From: an uncultured Eubacteriales bacterium
Lineage (GTDB): Bacteria > Bacillota > Clostridia > Christensenellales > CAG-138
Length of the DNA stretch: 37,348 nucleotides
Direction of reading: 5' to 3'
Assembly: GCA_902792295.1 (NCBI GenBank)
Contig: CADAZC010000003.1
Span: forward strand, 1-37,348
The notes below the pieces were generated by a model that ran no database searches, was not told the DNA's origin, and saw only the letters and a program-made list of their open reading frames with translations. Below are positions 1-37,348 of this stretch, piece after piece (the stretch's first letter is position 1; every line of letters starts with the position of its first letter). The position numbers were made by a program, and so were the translations under genes.

Positions 1-2431
1 TCTCTTCCGGTCCGAGCTTCGTTTCACGCGCTTCGACCTCGTGCTCCTCGATGTGGATCGACGTATACACGTCTTCCTTCACGAGCTTCTCGGAGATCAA
101 GACCGCGTCCTCGTAGTTGTAGCCCTCCCACGTCATGAAGCCGATCAGGATGTTGCGGCCGAGTGCGATCTCGCCGCCCTGCGTCGACGCGCCGTCCGCA
201 ATGACGTCGCCCTTCCTGACGCGCTCGCCGTGCTCGACGATCGGGCGCTGGTTCAGGCAGGTGCCCTGGTTCGAGCGGCGGAACTTTAAGAGCTTATAGC
301 GATACGGAACGCCCGCGTCGCTGGTGATCTCGATGGTGTCTGCATCCACATAGGTGCAGGTGCCGTCGCACTGCGCGAGCACCGTGATGCCGGAGTCCGC
401 AGCCGCCTTATGCTCCATGCCGGTCGCCACGATGGGCGCTTCGGGCTTCAGAAGCGGGACCGCCTGACGCTGCATGTTGGAACCCATCAGCGCGCGGTTT
501 GCGTCGTCGTTCTCAAGGAACGGGATCATCGCCGTTGCAACGGAAACCAGCTGCTTCGGGGAAACGTCGATGTAATCGACTTCGTTGTTCTTGACTTCGA
601 TGATCTGGTCCAGCTGACGCGCCACCAGACGGTCACGCATCGCGCCGTCCTCTTCGTCCGCGGTGAGATACACGATCTCGTCGGTGACGATGCGGTTCTC
701 CTTGTCGATCACGCGGTACGGCGCCTCGATGAGACCGTACTCGTTGATGCGCGCATAGGTGGACAGCGAGTTGATAAGACCGATGTTCGGACCTTCCGGC
801 GTCTCAATCGGACACATTCTGCCGTAATGCGAGTAGTGAACGTCGCGGACCTCGAACGTTGCGCGGTCGCGGTTCAGACCGCCCGGACCGAGTGCCGAAA
901 GACGGCGCTTGTGCGTCAGCTCGGAAAGCGGGTTCGTCTGATCCATGAACTGCGAAAGCTGGGAGGATCCGAAGAACTCCTTGATCGCCGCGGTCACCGG
1001 GCGAATGTTAATGAGGTTCGACGGCATGACCACGTCCATATCCTGCAGGCCCATGCGCTCGCGCACGACGCGCTCGAGACGCGTAAGACCGACGCGGATC
1101 TGGTTCTGCAGGAGCTCGCCGACCGAACGGATGCGGCGGTTGCCGAGGTGGTCGATGTCGTCCGTCTTGCCGATGCCGTAGGGCAGGTCAATGAGGTAGG
1201 AGATCGACGCAACCATATCGTCCGGAACGATGTGACGCGGAATCAGATCGTCGTAGTGCTTGCGCAGGAAGTCCTTCAGCGCTTCGCCTTCGATCCCCTC
1301 GTCCTCCGCCTGCTTCAAGAGCGCTTTCAGCGTGGGGATGTGCACGTCCTCGTTGAGACCCGCTTCGATCGGCGCGAACGGAAGGAAGCCCGCCGCGTTT
1401 GCAAAGCGGTTGCCGACGACCTTGACGCGGCCGTTCTCTTCGCTTCTGATCCAAACCGCGTTGATGCCCGCGTTCTGGATCGCTTCGGCGGTCGCCTTGT
1501 CGATCTTTTTGCCGGCTTCGACAAAGATCTCGCCGGTTTCCTCGCTGATGACGGGTTCGTCCGCAATCTGATCGCGGATGCGCGCCTTCAAAGCGAGCTT
1601 CTTATTATACTTGTAGCGGCCGACGCGCGCCAGATCGTAGCGGTTGTCGAAGAACAGACCGTGGAGAAGGTTTCTCGCGCTCTCCTCTGTCGGCGGCTCG
1701 CCGGGACGCTGACGGCGGTAGATCTCGACCAGACCGTCGACCTCGGACTTGCCGGGGTCCTTCTGCAGCGTCTTCATCAGGCGATCGTCTTCGCCCAGAA
1801 GATCGAGAATCTGCGCGTTCGTGCCGTACCCGATCGCACGCAGCAGCGAGGTGATAAAGACCTTGCGCTGACGGTCGATCTTGACGTAAAGGATTTCGTT
1901 TCCGTCGGTTTCATACTCGAGCCACGCGCCGCGGTTCGGAATGACCTGGCTGGAATACAGAAGCTTTTTGCCCGTCTTGTCCTTTGCGGAGGCATAGTAT
2001 GCGCCCGGGGAACGAACGAGCTGCGAAACGATAACGCGCTCCGCACCGTTGATAATGAACGTGCCCTGCGGCGTCATCAACGGGAAATCGCCCATAAAGA
2101 CTTCCTGCTGCTTGACTTCGCCCGTTTCCTTATTGATCAGGCGCACGGTCACGCGCAGGGGCGCCGCATAGTTCACATCGCGGCTCTTGCTCTCTTCGAT
2201 GGAGTACTTGGGCTTATCGAGATCGATCCGGTAGTCCACGAACTCCAGAATGAGTTTTCCGGAAAAGTCGACGATCGGCGAGATGTCGTTGAACACTTCG
2301 CGCAGATCCTCTTTCAGGAAGTGGTAATAGGAATTCTTCTGCACCTCAATGAGATCGGGCATCTCCAGAACTTCCGAAATGTGCGAAAAGCTCTTTCTGA
2401 TCCGCTTTCCCATCTTGACGTCATGCATCAT
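1..2431 (-). CDS. rpoB: DNA-directed RNA polymerase beta subunit, 3' end cut by window
   Basis: RpoB forms the main body of the bacterial RNA polymerase catalytic core with RpoC. The reverse-strand frame reads from ATG at 2431 to the window edge (about 810 residues) without a stop. It shows family hallmarks in order: an N-terminal [14 protein letters not shown] block, [35 protein letters not shown], the rifampicin-pocket segment around residues 487-515 ([25 protein letters not shown]), then [17 protein letters not shown]. It ends in the KLGPEE block. The pocket residues equivalent to E. coli D516, H526 and S531 are wild type, so rifampicin sensitivity would be predicted. ATG 2431 is chosen because AAGGAG lies 8 bases upstream; ATG 2428 is also in frame. 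The gene begins its own transcript rather than following rplJ-rplL. rpoC would be expected beyond the left edge. Confidence 0.98.
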
Positions 2432-2455
2432 TGCGTTCACTCCTTGCTGATGGTT

Positions 2456-2503
2456 TCATCTGGTTTTTTCGGGCGAATTCCCCCGCCCGTGGAGGTGGCA
2501 CAT
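2456..2503 (-). CDS. possible 15-residue ORF in the rpoB leader
   Basis: In the untranslated leader between the rpoB promoter and the rpoB start there is an ATG at 2503 with a strong Shine-Dalgarno, AGGAGG at 2512-2517, eight bases upstream. The frame encodes 15 residues (beginning MCHLHGRG) and stops with TGA at 2456-2458, 24 bases before the rpoB ATG. A short inverted repeat (CGGGCG/CGCCCG, about 2471-2490) lies inside it. The SD is better than that of rpoB itself, so ribosomes would probably load here. Whether the peptide or only the act of translation matters is unknown, and a chance SD-ATG pair is possible. Confidence 0.3.
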   Translation of the reverse strand: MCHLHGRGNSPEKTR

Positions 2504-2609
2504 ATTCCTTACCTCCTGTGTGCTTAGTCCCGGATGGCTCGCTTTATTTCAATCCGCGTAGACTTTGGGGGCATAATACCACAGTATAGGCATCATAATG
2601 CAATTTGGA

Positions 2610-2638
2610 ATATTATCATTTTGACAACAAGATGTCAA
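2610..2638 (-). promoter_or_regulatory. rpoB promoter, sigma-A type
   Basis: On the reverse strand TTGACA (2633-2638) is followed by a 17-base spacer and TAATAT (2610-2615). This is close to the consensus for the housekeeping sigma factor. It would start transcription near 2603 and give a leader of about 170 bases before rpoB. The -35 is one arm of an inverted repeat, TTGACA-N6-TGTCAA (2621-2638), whose other arm faces the divergent gene at 2753. Confidence 0.8.
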
Positions 2639-2752
2639 GAAGAAAATTCATGAAATCGAAATATATTTTACTGACATCGGTTTCGTGTGCATAGATTGTA
2701 TAGGCAGCGGAAAAACCGTCCATACTCCGTACAAATCAAAGGAGGTGAAACC

Positions 2753-3313
2753 ATGAAAGGAACCCATACAGGCTGGACCGAGCAGGAGGACCGGGCGCTC
2801 CTCGAAACCGTGCTCAACGCGCGCCGGATGCGGCTGCCTTTGAAGACCGCGTTCGACGCGATCGCCGAACGGACCGACCGGCGGCCGAACAGCGTCCGCA
2901 ATCACTACTATACGCAGCTGAAACCCGTCGAGAAAGCCGAACCGACGTTTCTGCCCTTTTCCGAGGAGGAGACCGACCGGCTGCTGACTGCGGTGCTCGA
3001 AGCGCTTGCGAAGGGGCAGTCGGTGCGCGCATGTACGCTGGAGATGGCGAACGGCGACACGCGGCGCATGCTTCGCTATCAGAACAAATACCGCGCGCTT
3101 TTGAAAACGCAGCCGGAGCGCGTGAAAAAAGCTCGCGCCAAGCTGATCGCAGAGGGACGTCTCGTGCCGGATCCGTTTGTGCGCGATCCCGACACGCCGC
3201 ACGTCGGACGCCCGCCGAAGGCCGGCTGCGAAATGGAGCGCAGCATTCGCGCGCTGCTCGACACGCTGTACCGGAACCTGATCGCCCTGACGCAGGGCGA
3301 GAACGCCGGATGA
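2753..3313 (+). CDS. SANT/Myb-like DNA-binding protein, RsfA-related
   Basis: A 186-residue protein with an N-terminal SANT/Myb-like helical module (residues about 7-57: GWTEQEDRALLETVL, then RRPNSVRNHYYTQLK). A second, weaker module covers about 67-118 (FLPFSEEETDRLLTAVLEAL, ending LRYQNKYRALLK). The first module resembles the Bacillus prespore regulator RsfA and the related YlbO family, in which an acidic-aromatic start and a spaced NHY/W pattern recur. A basic tail includes a GRPPK sequence near residue 155 that resembles an AT-hook core. I infer a sequence-specific DNA-binding regulator; its targets are unknown. The start at 2753 is set by AAAGGAGGTG six bases upstream. It is transcribed divergently from rpoB and ends at an intrinsic terminator. 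A precise RsfA orthology call is not justified. Confidence 0.75.
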   Translation: MKGTHTGWTEQEDRALLETVLNARRMRLPLKTAFDAIAERTDRRPNSVRNHYYTQLKPVEKAEPTFLPFSEEETDRLLTAVLEALAKGQSVRACTLEMANGDTRRMLRYQNKYRALLKTQPERVKKARAKLIAEGRLVPDPFVRDPDTPHVGRPPKAGCEMERSIRALLDTLYRNLIALTQGENAG

Positions 3314-3327
3314 TGCACACAGACGTC

Positions 3328-3355
3328 AAAAAGGAGGCCGCCCTCCTTTTTCCTT
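3328..3355 (+). terminator. intrinsic terminator after the SANT protein gene
   Basis: AAAAAGGAGG (3328-3337) pairs with CCTCCTTTTT (3342-3351) over a four-base loop and runs into a T tract. It ends about 10 bases before the -35 of the plsC promoter, so plsC is a separate transcription unit. Confidence 0.85.
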
Positions 3356-3365
3356 TTGGAAAAGA

Positions 3366-3394
3366 TTGAAAAAAACGCCGCGATCGGCTATAAT
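3366..3394 (+). promoter_or_regulatory. plsC promoter, sigma-A type
   Basis: TTGAAA (3366-3371), a 17-base spacer and a perfect TATAAT (3389-3394). The predicted start of transcription near 3401 lies downstream of a TTG at 3366 that would otherwise extend the plsC frame, so that upstream start can be excluded. Confidence 0.85.
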
Positions 3395-3419
3395 GGAACC
3401 GGAAGGGGGCGGCTTTGTC

Positions 3420-4235
3420 ATGCTGATCTGGATCCTCATTTTGTTGTTAAGCGCAGGCGCCGCAGTCGGACTGTCCTTTGCGTTCGGTCCGTGCGAAACA
3501 TGGTGGTTCGTGCTTCGCATTCCGCTGCTGTTCCTTGCGGCGTATTTTATCTGGCTGATCCTGTACGCTCTGCTCTTTTCCGTCATCTCATTGTTTATCA
3601 ATAAGAAGAAACCGGTCACAAAAGCGCATCACGGCATGCGTTGGCTGATGGTCGAAACGATGCAGCTGATCCTGCTTGCCGGACGCATCCGCGTGCATGC
3701 GGAGGGACTTGACCGGATCGACCGGACAAAGCCGTTTCTGCTGATCGCCAACCACCGCTCCATGATCGACCCGTTCCTGCCGCTGACGCTTTTGAAGGGC
3801 ACCGAGATCATCTATATCTGCAAGCCCGAAATCCTGAAAATGCCCGTGGCGGGCAGTTACGCGCACATCTGCGGATTCCCGTTCATCGACCGCGAGAACA
3901 ACCGGCAGGCGCTGAAAACGATCCTGCGCGCCGTCGATATACTCAAGGAGGAGCAGACCGCCGTCGGCATCTTCCCAGAGGGCACGCGCAACAAGACGGA
4001 CGCGCCGCTGCTGCCGCTACATGCGGGCTCCTTCTCGATCGCAAAGCGCGCGAACGTCCCGATCGTCGTCGCCGTCAATCGCGGCACCGAGAAGGCGATC
4101 AGGCAATTTCTCTGGCACGGCACAAAGGTCTCCTTCAAAGTGATCGATGTGCTTTCGCCGGAACAGATCGCCGACCTGTCCACGCAGGAGATCGCCGAAC
4201 TGGTGCGCGAAAAGCTCGAAACGGCGCTTGCCTGA
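3420..4235 (+). CDS. plsC: 1-acyl-sn-glycerol-3-phosphate acyltransferase (PlsC family)
   Basis: Membrane acyltransferase that converts lysophosphatidate to phosphatidate in phospholipid synthesis. The 271-residue product starts with two hydrophobic segments (about 1-20 and 31-60). These are followed by the family motifs: NHRSMIDP at 111-118 (NHX4D, catalytic His112 and Asp117), a middle block with FPFID at about 153-157, and FPEGTRN at 185-191 (glycerol-phosphate binding). ATG 3420 is preferred because the promoter -10 lies at 3389-3394 and an AGGGGG sequence sits about 10 bases before it. The gene stands alone between two terminators. The class is clear; the exact acyl donor and acceptor cannot be read from sequence. 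Confidence 0.92.
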   Translation: MLIWILILLLSAGAAVGLSFAFGPCETWWFVLRIPLLFLAAYFIWLILYALLFSVISLFINKKKPVTKAHHGMRWLMVETMQLILLAGRIRVHAEGLDRIDRTKPFLLIANHRSMIDPFLPLTLLKGTEIIYICKPEILKMPVAGSYAHICGFPFIDRENNRQALKTILRAVDILKEEQTAVGIFPEGTRNKTDAPLLPLHAGSFSIAKRANVPIVVAVNRGTEKAIRQFLWHGTKVSFKVIDVLSPEQIADLSTQEIAELVREKLETALA

Positions 4236-4248
4236 TCATCCCGATCGC

Positions 4249-4275
4249 AAAAAACGCCCCGACCGGGGCGTTTTT
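4249..4275. terminator. bidirectional intrinsic terminator
   Basis: AAAAAACGCCCC pairs with GGGGCGTTTTT across a short GACC loop, with T tracts on both strands. It serves plsC on the plus strand and the convergent gene ending at 4277 on the minus strand. Confidence 0.9.
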
Positions 4276-4276
4276 C

Positions 4277-4669
4277 TTATCTCTCCGCGATGCAGTCCCG
4301 CACGAGTTCCGCGAGCGTGCAGACGAACTCGGCGCTGCCCGGACGATTCGAAAACGGAAAGATCTCCGCGTGGATCCCGTCCGCGGTGAGAAACCCGATG
4401 CCGATCGCATCGCGCAGCGCGTGCTCCGGACTGCGTTCCCGGCAGAGCGCGCCGCAGATCTGCCGCATGCCGACGGACGGCGGTTCGGTGCGGTCCCGCT
4501 CCGCCGAAAAACGGATCGCGCCGCACAGCGGGTCGAACCCGCACAGATGCGGCGTTACGCCGAACCGAAGCAAGAGCTCGCCCGCCGCCCGCTGCGCCGG
4601 GGCTCCGTTCCGCCCGCCGCGTTTTCGATTCCGGTCTCCGTATACGGACCGGATGGTTCCTGTCAACAT
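4277..4669 (-). CDS. Spo0A C-terminal-domain-like protein without a receiver domain
   Basis: A 130-residue protein whose last hundred residues follow the pattern of the Spo0A DNA-binding domain. LLLRFGVTPHLCGFDPLCGAI (from about residue 32) matches the Spo0A 'IGVPAHIKGY..LREAI' block. SPEHALRDAIGIGF (about 86-99) matches the recognition-helix block ('SRVERAIRHAIEVAW'). SAEFVCTLAELVR near the end matches 'NSEFIAMVADKLR'. There is no phospho-acceptor receiver domain, and the protein is about half the length of Spo0A. I infer a phosphorylation-independent DNA-binding protein, possibly a sporulation modulator; spoIID lies two genes upstream. The start is fixed by GGAGGAGGGA a few bases before ATG 4669. 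The frame continues open upstream, but only within a shadow of the neighbouring gene. Divergence from canonical Spo0A is substantial, so function is inferred. Confidence 0.65.
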   Translation of the reverse strand: MLTGTIRSVYGDRNRKRGGRNGAPAQRAAGELLLRFGVTPHLCGFDPLCGAIRFSAERDRTEPPSVGMRQICGALCRERSPEHALRDAIGIGFLTADGIHAEIFPFSNRPGSAEFVCTLAELVRDCIAER

Positions 4670-4727
4670 AAAAATCCCTCCTCCCGTTCTGACTATGACA
4701 CGGAAAGAGGGGAAATACAAGAAACGG

Positions 4728-4756
4728 AGTTTAACACTTTTCGGGAACGCCGTGAA
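4728..4756 (-). promoter_or_regulatory. promoter for the Spo0A-C-like gene
   Basis: On the reverse strand TTCACG (4751-4756), a 17-base spacer and TAAACT (4728-4733) lie between the end of the trmN6-type gene and the ATG at 4669. Transcription would start near 4721, giving a leader of about 50 bases with a normal Shine-Dalgarno. The gene can therefore be expressed independently of spoIID. Confidence 0.6.
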
Positions 4757-4773
4757 CGAATCTTGAACGCGGC

Positions 4774-5436
4774 TTATACGAGCTTTTTCGAAAGCGGGTC
4801 CGACCGGTCCGGCTCGACCGTTACGGTGAGCCCGTCTTTGCCGAGCTTCTTTGCCTCGATCAGCGCAAGACGCGCGCGCTGTCCGCTCAGGAGAAGCCGC
4901 ATCCGCTTCGACGCGAACCGGTTTTCGTCGAGCGCACGGAACAGGGCGGCAAGCCGCTCCGCCGGAAAACACAGCGAAAGCGTCCCGCCGTTTTTCAGGA
5001 GCAGGAACGCCGCATGCAGCCATTCGGAGAGCTGCGATCCGTCCGCATGCCGCGCCGCCGCGTGCGCGCCGCGATCGCCGGAAGTGAAGTACGGCGGATT
5101 CATCAGCACATGCGTAAACGCGCCGTGCCCGAACGCATCGGGCGCATCCGAGGCGGAAAGCGTGAGAAAGCGGATCGGCTGTCCGTTTCGTTCGGCGCTG
5201 CGCTGCGCAAGCGCGATCTGCGCTTCGTCGACGTCGATGCCGGTATAGGTCCCGCCGTACCGCGCTTCGGCATACAGGCACAGGACGCCGTTCCCGGTGC
5301 CGATGTCCAGCACCGCGTCCGTTTCACGGATCTTCGCAAAATGCACCAGCGCGATCGAATCCTCCGTAAAGCAGCCGCACGCGGGGTCCTGAAAGATGCC
5401 CGCCTTCGGTTCGATCAACCATTCCCAACGCTCCAT
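4774..5436 (-). CDS. tRNA1(Val) (adenine-37-N6)-methyltransferase-type enzyme (YfiC/TrmN6 family)
   Basis: A 220-residue class I SAM-dependent methyltransferase. The SAM-binding motif VLDIGTGNGVL is at about residues 43-53, an acidic ribose-binding residue occurs in GIDVDE, and the N6-adenine catalytic motif NPPY is at about 115-118, followed by FTSGDRG. The N-terminal FQDPACGCFTEDSIALVHF block is typical of the YfiC family, which methylates A37 of tRNA-Val in E. coli and has a broad Firmicute branch. ATG 5436 follows GGAGGG and lies one base after the spoIID stop codon (TGA-T-ATG), so translation is probably coupled. Frame extension further upstream overlaps spoIID and was rejected. The substrate in this organism is inferred from the family. 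Confidence 0.85.
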   Translation of the reverse strand: MERWEWLIEPKAGIFQDPACGCFTEDSIALVHFAKIRETDAVLDIGTGNGVLCLYAEARYGGTYTGIDVDEAQIALAQRSAERNGQPIRFLTLSASDAPDAFGHGAFTHVLMNPPYFTSGDRGAHAAARHADGSQLSEWLHAAFLLLKNGGTLSLCFPAERLAALFRALDENRFASKRMRLLLSGQRARLALIEAKKLGKDGLTVTVEPDRSDPLSKKLV

Positions 5437-5437
5437 A

Positions 5438-6562
5438 TCAGCCCTCCGGTTCCGGCGGGATGTCCGCATCCCCGGGCGCCGGCGTTGCGATTCCGTCCGC
5501 ACCGTAGGACGCGATCGACACGTCCGTATAATAATGAAGCAGAATGTCGCGGTATTTCGAGCCGTGTTTCGCCATGCCGTTCGCGCCGTTCTGGCTCATC
5601 CCCACGCCGTGCCCGAAGCCCTTGGTATGGAACACGATCCCGTCCTCGGGCCAGATGATCGTAAACATCGTGCTGCGAAGCCCGAACAGGTTCCGTGCCT
5701 GTTTGCCGGTGATCGTCTCCTTACCGAGCCGCAGCGTTTCGACGCGTCCGCTCGGATATGCTTTGTCGATCGCGATCAGGTCGCGGTAATTGTCGTCGGT
5801 GATCCCGCTGTCCGGATATTTTGTCAGGATCAGCTCGATCAGCGCGTCCTCGCCGATCGCAACGTCCTCGGTGCGCATCGGGTCCTCATAGGGACTGTCC
5901 ACGCCCCTGAGATACGGCAGCGCGTTCGCATAGACGTGCTCGGAATCCTCGGTCTGCCCGCCGGAACAGGCATGATACAGCGCGTCGCACAGCTTACCGT
6001 CGTAAACAAGCACCTCGCCCGCCGTTCCCATCACCGCCTCGGCGATGCGGTTGTAGTTGTTCGCATAGTCCTTTCCCCAGGTGTTCTGCATCCGCTCGTG
6101 CGTTGAAAACGCCTGACAGCATTTGCTGTTCGTGCATACATCGGCATCGGGGTTCGTCTGGCATCTGCCGTGCGCCATGCGGTAAAGCGTGTAGGTGCGC
6201 GACGCGACCGCCTGCGCTTTCAGCGCTTCGAATTCGTAATACGCGGGCATCTCCGCCGACACGACGCCGACAATGTACTCCTCAAGGTCCATCGGAACGA
6301 TTTTGTCCGCGCGGTGATCGTACACGTTGATCGTCGTCGTTTCCGTCCAGTCAAAGTAGACGTACAGGTCCAGAAGCGTCGGCGCGGGCGTTACGATCGC
6401 GATCTCCCCCGCCTCCGTGCGCTTCTCCGGCTCGCAGGAATCCGTCCGGAAGCCGCGTCCGTCCATGAGCATTCGCACAAGCAGGAACAGCAGGACCGTC
6501 AGCGCAAGCAGCACGACGGTGAGCAGAACGGGGATCAACGGGTTGTGTTTCTTTCTCTTCAT
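5438..6562 (-). CDS. spoIID: stage II sporulation protein D (SpoIID)
   Basis: SpoIID is the membrane-anchored lytic transglycosylase of the SpoIIDMP complex that thins septal peptidoglycan to drive engulfment. The 374-residue protein has a basic start, one membrane helix (about 10-31) and a SpoIID/LytB domain. The catalytic motif is SAEMPAYYEFEALKAQAVA (Glu104). Cysteines at CTNSKCC (133-139) are followed by HACSGGQT (197-204) and GFGHGVGMSQNGA (335-347). The start has no Shine-Dalgarno; a TATAAT on the same strand ends seven bases before ATG 6562, suggesting a leaderless mRNA. No good sigma-A -35 is visible, which fits a sporulation sigma factor (sigma-E in Bacillus), but that is inference. 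A trmN6-type gene follows with one base between. Confidence 0.95.
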   Translation of the reverse strand: MKRKKHNPLIPVLLTVVLLALTVLLFLLVRMLMDGRGFRTDSCEPEKRTEAGEIAIVTPAPTLLDLYVYFDWTETTTINVYDHRADKIVPMDLEEYIVGVVSAEMPAYYEFEALKAQAVASRTYTLYRMAHGRCQTNPDADVCTNSKCCQAFSTHERMQNTWGKDYANNYNRIAEAVMGTAGEVLVYDGKLCDALYHACSGGQTEDSEHVYANALPYLRGVDSPYEDPMRTEDVAIGEDALIELILTKYPDSGITDDNYRDLIAIDKAYPSGRVETLRLGKETITGKQARNLFGLRSTMFTIIWPEDGIVFHTKGFGHGVGMSQNGANGMAKHGSKYRDILLHYYTDVSIASYGADGIATPAPGDADIPPEPEG

Positions 6563-6569
6563 GGTTTAT

Positions 6570-6575
6570 ATTATA
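6570..6575 (-). promoter_or_regulatory. -10 element directly before spoIID
   Basis: TATAAT on the reverse strand with seven bases to the spoIID ATG, and no clear TTGACA-like box at 16-18 bases. A GGTATTTTT stretch lies about 14 bases further upstream, which could suit a sigma-E-type -35, but the match is too loose to assert. Confidence 0.45.
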
Positions 6576-6633
6576 GGGCCTGTCCGCGAAAAATACCAGC
6601 TATTTTTCATTGTACCGAAATTCCCGCTTTCCG

Positions 6634-6663
6634 TTGCAATCCGAAGGAAACCCGTGCTATAAT
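6634..6663 (+). promoter_or_regulatory. dnaD-operon promoter, predicted leaderless
   Basis: TTGCAA (6634-6639), an 18-base spacer and TATAAT (6658-6663). The ATG at 6670 begins only six bases after the -10, so the mRNA should start at or next to the A of ATG. The -10 is enclosed by a five-base inverted repeat (CCCGT at 6651-6655, ACGGG at 6664-6668). Confidence 0.75.
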
Positions 6664-6669
6664 ACGGGT

Positions 6670-7857
6670 ATGAATATCCGTTTTTCGCCCGAAGCGGCGC
6701 GGCGTGAAATGACGCCGGTCGACAACCTGTTTTTCCTGGAGTACATGCCGGAAGCCGACGGCACGTTTGTGAAGGTATACCTGTTCGGACTGATGCAGTG
6801 CTATCATCCCTCGCTTTCCGACACGGACATCACGGATGCGCTCGGTCTTACCGAAGCGCAGATCCGCTGCGCGTTCGTCTACTGGCAGGCGAAGGGGCTC
6901 GTGCGCATCCGCAGCGACGAACCGTTCTCGGTGGAGTATCTTCTGACCGAGCAGCCCGCCGTCACCACCGCCACGCCGGTGAAGTACCGCAGATTCATCG
7001 AATCGCTCAACGCGCTTCTGTCGCCGCGCTCGCTCGACCTGCGCGAGATGAAGGCGATGTACGACTGCATCGAGCTCTACGGACTCGAGGAAGGCGCGGT
7101 GCTTGCGCTCGTCGCCTACTGCATCGAACGAAAGGGCAAGCGCGTTTCGACCAACTATATCCTGACCGTTGCGCAGGAGTGGAGCGAACAGGGCGTCAAG
7201 ACGCAATCCGCCGCGGAACAGTATGTGGCGGATTACCGCGTGCAGAAGCACGGCGCCGCCGAGGTTTTGCGCCGCTGGAACAAGCGCCGCCCGCCGACGG
7301 TCGACGAGATGGCGCTTTACGACCGCTGGACGAACGCGCTCGGCTTCGACGCGGAAACGATCCTTGCCGCCGCCGCGCGCATGACGGACGTCGCTTCGCC
7401 GACGTTCGCGATCCTGAACGACCGCCTTTCCGAATGGAAAGAGCGGAAGGTCACGGACGTTGCGGGGCTCGAAAGCGCGGAGGAAGCCGCCGCAGCGGAC
7501 CGCGAGTTTGCGCGGCAGGTGTTTGCGCGGCTCGGAAAGATCGGCGCGCCGGATAAGACGACGGTCGCGCAGCTCGGCATGTTCCGCGATGAAAAGCATA
7601 TTTCGCGGGACGCGATCCTGCTTGCCGCCGACGAATGCGCCGGTGCGGAGCGTCCGCTCGGCATGCTGAAAAAGATACTGTCCGACTGGGCGAACGAGCA
7701 TGTCGAAACCGTCGAACAGGCGGAAGCGGCGCTGAGCAAGCCGAAGTCCGCGCAGCCGAAACGAAAGAAAAAGAATCCGGCGCTGCTCTACGAACAGACG
7801 CCGATCTCGGAAGACGATTTTAACCGACTGATCGTGAACCTGAACGAGGACGTATGA
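6670..7857 (+). CDS. DnaD-domain replication initiation protein with repeated C-terminal modules
   Basis: A 395-residue DnaD/DnaB-type primosome protein that helps load the replicative helicase at oriC and at restart sites in low-GC Gram-positives. The N-terminal winged-helix block shows the clostridial pattern TPVDNLFFLEYMPEADG, then VKVYLFGLMQCYHP (residues 15-46). Three segments then resemble the DnaB_2/DnaD C-terminal helical module: about 105-180 (ending LTVAQEWSEQGVKT), 200-255 (ending LNDRLSEWKERKV) and 275-345 (ending LKKILSDWANEHVET). The tail is basic. There is no Shine-Dalgarno; the start is set by the promoter immediately upstream. The stop overlaps the ATG of the helicase-loader gene by four bases (ATGA), supporting a joint primosomal role. 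Assignment to DnaD rather than DnaB is not certain. Confidence 0.85.
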   Translation: MNIRFSPEAARREMTPVDNLFFLEYMPEADGTFVKVYLFGLMQCYHPSLSDTDITDALGLTEAQIRCAFVYWQAKGLVRIRSDEPFSVEYLLTEQPAVTTATPVKYRRFIESLNALLSPRSLDLREMKAMYDCIELYGLEEGAVLALVAYCIERKGKRVSTNYILTVAQEWSEQGVKTQSAAEQYVADYRVQKHGAAEVLRRWNKRRPPTVDEMALYDRWTNALGFDAETILAAAARMTDVASPTFAILNDRLSEWKERKVTDVAGLESAEEAAAADREFARQVFARLGKIGAPDKTTVAQLGMFRDEKHISRDAILLAADECAGAERPLGMLKKILSDWANEHVETVEQAEAALSKPKSAQPKRKKKNPALLYEQTPISEDDFNRLIVNLNEDV

Positions 7858-8768
7858 CGAACGAATTACAACGCTATTACAGCGAACTGCGCGAGAAAAA
7901 CCGCCGCCTGCTCGAGAAGCGGATCGCGGAGTGCGAGCAAAAGAACCCGCGCTTCCGCTCGCTTGCGAACGAGCCCGGGCTGGTGTTCAAGCAGCTTGCC
8001 GCGGGCAAGCTCACCCCCGCCGCCGCAAAATCGCGCATCGGCGCGATCGGCGCGGAGCGCAGGAATCTCCTGATCTCGATGGGGCTGCCCGGAAACTACC
8101 TCGACGCGATCTATACCTGCCCGCGCTGTCAGGACACCGGCGAGGTCGGCGAGCCGCGGCGGCTCTGCGCATGCGCGCTGAAGAAGCAGCAGGAGCAGCT
8201 GCTTTCGGGATCCCGCATCAACGACCGCGAGACGTTTGCGAACTTCAACGAAGCGATCTATCCCAACGACGAACAAAAAAAGCAGGGGCTTGCCATGAAG
8301 CGGTTCTGCGAGCGATACGTCGCCTCGCTCCCCTCCCCCGAAAAGCCGAACCTTCTGATCGTGGGACAAAGCGGTCTCGGCAAGAGCTTTTTCGGCAACG
8401 CGATCGCGCGCGCCGCGATCGAAAAAGGCATTCCGACGCTGAAAACGACGGCGTACCAGTGCATTCAGACGATCCTCGACGGCATCGAAACGCGTGCGGA
8501 TGCGATCACGCCGTATCTCTCCTCCGACTTTCTGATCCTCGACGATCTCGGCACCGAGGCGATGGTGCCGAACGTGACCGTCGAAACGGTCTTCCGTATT
8601 CTCAACGAGCGCACGGCGGCGAATCTTCCGACCGTGCTCATCACCAACCTTGACCGTGAAGGACTGTTCGAGCGCTACGGCGAACGCGTTGCAAGCCGCA
8701 TGATCGACGGCGCGCTGACCGCGATCGTGCTGCTGCGCGGGGACAATCTCAGAACGAGGGTGCGCTGA
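7854..8768 (+). CDS. helicase loader DnaI/DnaC-type AAA+ ATPase
   Basis: A 304-residue ATP-dependent loader of the replicative helicase. The N-terminal helical part is followed by a zinc-binding cluster (Cys89, Cys92, Cys105, Cys107: YTCPRCQDTG, then CAC), as in Bacillus DnaI. The AAA+ core has Walker A GQSGLGKSF (171-179), Walker B FLILDDLGTE (226-235), sensor 1 VLITNL (261-266) and an SRMIDG motif with sensor 2 region. The ATG overlaps the preceding stop (GTATGA), and the stop overlaps the rsmI start (TGATG), giving a tightly coupled three-gene operon. The DnaD-type neighbour strengthens the helicase-loader call over an IstB-type transposition ATPase. Confidence 0.92.
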   Translation: MTNELQRYYSELREKNRRLLEKRIAECEQKNPRFRSLANEPGLVFKQLAAGKLTPAAAKSRIGAIGAERRNLLISMGLPGNYLDAIYTCPRCQDTGEVGEPRRLCACALKKQQEQLLSGSRINDRETFANFNEAIYPNDEQKKQGLAMKRFCERYVASLPSPEKPNLLIVGQSGLGKSFFGNAIARAAIEKGIPTLKTTAYQCIQTILDGIETRADAITPYLSSDFLILDDLGTEAMVPNVTVETVFRILNERTAANLPTVLITNLDREGLFERYGERVASRMIDGALTAIVLLRGDNLRTRVR

Positions 8769-9580
8769 TGCTGTACCTTGTCGCAACCCCCATCGGCAAC
8801 CTCGGCGATCTGAGTCCGCGAGCGATCGAGACGCTGTCCGCGGTCGACGTCATTTACTGCGAAGATACGCGCCATACGGGGCTTCTGCTCAATCATTTCA
8901 ACATCAAAAAACCGACGCGTTCCCTGCACACGCACAACGAACGCGAACGCACCGAAGAGGTCGTCGCCGCGCTCAAAGACGGCCGTGACGTCGCCTATGT
9001 GTCCGACGCGGGCATGCCCGGCGTTTCCGATCCCGGCGCGATGCTGGTCGAGGCGTGTCAGCGGGAGAACCTCCCGCACACCGTGATCCCCGGCGCCAGC
9101 GCCGCGGTCATTGCCGCCGTGCTTTCGGGACTGCCCGCACAGCCGTTCAGCTTTTTCGGGTTTCTCCCGCGCGAAAGCGCGCCGCGCCGCAAAATGCTCG
9201 ATGCGATCGCGCCGATCCGGCATCAGGTCATCCTGTATGAAAGCCCGCACCGCGTGCAGGCAACGCTCAAAGACCTTTACGACCGCTTCGGCGACGGACC
9301 GGCGGCGGTGCTGCGCGAGCTCACCAAGAAGTTTGAGACCGTCGTGACCGGCTCGCTTTCCGAACTGATCGAGCGCTTTTCCGAGGAGCCGAAGGGCGAA
9401 TGCGTGATCGCGTTCATCCCCGGACAAAAGGACGAAACGGAAGCGCCGGATCTCGACGAAACGCTGCTCGCGCTTTTGGAAACGGAATCCGTAAAGGATG
9501 CCGCGGCGATCGCCGCCGAGCGGCTGTCGCTTCCGAAAAAGGACGTTTACCGCCGCGCGCTGGAGCTGAAAGGCAAATAA
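8768..9580 (+). CDS. rsmI: 16S rRNA (cytidine-1402-2'-O)-methyltransferase
   Basis: RsmI 2'-O-methylates C1402 in the decoding centre of 16S rRNA using SAM. The 270-residue product has the tetrapyrrole-methylase fold signature: LVATPIGNLGDLSPRA at residues 4-19, YCEDTRHTG at about 34-42, VSDAGMPGVSDPG, VIPGASA and YESPHR. A short C-terminal helical domain rich in KDAAAIAAERL follows. Length and motif order are normal for the family. It is the last gene of the dnaD-dnaI operon (one-base overlap with the upstream stop) and ends at a strong terminator. Confidence 0.96.
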   Translation: MLYLVATPIGNLGDLSPRAIETLSAVDVIYCEDTRHTGLLLNHFNIKKPTRSLHTHNERERTEEVVAALKDGRDVAYVSDAGMPGVSDPGAMLVEACQRENLPHTVIPGASAAVIAAVLSGLPAQPFSFFGFLPRESAPRRKMLDAIAPIRHQVILYESPHRVQATLKDLYDRFGDGPAAVLRELTKKFETVVTGSLSELIERFSEEPKGECVIAFIPGQKDETEAPDLDETLLALLETESVKDAAAIAAERLSLPKKDVYRRALELKGK

Positions 9581-9590
9581 TTCCGCAAGC

Positions 9591-9620
9591 AAAAAGAGGA
9601 GGTTGCCCTCCTCTTTTTTT
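9591..9620. terminator. bidirectional intrinsic terminator
   Basis: AAAAAGAGGAGG (9591-9602) pairs with CCTCCTCTTTTT (9607-9618) with T tracts in both directions. It separates rsmI from the convergent nucleotidyltransferase gene ending at 9630. Confidence 0.92.
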
Positions 9621-9629
9621 GATTGTTGT

Positions 9630-10544
9630 TTATTTCCAGAGCTCGTCCGGATACAGCCCGTCATCCTTCATCTTCTGGATCGCGGCTTTCAGAATCGGCA
9701 GATCGGGACGGTTGGTGACGCCGTGCCAGCGCGCGGTGGTTTCCAGCACTTCGATGCCGATCCTGCCCTCCCGCATCAGCGCGTCGAGCACGCGCGGCAG
9801 CAGGTATTCGCACTTTTGCGGGTTCTTTGGGAGATTCTCGTCGAGGAACGCCGGGAAGCGCGCTTCGAACTCGTCGAGAACGCTTCTCTGCAGACCGAAC
9901 AGGTTCATCGAAACGAGCGTGTCCAGCGCAAGCGGGGTGTAGGTTGCGCCGTCGTCCTCGGTGAACGCCGCCGCGCCGTCGCGCTTTTCGATCTTCAGTC
10001 GCTCGGTGAGCGTGATCAGCTTGCCGTCCGGTCCGATCTCGCAGACGCCGCGCGCCACGGAACCGAAGTCCGAAAGCGTGTTGCCGAGCTGATACCCGAC
10101 CATCGCGCAGTCGCTTTCGGGGCGATCCTTGCTCAGAAAGTCGTAGATCTTCCGATACGCGTCCGCACCGTAGAAATCGTCGGCGTTCAGCACCGCAAAC
10201 GGCGCGTCCAGATGGTCCTTTGCGCAGAGGATCGCGTGCGCGGTTCCCCACGGCTTCACACGTCCTTCGGGGATCGCATATCCCTCCGGCAGCTTGTCGA
10301 GCGACTGGAATGCGTACTCGAGCTGCACGTGCGGGCGGATGCGCTTGCCGACGCGCTCTTCAAAGTCCTGCTCCATCTCCTTCTTGATGATGAGCACGAC
10401 CTTTTCAAAGCCCGCGCGGATCGCATCGAACACGGAAAAGTCCAGAATGACGTGATCATGATTGTCGATCGGCTCGATCTGTTTCGGACCGCCGAAACGG
10501 CTGCCCATTCCGGCTGCCATGATCAAAAGAATCGGTTTTTTCAT
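9630..10544 (-). CDS. sugar-phosphate-type nucleotidyltransferase
   Basis: A 304-residue protein of the NTP_transferase (GT-A-like) family. The nucleotide-binding signature AAGMGSRFGGPKQ is at residues 10-22, a GTAHAILCA block is at about 100-108 and a metal-binding NADDF is near 119-123. Family members transfer a nucleotide to a sugar phosphate or similar acceptor; the acceptor here is unknown. The N-terminus directly after ATG and the length fit the stand-alone clade seen in clostridia. ATG 10544 has GGAGGAG upstream and overlaps the stop of the DUF2156 gene by four bases (ATGA), so the two are translationally coupled. Confidence 0.85.
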   Translation of the reverse strand: MKKPILLIMAAGMGSRFGGPKQIEPIDNHDHVILDFSVFDAIRAGFEKVVLIIKKEMEQDFEERVGKRIRPHVQLEYAFQSLDKLPEGYAIPEGRVKPWGTAHAILCAKDHLDAPFAVLNADDFYGADAYRKIYDFLSKDRPESDCAMVGYQLGNTLSDFGSVARGVCEIGPDGKLITLTERLKIEKRDGAAAFTEDDGATYTPLALDTLVSMNLFGLQRSVLDEFEARFPAFLDENLPKNPQKCEYLLPRVLDALMREGRIGIEVLETTARWHGVTNRPDLPILKAAIQKMKDDGLYPDELWK

Positions 10545-11470
10545 AAAGCATTCTCCTCCTGATTGATTGATATCTCCGCCCCGTCCCGAACGGTGACGAG
10601 GAACTTTTCACGCAGTTCCCTGGGCTTATAGCTCATCTTGGAATACCGGAGCCCCGGATCGCCGCCGTCGTCCTCGCGGTTTAAAACCTTCGCCTCCGGA
10701 AAATGATTCACGAACGCCTGCGCCATTGCGGGGTACGCGCCAGGCACGTCCGGCATCGCCTTTTCCACGTGCTCGAACAGCATTTCGTTCTTCATCTCGC
10801 CGATCGCCATCGCAACGACCTCGCCGCCCGCATAAAGCGCCAGCGCCGTCTGCCCGAGCAGCTCCCGGTGTAAAAGCAGGTCCTTTGCGCCGTTCCATTC
10901 GTTTTCCTCGAGCGCGGAAAACTCCGGATGCTTCTCGCGGAACCGCTCCAGAAACGCAAGACACGCGCGCTCCGTCTCCGCGTCCGTGACCGCCGCTGCG
11001 TACGCGTCCGGGTGGTCGCGGTAAAAACGATTCACGTGGTTCTTCTGCCCGTGATACGCCTTGCCCGCAAACGTGCGGAAGTGTTCGGCGTCATACAGGT
11101 AATCCGCCCAGTCGCGGATGCTTTCGATCCCCATGCGGTCGCCGTAACGCGCTTTCAGAGGCGGCATCGCACAGCACGGGACCACACAGTAGCGAAGCGG
11201 GATCCCCCTGTGCTTCGCGTCCGCCTCGTTTGCCGCGCACGCCGCCGCAAAATCGCCGCAGCCGAGCGGAACGGTATAGCACTCGCCGTATTCGCCGTAG
11301 CCCGCGCGAATGCAGAGCATACCTTCGACGATCGCGTAATAGGATACATAGATATCGCGCCATTGATAGACGGCGCCGATCGTATTGTCGCAGATGCCGC
11401 AGGCATAGGTCTCAAAAAACGGCTTCAACGCTGCAATGTTTTCCGCCGTAATGCGTTCATACTCAATCAT
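10541..11470 (-). CDS. DUF2156 (phosphatidylglycerol lysyltransferase C-terminal-like) protein
   Basis: A 309-residue protein with two GNAT-like halves, typical of stand-alone DUF2156 proteins. Recognisable blocks are FFETYACGICDNTIGAVYQW (about 19-38), a KAYHGQKNHVNRF stretch in the middle and LNREDDGGDPGLRYSKMSY near the C-terminus. The fold is shared with the aminoacyl-transferring domain of MprF, but there is no flippase part, so a soluble aminoacyl- or acyltransferase is possible; the substrate is unknown. It has no Shine-Dalgarno. The promoter ends six bases before ATG 11470, so I predict a leaderless transcript. It is the first gene of a two-gene operon with the nucleotidyltransferase. 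Confidence 0.82.
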   Translation of the reverse strand: MIEYERITAENIAALKPFFETYACGICDNTIGAVYQWRDIYVSYYAIVEGMLCIRAGYGEYGECYTVPLGCGDFAAACAANEADAKHRGIPLRYCVVPCCAMPPLKARYGDRMGIESIRDWADYLYDAEHFRTFAGKAYHGQKNHVNRFYRDHPDAYAAAVTDAETERACLAFLERFREKHPEFSALEENEWNGAKDLLLHRELLGQTALALYAGGEVVAMAIGEMKNEMLFEHVEKAMPDVPGAYPAMAQAFVNHFPEAKVLNREDDGGDPGLRYSKMSYKPRELREKFLVTVRDGAEISINQEENAL

Positions 11471-11476
11471 AAAACC

Positions 11477-11504
11477 AGTATACCATATTTTTTTGATTTG
11501 TGAA
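11477..11504 (-). promoter_or_regulatory. promoter of the DUF2156 operon, predicted leaderless
   Basis: On the reverse strand TTCACA (11499-11504), a 16-base A/T-rich spacer and TATACT (11477-11482), then six bases to ATG 11470. The divergent promoter for the HAD gene begins 22 bases away. Confidence 0.75.
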
Positions 11505-11526
11505 GCCCGAAAAGCGTTTGACCGCA

Positions 11527-11555
11527 TTGACGCATACCGAAAAAGGTTGTAAAAT
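11527..11555 (+). promoter_or_regulatory. promoter of the HAD phosphatase gene, predicted leaderless
   Basis: TTGACG (11527-11532), a 17-base spacer and TAAAAT (11550-11555), then eight bases to ATG 11564 without a Shine-Dalgarno. Confidence 0.75.
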
Positions 11556-11563
11556 AATTGTGT

Positions 11564-12247
11564 ATGGAACAGAAGACTCTTGAAAACCGGTTCAAGCTCG
11601 TTGCGTTCGATCTGGACGGAACGATCTGCGATACTTTGAAGGACATCGCGTCCTCCTTAAACCGTGCGCTCGAGGCGCAGGGGTTTGCCACCTACTCGGA
11701 CGACGGCGTTTCCGGTCTGATCGGAAAGAGCATCGTCTACATGTGCAAAAATGCCGTGCCGAAAGACCGTCCGGAGGCGTGGACCGCCGTGCGCGACGGG
11801 TTTCTGGAGGATTATGCGGAGCATCTCTGCGACACGACCGTGCCGTACCCCGAAATGCCGGAGATGCTGAAAGCGCTGAAAGCGCGCGGCATTACGCTTG
11901 CCGTCGTCACGAACAAGCCCGATCCGCACGCAAAGAAGATGATCCGCCTGCTCTTCGGAGAGGGAACGCTCTTTTCGCGCGTGCAGGGGCAGTGCGCCGA
12001 CTATCCCGTGAAGCCGGATCCGACGATGCTCAACGTCGTGCGCGAATCGCTCGGCTTTTCGCGGGAGGAGACGCTGTACCTCGGCGATATGGACGTGGAT
12101 ATTCAATTTGCAAAGAACGCAGGCCTTGCGTGCGTCGGCTGCGGCTGGGGCTATCGCGGCGAAGCGTTTCTGAAGGAAGCGGGCGCGAAACAGGTGATCT
12201 CGCACCCTCTTGAACTCTTGGATATATGGGAAACCATTCATCAATAA
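11564..12247 (+). CDS. HAD-superfamily phosphatase, phosphoglycolate phosphatase-like
   Basis: A 227-residue HAD subfamily IA hydrolase. Motif I is FDLDGTICDT (residues 15-24, nucleophile and acid/base aspartates), followed by an alpha-helical C1 cap. Motif II is VVTNKPDP, a conserved Lys occurs in VKPDPTML (motif III), and motif IV is YLGDMDVDIQFA. This arrangement is shared by Gph-type phosphoglycolate phosphatases and PpaX-type pyrophosphatases, which cannot be separated by motif alone. The start has no Shine-Dalgarno and lies eight bases after a -10 box. The zinc-ribbon gene follows after 16 bases with its own strong ribosome site. Confidence 0.88.
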   Translation: MEQKTLENRFKLVAFDLDGTICDTLKDIASSLNRALEAQGFATYSDDGVSGLIGKSIVYMCKNAVPKDRPEAWTAVRDGFLEDYAEHLCDTTVPYPEMPEMLKALKARGITLAVVTNKPDPHAKKMIRLLFGEGTLFSRVQGQCADYPVKPDPTMLNVVRESLGFSREETLYLGDMDVDIQFAKNAGLACVGCGWGYRGEAFLKEAGAKQVISHPLELLDIWETIHQ

Positions 12248-12263
12248 AAAGGAGGACCTACCA

Positions 12264-12716
12264 ATGTCATTTTGTCCCAAATGCGGCACGCAGTTAAAAC
12301 CGGACGATAAGTTCTGCCCGTCCTGCGGTACCCCTGTCAACGGCACGCCCGCACCCGCAAGAGCGCGGACGGAAGAAGTCTCTGCCGGAGAAAAATGGAT
12401 GAGCGTTCTCGCGTATTGCGGACCCGTCCTGTTTGTTCCGATGTTCGTGAAAAAGGATTCCGAATTCGTCCAGTATCACGTGCGTCAGGGCTTCAATCTG
12501 ATGCTGTTCTACTTCGCGCTGATCTTTGCCCGTTACACGCTCGGCATCATCCCGTATGTCGGCACGTACTTCTTCCGGTATGTCTTCGACATCGGTCTCA
12601 TTGCCGTTTCCGTCTTCTCGATCATCGGCATCGTGCACGCGCTGCAGGGCGCAAAGAAGCCGCTCCCGTGGTTCGGCGACAAGATCGACCTGCTCAAAAC
12701 CCTGTTCAAGAGATAA
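12264..12716 (+). CDS. zinc-ribbon membrane protein (DUF4870-like)
   Basis: A 150-residue protein. Residues 4-24 form a zinc ribbon with two CxxC pairs (CPKCG, then CPSCG). A short Pro/Ala linker is followed by three hydrophobic segments (about 46-61, 78-99 and 105-130). The first helix is followed by VQYHVRQGFNLMLF, a pattern typical of small DUF4870/Tic20-like membrane proteins. The function of this group is unknown. The start at 12264 has AAGGAGG nine bases upstream. It probably shares the HAD gene transcript and ends at a strong terminator 12 bases on. Confidence 0.8.
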   Translation: MSFCPKCGTQLKPDDKFCPSCGTPVNGTPAPARARTEEVSAGEKWMSVLAYCGPVLFVPMFVKKDSEFVQYHVRQGFNLMLFYFALIFARYTLGIIPYVGTYFFRYVFDIGLIAVSVFSIIGIVHALQGAKKPLPWFGDKIDLLKTLFKR

Positions 12717-12727
12717 TCAACCGCACA

Positions 12728-12757
12728 GCGGCAGGCAAAACGCCTGCCGCTTTTTTA
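12728..12757 (+). terminator. intrinsic terminator before the cys operon
   Basis: GCGGCAGGC (12728-12736) pairs perfectly with GCCTGCCGC (12742-12750) around AAAAC and is followed by six T. It insulates the cysteine operon promoter, 15 bases downstream, from upstream transcription. Confidence 0.93.
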
Positions 12758-12771
12758 TTTTCCGAAACCGC

Positions 12772-12800
12772 TTGACAACGCAGCTTCTTTTCCATATACT
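12772..12800 (+). promoter_or_regulatory. cysteine operon promoter, sigma-A type
   Basis: A consensus TTGACA (12772-12777), a 17-base spacer and TATACT (12795-12800). Transcription should begin near 12807, producing a leader of about 200 bases before cysK that contains the leader peptide and the attenuator terminator. No T-box or SAM-riboswitch sequence features were recognised in this leader. Confidence 0.88.
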
Positions 12801-12834
12801 ATATATAATCTTTTTCGAGGAGGAACAAACGGGT

Positions 12835-12903
12835 ATGCAGAGCCGCAATCGCTTCGTGTGTTGCTGTCCCTGTCTTGCTATGCCCGTTTGCGCGCTCGGA
12901 TAG
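12835..12903 (+). CDS. cysteine-rich leader peptide of the cysK-cysE operon
   Basis: A 22-codon ORF with Shine-Dalgarno GAGGAGG at 12817-12823 and ATG at 12835, ending in TAG 12901-12903. Five of its 22 residues are cysteine: residues 9, 10, 11, 13 and 19 (core VCCCPC; codons at 12859-12867, 12871-12873 and 12889-12891). It lies between the promoter and a terminator that precedes the cysteine biosynthesis genes. This is the layout of amino-acid leader peptides that sense the charged tRNA of the pathway product by ribosome stalling. Polycysteine leader ORFs are known before sulfur genes in mycobacteria; here the ORF has a conventional ribosome site. The peptide itself is probably unimportant. 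The regulatory role is inferred from sequence but the coincidence of cysteine codons and cysteine genes is strong. Confidence 0.85.
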
Positions 12904-12920
12904 GGATTTTTTGTTGTTCC

Positions 12921-12956
12921 GCCGGGAAGCGATCGGGCTTCCCGGCTTTTTGTTTT
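12921..12956 (+). terminator. attenuator terminator between leader peptide and cysK
   Basis: A perfect ten-base stem, GCCGGGAAGC (12921-12930) with GCTTCCCGGC (12937-12946), loop GATCGG, followed by TTTTTGTTTT. It begins 17 bases after the leader-peptide stop codon and ends 50 bases before cysK, so it would cut most transcripts short unless prevented. Candidate alternative pairings are the eight bases 12848-12855 (ATCGCTTC) with 12926-12933, and 12830-12837 with 12879-12886 (with wobbles). A convincing classical antiterminator released by stalling on the Cys codons was not found. Confidence 0.92.
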
Positions 12957-13006
12957 GCACACAACACGGAAAAGAAAATCATACTGTTTATACGGAGGAA
13001 CCAACT

Positions 13007-13936
13007 ATGAACGTCTACACATCCGTCGATCAACTGATCGGAAAAACGCCGCTTCTGGAGCTCGGCCGCCTGATGCGTGAGGAAGCGCTTCCCGCGCGGC
13101 TTCTCGCGAAGCTCGAATACCTGAACCCAGCCGGCTCGGTCAAGGACCGCGTCGCAAAGGCAATGCTCGACGACGCGGAACGCCGCGGCGTCCTGAAACC
13201 CGGCTCCGTACTCATCGAGCCGACCTCCGGCAACACCGGCATCGGGCTTGCGGCGGTCGCTGCGGCGCGCGGATATCGCGTGATCATCGTGATGCCCGAA
13301 ACCATGAGCATCGAACGGCGGCGCATGATGCGCGCGTACGGCGCGGAACTGGTGCTGACGAACGGCGCGGACGGCATGAAAGGCGCGATCGCAAAGGCGG
13401 AAGAACTCATAAAGGAGATTCCGGACGCGCTGATCCCGGGACAGTTTACGAATCCCGCGAACCCCGCCGCGCACTATGCGGCGACCGGACCGGAGATCTG
13501 GGCGGACACGGACGGGCAGATCGATCTCTTCGTTGCGGGCGTGGGCACCGGCGGCACGGTCACCGGCGTCGGACGGTATCTCAGGGAGCAAAACCCGAAC
13601 GTCCGCATCGTCGCGGCGGAGCCCGCCTCCTCCCCCGTGCTTTCCGGCGGCAAAGCGGGCGCGCATAAGATCCAGGGCATCGGCGCGGGCTTCGTGCCGG
13701 ACGTGCTCGACACGACGGTCTATGACGAGGTGATCCCCGTTTCCAACGAAGACGCGTTTTTGACGGCGCGGCGCATCGGGCGGCTCGAGGGCGTCGCGGT
13801 CGGCATCTCCTCCGGCGCGGCGGCGCATGCGGCGATCCTGCTTGCAAAGCGGCCGGAGAACCGCGGTAAAACGATCGTCGTCCTGTTCCCCGACGGCGGG
13901 GACCGGTATCTGTCCACGACGCTTTACGAGGATTGA
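13007..13936 (+). CDS. cysK: cysteine synthase (O-acetylserine sulfhydrylase)
   Basis: PLP enzyme that makes L-cysteine from O-acetylserine and sulfide in the cytoplasm. The 309-residue product has the PLP lysine in NPAGSVKDR (Lys46), the substrate loop PTSGNTGIG (72-80), the phosphate-binding glycine loop [10 protein letters not shown] (about 181-190) and [11 protein letters not shown] near the C-terminus. All are diagnostic of CysK/CysM. ATG 13007 is preceded by GGAGGA at a normal distance; the frame is open further upstream but that part lies in the leader. It is the first structural gene after the attenuator and is followed by cysE with two bases between. Confidence 0.96.
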
Positions 13937-13938
13937 AG

Positions 13939-14799
13939 ATGGACCGGCTGCTGTTGAATACCATCGCCGCCCTCAATGCGGAGGACGAACCGCACCGCGA
14001 TCTTTGCGGCTTCCGGAAGAATGCGGAGCGCATGACGGACCTGCTGATCGACGCCATGTTTCCCTGCTATGCCGACGAAGCGATCCCGCGCGAACGGGCG
14101 CTTTCGGAGGCGGCGGCGCTTCTGCGCACCTGTCTTGACGCGCTTTCGGCAGAGCCGGAACGCGCGGACGCGATCGTTTTTGCCCTGTTCGACGCGCTTC
14201 CGGGCGTTCTGCGCCTTTTGAAAACCGACCTTGCCGCCGCGTATGTCGGCGACCCCGCGGCGCGCGGCGCGGATGAAATCATCCTGTGCTATCCGGCGTT
14301 TTTCGCGATCGGCACCTACCGGCTTGCGCACGTGCTGTACCGGAAGAACGTGCCGCTGCTGCCGCGCGTGATGACGGAGTACGCGCACCGCCGCACGGGC
14401 ATCGACATCCACCCCGGCGCGACAATCGGCGAATCGTTCTTCATCGATCACGGCACGGGCGTCGTTATCGGCGAAACCACGACCATCGGCAGCGGCGTCA
14501 AGATCTATCAGCACGTGACGCTCGGCGCAAAGAGCTTCGACACCGACGCGGACGGCGTGCCGGTGAAGGGCGTCAAGCGGCATCCGGACATCGGCGACCG
14601 CGTGGTCATCTATTCCGGCGCTACGATCCTCGGCGGTGAAACGCGCATCGGAAACGACTGCGTCATCGGCGGCAGCGTATGGCTCACGCATTCGGTGGAG
14701 GCGGGCAAGATGGTGCTTTCGCGATCCGCGGTCACGGACAGCACCCTGAAACGCGACATCATGCATCCGTCCTTGCCAGAAGACAGCGCGATGCTCTGA
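13939..14799 (+). CDS. cysE: serine O-acetyltransferase
   Basis: Makes O-acetylserine from serine and acetyl-CoA, the substrate of the preceding CysK. The 286-residue protein has a long helical N-terminal domain and a left-handed beta-helix of hexapeptide repeats from about residue 150. It shows HRRTGIDIHPGATIG (catalytic His158), FFIDHGTGVVIGET (His171), QHVTLGA and RHPDIGD. The long N-terminus and an inserted segment (DTDADGVPVKGVKR, about 211-224) place it in the bacterial group near SrpH/EpsC rather than E. coli CysE. The last residue is Leu; the CysK-docking tail of classical CysE ends in Ile. The ribosome site overlaps the end of cysK, indicating co-translation. Confidence 0.93.
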   Translation: MDRLLLNTIAALNAEDEPHRDLCGFRKNAERMTDLLIDAMFPCYADEAIPRERALSEAAALLRTCLDALSAEPERADAIVFALFDALPGVLRLLKTDLAAAYVGDPAARGADEIILCYPAFFAIGTYRLAHVLYRKNVPLLPRVMTEYAHRRTGIDIHPGATIGESFFIDHGTGVVIGETTTIGSGVKIYQHVTLGAKSFDTDADGVPVKGVKRHPDIGDRVVIYSGATILGGETRIGNDCVIGGSVWLTHSVEAGKMVLSRSAVTDSTLKRDIMHPSLPEDSAML

Positions 14800-14801
14800 A
14801 A

Positions 14802-14836
14802 AAAAGCGTACCGGTTTTCGGTACGCTTTGTTTTTA
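14802..14836. terminator. bidirectional intrinsic terminator
   Basis: AAAGCGTACCG pairs with CGGTACGCTTT across a four-base loop, with T tracts on both strands. It ends the cys operon on the plus strand and the MATE gene (stop 14834-14836) on the minus strand. Confidence 0.9.
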
Positions 14837-16330
14837 ATCCTCGAAGGTCGGGAGATCGTCGAGCGGTTTGATCTTCTTGCGGTAGAGCCGTTTGAACAGC
14901 AGCCCCGCCACGATCAGCGTGATGAACTCGGAGATCGGAAACGCCCACCAGATACCGTCGACGTCCTTGGTGATCCACGCAAGCAGCGCGGCGACCGGCA
15001 GCAGCACGATGAGCTGGCGCTGCAGAGACGTGATCGCGCCGTATAAGCTCGTGTCCGTCGCGCCGAACGCGGTGGAGAACGAAATGCCCGCCGCGGCAAA
15101 GATGAAGCCGATCGAGATGATCCCTAAAGCCCGGTCCGCGACCGCACGCATTTCATCGGATACGTCAAAGAGATGCATCAGCGGATCCGCAAAGAACTGA
15201 AACAGCAGTGTGCCGAAGACCATGAAGATGCAGCAGTACAGAAGCAGCATCTTAAATGCCCGCATAAACCTTGCACGGTTTCGCGCGCCGAAGTTGTACC
15301 CGAGGATGCTCATCGCCGCGTTGGTCAGCCCGAACACCGGCATAAAGATGATCGACTGGAGCCGGAAATACGTGCCGAACGCACCGACGTACAGGTTTGC
15401 GTAATCGCCGTTCGGGTCGCGTGTGGCAAGATGATAGCTGCCGAGCGTGCCGAGAATCGTATTCATGCCGAACATCATCAGCGTGCCGACCGCCTGCATC
15501 AGAATGGACGGCAGTCCCACGCGGTAGATCTCGTGCACGGTCTGACCCCTGAGCTTCAGATCGGCGGGGCGGATGCGGATCTCGTGCTTTGTGCCGAACA
15601 GCAGGATGAACGCAAGGATCATCGAAGCGAACTGCCCGGCGATCGTCGCGATCGCGGCGCCCTTTACGCCCATTGCGGGAACCGGACCCCAGCCCAGCAC
15701 GAACACGCGGTCAAGCACAATGTTGGAGATCGCGCCGGTCAGCTGCATCAGCATGGCGAAGATCGTTTTGCCCTGCGCGGTCATGATGCGCTCGATGCCG
15801 CAGGACAGGAACACGCCGACGCAAAGGCTCAGGCAGATCGTCATATAGTGTGTGCCCATCAGCTGCACGATCGGGTCCGCGCTCTGCCAACGCATATAGA
15901 GACCGGACAGCGTCAGTCCGATCACCGTAAACACGGCTGCGGAGATCACAAGGATCACAAGCCCGTTGCCCGCGGCGCGGTTTGCGTCCTCGAAGCGTCT
16001 TGCCCCGAGGCGGCGCGAGATCAGCGAATTGATGCCGACCGAGGTGCCGACCGCAACGGAGATCAAAAGCATCTGCAGAGGATTGACGATCGTCAGCGCG
16101 GCGATCGCCTTATCGCCAACCTTGCCGATCAAGTCCGCAGAGTACAGATCGCCGAGGATTCGCATCAGCGCTTCCGGTGCGAGCGAATCCATGCGCGACA
16201 CAAACACGCTGTCCACGACGTTGTACAGCGCTTGCACAAGCATGGACACGATGATCGGCCAGCCCAAAGAAAGAAGGAGCCGACCTTCCGGCTCCGTTCC
16301 CATTCTGTTTTTACGAATCGAAGCTTCCAT
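14834..16330 (-). CDS. MATE-family efflux transporter
   Basis: A 498-residue multidrug/toxin extrusion transporter that uses ion gradients to export organic compounds. About twelve hydrophobic segments are visible, arranged as two homologous halves. Family features include LGWPIIVSMLVQALYNVVDSVFVSR near the N-terminus (helix 1), INSLISRRLGARRFEDANRA after helix 2-3, and a second-half repeat (LTNAAMSILGYNFGARNRAR). The substrate cannot be deduced. ATG 16330 has no Shine-Dalgarno and lies nine bases after a strong -10, so a leaderless or nearly leaderless mRNA is predicted. It sits 45 bases downstream of the two-component operon on the same strand with no terminator between, so it may also be read from that operon. 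Confidence 0.92.
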   Translation of the reverse strand: MEASIRKNRMGTEPEGRLLLSLGWPIIVSMLVQALYNVVDSVFVSRMDSLAPEALMRILGDLYSADLIGKVGDKAIAALTIVNPLQMLLISVAVGTSVGINSLISRRLGARRFEDANRAAGNGLVILVISAAVFTVIGLTLSGLYMRWQSADPIVQLMGTHYMTICLSLCVGVFLSCGIERIMTAQGKTIFAMLMQLTGAISNIVLDRVFVLGWGPVPAMGVKGAAIATIAGQFASMILAFILLFGTKHEIRIRPADLKLRGQTVHEIYRVGLPSILMQAVGTLMMFGMNTILGTLGSYHLATRDPNGDYANLYVGAFGTYFRLQSIIFMPVFGLTNAAMSILGYNFGARNRARFMRAFKMLLLYCCIFMVFGTLLFQFFADPLMHLFDVSDEMRAVADRALGIISIGFIFAAAGISFSTAFGATDTSLYGAITSLQRQLIVLLPVAALLAWITKDVDGIWWAFPISEFITLIVAGLLFKRLYRKKIKPLDDLPTFED

Positions 16331-16368
16331 AATACATTCATTATAGAAAAGCTTCGTATATATTGCAA
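16319..16368 (-). promoter_or_regulatory. MATE promoter with an inverted repeat around the start
   Basis: On the reverse strand TTGCAA (16363-16368), a 17-base spacer and TATAAT (16340-16345), then nine bases to ATG 16330. An eight-base inverted repeat, CGAAGCTT at 16319-16326 and AAGCTTCG at 16349-16356, places one arm between -35 and -10 and the other just inside the gene. Such placement would suit a dimeric repressor, but this is inference. Confidence 0.7.
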
Positions 16369-16375
16369 GAAATTT

Positions 16376-17215
16376 TTATCCGATAAACCCGATCGTGTAC
16401 TGCTCGTCGGAATCGTAGCCGATCGAGAGGACAAGCCCGTCCGGAAGCGTCAGCGTGCCGGCGTACCCCTTCTCCGTCGAAAGGAACACCGCCTTTTCCG
16501 CGAGCGTGTCCGCATAGCCGTTCGCAGTCAGGAACGGTCCGGCGACCGCTCTGTACTGGTCCGGCTGGACGTTTGCAAACAGCGCCGCGCTCAGCGAGAA
16601 CGCTTCTCCCGTGCGGCTGTCGAACTGCACGGACAGGCAGTAGACCTGCCCGTTTCCGGCGTCGTAGTACGCCTGCGCGCACCACAGCGCCAGCTTTGCG
16701 CCGGTTGCATCGTTATAGAAATCGCGCAGCGTCAGCGTAAAACGACTCTTGCGCACGACGGAATCGACGGATTCTCCGGTCTTGAGCTTGCCGTTCGCCG
16801 CGTGGAAGCGCAGCGTGTCCGACCAGAGCTCCCTGAGCTTTTCGGTGACCTCGGCCTCGCTCATCTCGCCGGGCATCACGGCGCGCTCCTCGCCCTGCCG
16901 TTCGCACCCGAGATACAGCTTTACGCGCGTTTCCAGCGACAGCGGCGCGCCGATGCCGTTTGCGCTGATGATGCTGACCGCCTCGTATTTCGGATCGTCA
17001 TACAGCGCCTTTTCGGACAGCTTGAAGATGCCGCGGTTCAAAAGCACCAGCAGCAGCGCGACGACGACCGTGCCCGCCGTGAGCGCGATATAGGCGATGC
17101 GCGTCCGCGTCACACGGTCGCGGTCCGCAAACAGACGGATCCGTTTCAGTTTTCTCCACCGGTCGCGGATGAACAGGGAGACGCGCCGGAACAGGCGGGT
17201 GATCTTCTGCTTCAT
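16376..17215 (-). CDS. membrane-anchored protein of unknown function in the two-component operon
   Basis: A 279-residue protein with a strongly basic start (residues 1-38), one membrane helix (about 39-60) and an extracytoplasmic part of about 220 residues. I recognise no catalytic motif. The exported part has a repeated pattern of aromatic and acidic residues, and an LWCAQAYYDAGNGQVYCLSVQFDSRTGEAF-like region in its second half (about 185-215, shown here by its key residues Cys188 and Cys200 approximately). Its ATG overlaps the stop of the sensor kinase by four bases, so it is translationally coupled to it. This context suggests a sensor accessory or an output of the two-component system. 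No function is assigned. Confidence 0.7.
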   Translation of the reverse strand: MKQKITRLFRRVSLFIRDRWRKLKRIRLFADRDRVTRTRIAYIALTAGTVVVALLLVLLNRGIFKLSEKALYDDPKYEAVSIISANGIGAPLSLETRVKLYLGCERQGEERAVMPGEMSEAEVTEKLRELWSDTLRFHAANGKLKTGESVDSVVRKSRFTLTLRDFYNDATGAKLALWCAQAYYDAGNGQVYCLSVQFDSRTGEAFSLSAALFANVQPDQYRAVAGPFLTANGYADTLAEKAVFLSTEKGYAGTLTLPDGLVLSIGYDSDEQYTIGFIG

Positions 17216-18642
17216 CGATCCTCGCCCCCCTTCTCCCGCGTATACAGCGGTACGTCGAACCAGACCAGCGTTCCTTCGCCGACCTTGCTTTCAAAGTGCA
17301 GGGAGCTTCCGTGGATCTGCGCGATCCGGTTGCCGATCGCAAGACCGAGTCCCGCGCCGTGCTGCGCGCGCGAACGGGATTTGTCGACCATGAAGAACGC
17401 CTCGGTGATGCGCGAGATCTCCTCCTCCGGAATGCCGATGCCCTCGTCGCGCACGGCGATGCGGTAGCGTCCCGCCTCGCGACGTCCGGAGAGCGTGATG
17501 GTTTTACCGGGCGAACTCGCTTTTCTCGCATTGTCGATAAGGTTTGTAACGAGCGTCAGCAGCAGGTCCTTTTCATAGAGAATGATCTGCTGTTCGATGT
17601 CGTAATCCAGCGTCAGCTCCGCCTTTTCGAGCATCGGCGTGACGACCGCCACCACGTGCCCGAGCGCGCGCCGCGCATAGCCGCGGACCAGTTTGAACTC
17701 GTTTTTGTCAAGCACGACGAGGTCCATGAGCTTTAAGGACATCGCCTCGAGCCGCTTGCCCTCGGAGAAGATGAAGTTCGCCGCCATGAACGCGTCCTCC
17801 TCGTCGAGCTCGGTGCTTCGGAGCATGTCCGCATAGCCGATGATCGACGTCATCGGCGTCTTAAGCTCGTGCGAGAAGCTCGCGACAAAGTCCTTCTGCT
17901 GCTTGGCGTTCAGTTCGAGCGCATCGACCTTCTGCTCGATCGCGCCGGTCATGTCGTTGAACGCCACGGTGAGATCGCCGATCTCGTCGAGCGTCGTCAC
18001 ACGCGCGCGGCGCGAATAGTTGCCGCCGCCGATGACCTTGGTAAACCGCTGCAGGCGCCGCAGCGGCTTTGTGGTGAAATAGGAGACAAGAAGCATCGCG
18101 GCGATCGACACCGCAACGGTGATGATATGCAGAAGAATGACGGAATCGATCTGTTCCGCGCGAAGCCGCATCAGGTCGTTCGCGTCGTACCGAACGGACA
18201 GGAAGTAATTTTTCCCGCCGATCGACACGCAGCCCGCCGTATCCAGGACGGTGCGGTCGCCTTCGCGGATCAGGCGGTATGCAAACCGCCTTACGCGCAG
18301 TTCCGTAAACGGCAGCGTTTCCGGAAAATCGTTCGTGCTCGCCGTGATGAGCGCGGCGTCGGTGTTGTAGATCGCGCAGGGCGATTCCACGCCCTGATTG
18401 GAGCCCGCGCGTTTTAAGATCTCCTCGTACATGTCGGGCGACGCGGTGCTGTAATAGAGGTTGATGCCGTACAGCTCCGCCTCCATGGCGGACGCCAGCG
18501 CCGAATAATCCGCGACCGCCGCGTGCACGCGAAAACGAAGCGCTGTTTCAAAGCTCTGCGCGATCAGGATCTGTCCTGCCACGCCGAACAACAGCGCTAC
18601 GATCAATACGGTACATATGCAGATTTTCAGAGCAAATCTCAT
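17212..18642 (-). CDS. sensor histidine kinase
   Basis: A 476-residue membrane sensor that autophosphorylates and passes the phosphate to the adjacent response regulator. Helix 1 is at about 5-29, an extracytoplasmic sensing region at 30-165, helix 2 at about 167-189 and a HAMP linker at 190-240. The H-box is FVASFSHELKTPMTSIIGY with His258, the N-box NLIDNARKAS, G1 DEGIGIPEEE, an F-box with EAFFMVDKSRSR, and G2 GAGLGLAIG. The domain set is complete. The ATG overlaps the regulator stop by four bases and its stop overlaps the next gene in the same way. The signal is unknown. Confidence 0.95.
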   Translation of the reverse strand: MRFALKICICTVLIVALLFGVAGQILIAQSFETALRFRVHAAVADYSALASAMEAELYGINLYYSTASPDMYEEILKRAGSNQGVESPCAIYNTDAALITASTNDFPETLPFTELRVRRFAYRLIREGDRTVLDTAGCVSIGGKNYFLSVRYDANDLMRLRAEQIDSVILLHIITVAVSIAAMLLVSYFTTKPLRRLQRFTKVIGGGNYSRRARVTTLDEIGDLTVAFNDMTGAIEQKVDALELNAKQQKDFVASFSHELKTPMTSIIGYADMLRSTELDEEDAFMAANFIFSEGKRLEAMSLKLMDLVVLDKNEFKLVRGYARRALGHVVAVVTPMLEKAELTLDYDIEQQIILYEKDLLLTLVTNLIDNARKASSPGKTITLSGRREAGRYRIAVRDEGIGIPEEEISRITEAFFMVDKSRSRAQHGAGLGLAIGNRIAQIHGSSLHFESKVGEGTLVWFDVPLYTREKGGEDR

Positions 18643-19301
18643 GTTTCGGGAATATCCAGCCGATAGCCGATCTTATGGACCGTTTTGATGCGGTCCTGCC
18701 AGCCGAGTTTGCGGCGCAGACGCTGCACATGGCTGTCCAGCGTACGCGTTTCGCCGATGTAGTCCGTTTCCCACACGCGCTCGAACAGCGTTTCGCGGAA
18801 CAGCGCCGTGTTGGGATTCTGCACGAACAGAACGAGCAGATCGAATTCCTTGCGCGTCAGATCGACGCGCTTCCCGTTCTGAAAAACGTCGCGCGCATCC
18901 AGGTCGATCAGAATGTCGAGGCACTGAATGAGCCCCTGGCTCTTATTGTAACGGCGCAGCACGACTTCGATGCGCGCCAGAAGCTCCACGATCTCGAACG
19001 GCTTGACGATATAGTCCTCCGCGCCGAGCTTCAGCCCCTTCACGCGGTCGTTTACGTCGCTCTTTGCCGTCAGGAAAATCACGGGGATGCCCATCGGGCG
19101 GATATAGGCAAGCAGATCATAGCCGTCGAACTTCGGCAGCATGATGTCCAAAAGCACGAGATCAAACGGATTCTTCTCAAGCAGATCCGCTGCCTGCTGC
19201 CCGTCGTACGCGCAGGTGCACACATATCCCTGCCGCGTCAGATTCATGCGGATCAGGTTTGCGATCGGTTCTTCGTCGTCCACGATCAGGATCTTTATCA
19301 T
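18639..19301 (-). CDS. OmpR/PhoB-family response regulator
   Basis: A 220-residue DNA-binding response regulator. The receiver domain (1-115) has acidic residues at IVDDEE (8-11), the phospho-acceptor Asp52 in LLDIMLPKFDG, LTAKSD and VKPF. The C-terminal winged helix (about 125-218) has LTRKEFDLLVLFVQNP and a recognition-helix region RTLDSHVQRLRRKLG. The start at 19301 is chosen over longer upstream frames because GGAGGA lies seven bases before it and the homology begins at MIKILIVDDEE. A nine-codon frame from ATG 19327 ends overlapping this ATG. First gene of a regulator-kinase-membrane protein operon. Confidence 0.95.
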   Translation of the reverse strand: MIKILIVDDEEPIANLIRMNLTRQGYVCTCAYDGQQAADLLEKNPFDLVLLDIMLPKFDGYDLLAYIRPMGIPVIFLTAKSDVNDRVKGLKLGAEDYIVKPFEIVELLARIEVVLRRYNKSQGLIQCLDILIDLDARDVFQNGKRVDLTRKEFDLLVLFVQNPNTALFRETLFERVWETDYIGETRTLDSHVQRLRRKLGWQDRIKTVHKIGYRLDIPET

Positions 19302-19430
19302 ATTCCCATCCTCCGATTCCTTTTCATGGAAAAAGTCTACCATATAAATGCGGACAAAATGTAACACGAGTGTTGCGAACGCGCGAATTTTGCAAGTTTT
19401 TTACAAAACCCGTCCGAATGCCGCACATTG

Positions 19431-19444
19431 CCGTTTATAAACGG
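19431..19444. promoter_or_regulatory. 14-base perfect palindrome, possible operator
   Basis: CCGTTTATAAACGG is perfectly palindromic and lies in the 245-base divergent region between the response regulator and the glycosidase gene, about 66 bases upstream of the glycosidase -35. Candidate ligands are the neighbouring response regulator or a sugar regulator elsewhere; neither is shown. The rest of this gap contains the glycosidase promoter and a weak reverse-strand TAGACT box at 19334-19339. Confidence 0.4.
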
Positions 19445-19509
19445 ACTATATGGTCAGTATAGCACAATCCGGCGCGTCCGTCAAAGCATTCCTGTCGACA
19501 AAGTTCGGG

Positions 19510-19538
19510 TTGCATTGCGCGCCGGGAAAGCGTATAAT
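19510..19538 (+). promoter_or_regulatory. glycosidase promoter, predicted leaderless
   Basis: TTGCAT (19510-19515), a 17-base spacer and TATAAT (19533-19538), with ATG 19547 eight bases downstream and no Shine-Dalgarno. Confidence 0.78.
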
Positions 19539-19546
19539 AGATGTGT

Positions 19547-21445
19547 ATGAACTGGTATTACCATTCCCGCGATCCGCATTACAAACAGCCGTTCGGCGCC
19601 GTCAAAACCGGCGAAACGGTTTCGCTTCGCATCGACGGTGCGCCGAGCGCGCTCGTCGAGCTTTTGCTGTATCTGCCGAACGGACCGGAAACGCTTCCGA
19701 TGCGCTGGGACGGCGCTGCGTACCGCGCGGCGTTTACGGCGCCTCTTTCGCCCTGCCGCATGGGCTACGGGTTCCGCATCAACGGCCGGTATTTCGGCGC
19801 GGAAAGCGGCGAGGCAACCTTTGCGGACCATCCGCAGACCTACGGACTGACCGTTTACGACGGCGCATTTCAAACGCCCGAATGGTTCCGGCACGCCGTG
19901 GTATATCAGATCTTCCCCGACCGCTTCTTCTGTTCTGACCGCGAACGGTTCCTGCGCGCGGCGCGCGATTACCGCGCGACGGGACGCCCGATCTTCGTCC
20001 ATGACGATCCCTTTGAACCGCCGTACTATACGCCGCACGGCGGGGCGAAAGCGTATGCGCCCGACGATTATTTCGGCGGCGATCTTCCCGGCATACAGGC
20101 AAAGCTCCCGTATCTTGCCTCGCTCGGCGTGACGTGCATCTATCTGAACCCGATCTTCGCCGCGCACTCGAACCACCGGTACAACACGGCGGATTACCGT
20201 TCGATCGACCCGCTGCTCGGCACGAACGACGATTTTTCGGCGCTCTGCGCCGCGGCGAAGGAGTACGGCATCCGCATCGTTCTGGACGGCGTGTTCTCGC
20301 ACACCGGCGACGACTCGATCTATTTCGACCGTTACGGACGGTACAAGACCAACGGCGCCTGCGAGAGCAAGGATTCGCCGTATTATCCGTGGTACCGGTT
20401 CTATGATTACCCGAAGACCTACGAATGCTGGTGGAACTTCGAAACGCTGCCCGACGTGGAGGAGACCGAACCGAGCTATACCGAATTCATCCAGGGCGAA
20501 AACGGCGTGCTGCGCACGTGGATGAAAGCGGGCGCGTCCGGCTGGCGGCTCGACGTGGCGGACGAGCTGCCGGATTCGTTCATTCGCGGCGTACGCCGCT
20601 CGATCAAGGGTCTCGATCCCGATGCGGTTCTGATCGGCGAGGTGTGGGACAACTGCGCGACCAAGTTCGGTCCGGAAGGACGGCGTGGCTACGTCAACGG
20701 CGACGAGCTCGATGCGCCGATGAACTACCGCTTCCGCGAGCCGACCGTGGAGTTTCTGAACGGGCGCAGCGACGCCTTTACCTACGCGAACCTGTGGAAC
20801 GCGCTCACGGAGGACTATCCGAAGCCGTTCCTGGACGCGTGCCTGAACCTTCTGGGCTCGCACGACACCGAGCGTATCCGAACCGCGCTGTGCGGTATTC
20901 CCGACGCACGAACGCTCTCGCGCGCCGAACAGCTTGCGATTCATCCGGATCAGGCGACGCTTGCGCGGGCGACAAAGCGAGTGCTCCTCGGCTACGCGCT
21001 GATGGCGGTCCTGCCCGGTGTGCCGTGCATCTACTACGGCGACGAAGCCGGCATGACCGGCATGTCCGATCCGTTGAACCGCGGCATGTTCCCGTGGGGA
21101 CGCGAGGATGCCGATCTCACCGAACGCGTGCGGAAGCTGATGCGTCTGCACCGCGAAAGCGACGCGATCAGAAACGGAACGACGCGTATCGCGGCGATCG
21201 GAAAACAGACGCTTTGCGTGATCCGCGAAAGCGAAGCGGAAACGCTGCTTCTTATTGTGAACGCCGCCGACGCGCCGGTCAAAGCCGTGCTCTTCCCCGC
21301 GCAGTTTCACGAAGGCGAGGCGGCGACGGAGCCGTTCGCGCTTGCCGGAACGTATGTCGACGAGAACGGCGATGCGCTCACGGCGCGCGGCTCGCTTTCG
21401 GTCTCGATCCCGGCAAACGGCTTCCGCATCCTGAAAAAAGCGTAA
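19547..21445 (+). CDS. GH13 alpha-glycosidase (neopullulanase/cyclomaltodextrinase-like)
   Basis: A 632-residue alpha-amylase-family hydrolase acting on alpha-glucans such as maltodextrin, cyclodextrin or pullulan. An N-terminal beta-sandwich (about 1-105) precedes the catalytic barrel, which starts at AVVYQIFPDRF (117-127). Conserved regions are LDGVFSHTG (246-254), GWRLDVADE with nucleophile Asp336, LIGEVW with acid/base Glu365, and GSHDTER with Asp440. The C-terminal beta domain spans about 560-632. The N-domain plus YQIFPDRF pattern fits the GH13_20 group. No signal peptide is visible, so it should act in the cytoplasm on imported oligosaccharides. An in-frame ATG at 19541 is possible, but it lies two bases from the -10, so ATG 19547 is preferred. 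It is monocistronic by position. Confidence 0.92.
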   Translation: MNWYYHSRDPHYKQPFGAVKTGETVSLRIDGAPSALVELLLYLPNGPETLPMRWDGAAYRAAFTAPLSPCRMGYGFRINGRYFGAESGEATFADHPQTYGLTVYDGAFQTPEWFRHAVVYQIFPDRFFCSDRERFLRAARDYRATGRPIFVHDDPFEPPYYTPHGGAKAYAPDDYFGGDLPGIQAKLPYLASLGVTCIYLNPIFAAHSNHRYNTADYRSIDPLLGTNDDFSALCAAAKEYGIRIVLDGVFSHTGDDSIYFDRYGRYKTNGACESKDSPYYPWYRFYDYPKTYECWWNFETLPDVEETEPSYTEFIQGENGVLRTWMKAGASGWRLDVADELPDSFIRGVRRSIKGLDPDAVLIGEVWDNCATKFGPEGRRGYVNGDELDAPMNYRFREPTVEFLNGRSDAFTYANLWNALTEDYPKPFLDACLNLLGSHDTERIRTALCGIPDARTLSRAEQLAIHPDQATLARATKRVLLGYALMAVLPGVPCIYYGDEAGMTGMSDPLNRGMFPWGREDADLTERVRKLMRLHRESDAIRNGTTRIAAIGKQTLCVIRESEAETLLLIVNAADAPVKAVLFPAQFHEGEAATEPFALAGTYVDENGDALTARGSLSVSIPANGFRILKKA

Positions 21446-21472
21446 GCTTCACCGAAAAATCACAATCCGCTG

Positions 21473-21501
21473 TTGAAAAACGGCAAAAACCTTGATATAC
21501 T
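21473..21501 (+). promoter_or_regulatory. promoter for the DUF1858 gene
   Basis: TTGAAA (21473-21478), a 17-base spacer and TATACT (21496-21501), about 32 bases before ATG 21534, which has a normal AAAGGAG site. Confidence 0.8.
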
Positions 21502-21533
21502 GATTCCACCGAATAAGCAAAGGAGTACGAACC

Positions 21534-21731
21534 ATGATCACGAAGGACATGAACATCCGTAAAATCATCGAAATCGACGAGAACCTCGCGGGCATTCTGA
21601 TCGCATCCGGCATGCATTGCCTCGGCTGCGCAATGTCGCACTTCGAGAACCTCGAAGAAGCGTGCGCCGTCCACGGCATCGACGCGGACGAGCTGTGCAA
21701 GGCGCTCAACGATTACCTCGAGAGCAAATAA
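21534..21731 (+). CDS. DUF1858 small redox-type protein
   Basis: A 65-residue protein of the DUF1858 family (hybrid-cluster-protein-associated redox-disulfide domain). It has the typical pattern of a short N-terminal helix (NIRKIIEID), then GMHCLGCAMSHFENLEEAC with a CxxC pair at Cys29 and Cys32, and an LCKALNDYL helix at the end. Family members are found alone or fused to redox or metal-related proteins. The CxxC suggests thiol or metal chemistry, but the role is not established. It has its own promoter and strong ribosome site. Confidence 0.88.
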   Translation: MITKDMNIRKIIEIDENLAGILIASGMHCLGCAMSHFENLEEACAVHGIDADELCKALNDYLESK

Positions 21732-21745
21732 GCACCTTTTGAACC

Positions 21746-21774
21746 GCCCTGCCGACACCGGCGGGGCATTTTTT
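21746..21774 (+). terminator. intrinsic terminator after the DUF1858 gene
   Basis: GCCCTGCCG (21746-21754) pairs with CGGCGGGGC (21759-21767, one wobble), followed by ATTTTTT. It ends only a few bases before the TrmH gene start, so expression of that gene needs read-through or a promoter not recognised here. Confidence 0.8.
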
Positions 21775-21779
21775 GAGCA

Positions 21780-22583
21780 ATGGGAAACATCGTTACGCTG
21801 GATTCGATCGACCGGGAAGAGCTCGACGTATACGCGCGGCTCACCGAGGCGCAGATCCGAAACCGTCTGGAACCCGAAAAGGGCATCTTTATCGCGGAAA
21901 GTCCGAAGGTGATCCGGCTTGCGCTGGACGCGGGGTATGAACCCGTTTCTTTCCTGATGGAACAAAAGCACATCGAAGGCGACGCGAAGGACCTGCTTTT
22001 GCGCTGTCCCGACGCGCCGGTCTACACGGGCGAACGCGCGCTTTTAAAGGAGCTGACCGGCTATGAACTGACGCGCGGGGTGCTTTCCGCCATGCGAAGA
22101 AAGCCGCTGCCCGCGTTGGATGCGGTTCTGAAGGGTGCGAAGCGCGTCGCCGTGCTCGACGGGATCGTCGACGCCTCGAACCTCGGCGCGATCGTCAGAA
22201 GCGCCGCCGCGCTGAACATCGATGCGGTGGTGTTTTCGTCCACGTGCTGCGACCCGCTGAACCGCCGCGCGGTGCGCGTATCCATGGGCACGGTGTTTCT
22301 GGTGCCGTGGACAATCCTGCCGGAAAACGGACTCGGGCTGCTGCGCGGATACGGATTCCGAACCGCGGCGATGGCGCTGGTCGACGATTCGCTTGCAATG
22401 GACGATCCGAAATTGAAAGCGATCGACCGCCTCGCCGTCGTGCTCGGCACGGAGGGCGACGGACTTTCGAAGGAGACGATCGCCGCCTGCGACTTCGCGG
22501 TCAAAATCCCGATGGCGCACGGCGTGGACTCCTTAAACGTCGCCGCCGCAAGCGCCGTCGCGTTCTGGGAGCTGCGGAGATAA
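21780..22583 (+). CDS. TrmH/SpoU-family RNA 2'-O-methyltransferase
   Basis: A 267-residue SPOUT methyltransferase that 2'-O-methylates a ribose in tRNA or rRNA. An N-terminal substrate-binding segment (KGIFIAESPKVIRLALDAG) is followed by the three knot motifs: DGIVDASNLGAIVRSAAA with the catalytic Arg, VLGTEGDGLSKE and IPMAHGVDSLNVAAASAV. The exact RNA target cannot be assigned. ATG 21780 has no good Shine-Dalgarno and no -10 box at leaderless distance; it follows directly on a terminator-like hairpin. Its start is therefore less certain than the coding region. Confidence 0.9.
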   Translation: MGNIVTLDSIDREELDVYARLTEAQIRNRLEPEKGIFIAESPKVIRLALDAGYEPVSFLMEQKHIEGDAKDLLLRCPDAPVYTGERALLKELTGYELTRGVLSAMRRKPLPALDAVLKGAKRVAVLDGIVDASNLGAIVRSAAALNIDAVVFSSTCCDPLNRRAVRVSMGTVFLVPWTILPENGLGLLRGYGFRTAAMALVDDSLAMDDPKLKAIDRLAVVLGTEGDGLSKETIAACDFAVKIPMAHGVDSLNVAAASAVAFWELRR

Positions 22584-22591
22584 CCCAACGA

Positions 22592-22626
22592 AAAAAGGAT
22601 CACGGAAATCCCGTGATCCTTTTTGT
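22592..22626. terminator. bidirectional intrinsic terminator
   Basis: AAAAAGGATCACGG pairs with CCGTGATCCTTTTT around a short loop, with T tracts both ways. It ends the TrmH gene and the convergent ABC exporter operon. Confidence 0.93.
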
Positions 22627-22633
22627 TTCTGTC

Positions 22634-24418
22634 TCAATTCAACAGCTCGTACTGCGAATTGTAGATCTCCGCGTAAAAGCCGTTCTTTTCGAGCAGTTCC
22701 TTATGTGTGCCCTGCTCCACGATCGTGCCGTGGTTGACGACGAGAATCGTGTCGGCGTCGACGATCGTCGAAAGGCGGTGCGCGATGACGAAGCTTGTGC
22801 GATCCTTCATCAGGTCGTCCATCGTTTTCTGGATCAGGATCTCGGTACGGGTATCGACGTTGCTGGTCGCCTCGTCGAGAATCAGGATCGGACGGTTTGC
22901 AAGGTATGCGCGCGCGATGGTCAGAAGCTGCTTCTGCCCGCCGGAGATGTTCGTCGTCTCCTCGTTGATCACGGTATTGTAGCCGTCCGGCAGCGAGCGG
23001 ATGAAGCGGTCGATGTGCGCGCGCCGCGCCGCCTCGTGCACCTCCTCCTCGGTTGCGTCCGGACGTCCGTAGGCGATATTGTCGTAGATCGTGCCGGAAA
23101 ACAGCCAGGTGTCCTGCAGCACCATCGAAAAGACGCTCCTGAGTTCGCTGCGCGGCATCCGGTAAACGTCCTTGCCGTCGACGAGGATGCGTCCGCCGTC
23201 GACGTCGTAAAAGCGCATCAGAAGGTTCACGATCGTCGTCTTGCCGCCGCCGGTCGGACCGACGATGGCAACCTTCTCGCCTGCGCGGACGTTGATCGTA
23301 AGACCTTTGATCAGCGGCTGTTTGGGATCGTAGGAGAAATCGACGCTTTCGAACTGCACGTTTCCGACGCCGTCCGGCGCAGTCTCCTCCGTCGCCTCGG
23401 TCATCTCCTCCTCGTCGAGCATCTTATAGACACGCTCGGAGGACGCGATCGTCTGCTGCAGCATGGAAAAGCCCTGCGCGATGCTTTCCAAAGGTCCCGC
23501 GAACATACGCGCGTAGAGCACGAACGCGACGATCGTGCCGACGCTCATGCCGAACATGTTGTTTGCGGCAAAGATACCGCCGATGATGCAGATCGCGATG
23601 TACGCAATGTTGTTGGTCAGCGCCACGATCGGCTGCACGATCGAAGCAAGGAACGTGCCCTTCTGCGCCGCGGTGCGCATGTCGCCGCAGATCTCCGCAT
23701 GCCGCTCGCGCTGACGCTTCTCCAGGTGGAACGCCTTGACCGTATCGAAGCCCGTGAAGGTCTCCTCGGTCAGCGCGTACTGTTCGCCGTTCTTCTTGCG
23801 CAGCGCGGCGAAGTATTTTTCGCTTCCGCCCGCGATCTTCGCCGAAAGAATCAGCGAAAGCGGCACAAACACGACGACTGCGGCGGCAAGGATCGGATTC
23901 AGCAGGAAGATCAGCACGATGATGCCGACCAGCTTCAGCACGCCGGAGATCAGCGTTTCCAGGAAGCTGTGCACCGTCGTTCCCATGACGGACACGTCGT
24001 CGGTCATGTGCGAGATGATTTCGCCGTTCGGCGTCTGATCGACATAGCGCACGGGAAGCCGCCGGATCTTGTCGCTCATGCGGATGCGGATCGCGCAGGT
24101 AAAGTGCTTGGAAACGACGTTGTTCATGATCAGCATTTCGCCGATCATCGCAAGCGAGCTTCCCGCATACGCCGCGGCGAGCAGGACGCATTCCAGCCCG
24201 AATTTCGCTTTGTCAAGCACCGCGGGCTGCCCGAGGTGCGCCGGTTCCCAGTAGTTATACAGCCGGTCGGACAGCGCGCGCAAAATCTCCGGCGTTGCGA
24301 GCGACAGCGCGACCGAAACAAGACTGATGAATGCGCCGAGCATGAGCCATCCCGCGATCGGCTTCGTGTCCTTTAAGATGCGCAGCACGGTTTTGCCGGA
24401 AGTGTTCTGCTTCTTCAT
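22634..24418 (-). CDS. ABC exporter subunit with canonical ATP site
   Basis: A 594-residue half-transporter: six membrane helices (about 20-320) followed by an ATPase domain. Walker A is VGPTGGGKTTIVN, the signature NISGGQKQLLTIARAYL, Walker B ILILDEATSNVDTRTE with the catalytic Glu, and the switch His is in FVIAHRLST. All key residues are present. It is the second gene of a pair; its ATG overlaps the stop of its partner (ATGA). With that partner it should form a heterodimeric multidrug-type exporter. It is the partner contributing the catalytic Glu. Substrate unknown. Confidence 0.93.
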   Translation of the reverse strand: MKKQNTSGKTVLRILKDTKPIAGWLMLGAFISLVSVALSLATPEILRALSDRLYNYWEPAHLGQPAVLDKAKFGLECVLLAAAYAGSSLAMIGEMLIMNNVVSKHFTCAIRIRMSDKIRRLPVRYVDQTPNGEIISHMTDDVSVMGTTVHSFLETLISGVLKLVGIIVLIFLLNPILAAAVVVFVPLSLILSAKIAGGSEKYFAALRKKNGEQYALTEETFTGFDTVKAFHLEKRQRERHAEICGDMRTAAQKGTFLASIVQPIVALTNNIAYIAICIIGGIFAANNMFGMSVGTIVAFVLYARMFAGPLESIAQGFSMLQQTIASSERVYKMLDEEEMTEATEETAPDGVGNVQFESVDFSYDPKQPLIKGLTINVRAGEKVAIVGPTGGGKTTIVNLLMRFYDVDGGRILVDGKDVYRMPRSELRSVFSMVLQDTWLFSGTIYDNIAYGRPDATEEEVHEAARRAHIDRFIRSLPDGYNTVINEETTNISGGQKQLLTIARAYLANRPILILDEATSNVDTRTEILIQKTMDDLMKDRTSFVIAHRLSTIVDADTILVVNHGTIVEQGTHKELLEKNGFYAEIYNSQYELLN

Positions 24419-26145
24419 ACGGCGTCACCTCCCAGCTGCGAACGGACGATCTCGCGGTAGACCTCGCAGGTCTTCAACAGCTCGGCATGCGTGCCGGTTC
24501 CGACAATACTGCCCTGCTCAATGACGAAAATGACGTCGCACCGCATGGCGGTTGCCGCGCGCTGCGTGATGATGATCTGCGTTTTGCCCGCAAGATAGCG
24601 GTTCAGCGCTTTCCGGAGCTTGCTCTCGGTAAGGAAATCGAGCGCGGAAAAGCTGTCGTCGAACACATAGACCGACGCGGGCTTCAGGATCGTGCGCGCA
24701 ATGCTGATGCGCTGCTTCTGCCCACCCGAAATGTTCGCGCCGGACTGCGCAAGGCGGTACTCGAGTCCCTCCTCATGCGATTCGGTAAACTCTGTCATCT
24801 GCGCGATGTCCAGAACATTTTTGACCGTGTCCTCGTCCGCGTCCGGATTGCCCATGCGCACGTTATCGAGAAGCGTTCCTTCAAACACCATGCCTTTCTG
24901 CAGCGCCGCGGAGATGTTCTCACGCACGCCGCCGCGGCCGATCTCATCATACGGCTTGCCGCCGAGCGAGATCCGTCCCTCCGTGGGCGCGTAAAAATCC
25001 AGAAGCAGCTTTAAGATCGTCGATTTGCCGCTGCCGGTGCCGCCAATCAGCGCCGCGGTCTCTCCCGCTTTGATCGTGATATTGACGTTTGAAACGGTCT
25101 TGAGCTCGCTGCCCGGATACGCGAAACCGACGTCTTCGAGCACCAGGTCGCCGCCGAGGATCGTGCCGTCACCCGCCTCCGCCGGTTCGTCCGGCAGCTC
25201 CAGCACCTCGGTCACGCGGTTCACGCAGACCTTCAGGTGCGGCAGGAACACAAACGTCCAGCTGAGCATCATCACACCGTTCAGAATCAGCGCGACATAC
25301 TGCACCGTGGCGATGATCCCGCCCGCGGTGAGCCCCGCATTCATCAGCTCGGGATTCTGCAGGCGGTTCGCCCCGACCAGCAGCATCACAACCGTTGCAA
25401 GATTCAGCACCAGCATGCACAGCGGATTCACGTAGCCCGCGCGCACGTTTGCACGAATGATGTACTTCGCCATCTCCTCCGTCGCATGCGCGATGCGTCC
25501 GTGCTCGTGCGCCTCCTTGTCGAACGCGCGGATCACGCGGATGCCGGAAAGGCGCTCGCGCATCAGACGGTTCTGCACATCGATATACTCGTCGCTGAGC
25601 TTCCAAAGCCGGTCAAGGTGCCGTACGATCGGAAACAGGATCAGAAACGCGACCGGCATGGATGCAAGCAGGATCAGCGCCAGCACACGGTCGCTTAAAA
25701 ACGCGAACGCTACGCCGCCCGCCAGCAGGATCGGAACGACCACCACGACGTTGACAAACATCGAGGATGCGCCGGAGATCGTGGAAACGTCGTGCGTGGA
25801 GCGCGTCAAAAGACCCGACGTGCCGATCTTCGAAAAGTTCTCGAAATCGAGCGCCGACGCTTTGTCGAAAATGCTGCGTGTGAGATCGTGCGAAAAGCCC
25901 GCGGAGACCTTTGCGTTGACCGCACCCATCCAGATCGCACCGAGCATCGACACGACCGCGAGCCCGAGCATCAGTCCGCCGAGCTTCAGGATCACACCCA
26001 TGTCGCCCACCGCGATGCCGTCGTCGACGATCCTGCTCATCAGGTACGGCAGAAACGCCCCGCCGAGCGTGAACAGAAGGCACAGCGCGCCGGTCAGAAT
26101 CAGTTGGTTTTTATACGGTTTCAGAAACGGAAATATCTTTTTCAT
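24415..26145 (-). CDS. ABC exporter subunit with degenerate ATP site
   Basis: A 576-residue half-transporter with six helices and an ATPase domain. Walker A is IGGTGSGKSTILK and the signature NISGGQKQRISIARTIL, but Walker B reads YVFDDSFSALD, with Asp in place of the catalytic Glu. The switch His is replaced by Gln (IIITQRAAT). This is the pattern of the degenerate partner in heterodimeric exporters such as BmrC-BmrD and TM287-TM288, where one of two ATP sites hydrolyses poorly. It is the first gene of the operon. ATG 26145 lies seven bases after a TATACT and lacks a Shine-Dalgarno. A divergent XRE-type regulator begins 312 bases away and may control it. Confidence 0.93.
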   Translation of the reverse strand: MKKIFPFLKPYKNQLILTGALCLLFTLGGAFLPYLMSRIVDDGIAVGDMGVILKLGGLMLGLAVVSMLGAIWMGAVNAKVSAGFSHDLTRSIFDKASALDFENFSKIGTSGLLTRSTHDVSTISGASSMFVNVVVVVPILLAGGVAFAFLSDRVLALILLASMPVAFLILFPIVRHLDRLWKLSDEYIDVQNRLMRERLSGIRVIRAFDKEAHEHGRIAHATEEMAKYIIRANVRAGYVNPLCMLVLNLATVVMLLVGANRLQNPELMNAGLTAGGIIATVQYVALILNGVMMLSWTFVFLPHLKVCVNRVTEVLELPDEPAEAGDGTILGGDLVLEDVGFAYPGSELKTVSNVNITIKAGETAALIGGTGSGKSTILKLLLDFYAPTEGRISLGGKPYDEIGRGGVRENISAALQKGMVFEGTLLDNVRMGNPDADEDTVKNVLDIAQMTEFTESHEEGLEYRLAQSGANISGGQKQRISIARTILKPASVYVFDDSFSALDFLTESKLRKALNRYLAGKTQIIITQRAATAMRCDVIFVIEQGSIVGTGTHAELLKTCEVYREIVRSQLGGDAV

Positions 26146-26152
26146 GTTCTTC

Positions 26153-26158
26153 AGTATA
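26153..26158 (-). promoter_or_regulatory. -10 element directly before the ABC exporter operon
   Basis: TATACT on the reverse strand with seven bases to ATG 26145. No convincing -35 is present at 16-18 bases, so the promoter may need an activator or overlap another element. Confidence 0.5.
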
Positions 26159-26371
26159 TCTATCGGATCTGCAAAAAGCCAGCAACCGATGGTTGAGTTC
26201 GGTCTGTCGCGAGGTTCAGACGGAAAAAACGGCGTTTTTCCGACTCATACAGGTACCGATACAGTATATCGGAGTATCCCCCTCCGCGTCAAGACGATTC
26301 TTTTGGGAAGGCATGCCGATTGTTTATACATTATGAAAACCGCTCGGCGAAACCGCCGGAAACCGCGTGCT

Positions 26372-26393
26372 TTTATAATAGAACAATTATAAA
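26372..26393. promoter_or_regulatory. A/T-rich inverted repeat upstream of the XRE gene
   Basis: TTTATAAT and ATTATAAA, eight bases each, separated by AGAACA (26380-26385). It lies 13 bases before the XRE promoter -35. The intergenic stretch 26146-26457 otherwise holds the ABC -10, a hairpin-like repeat (CGGAAAAA/TTTTTCCG, 26221-26242) and no gene that I can support. A regulator binding site is possible. Confidence 0.45.
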
Positions 26394-26405
26394 ATATATT
26401 GTATA

Positions 26406-26435
26406 TTGACAGTTTTTTTCTTCGTGTGGTAAGAT
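26406..26435 (+). promoter_or_regulatory. promoter of the XRE regulator gene
   Basis: TTGACA (26406-26411), an 18-base T-rich spacer and TAAGAT (26430-26435). Transcription would begin near 26442, leaving a short leader with GGAGG at 26445-26449. Confidence 0.75.
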
Positions 26436-26457
26436 AAGCGAAGCGGAGGTGTGTGAA

Positions 26458-26838
26458 ATGGATGAATTAACGAAATTGATCAAGAAGGAAATCAAACGCC
26501 AGTTTCGCAGCGTGCGTCAGTTTTCGATGTATATCGGTGTGCCGCAGTCGACGATCGTAACGGCCCTTCAGAAGGGCATCGGCGGCACGTCGTTTGAAAC
26601 GATTATGAAGATCTGTGATGTTCTGGATATCAAGCTTGTTGCGGGAGACAGCCCCGTCTTTCTGGACGGTGAGAACCGCGCGCTTTTGGAGCGGTATTCG
26701 CGGCTGGACGCCGAGGGCAAGAAGGCGGTCCGCGCAGTCGCGGAGATCGAGCTTTTGCGCGTTGCCGACCCGGACGCATTTGCCGAGCTCGGCAAAAAGC
26801 TGGACGACCTTGCCGTTAGTCCCGCTGCCGCAGAATAA
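26458..26838 (+). CDS. XRE-family helix-turn-helix regulator
   Basis: A 126-residue protein. Residues about 17-62 form a Cro/cI-type HTH (SVRQFSMYIGVPQSTIVTAL, then SFETIMKICDVLDI); the rest is an acidic helical tail with SRLDAEGKKAVRAVAEIELL. ATG 26458 is preferred over a GTG nine bases upstream because GGAGG sits eight bases before it. It is divergent from the ABC exporter operon and convergent with the surface-polymer locus, from which a bidirectional terminator separates it. Regulation of the exporter or of itself is plausible but not shown. Confidence 0.82.
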   Translation: MDELTKLIKKEIKRQFRSVRQFSMYIGVPQSTIVTALQKGIGGTSFETIMKICDVLDIKLVAGDSPVFLDGENRALLERYSRLDAEGKKAVRAVAEIELLRVADPDAFAELGKKLDDLAVSPAAAE

Positions 26839-26850
26839 GTTTCATCCGAA

Positions 26851-26884
26851 AAAGAACCGTTCCTTCCGGAACGGTTCTTTTTTA
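26851..26884. terminator. bidirectional intrinsic terminator
   Basis: AAAGAACCGTTCC pairs perfectly with GGAACGGTTCTTT over a four-base loop; T tracts lie on both sides. It ends the XRE gene and the polymer locus on the minus strand. Confidence 0.93.
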
Positions 26885-26901
26885 TCGAAATATATCGGTG
26901 C

Positions 26902-28773
26902 TTACCTGCGCGAGAAATCCACGTCCTTCAAATCGTCCCTGCTGTCGACGGTGACGTAGTCCTGCACCGGATCCATCTTCACGCCGAGTTTCGTCGAAAT
27001 CAGACGCATCAGATTGATCGGAGACATCCCTTCGATGTCCACCGTGTCGCCCTGATAATAGAGCGCCAGGAAAATCCAGCAGTCATCCTTTGCCGTGATA
27101 TTGACAAATCCCTGATCGTGCGAACGCACGCCGTGATCCGACATAACGATGATGATGCTCTCCGGATCGTTGGTGATGATTGTCTTGAATATCACTTCGA
27201 GATGCTTCGTGATGAAAATGTACTGTTCGTAGTAGTATTTCGGATTCGTCCAGTTCATGCGGACCCCCATCGAACGGACCTGTCCGTATTCGTCGAAGAT
27301 AAACGGTACATGCGGCGTTTTCAGGTAGGAAAGGAGCATCCGCTTTTCAGAGCTTTGGAAGTTGGTGTCCGTCTCCCAGAAGTCCAGCGTGGACAGAATT
27401 GCCTTCGCAACATCGTTGTACTCGTAGTTCTTGTACGCCTTGCTCGCGCGAATCTCGTCGGACGAGTAGAATCCATACTTCTTCAGCGATTCGCTGTTTC
27501 CGCCGATCTTCTCCTGCGGCGTCAGCGCGCCGATCAAATCGTCAAATGCACCGAAGATGGACTGTTGACGGATCAGCTGATCGGATTCTACACCGTTAAT
27601 GGTCGTTTTCTGGAACTTCTTCATGGTTTTGCTGTCGCGAAGATTCGGAACCGTCACAAACCATGTAGGCGATGTGGAGAACTGATACAGGTTGTATCCA
27701 AGCTTGTCGCCGAAGACTTTTTTAATCGTACTGTTCCGACGGTAGCTTTTCAACGTACTCGCGCTCTTGCGATAGGACACGTAGTCCATCATGTTGAGGT
27801 CGGTCATGCAGTACTTGGTTTCCCTGGTCATCGAGTACGAATGCTCCGACCAGTTGATGTGCGCCGTACGCATGAACTTACGGAACGGCTCGGCGTTGTA
27901 GGAATAGTACTTCTCCATTGCGCCGAGAGAGCTGTATTCATCAAAAACGAGCAGATAAATGTTCGGCTCCTTCGTCTTTTCGACCGGTACTTCGGTGGGA
28001 CCGGGCGTTGCAGTTTCGACCGGTGCCGCTGTCTCAATAACCGTCGCAGCCGTAACGTCTGGGTTAGGCGTTTCGGGCGCAAAGGTTGCGGCGGAAACCG
28101 GATTGCCGTCACTCGGCTGTACTGCGATCACGACCTCATCCTCCGAATCGGATGGCTCGGAATCGACGTTCCAGTCGTCCGAAAGTCCTGCAATCTCGGG
28201 CAGGTCCACATTCTCTTCTTTCGGGACCGTGTTCATCTTGATCAGATAGGTTACGACATTGAAGAGCAGCAACCCGACAAAAACGATGCACAGAACCGTT
28301 AGAATGCTGCGACCGGCAGTCCCTTTTTTACACAGGCGCAGGAACAAAAAAACGCTTCCTGCGACCAATAGCAGCACAACGGCCAACGCAATGATACTCG
28401 CGGCGAGATAGTTCGGAATAAAGCTCTTTAACAGCGATGTCATCAAGCTGAAATTCACCAAGAAGAAGGAAACGACGGCTGCGACGCAGCCCGCAAAGTA
28501 CGGACGTTTCCGAACGATCAGGCGCAGAATCACAAACACCGCAAGCCCGATGCCGATGAGCCAGAAGAAATCCGGTCCGATCAGTTCACTTAACTCCATC
28601 TCTTCCGCGTTGCTGACAAACAGATGCAGGACCGGAAGGAAGTTGATCGCCAGGATCGTCAGAACGGAAAGAACGATCTCAAGTGCGAGACACTTTCCCT
28701 TCTTCGCCGGGTGTTTGATTTCCTTCGATTCGGCATGATACCGTTCGTTTGCCGTGCGGTTTTGATTTGACAT
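26902..28773 (-). CDS. membrane-anchored sulfatase/phosphotransferase-fold protein (second paralogue)
   Basis: A 623-residue protein with about five membrane helices (residues about 30-190), then a Pro/Thr/Glu-rich low-complexity linker (about 205-285) and an extracytoplasmic alkaline-phosphatase-superfamily domain. That domain begins at NIYLLVFDEYSS (metal-ligand Asp/Glu) and has PHVPFIFD and IIIVMSDHGVRSHD (metal ligands Asp-His). The layout resembles LtaS and phosphoethanolamine transferases, with a candidate nucleophile Thr in the TRETKYCMTD region; substrate unknown. It is paralogous to the product of 34063-35712 (shared FDEY/LDEY, PH.PF.FD, SDHGVR and VDIEG blocks). Start 28773 is set by AAAAGGAG eight bases upstream; an upstream TTG-initiated extension lacks support. 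It has a normal Shine-Dalgarno. Confidence 0.82.
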   Translation of the reverse strand: MSNQNRTANERYHAESKEIKHPAKKGKCLALEIVLSVLTILAINFLPVLHLFVSNAEEMELSELIGPDFFWLIGIGLAVFVILRLIVRKRPYFAGCVAAVVSFFLVNFSLMTSLLKSFIPNYLAASIIALAVVLLLVAGSVFLFLRLCKKGTAGRSILTVLCIVFVGLLLFNVVTYLIKMNTVPKEENVDLPEIAGLSDDWNVDSEPSDSEDEVVIAVQPSDGNPVSAATFAPETPNPDVTAATVIETAAPVETATPGPTEVPVEKTKEPNIYLLVFDEYSSLGAMEKYYSYNAEPFRKFMRTAHINWSEHSYSMTRETKYCMTDLNMMDYVSYRKSASTLKSYRRNSTIKKVFGDKLGYNLYQFSTSPTWFVTVPNLRDSKTMKKFQKTTINGVESDQLIRQQSIFGAFDDLIGALTPQEKIGGNSESLKKYGFYSSDEIRASKAYKNYEYNDVAKAILSTLDFWETDTNFQSSEKRMLLSYLKTPHVPFIFDEYGQVRSMGVRMNWTNPKYYYEQYIFITKHLEVIFKTIITNDPESIIIVMSDHGVRSHDQGFVNITAKDDCWIFLALYYQGDTVDIEGMSPINLMRLISTKLGVKMDPVQDYVTVDSRDDLKDVDFSRR

Positions 28774-28816
28774 AAACAATCTCCTTTTTGAACGGCGCTT
28801 ATCGCATCCATTCATC

Positions 28817-28856
28817 CGTGAAAAAGCAATTCGACATTTCTATTATGTCAAATTGC
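28817..28856 (-). terminator. probable intrinsic terminator after the small membrane protein
   Basis: On the reverse strand GCAATTTGACAT pairs with ATGTCGAATTGC (one wobble, seven-base loop), followed by TTTTTC. It lies between the 80-residue membrane protein and the second sulfatase-fold gene, so that gene may depend on read-through or on a weak internal promoter. Confidence 0.6.
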
Positions 28857-28866
28857 AGAAACCACA

Positions 28867-29109
28867 TTACTTGTTTTCTTTTTCTTTCTGCTTCTTTGCT
28901 CTCAGTGCCTTTTTCTTCTTGAACCAGAAGGTAATCTTACGCCAAAAGATAGCGACCGTCGCGCCCGCTGCGATGAATACGCCCGCTACAATCTGAATGA
29001 TGTACGACGTTGTTGCCGGATCGATATAGGCGCTTGCGGAGCGCAGTGTCAGAAGAGTTCCGAAGAAAAGAAAATAGATAATCCCGATAAAACGCTTCAT
29101 GTTTTTCAT
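28867..29109 (-). CDS. 80-residue membrane protein of unknown function
   Basis: A small protein with an N-terminal hydrophobic segment (about 6-27) and a polar hinge, AYIDPATTSYIIQ (28-40). A second hydrophobic segment (about 41-56) leads to a highly basic tail (FWFKKKKALRAKKQKEKENK region). Small proteins with the AYIDPAT..Y hinge occur beside cell-envelope polymer genes in clostridia, but no activity is known to me. ATG 29109 has GGAG eight bases before it. It has its own promoter and a probable terminator, so it may be a discrete short transcript in the locus. Confidence 0.75.
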   Translation of the reverse strand: MKNMKRFIGIIYFLFFGTLLTLRSASAYIDPATTSYIIQIVAGVFIAAGATVAIFWRKITFWFKKKKALRAKKQKEKENK

Positions 29110-29140
29110 GTATACTTCTCCTTTTTACACTTAGAAATGT

Positions 29141-29169
29141 ATTTTATCACACTTCGTCAAGAGATGCAA
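29141..29169 (-). promoter_or_regulatory. internal promoter for the 80-residue protein
   Basis: On the reverse strand TTGCAT (29164-29169), a 17-base spacer and TAAAAT (29141-29146), about 30 bases upstream of the Shine-Dalgarno-preceded ATG at 29109. Confidence 0.65.
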
Positions 29170-29207
29170 GTACATCTTCATGCCGCATTTTCAAAGAAAG
29201 CGATATA

Positions 29208-29237
29208 TGAAAACAGGGCAGCATCCTCTGCCCTGTT
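29208..29237 (-). terminator. terminator-like hairpin after the YidC fusion gene
   Basis: AACAGGGCAG (29212-29221) and CTGCCCTGTT (29228-29237) form a perfect ten-base stem with a six-base loop, followed on the minus strand by TTTTC. The short T run makes it a moderate terminator. Confidence 0.7.
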
Positions 29238-29260
29238 CTCCTTACAGATCATTTTTTGTA

Positions 29261-31390
29261 TTACACGCTGATCTCGTCTTCCTTCCGCTGACGTTCGGCT
29301 GCATATTCTTCAAGGCGCTTCAGAATATATGCCGCGCCGACTTCGCCGCTGTGTCCGAAGTTATAGATGTATCGTTCGCGTGTTTCGACAATACAGGCGC
29401 GCCATTGTTCCGCTTCCGCGGTAAAGCGCTCTACTGCCGGCTTCAGGGTCTCTTCCAGCGTATCCGGCATCAGATCCACACCGACAACATTGCGCAGCAT
29501 GATATCCGGGCGATCTTCCTCATTTTCCACCGTTTCTTTGCCAACGACCTTCATCGGCGTGTGGATGAACAGCACAGGACGCTCCGTTGCAAACGCGTAC
29601 TCGTATGCGATACCCGACCAATCTGTCATCATAATATCTGCCGTATAGACTGTTTCATTGGAACTGAAGTCCATTTCAAAGCGGCAGTCCTCCCCGAGAT
29701 AGGCAGAAACCTTTTCTTTGATTTCTTCCAGCTTGGCGCCGAATCTGCGGATATACTGCGGATGCGGCCGAATGATGATTTCATTGGTTCCGTCGCAGAG
29801 CGCTTTCAGGACAGTTTCAAGGCAGTATTCCAAAATATTGTCCGTCTGCCACGACGGTGCGATCAAGATTCGCCGTTTTGTGTGCGGCTGTTCTTTTGCA
29901 CGAAGAGCAAGAACCTGCTCATGCATGTCCTCAATGACGCCGTATCCGACATCCACCAGTGTACGCTCCGGCAGACCGACACGTTTGGCATACGCTTCGA
30001 AATCGCTTCGCTGATGCGACTCGCCGAAGAAGAGCGTGTCATATGCATCAAGGGCGTGGTCCCGCAGCGTCGACAGACTTGTCATAATTCCATGGAACAG
30101 ATAGACATATTCCATATCCTTGCGCACATAGGAGCGTTTGAGGTGGAATGTCTGCAGGTCCGGCATGGTCATCAGCATCATGTCTGCATCGACCAGCATA
30201 AACAATGTAATCAGCCGGTTGTTGTCGATATAATACGGAATCAGGTTCGGCTCGTTCTTTTGGAACACCGCATCCTTCGGGTCGCTGGTGATATAGTGAA
30301 TCTTGATGTCCGACGTTTTCAGCAGCACATCGATAATGCGGCGGAAATACTTATAAAAACCGCTGCTTTCCGAATAGAACACAAGCTGCTTCGGCTCGGT
30401 GCTGTCGGTGAACCGCTTGTAATCCGCCTTTGCCCGTGCCTTGTCTTCCTTGGTGGGCTTTGATTTGTTCAGCAGCCGCTTACTTTCCGCCAGATGCCGC
30501 TTGCTCTCCTCCAACGCTTCGTAATCAATGTATTTCTTGGGTGGGTAAATCAAGTTTACCACGAACAGAACCAGGATCGCAAACAGATTGCCGAAGATCC
30601 AGTAGAGACCGACGCCGGCGGGAACCAGCGACGCAAAATACAGTGAGAACAACGTCAGAAAGATTGCCATTCCCCAACGCCCGAAGAATGATGCTTCGCG
30701 CTGCAGAACGTTAATCTTATTCTGAATGACCGACAGTAAAAATGCGCTGAGTCCGGAAAACCACGGGATACAGGAAAGCCAGTCGAACGCAAACAGCTTC
30801 GGCGTTTTCGCAAGGTCCCAACCAAGGAACCGGAAGTCCAGAGCATTGATCTTCCGGATCGCGTCCGCCACATCGACTCCGCTGATTGAGATCTGTTCAA
30901 ACAACGGCGTATACACGGGATTCTTGATGAGATCCATCGCCGTGATCTGCGCGCCGGAACCAAGTTCCGGCGTATTCAAGATTGTCTTCGCCTGCTCAAC
31001 AAACGCATTGATTAGCTCCGGCTGCAGCCGCAATACATGCTGCATCGGATGATAAATAACCTGAATTAAGCCCAGAATAAGCGGGATCTGGATCAACATC
31101 GGAATCACGCCGGCAGCCGGTCTGTATTTTTCTCTGCGATACAATTCCAGAGTCAGATCGCTGACACGGTCTTTGTCCGTTGCATATTGCGCCTCGATCT
31201 CGTTCAGCTGCGGTTTGATACGAATCATCTTGATGGAATTCTTCTGCACCCAAAGACTCAGGGGCATCAGAATAACTTTGGTAATGAACGTAAACAGCAG
31301 TATGGCAAATCCGTAGGAACCGACGAGGTTTATGCAGAAGCGAAAAATCCAGCCCAGCGGCGTGCCGATTATTGTGTTGATGAAATCCAT
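29261..31390 (-). CDS. YidC/Oxa1 insertase fused to a CDP-glycerol glycerophosphotransferase-type domain
   Basis: A 709-residue two-domain protein in a single uninterrupted frame. Residues 1-285 are a YidC/Oxa1/SpoIIIJ insertase: helix 1 with ILLFTFITKVILMPLSLWV (Lys38 where SpoIIIJ has its groove Arg), a cytoplasmic hairpin (KPQLNEIEAQYATDKD), PMLIQIPLILGL (97-108) and the signature VPAGVGLYWIFGNLFAI (256-272). A charged linker (286-335) leads to a GT-B domain of the TagB/TagF glycerophosphotransferase family: LFHGIMTSL (His433), APSWQ, IIIRPHPQY (541-544 RPHP) and MTDWSGIAYEYA (Asp590-Ser592), all in family order. It may hand a polymer across or assemble it at the membrane. The fusion may also be a membrane anchor only. 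ATG 31390 has AAGGAAGG upstream. Substrate unknown. Confidence 0.88.
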   Translation of the reverse strand: MDFINTIIGTPLGWIFRFCINLVGSYGFAILLFTFITKVILMPLSLWVQKNSIKMIRIKPQLNEIEAQYATDKDRVSDLTLELYRREKYRPAAGVIPMLIQIPLILGLIQVIYHPMQHVLRLQPELINAFVEQAKTILNTPELGSGAQITAMDLIKNPVYTPLFEQISISGVDVADAIRKINALDFRFLGWDLAKTPKLFAFDWLSCIPWFSGLSAFLLSVIQNKINVLQREASFFGRWGMAIFLTLFSLYFASLVPAGVGLYWIFGNLFAILVLFVVNLIYPPKKYIDYEALEESKRHLAESKRLLNKSKPTKEDKARAKADYKRFTDSTEPKQLVFYSESSGFYKYFRRIIDVLLKTSDIKIHYITSDPKDAVFQKNEPNLIPYYIDNNRLITLFMLVDADMMLMTMPDLQTFHLKRSYVRKDMEYVYLFHGIMTSLSTLRDHALDAYDTLFFGESHQRSDFEAYAKRVGLPERTLVDVGYGVIEDMHEQVLALRAKEQPHTKRRILIAPSWQTDNILEYCLETVLKALCDGTNEIIIRPHPQYIRRFGAKLEEIKEKVSAYLGEDCRFEMDFSSNETVYTADIMMTDWSGIAYEYAFATERPVLFIHTPMKVVGKETVENEEDRPDIMLRNVVGVDLMPDTLEETLKPAVERFTAEAEQWRACIVETRERYIYNFGHSGEVGAAYILKRLEEYAAERQRKEDEISV

Positions 31391-31409
31391 AGTCCTTCCT
31401 TATTAACGG

Positions 31410-32120
31410 TTACTGCTGCTTGCTGTCCACATAATCTTTGATGCGGTTGTAGTCCTGCATATAATCGATCTCACCCCAGAAGGCGCCATTGACGTCCAGT
31501 ACGTGAACAGGGTATTCCCTGCAATTCTCGTACAACACGTTTTCCCACCAGAGATTGTACTGTTCTTCGGAAATCAGATCATCCATGCGATCGCGGAATC
31601 CCGGAATAAACTCCTTCTTCAGTCGGCACAATCCGACATACTCGCAAGTACGGCGTTCCAAGGGGAGCTGCTTCCCGTAATCGATAATACAATTGTTTTC
31701 ATCGGTCAGGAAAAAGTAATCGCCGGATTCGACGCGTTCGACATCTCCCAGCATCAGCGCCTGATATTCGGATGCCAGCATCTGGTCCATCAACGGTTTC
31801 TCCCAGTACACATCCGCGTTCCCGAGGATCGTGTCTTCTTCTCCCGTCAGCGCTTCCCTCGCAAACCACAGCGAACCGATGCTGTTGGTTACGCGGAAGA
31901 AAGGATTATAATGGAACGTAACAGGATAATCCTTCAATGCTTCTTCGATCATCTCATGCTTAAAGCCGACGACAAGATGCACGTCGAACCCGTTTTCTGT
32001 CAGCATCCGTACAGTTTTTACGATCAGCGGTTCTCCGCCGAGTTCCCACAGGCACTTCGGTTTCGTCGGATTCACAGCCAGTCGGCTTCCAATTCCTGCA
32101 GCCATTAAAATTGCCTTCAT
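31410..32120 (-). CDS. LicC/PntC-type cytidylyltransferase (NTP transferase)
   Basis: A 236-residue nucleotidyltransferase with the signature AAGIGSRL (7-14), Lys pair in PTKPKCLWELGG (18-29) and a metal-binding GNADVYW (about 99-105). The family includes LicC (CTP:phosphocholine) and PntC (CTP:2-aminoethylphosphonate) cytidylyltransferases. It is preceded with one base between by the GNAT gene (TAA-A-ATG) and is followed 19 bases later by the YidC fusion, so one mRNA is likely. A CDP- or CMP-activated amino-alcohol or aminophosphonate for decorating a polymer is my inference. Confidence 0.85.
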   Translation of the reverse strand: MKAILMAAGIGSRLAVNPTKPKCLWELGGEPLIVKTVRMLTENGFDVHLVVGFKHEMIEEALKDYPVTFHYNPFFRVTNSIGSLWFAREALTGEEDTILGNADVYWEKPLMDQMLASEYQALMLGDVERVESGDYFFLTDENNCIIDYGKQLPLERRTCEYVGLCRLKKEFIPGFRDRMDDLISEEQYNLWWENVLYENCREYPVHVLDVNGAFWGEIDYMQDYNRIKDYVDSKQQ

Positions 32121-32121
32121 T

Positions 32122-32919
32122 TTACTTCTCCTTTATTCTTGTCAGTTTTATCAGGTGCGCCTCAATTTGATAGCCGAGCGACAGATGCAGCCGGCGAGCG
32201 CGCTCATTTATGTTGTTGCTGTAACAGATCAATCCATCCTCAACAATCAGATTGTAAGCCGAGCCGAACAATCGTTTGCCGAGTCCCCTTCCGCGAAGGG
32301 ATTCTTCCAGGATTGCCATGCCGCAGATCGCAAGAGGCCGCTCCTCTGCAACTGTTCCTGCATGAAAAACAATCCGACCGTTCTCTCTCAGAACATAGTC
32401 TCTGGAGAAGCCCTGCCTCAAACGTTCCTTCATCTGCGCAATCAATGAATCGCGCTGATAAACCTTTTTGTATTCCTCATCGGTCATCAGCAAATCGACA
32501 ATCTCGTCGATATCCGCTTCGCCAGCGGCTTCCAGCGGAATCGGCGGCTTCTCGTCATAGTGCGAAACTCGGAACATTTCAACATGATGAATCTCAAAAA
32601 GATCCGTCATGCGCGATTTCCAATGTTCAAACATATCGCTCGAAAAGAACAACGTATTCGGCGACACCTTATTGACCAGTTCATCCAGTTCTTCCGGAAC
32701 AAAATCGTTGTCTCTGCTAAAGCAATGAATGCAGTCATAGTATTGCAGAAAAACGCCGTTCAGCTGGCCCGATTCATTTTCCGTGCAGTATACATGCACG
32801 TCCGGAGACTCGCATCCATACCGTTTCAGATCAATATAGAGATAAATAGCTCTGTGATATTGATCTCCGATATAATCAAGCAACCGCTTAATATCCCGAT
32901 TGTCGCAGATTTTGAGCAT
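32122..32919 (-). CDS. GNAT-family N-acyltransferase
   Basis: A 265-residue protein with a C-terminal GNAT domain (about 125-260). It has the acetyl-CoA binding run ILEESLRGRGLGKRLFG (motif A: RGRGLGKR) and the beta-5/alpha-4 segment CYSNNINERARRLHLSLGY. The N-terminal half is a divergent second GNAT-like domain. The acceptor is unknown; an amine of the activated precursor or a sugar amine is plausible from the neighbouring aminotransferase. The ribosome site overlaps the aminotransferase stop region (AAGGAGTAGGCGATG), indicating coupling. Confidence 0.82.
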   Translation of the reverse strand: MLKICDNRDIKRLLDYIGDQYHRAIYLYIDLKRYGCESPDVHVYCTENESGQLNGVFLQYYDCIHCFSRDNDFVPEELDELVNKVSPNTLFFSSDMFEHWKSRMTDLFEIHHVEMFRVSHYDEKPPIPLEAAGEADIDEIVDLLMTDEEYKKVYQRDSLIAQMKERLRQGFSRDYVLRENGRIVFHAGTVAEERPLAICGMAILEESLRGRGLGKRLFGSAYNLIVEDGLICYSNNINERARRLHLSLGYQIEAHLIKLTRIKEK

Positions 32920-32922
32920 CGC

Positions 32923-34014
32923 CTACTCCTTTTCCTTCCGGAACCCGTTATTCAGAAGTGAAGCACGTTCCTCGCAAATCGCTTTTATAAGCTCGTCATA
33001 ATCTTCCCGTTCAAGATCGCCGACATGCGCGACGCGGATCATCGTGTTTGCACGCTCGCCGCCCGTAGGATTGACGACCAACCCTCTCTTGCGAAGTGCG
33101 TGGAACAATTCCGTGCAGATCGGATCATGGAACATAACCGGCGTAATGGCATTGGACAGCGGATAGCCGGGAAGATACCCCTCGAATTCGCCGATACGGG
33201 TACGGAAGTACGTCGCATTGTCTGCAATATGCGCAAGATGCCTGTCCAGCCCGATCGAGAGAATATGCGAAAGCATATCGTCCAACTCCATAAAAATGCC
33301 GATCGCAGGCGTAAACGGCATCTGTCCGCGCTCCATGTTCTTGTAATAATCCTTGAAGTCGAAGTACATGCACTTCGGATCCTTCTCCATCGTACGGCGA
33401 ACCGCCCGCTCATTCAGCGTGATAATTGCCAAACCCGGCGAAAGCGCCAACCCCTTCTGTGAGCTTGCGATCGTCACATCTACACCGAATTCATCCATGC
33501 GATACGGATCGCAGAGGAACGAAGTGATCGCATCCACAACAAAGAGAATCCCATTACGCGCGCAGAAGCGATGCAACATATGCACATCGTAGAGTTGACC
33601 GGTAGAGGATTCGTCAAGGTTGACCAAAAGACCCGTATATCCTTTCCCATCATAGGGAAGCAGGTCTTCTTCTGTCAATGCTTTGCCGAAAGGAACCTCA
33701 ATATCCGTGTGCGGAATATCGTGGATTGAGCAGATGGCAGAAAACCGCTTTCCGAACGAACCTCCGACAATGACGAGTACGTTATCTGTCCGATCAAAGC
33801 AGTTAATGACCGCCGCCTCCATTGCCGCAGTTCCGGACGCGGTCAAATATACCGCCTGCGACTCCTGCGCCGTTCCGATCACCTGTTTGAACTTTCGGTC
33901 CATTTCAAAGGTGAAATCGGAAAACTCCTTTGTGCGGAAATACGGAATTGCCATTTTGCGCACTTCAAGTGTTTCCGGATGCATTTGTACGGGTCCGATG
34001 GTAAACAGCTTCAT
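32923..34014 (-). CDS. class V PLP aminotransferase, 2-aminoethylphosphonate/alanine-glyoxylate group
   Basis: A 363-residue fold-type I aminotransferase of class V. It starts MKLFTIGPVQMHPE, has LTASGTAAMEAAVINC (phosphate cup), DAITSFLCDP (Asp below the cofactor ring) and the PLP lysine in SSQKGLALSPG. The C-terminal NPTGGERANTMIRVAHVGDL block occurs in the same group. The closest functional groups by motif are 2-aminoethylphosphonate-pyruvate and alanine/serine-glyoxylate transaminases. The neighbouring cytidylyltransferase favours the phosphonate reading, but no PEP mutase or phosphonopyruvate decarboxylase is in the window. The start at 34014 has AAGGAG eight bases upstream and fits the family N-terminus; longer upstream frames overlap the preceding gene. 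Confidence 0.85.
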   Translation of the reverse strand: MKLFTIGPVQMHPETLEVRKMAIPYFRTKEFSDFTFEMDRKFKQVIGTAQESQAVYLTASGTAAMEAAVINCFDRTDNVLVIVGGSFGKRFSAICSIHDIPHTDIEVPFGKALTEEDLLPYDGKGYTGLLVNLDESSTGQLYDVHMLHRFCARNGILFVVDAITSFLCDPYRMDEFGVDVTIASSQKGLALSPGLAIITLNERAVRRTMEKDPKCMYFDFKDYYKNMERGQMPFTPAIGIFMELDDMLSHILSIGLDRHLAHIADNATYFRTRIGEFEGYLPGYPLSNAITPVMFHDPICTELFHALRKRGLVVNPTGGERANTMIRVAHVGDLEREDYDELIKAICEERASLLNNGFRKEKE

Positions 34015-34062
34015 AATGCTTCTCCTTTCAAAAAAAACCCGGAATCGTTCATCTCGATCCAA

Positions 34063-35712
34063 TCATTCGGATTCGCTCTCTAATTCCAGCTGTTTTTCAT
34101 AATAATACGGATGAATGTCCGCATCATCAAGTACGGGATATGAAAGCCCGAGCCGCGTTAAAACCGTTCGCATCGTATTGACCGCGGAAAGCCCCTCAAT
34201 ATCGACTGCTTCGCCGCCGAAATACAACGCGTTAAAAATACGGCATTGGTCCGAAAGCGCAACCTCCAGTCCATCGTTGATGAAATATCCTCCGCGAACA
34301 CCGTGGTCCGATTGAATCAGGATTACCGCATCCGGATCGACTTTGAGAATGCTCTCTACCATTTGCTGCGTCCGAACGGTCATATAATGATGCTGCGCAG
34401 CATAATGCGACGGGTCCGTCCAGTCCCTTCGATATTTGGAGGAAACGTTGTTTCCGTCCGCATCAAAGACAAACGGCGTATGGGGACAGAGAATATAGGT
34501 GAACAGCGCTGTCTTTTCCTTGAAACAGAGGTTCGAGGAATCGTCGTAATACTCGAATACACTTAAAATGCGCGTGCGGAACGACGCATTGAACAGCTGG
34601 GCGGAAACAGTATCTTCATCCCCATCCTCGTCGGAGAAAAGCTCCGGAAAAACCGAAAACACCGACATCCGCTTGGCAAGATCCAACACACTCAATCCGT
34701 CAACCGTTGTCGAAACCATCAGCCGCTCCATGAACGATTGCGGCAGAAGAGATTGAACAACCGGATAATGATCCGGATGGGAGGAAACCTGATAAACCTG
34801 ATATCCGAGATTGTGCAGTGCCGTATACAGTTCGCCGGTCCGTCTCAGACTGCTTCCGTCTTTCGTCGGGTCCTTCTCTCCGTTCTCTCTGCGAATCGCT
34901 GCCTCGCTGCTGTAATAACTGAGCGTAGCGACGTCAATCGCGCATAGGGTACTGTTGTTGGAATTGCTGTAGCTGTTTTCGGAAACGGAAAAGCCCTTTT
35001 CCTTCAGGTACGAAAGAAATGAATTGCTGTCCTGGTGGAAATAGGTCTCCATCGTATACGCGTCCGCATACTCATCCAGAATAATCCAATAGAAATTTCG
35101 TCCATTCTGCTCAACGGTATGCATCTTCATCTCGTTTTCTGAGATCATGGCCGGAGCACTCTCGGGCGACTGACTCGGATAACGGTCCAACTCTGCCTGT
35201 TTGACGATGCGCGGAACAACCCGAACCGTATTGAATACAATCAGCACCGCCATCGCAATGCAGACAATTTCCGCGATCTGCGGCAGGATGACCATTTTCC
35301 GGATACGGATGAGTACAAAAATCAGCGTGCCGAGTACCAGGAGCCAGGCAATGAACGCGACCCCTGCCGCGACTTTTCCCTCGAACAGCAGCTTTGCGCC
35401 GCTGCGGAACAGATGGAAATTCATCGCCATCAGTACGGTAACGGAGGCGCATAGCGCAGCGAACACCGGTTTCCTCAAAATAAGCCAAAGAATGCCGAAC
35501 ACCACGACTGCAGCAACCAATACAACAGCCGTCGGCAGCAGAAATTCCAGAGGTCGAATCCCGGCATTGTTGGAATAAAGAATCAACAGCGGCAAAACTG
35601 CCGAAGCAAGAATCAAAAAAATGCAAATAATCGGGATATTCGGTTTGTGAGGCGGCTTCTTCGCTTCCTGTTCCTCTAATTCTTTCAGAATATCCTCATC
35701 GATATCCTTCAT
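34063..35712 (-). CDS. membrane-anchored sulfatase/phosphotransferase-fold protein (first paralogue)
   Basis: A 549-residue protein. A cytoplasmic N-terminus rich in acidic residues is followed by about five helices (residues about 27-175) and then an extracytoplasmic alkaline-phosphatase-superfamily domain. That domain starts at FYWIILDEYAD (metal ligands) and continues with NSTLCAIDVATL (candidate nucleophile Thr), PHTPFVFD and VILIQSDHGVRGGYF (Asp-His metal ligands). Family members include LtaS-type and phosphoethanolamine transferases, which act on lipid-linked or wall polymers. Unlike its paralogue at 26902-28773 it lacks a long low-complexity linker. It is the first gene of the locus, with promoter and ATG 35712; the aminotransferase follows 48 bases after its stop. 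Confidence 0.82.
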   Translation of the reverse strand: MKDIDEDILKELEEQEAKKPPHKPNIPIICIFLILASAVLPLLILYSNNAGIRPLEFLLPTAVVLVAAVVVFGILWLILRKPVFAALCASVTVLMAMNFHLFRSGAKLLFEGKVAAGVAFIAWLLVLGTLIFVLIRIRKMVILPQIAEIVCIAMAVLIVFNTVRVVPRIVKQAELDRYPSQSPESAPAMISENEMKMHTVEQNGRNFYWIILDEYADAYTMETYFHQDSNSFLSYLKEKGFSVSENSYSNSNNSTLCAIDVATLSYYSSEAAIRRENGEKDPTKDGSSLRRTGELYTALHNLGYQVYQVSSHPDHYPVVQSLLPQSFMERLMVSTTVDGLSVLDLAKRMSVFSVFPELFSDEDGDEDTVSAQLFNASFRTRILSVFEYYDDSSNLCFKEKTALFTYILCPHTPFVFDADGNNVSSKYRRDWTDPSHYAAQHHYMTVRTQQMVESILKVDPDAVILIQSDHGVRGGYFINDGLEVALSDQCRIFNALYFGGEAVDIEGLSAVNTMRTVLTRLGLSYPVLDDADIHPYYYEKQLELESESE

Positions 35713-35753
35713 GTATTCATTCAGCCTTTCGGTTTTTAATCCTTTTCATTAAT

Positions 35754-35782
35754 ATCATAGTACAAATTCGAATAAATGGCAA
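35754..35782 (-). promoter_or_regulatory. promoter of the surface-polymer locus
   Basis: On the reverse strand TTGCCA (35777-35782), a 17-base spacer and TATGAT (35754-35759), giving a leader of about 35 bases with GAAAGG about 12 bases before ATG 35712. It should drive at least the genes down to the YidC fusion. Confidence 0.78.
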
Positions 35783-35836
35783 GCAGTATTTCATGACCCA
35801 TTTACGGAGAGCCGATGAAAGAGACCTGGTTCTTCT

Positions 35837-36817
35837 TTATTCGTGCGCGGAACGGACGCGGTCGAGATGCGCGATAAAGCCGTCGCGGACGGGCTTCGGC
35901 GAACGGATGCGGACGGCGCCGCCGAGCGCGGCGATCCAGCCGAAGAACTGCTCCGAAACCGCCACGCGCACAAACGCGGTAAAGCCCGCCTCGTTCGGAT
36001 GCACGGACACGTCGGTGCCGAAGCGGTCGACGATGACGCCGATCACGCTCTCGTCGCAGTCAAGCACGACGTCCGCTTCCTCGCCCGCGAACATGGAGAA
36101 GTTGCGGCTCGTGTATGCGGACATGTCGATCTTCGAAAAAACGTCCTTCCCCTGCCGCTCCGTTTCGCCGATCGTAATGCGGTTCATCTTGTCGACGCGG
36201 TAGTGCTTGATCCGCTCGTCCGCGGCGTCGTAGGCGATCAGATAATAGAACTCGTCGTCCCAGACGAGCGCGAACGGACTGACGCGGTAGCGCGCGCCGT
36301 TTTTGCGCGGGACGCGCTTTTTGCCGAGATCGTACTGCCAGTAGACGAACGTGATCTCGCGGTCCTCGGCGATCGCGCCGTGAATGGCGTCGATGTTGTA
36401 GAAGATGGATTCGTTCTCCGTCTTGCCGCGATCGGAAAGATAGAGCTGGCGCTTCAGAAGCGCCGCTTCGCCGCGGCTCGAAAGCGTCGCAAGCTTTTTG
36501 ATCAGCCGCATCGTCTTCTTCGGGGACAGGAACTTTGCCGCCTGCACGCTGTCGACCAGCATCTTGAGCTCGGCGGGTTCGAACGTGCGCGACGCAAGAT
36601 AATAGCCCTTGCGCTTGCCGACCGCGACCGATTCGATGTCCATGCCGTAATCCGAAAGCGTCAGAAGATCGTCCGTCACGCTCTTGCGCTCCGCTTCGAT
36701 CCCCCTCTCGCGCAGTTTTTCAATCAGGTCCTGCACCGTCAGCGGATGCTGCTCGTCCGTTTCCAGCAAAAGGTCGCGGATGATCAGGATCTTGCATTTC
36801 TGGTTTTCGCGTTTCAT
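35837..36817 (-). CDS. WYL-domain transcriptional regulator
   Basis: A 326-residue regulator. An N-terminal winged helix (about 1-70: LTVQDLIEKLRERGIEAERKSVTDDLLTL) is followed by a WYL domain (about 140-225). The WYL domain has FVYWQYD, YRVSPFALVWDDEFYYLIAYD and IKHYRVDKMNRI, then a WCX-type C-terminal region (about 240-320). WYL domains bind ligands such as nucleotides or nucleic acids. ATG 36817 has GGAGGAG eight bases upstream and overlaps the stop of the preceding amidohydrolase gene by four bases. It lies upstream of the polymer locus on the same strand, and no terminator was seen between 35713 and 35836, but that locus has its own promoter. Confidence 0.9.
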   Translation of the reverse strand: MKRENQKCKILIIRDLLLETDEQHPLTVQDLIEKLRERGIEAERKSVTDDLLTLSDYGMDIESVAVGKRKGYYLASRTFEPAELKMLVDSVQAAKFLSPKKTMRLIKKLATLSSRGEAALLKRQLYLSDRGKTENESIFYNIDAIHGAIAEDREITFVYWQYDLGKKRVPRKNGARYRVSPFALVWDDEFYYLIAYDAADERIKHYRVDKMNRITIGETERQGKDVFSKIDMSAYTSRNFSMFAGEEADVVLDCDESVIGVIVDRFGTDVSVHPNEAGFTAFVRVAVSEQFFGWIAALGGAVRIRSPKPVRDGFIAHLDRVRSAHE

Positions 36818-37348
36818 AAGCTCCTCCGTTCCAATACCGTTCCGTTTCGTTTCCCTGTGCAGACGCCGTTTTGTACGGCGATCCCGCCGCCGACCAGCAC
36901 CGTTTCGATCCCCTCGCAGGTTTTCTCTGGGTCCGCATACGTTGCGCGTTCGTGCACGCGTTCCGGATCAAAGATCAAAAGATCGGCGTCGGCGCCGGGC
37001 TCGACGCGCCCCTTTTTCGTAAGCCCGTACCGGTCGGCGGGCATGCGCGTCATCTTTCGGACCGCCTGCGAAAGGGAAAGCGATCCGCGTTCCTTTACAA
37101 ACCGTTCAAGCACGTGCACGCAGGTTCCGTACACGCGCGGATGCGGCAAACCGGTTTCCGGATAGGTCGCGTCCGAAATCACGTAGGAAAACGGCGCCCG
37201 ATAGATCGCTGCGATATCGTCCTCCGAGGTCAGCCGGTCGATCATTGTCACCGCGCAATGATTGCGGGACAAAAGCTCGGCGCAGAACCGCCACGGTTCC
37301 GACTGTTCCGCCGCCTCCGCGATCGTTTTGCCGACATATCTCCGGTCC
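36814..37348 (-). CDS. N-acyl-D-amino-acid deacylase-type amidohydrolase, 5' part outside window
   Basis: The C-terminal 178 residues of a metal-dependent amidohydrolase; the reading frame runs open to the right edge. Features typical of D-aminoacylase-family enzymes are YVGKTIAEAAEQ near the edge, ISDATYPETGLPHPRVYGT (Asp metal-ligand region and GLPHPR), VRKMTRMPADRYGL, and the closing beta-sandwich with RVEPGADADLLIFDPERV. Such enzymes hydrolyse N-acyl-D-amino acids or related amides. The catalytic metal site lies mainly upstream, so activity cannot be judged. Its stop overlaps the ATG of the WYL regulator (ATGA), an operon arrangement. Confidence 0.85.
   Translation of the reverse strand, partial: DRRYVGKTIAEAAEQSEPWRFCAELLSRNHCAVTMIDRLTSEDDIAAIYRAPFSYVISDATYPETGLPHPRVYGTCVHVLERFVKERGSLSLSQAVRKMTRMPADRYGLTKKGRVEPGADADLLIFDPERVHERATYADPEKTCEGIETVLVGGGIAVQNGVCTGKRNGTVLERRSL

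Follow-up and report, generated by a model that had tools for sequence, protein, structure and literature searches.

The trp and his operons of Enterobacteria are controlled by ribosome-mediated attenuators of the Yanofsky type. The locus described here lies upstream of cysK in a contig of an uncultured Eubacteriales bacterium (the whole stretch analysed, 37,348 nucleotides, is referred to below as the window). It resembles the trp and his attenuators in combining a leader peptide enriched in the pathway's product, predicted alternative pairings between RNA regions 1:2, 2:3 and 3:4, an intrinsic terminator and an operon for amino-acid synthesis. It differs from them in that the amino acid is cysteine and in its anatomy, which is predicted to be unusual: the leader's own Shine–Dalgarno sequence and AUG, its ribosome-binding site and start codon, serve as strand 1, and the presumed sensing codons fall in the loop of the 1:2 pairing.

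Cysteine leader reading frames have been published for Actinobacteria (Seliverstov et al., 2005; PMC1262725); for Mycobacterium, that paper reports no conserved hairpin capable of termination and considers Rho. Mycobacterial polycysteine leader sORFs (Canestrari et al., 2020, as cited in PMC9094748 and PMC13236596), termed leaderless, likewise place a run of cysteine codons before cysteine or sulfur genes, whereas the leader described here has a Shine–Dalgarno sequence, a conserved intrinsic terminator and a predicted antiterminator. The uORFC-8-2 motif (PMC8632094) also joins an upstream frame with tandem cysteine codons to an intrinsic terminator, but it occurs in another phylum (Rhodobacterales), precedes cysS (cysteinyl-tRNA synthetase) rather than cysK and has two tandem cysteine codons, mostly UGC. 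Leader-peptide attenuation with a terminator and an antiterminator is already described within Firmicutes, in Bacilli, Eubacteriales and Erysipelotrichales, but for histidine genes (PMC2965389 and PMC9413887). The same gene pair as here, cysK–cysE, is controlled in Clostridium perfringens by a cysteine T-box, which shares premature termination in cysteine excess and Cys-tRNA charging as the input but works through a T-box RNA whose specifier codon is Cys and involves no leader peptide; cysK rises 7- to 120-fold there in cysteine limitation, and the same report states that in certain other clostridia cysK–cysE lacks a T-box and that other mechanisms are possible (PMC2940859).

Among the titles and abstracts listed by searches of open-access text, no paper on a cysteine leader in Clostridia was found. 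An earlier sequence-only reading of this DNA knew of no cysteine leader peptide described in clostridia; its novelty has to be put more narrowly, in that what appears to be new is a cysteine leader in Clostridia, those of Actinobacteria and Rhodobacterales and the histidine leaders of Firmicutes being known already.

The leader locus and its codons

The features of the locus are collected in Table 1. The site that the sequence-only reading had called a consensus promoter is near-consensus, with 11 of 12 positions matching, and is the only promoter-like site found between 12300 and 15200 (shuffled sequences gave a mean of 0.7); similar promoters can be seen by eye in upstream regions of the genus. 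We infer a transcription start near 12807, about 28 nt before the leader ORF. The remaining elements of that reading were recovered as described: a strong Shine–Dalgarno sequence (AGGAGG, 12818–12823), a 22-codon frame with cysteine at residues 9, 10, 11, 13 and 19, and, between this frame and cysK, the first gene of the operon, an intrinsic terminator whose stem (12921–12946) has ten pairs, eight of them G–C, and is followed by a T-rich tail. Its two gene assignments fared differently. The product of cysK scores 441.7 bits against TIGR01139, above the curated cut-off of 350.95. The second gene, which begins 2 nt past the cysK stop, is probably, though not certainly, cysE: its best matches are serine O-acetyltransferase models, at scores below the curated cut-offs (152.8 versus 210.65 for TIGR01172 and 144.5 versus 150 for NF041874). 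No tRNA genes were found in the window. A short AATCATA-like motif lies between the terminator and the cysK Shine–Dalgarno sequence (∼12978–12990) and is seen by eye at the corresponding place in several relatives of both genera that carry the leader.

Table 1. Features of the cysK leader locus (window coordinates)
Feature	Position	Strand	Basis
Terminator-like hairpin, 3' of preceding gene	12727–12751	+	Scan
Sigma-70-type promoter, TTGACA-N17-TATACT	12772–12800	+	11 of 12 consensus matches
RNA region 1: leader Shine–Dalgarno sequence, start codon and the codons next to it; predicted partner of region 2	12817–12840	+	Folding, partner swaps
Leader ORF, 22 codons	12835–12903	+	Reading frame preceded by Shine–Dalgarno sequence
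Presumed sensing codons Cys9 TGT, Cys10 TGC, Cys11 TGT, Pro12, Cys13 TGT	12859–12873	+	Sensing role presumed
RNA region 2: end of leader ORF, holds CCC codon; predicted to pair with region 1 or 3	12874–12905	+	Folding, partner swaps
RNA region 3: terminator left arm and loop; antiterminator partner of region 2	12918–12938	+	Folding, partner swaps
Intrinsic terminator: stem and T-rich tail	12921–12956	+	Scan
cysK, cysteine synthase A	13007–13936	+	TIGR01139
cysE-like serine O-acetyltransferase	13939–14799	+	Best family matches, below curated cut-offs
Terminator-like hairpin, operon end	14803–14829	+	Scan

The leader was compared across 28 distinct leaders from 31 loci (L136 was set aside and two duplicates were dropped). 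They are 22–30 codons long, differ in length by whole codons and keep the frame. The first pair of cysteine codons begins at residue 9, 10 or 11, reads TGT TGT in 26 leaders and TGT TGC in the other two, and stands 14 codons from the stop in 22 of the 28. A later proline codon is CCC in every leader (12883–12885 in the window); in 27 leaders the residue after this proline, which lies near the end of the peptide, is Val, Ile or Met, while in L077 the ORF stops there. Apart from the Cys run and the proline, the peptides differ between lineages, as is evident when the window peptide is set against MRKATFSCICCCTVCCDQHPRFVVPM and MQKIFYIGMICCDARCENRVNCVIPI from elsewhere; within the genus several further residues are common. 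The refuting outcome named with the sequence-only reading, a lack of conserved cysteine codons in relatives, did not occur: cysteine codons, frame and terminator are kept while the peptide varies. Such a pattern matches what a leader needs, namely codons for sensing followed by RNA for pairing.

Codon choice in the Cys run is skewed, with 73 TGT to 5 TGC among the 78 codons of the 28 leaders, against 19 TGT to 81 TGC among 100 cysteine codons in 20 genes picked from the window's ORF list. Either slower decoding or freedom from pairing could underlie this bias. A search of NCBIfam gave no family that suits the window peptide. The EAST1 model was matched by two of six relatives' leader peptides at 16.7 and 13.3 bits (cut-off 80), for which cysteine content alone may be sufficient cause.

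Distribution among relatives

Among 23 sampled genomes of the genus, 19 have cysK at E ≤ 1e-60, and in 14 of these a Cys-run leader and terminator lie upstream of it. The remaining five carry cysK without this type of leader: no leader was found upstream of cysK in L013, L015 and L016, and L019 and L020 have a different Cys-containing ORF with a terminator. Leaderless cysK promoters (L015, L016, L022, L027 and others) show, by eye, CCTAT..ATAGG-like boxes near the −10 element, which we take to be possible Rrf2/CymR-type sites.

When a covariance model based on 20 leaders was run on 103 genomes of the family, it gave 27 matches: 15 in the genus (15 of the 23 genomes), ten in a second genus and two that cover a terminator only. 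Nine of the ten second-genus matches comprise both ORF and terminator and have cysK downstream, and in L125 too cysK follows, cut by a contig end; at the tenth, L136, the ORF is present but the contig stops short of the terminator. The genome from which the window comes (79% complete) gave a single strong match, the window copy. Four more distant leaders (L029, L036, L042 and L077), which turned up in a search of named genomes, come from records named Oscillospiraceae or Ruminococcaceae. At every locus whose contig extends far enough, the leader precedes cysK.

The order was sampled with 198 genomes, the window's included (completeness of at least 90% was requested), of which 115 gave 121 cysK matches at E ≤ 1e-100; the upstream regions of 110 of these matches, again including the window's own, were examined. 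Clear leaders were found at L002, L011 and L138–L140, and only genera g1 and g4 clearly carry the leader. When 396 genomes of the order were scanned with the covariance model (E ≤ 1e-3), 12 matched, six of them with real leaders (g1 and g4). The others were set aside: G324 and G266 match in the terminator only, G087 and G125 in the 3' part only, G027 has no leader by eye, and the leader of G176 is rich in methionine. The latter (L114, G176:C14:32536–32675, minus strand) encodes MASLQNRAMMMRMGMCMSMCSAFPCV up to a stop codon, is followed by a strong terminator and adjoins a downstream gene which, from a reading of its protein, appears to specify a MetQ/NlpA-like lipoprotein; it is a candidate methionine leader-peptide attenuator. 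In 391 genomes of the class, model R1 (E ≤ 1e-4) gave five matches, including the window; L247 and L249 are partial, and L246 and L248 were rejected once their sequences had been inspected and showed no such leader. These large scans used stricter filters, at which weak matches are lost. The leader system is real but, in the genomes sampled, restricted to few lineages.

In the window, a scan for sORFs of 10–40 amino acids preceded by a Shine–Dalgarno sequence, with at least three cysteines and a terminator within 110 nt, matched this leader alone on the plus strand and two frames on the minus strand, from 8248 (39 aa) and 4044 (33 aa). A looser scan of cysK upstream regions (at least two cysteines) matched 6 of 110 in the order sample on the sense strand and none of the 110 on the reverse; the six are the five clear leaders, the window's included, and the doubtful L188, with two cysteines only. 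Across 79 other cysK upstream regions it gave 11 matches on the sense strand versus none on the reverse, three of the 11 (L021, L050 and L094) having a leader identical to that of genus genomes. The presence of a Cys-rich leader and a terminator before cysK is not a matter of chance.

No Rfam family scored above its cut-off in the window, and at a relaxed threshold the interval 12700–13060 gave five weak matches, all to unrelated sRNA families. The T-box family (RF00230) had no match in the leader; in the window's genome it has five, three of them above the cut-off, before ileS, valS, hisS, pheS and thrS.

Predicted alternative RNA structures and their joint change

For folding, the ribosome was assumed from general knowledge to occupy 15 nt behind and 12 nt ahead of the first base of the A-site codon, and in the main calculation only RNA ahead of it was folded, as is usually assumed for attenuators. 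With a stall at Cys9, Cys10 or Cys11 and the polymerase at 12938, region 2 (from 12882) pairs with region 3 at −26.1 kcal/mol, compared with a best value of −7.1 to −8.8 kcal/mol for the same stalls when regions 3 and 4 are left unpaired, which serves as a baseline lacking region 3 and not as a strict rival fold; for a stall at Cys13 the antiterminator reaches −20.7 kcal/mol. A ribosome at the stop codon covers region 2, so that only −4.6 kcal/mol is available before the terminator completes, and then only the terminator forms. Calculated at equilibrium on the same RNA, the full terminator is the better structure (−30.6 versus −27.3 kcal/mol for the antiterminator at a Cys9 stall, −28.0 versus −20.7 kcal/mol at Cys13), and it is best in all states if pairing around the ribosome is permitted. 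Because the completed terminator is more stable than the antiterminator, the switch must be kinetic and co-transcriptional. The predicted geometry fits a ribosome stalled at Cys 9–13; Cys19 was rejected as the sensing step, since a ribosome there would cover region 2 and several leaders have no cysteine at that place.

The 2:3 pairing appears in all 30 leaders that were folded, with 10–17 pairs, and in 27 of them the conserved CCC takes part; L009, L131 and L077 folded differently here. Set against dinucleotide-shuffled versions of region 2, its energy ranks among the best 5% in only six of the 30 (two of the six being the same leader). The whole-leader fold of the window recovers the 1:2 pairing unprompted, with the sensing codons in its predicted loop. 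An antiterminator competing with the terminator was absent from the sequence-only model; in the window and in its relatives one is predicted that would exclude the terminator and be free to form only on a stall at the sensing codons.

Pairing partners were also swapped among leaders, with kinship ignored, as in all the swap, shuffle and column counts given here. The mean for native 2:3 duplexes is −19.8; permuted partners give −18.3 ± 0.5, and 27 of 10,000 permutations are as good. For 1:2, with strand 1 sought only from −20 to +12 relative to the start codon, the means are −21.4 versus −18.9 ± 0.6, with 0 of 10,000 as good. Swaps restricted to 19 representatives gave 9 of 10,000 (2:3) and 4 of 10,000 (1:2). 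Leader by leader, the native 1:2 partner beats most swaps in 25 of 28 (525 of 752 single comparisons) and the native 2:3 partner in 17 of 28 (441 of 692 won); the 11 in which it does not are eight of the nine second-genus leaders together with L029, L042 and L077. On average, the joint change of 2:3 is clear in the genus and weak outside it.

Column tests on 14 genus sequences gave 82.7% of cells paired for 2:3, a value reached in one of 500 shuffles, although two of five measures were not above shuffles (251 and 206 of 500). The terminator gave 90.7%, with none of 500 shuffles as high. The 74.8% obtained for 1:2 did not exceed the shuffles (190 of 500), in part through register shifts in L014, L017 and L018; slid registers gave at most 49.2%. 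One 2:3 pair is C–G in seven of the 14 sequences, U–A in six and U–G in one, and the base concerned in the left arm of the terminator has a right-arm partner that changes too. By eye, the base after CCC also mostly changes along with the terminator-loop base opposite it: CCC-G occurs with C (U in L008) and CCC-A with U; in L077 this base is U and has no loop partner.

Proposed mechanism and its alternatives

The comparisons establish the parts of the system, their conservation and a set of predicted, mutually exclusive pairings that change jointly in relatives. Conservation and the predicted antiterminator, with its joint change in the genus, lend support to the attenuator proposed in the sequence-only reading. 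The best explanation, and in our judgement a highly probable one given sequence and folding, is that cysK–cysE would be governed by Yanofsky-type ribosome-mediated transcription attenuation responding to the supply of Cys-tRNA. Transcription would begin near 12807 and a ribosome would load onto the leader ORF. With ample Cys-tRNA the ribosome would reach the stop codon (12901–12903) and cover region 2, the terminator stem at 12921–12946 would form and transcription would end before cysK. With scarce Cys-tRNA it would halt with Cys codon 9, 10, 11 or 13 in the A site, leaving region 2 (12882–12905) free to pair with the terminator's left arm and loop while these are leaving the polymerase; terminator formation would then come too late and cysK–cysE would be transcribed. 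Were no ribosome loaded, region 2 would pair around the start of the leader itself, with its ribosome-binding site and AUG, and the terminator would be left free. Translation of the leader, stalling on it and read-through at low cysteine are all inferred.

The same anatomy could serve a different signal, such as the state of tRNA-Cys (A37 modification, iron–sulfur supply) or translation that is slowed overall. The preference for TGT in the run (73 of 78, against 19 of 100 in window genes) would heighten sensitivity to decoding speed; the downstream genes, cysK and, by best matches, a cysE-like gene, make cysteine, so that cysteine supply is the simplest input, and we regard another signal as unlikely. 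A nascent peptide might instead sense, in the ribosomal tunnel near the proline, cysteine itself or some small molecule related to it, release of region 2 following from the arrest; TnaC, which senses tryptophan, is a precedent for arrest peptides. The late proline of all 28 leaders and the Val, Ile or Met after it (L077 excepted) would suit this, but the invariable CCC and the mostly concerted change of the next base with its loop partner point to RNA pairing, the residues preceding the proline vary, and the spacing of the Cys run is suited to freeing region 2, which makes an arrest peptide quite improbable.

Still smaller is the probability we attach to a working Cys-rich peptide (a metal or redox sensor, or a signal) whose terminator merely ends its own transcript. 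That the peptide is Cys-rich and conserved and has its own promoter and terminator is in keeping with such a role; against it, the peptide varies across lineages except in the Cys run and at the proline, the C-terminal codons in the genus track the sequence of the terminator arm, the window peptide fits no NCBIfam family and EAST1 lies far below its cut-off in relatives, and the leader stands before cysK wherever the contig reaches. Least probable of all in our estimate, and very improbable indeed, is control of the operon by a repressor or a T-box with the leader idle. Several leaderless relatives do have the CCTAT..ATAGG-like promoter box, and the C. perfringens operon has its Cys T-box (PMC2940859), but no such box is visible by eye at the window promoter, nothing in Rfam passes its cut-off in 12700–13060, and in an idle leader the keeping of frame, Cys codons and alternative pairings would be unexpected.

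A second kind of reading frame was noticed near cysK. A tiny ORF with Arg-Cys (CGA-TGT), preceded by a Shine–Dalgarno sequence, starts ∼80–135 nt before the gene in 25 of 79 distinct upstream regions and in 0 of 79 on the reverse strand, by a criterion fixed after the pattern had been noticed (L019, L020, L029, L031, L034, L036, L039, L042, L044–L046, L049, L051, L052, L055, L058, L062–L064, L066, L078, L081, L086, L093 and L098). Examples are MFLLKERC, MRYRFRC and MRNAKTFFRC, each ending at a stop codon. By a looser criterion in the window's order the counts were 10 of 110 versus 4 of 110 on the reverse strand, and the ORF was not seen in the window. In L019, L020, L029, L036 and L042 the leaders are serial, a Cys-containing ORF and terminator being followed by the Arg-Cys ORF and then cysK; L019 and L020 have, by eye, a diverged first peptide in common (M.R..M.MW). 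The Arg-Cys ORF is perhaps a second cysteine sensor.

It is possible, and we put it forward only tentatively, that a gut Clostridia lineage swapped the cysteine T-box for a Cys-leader family of its own, in which strand 1 is the leader's ribosome-binding site and the disfavoured TGT codons tune stalling, while sister lineages stack the Arg-Cys (CGA-TGT) ORF 80–135 nt before cysK as a second sensor, giving control in two steps, first at transcription and afterwards on the main message. If the attenuator operates as proposed, leader-peptide attenuation would play here the part that the T-box has in C. perfringens for the same gene pair and the same signal, an instance of swapped RNA control, and gut Clostridia would possess a cysteine-responsive switch. 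The 28 natural variants would then offer material for testing strand order, codon choice and stall distance in attenuators.
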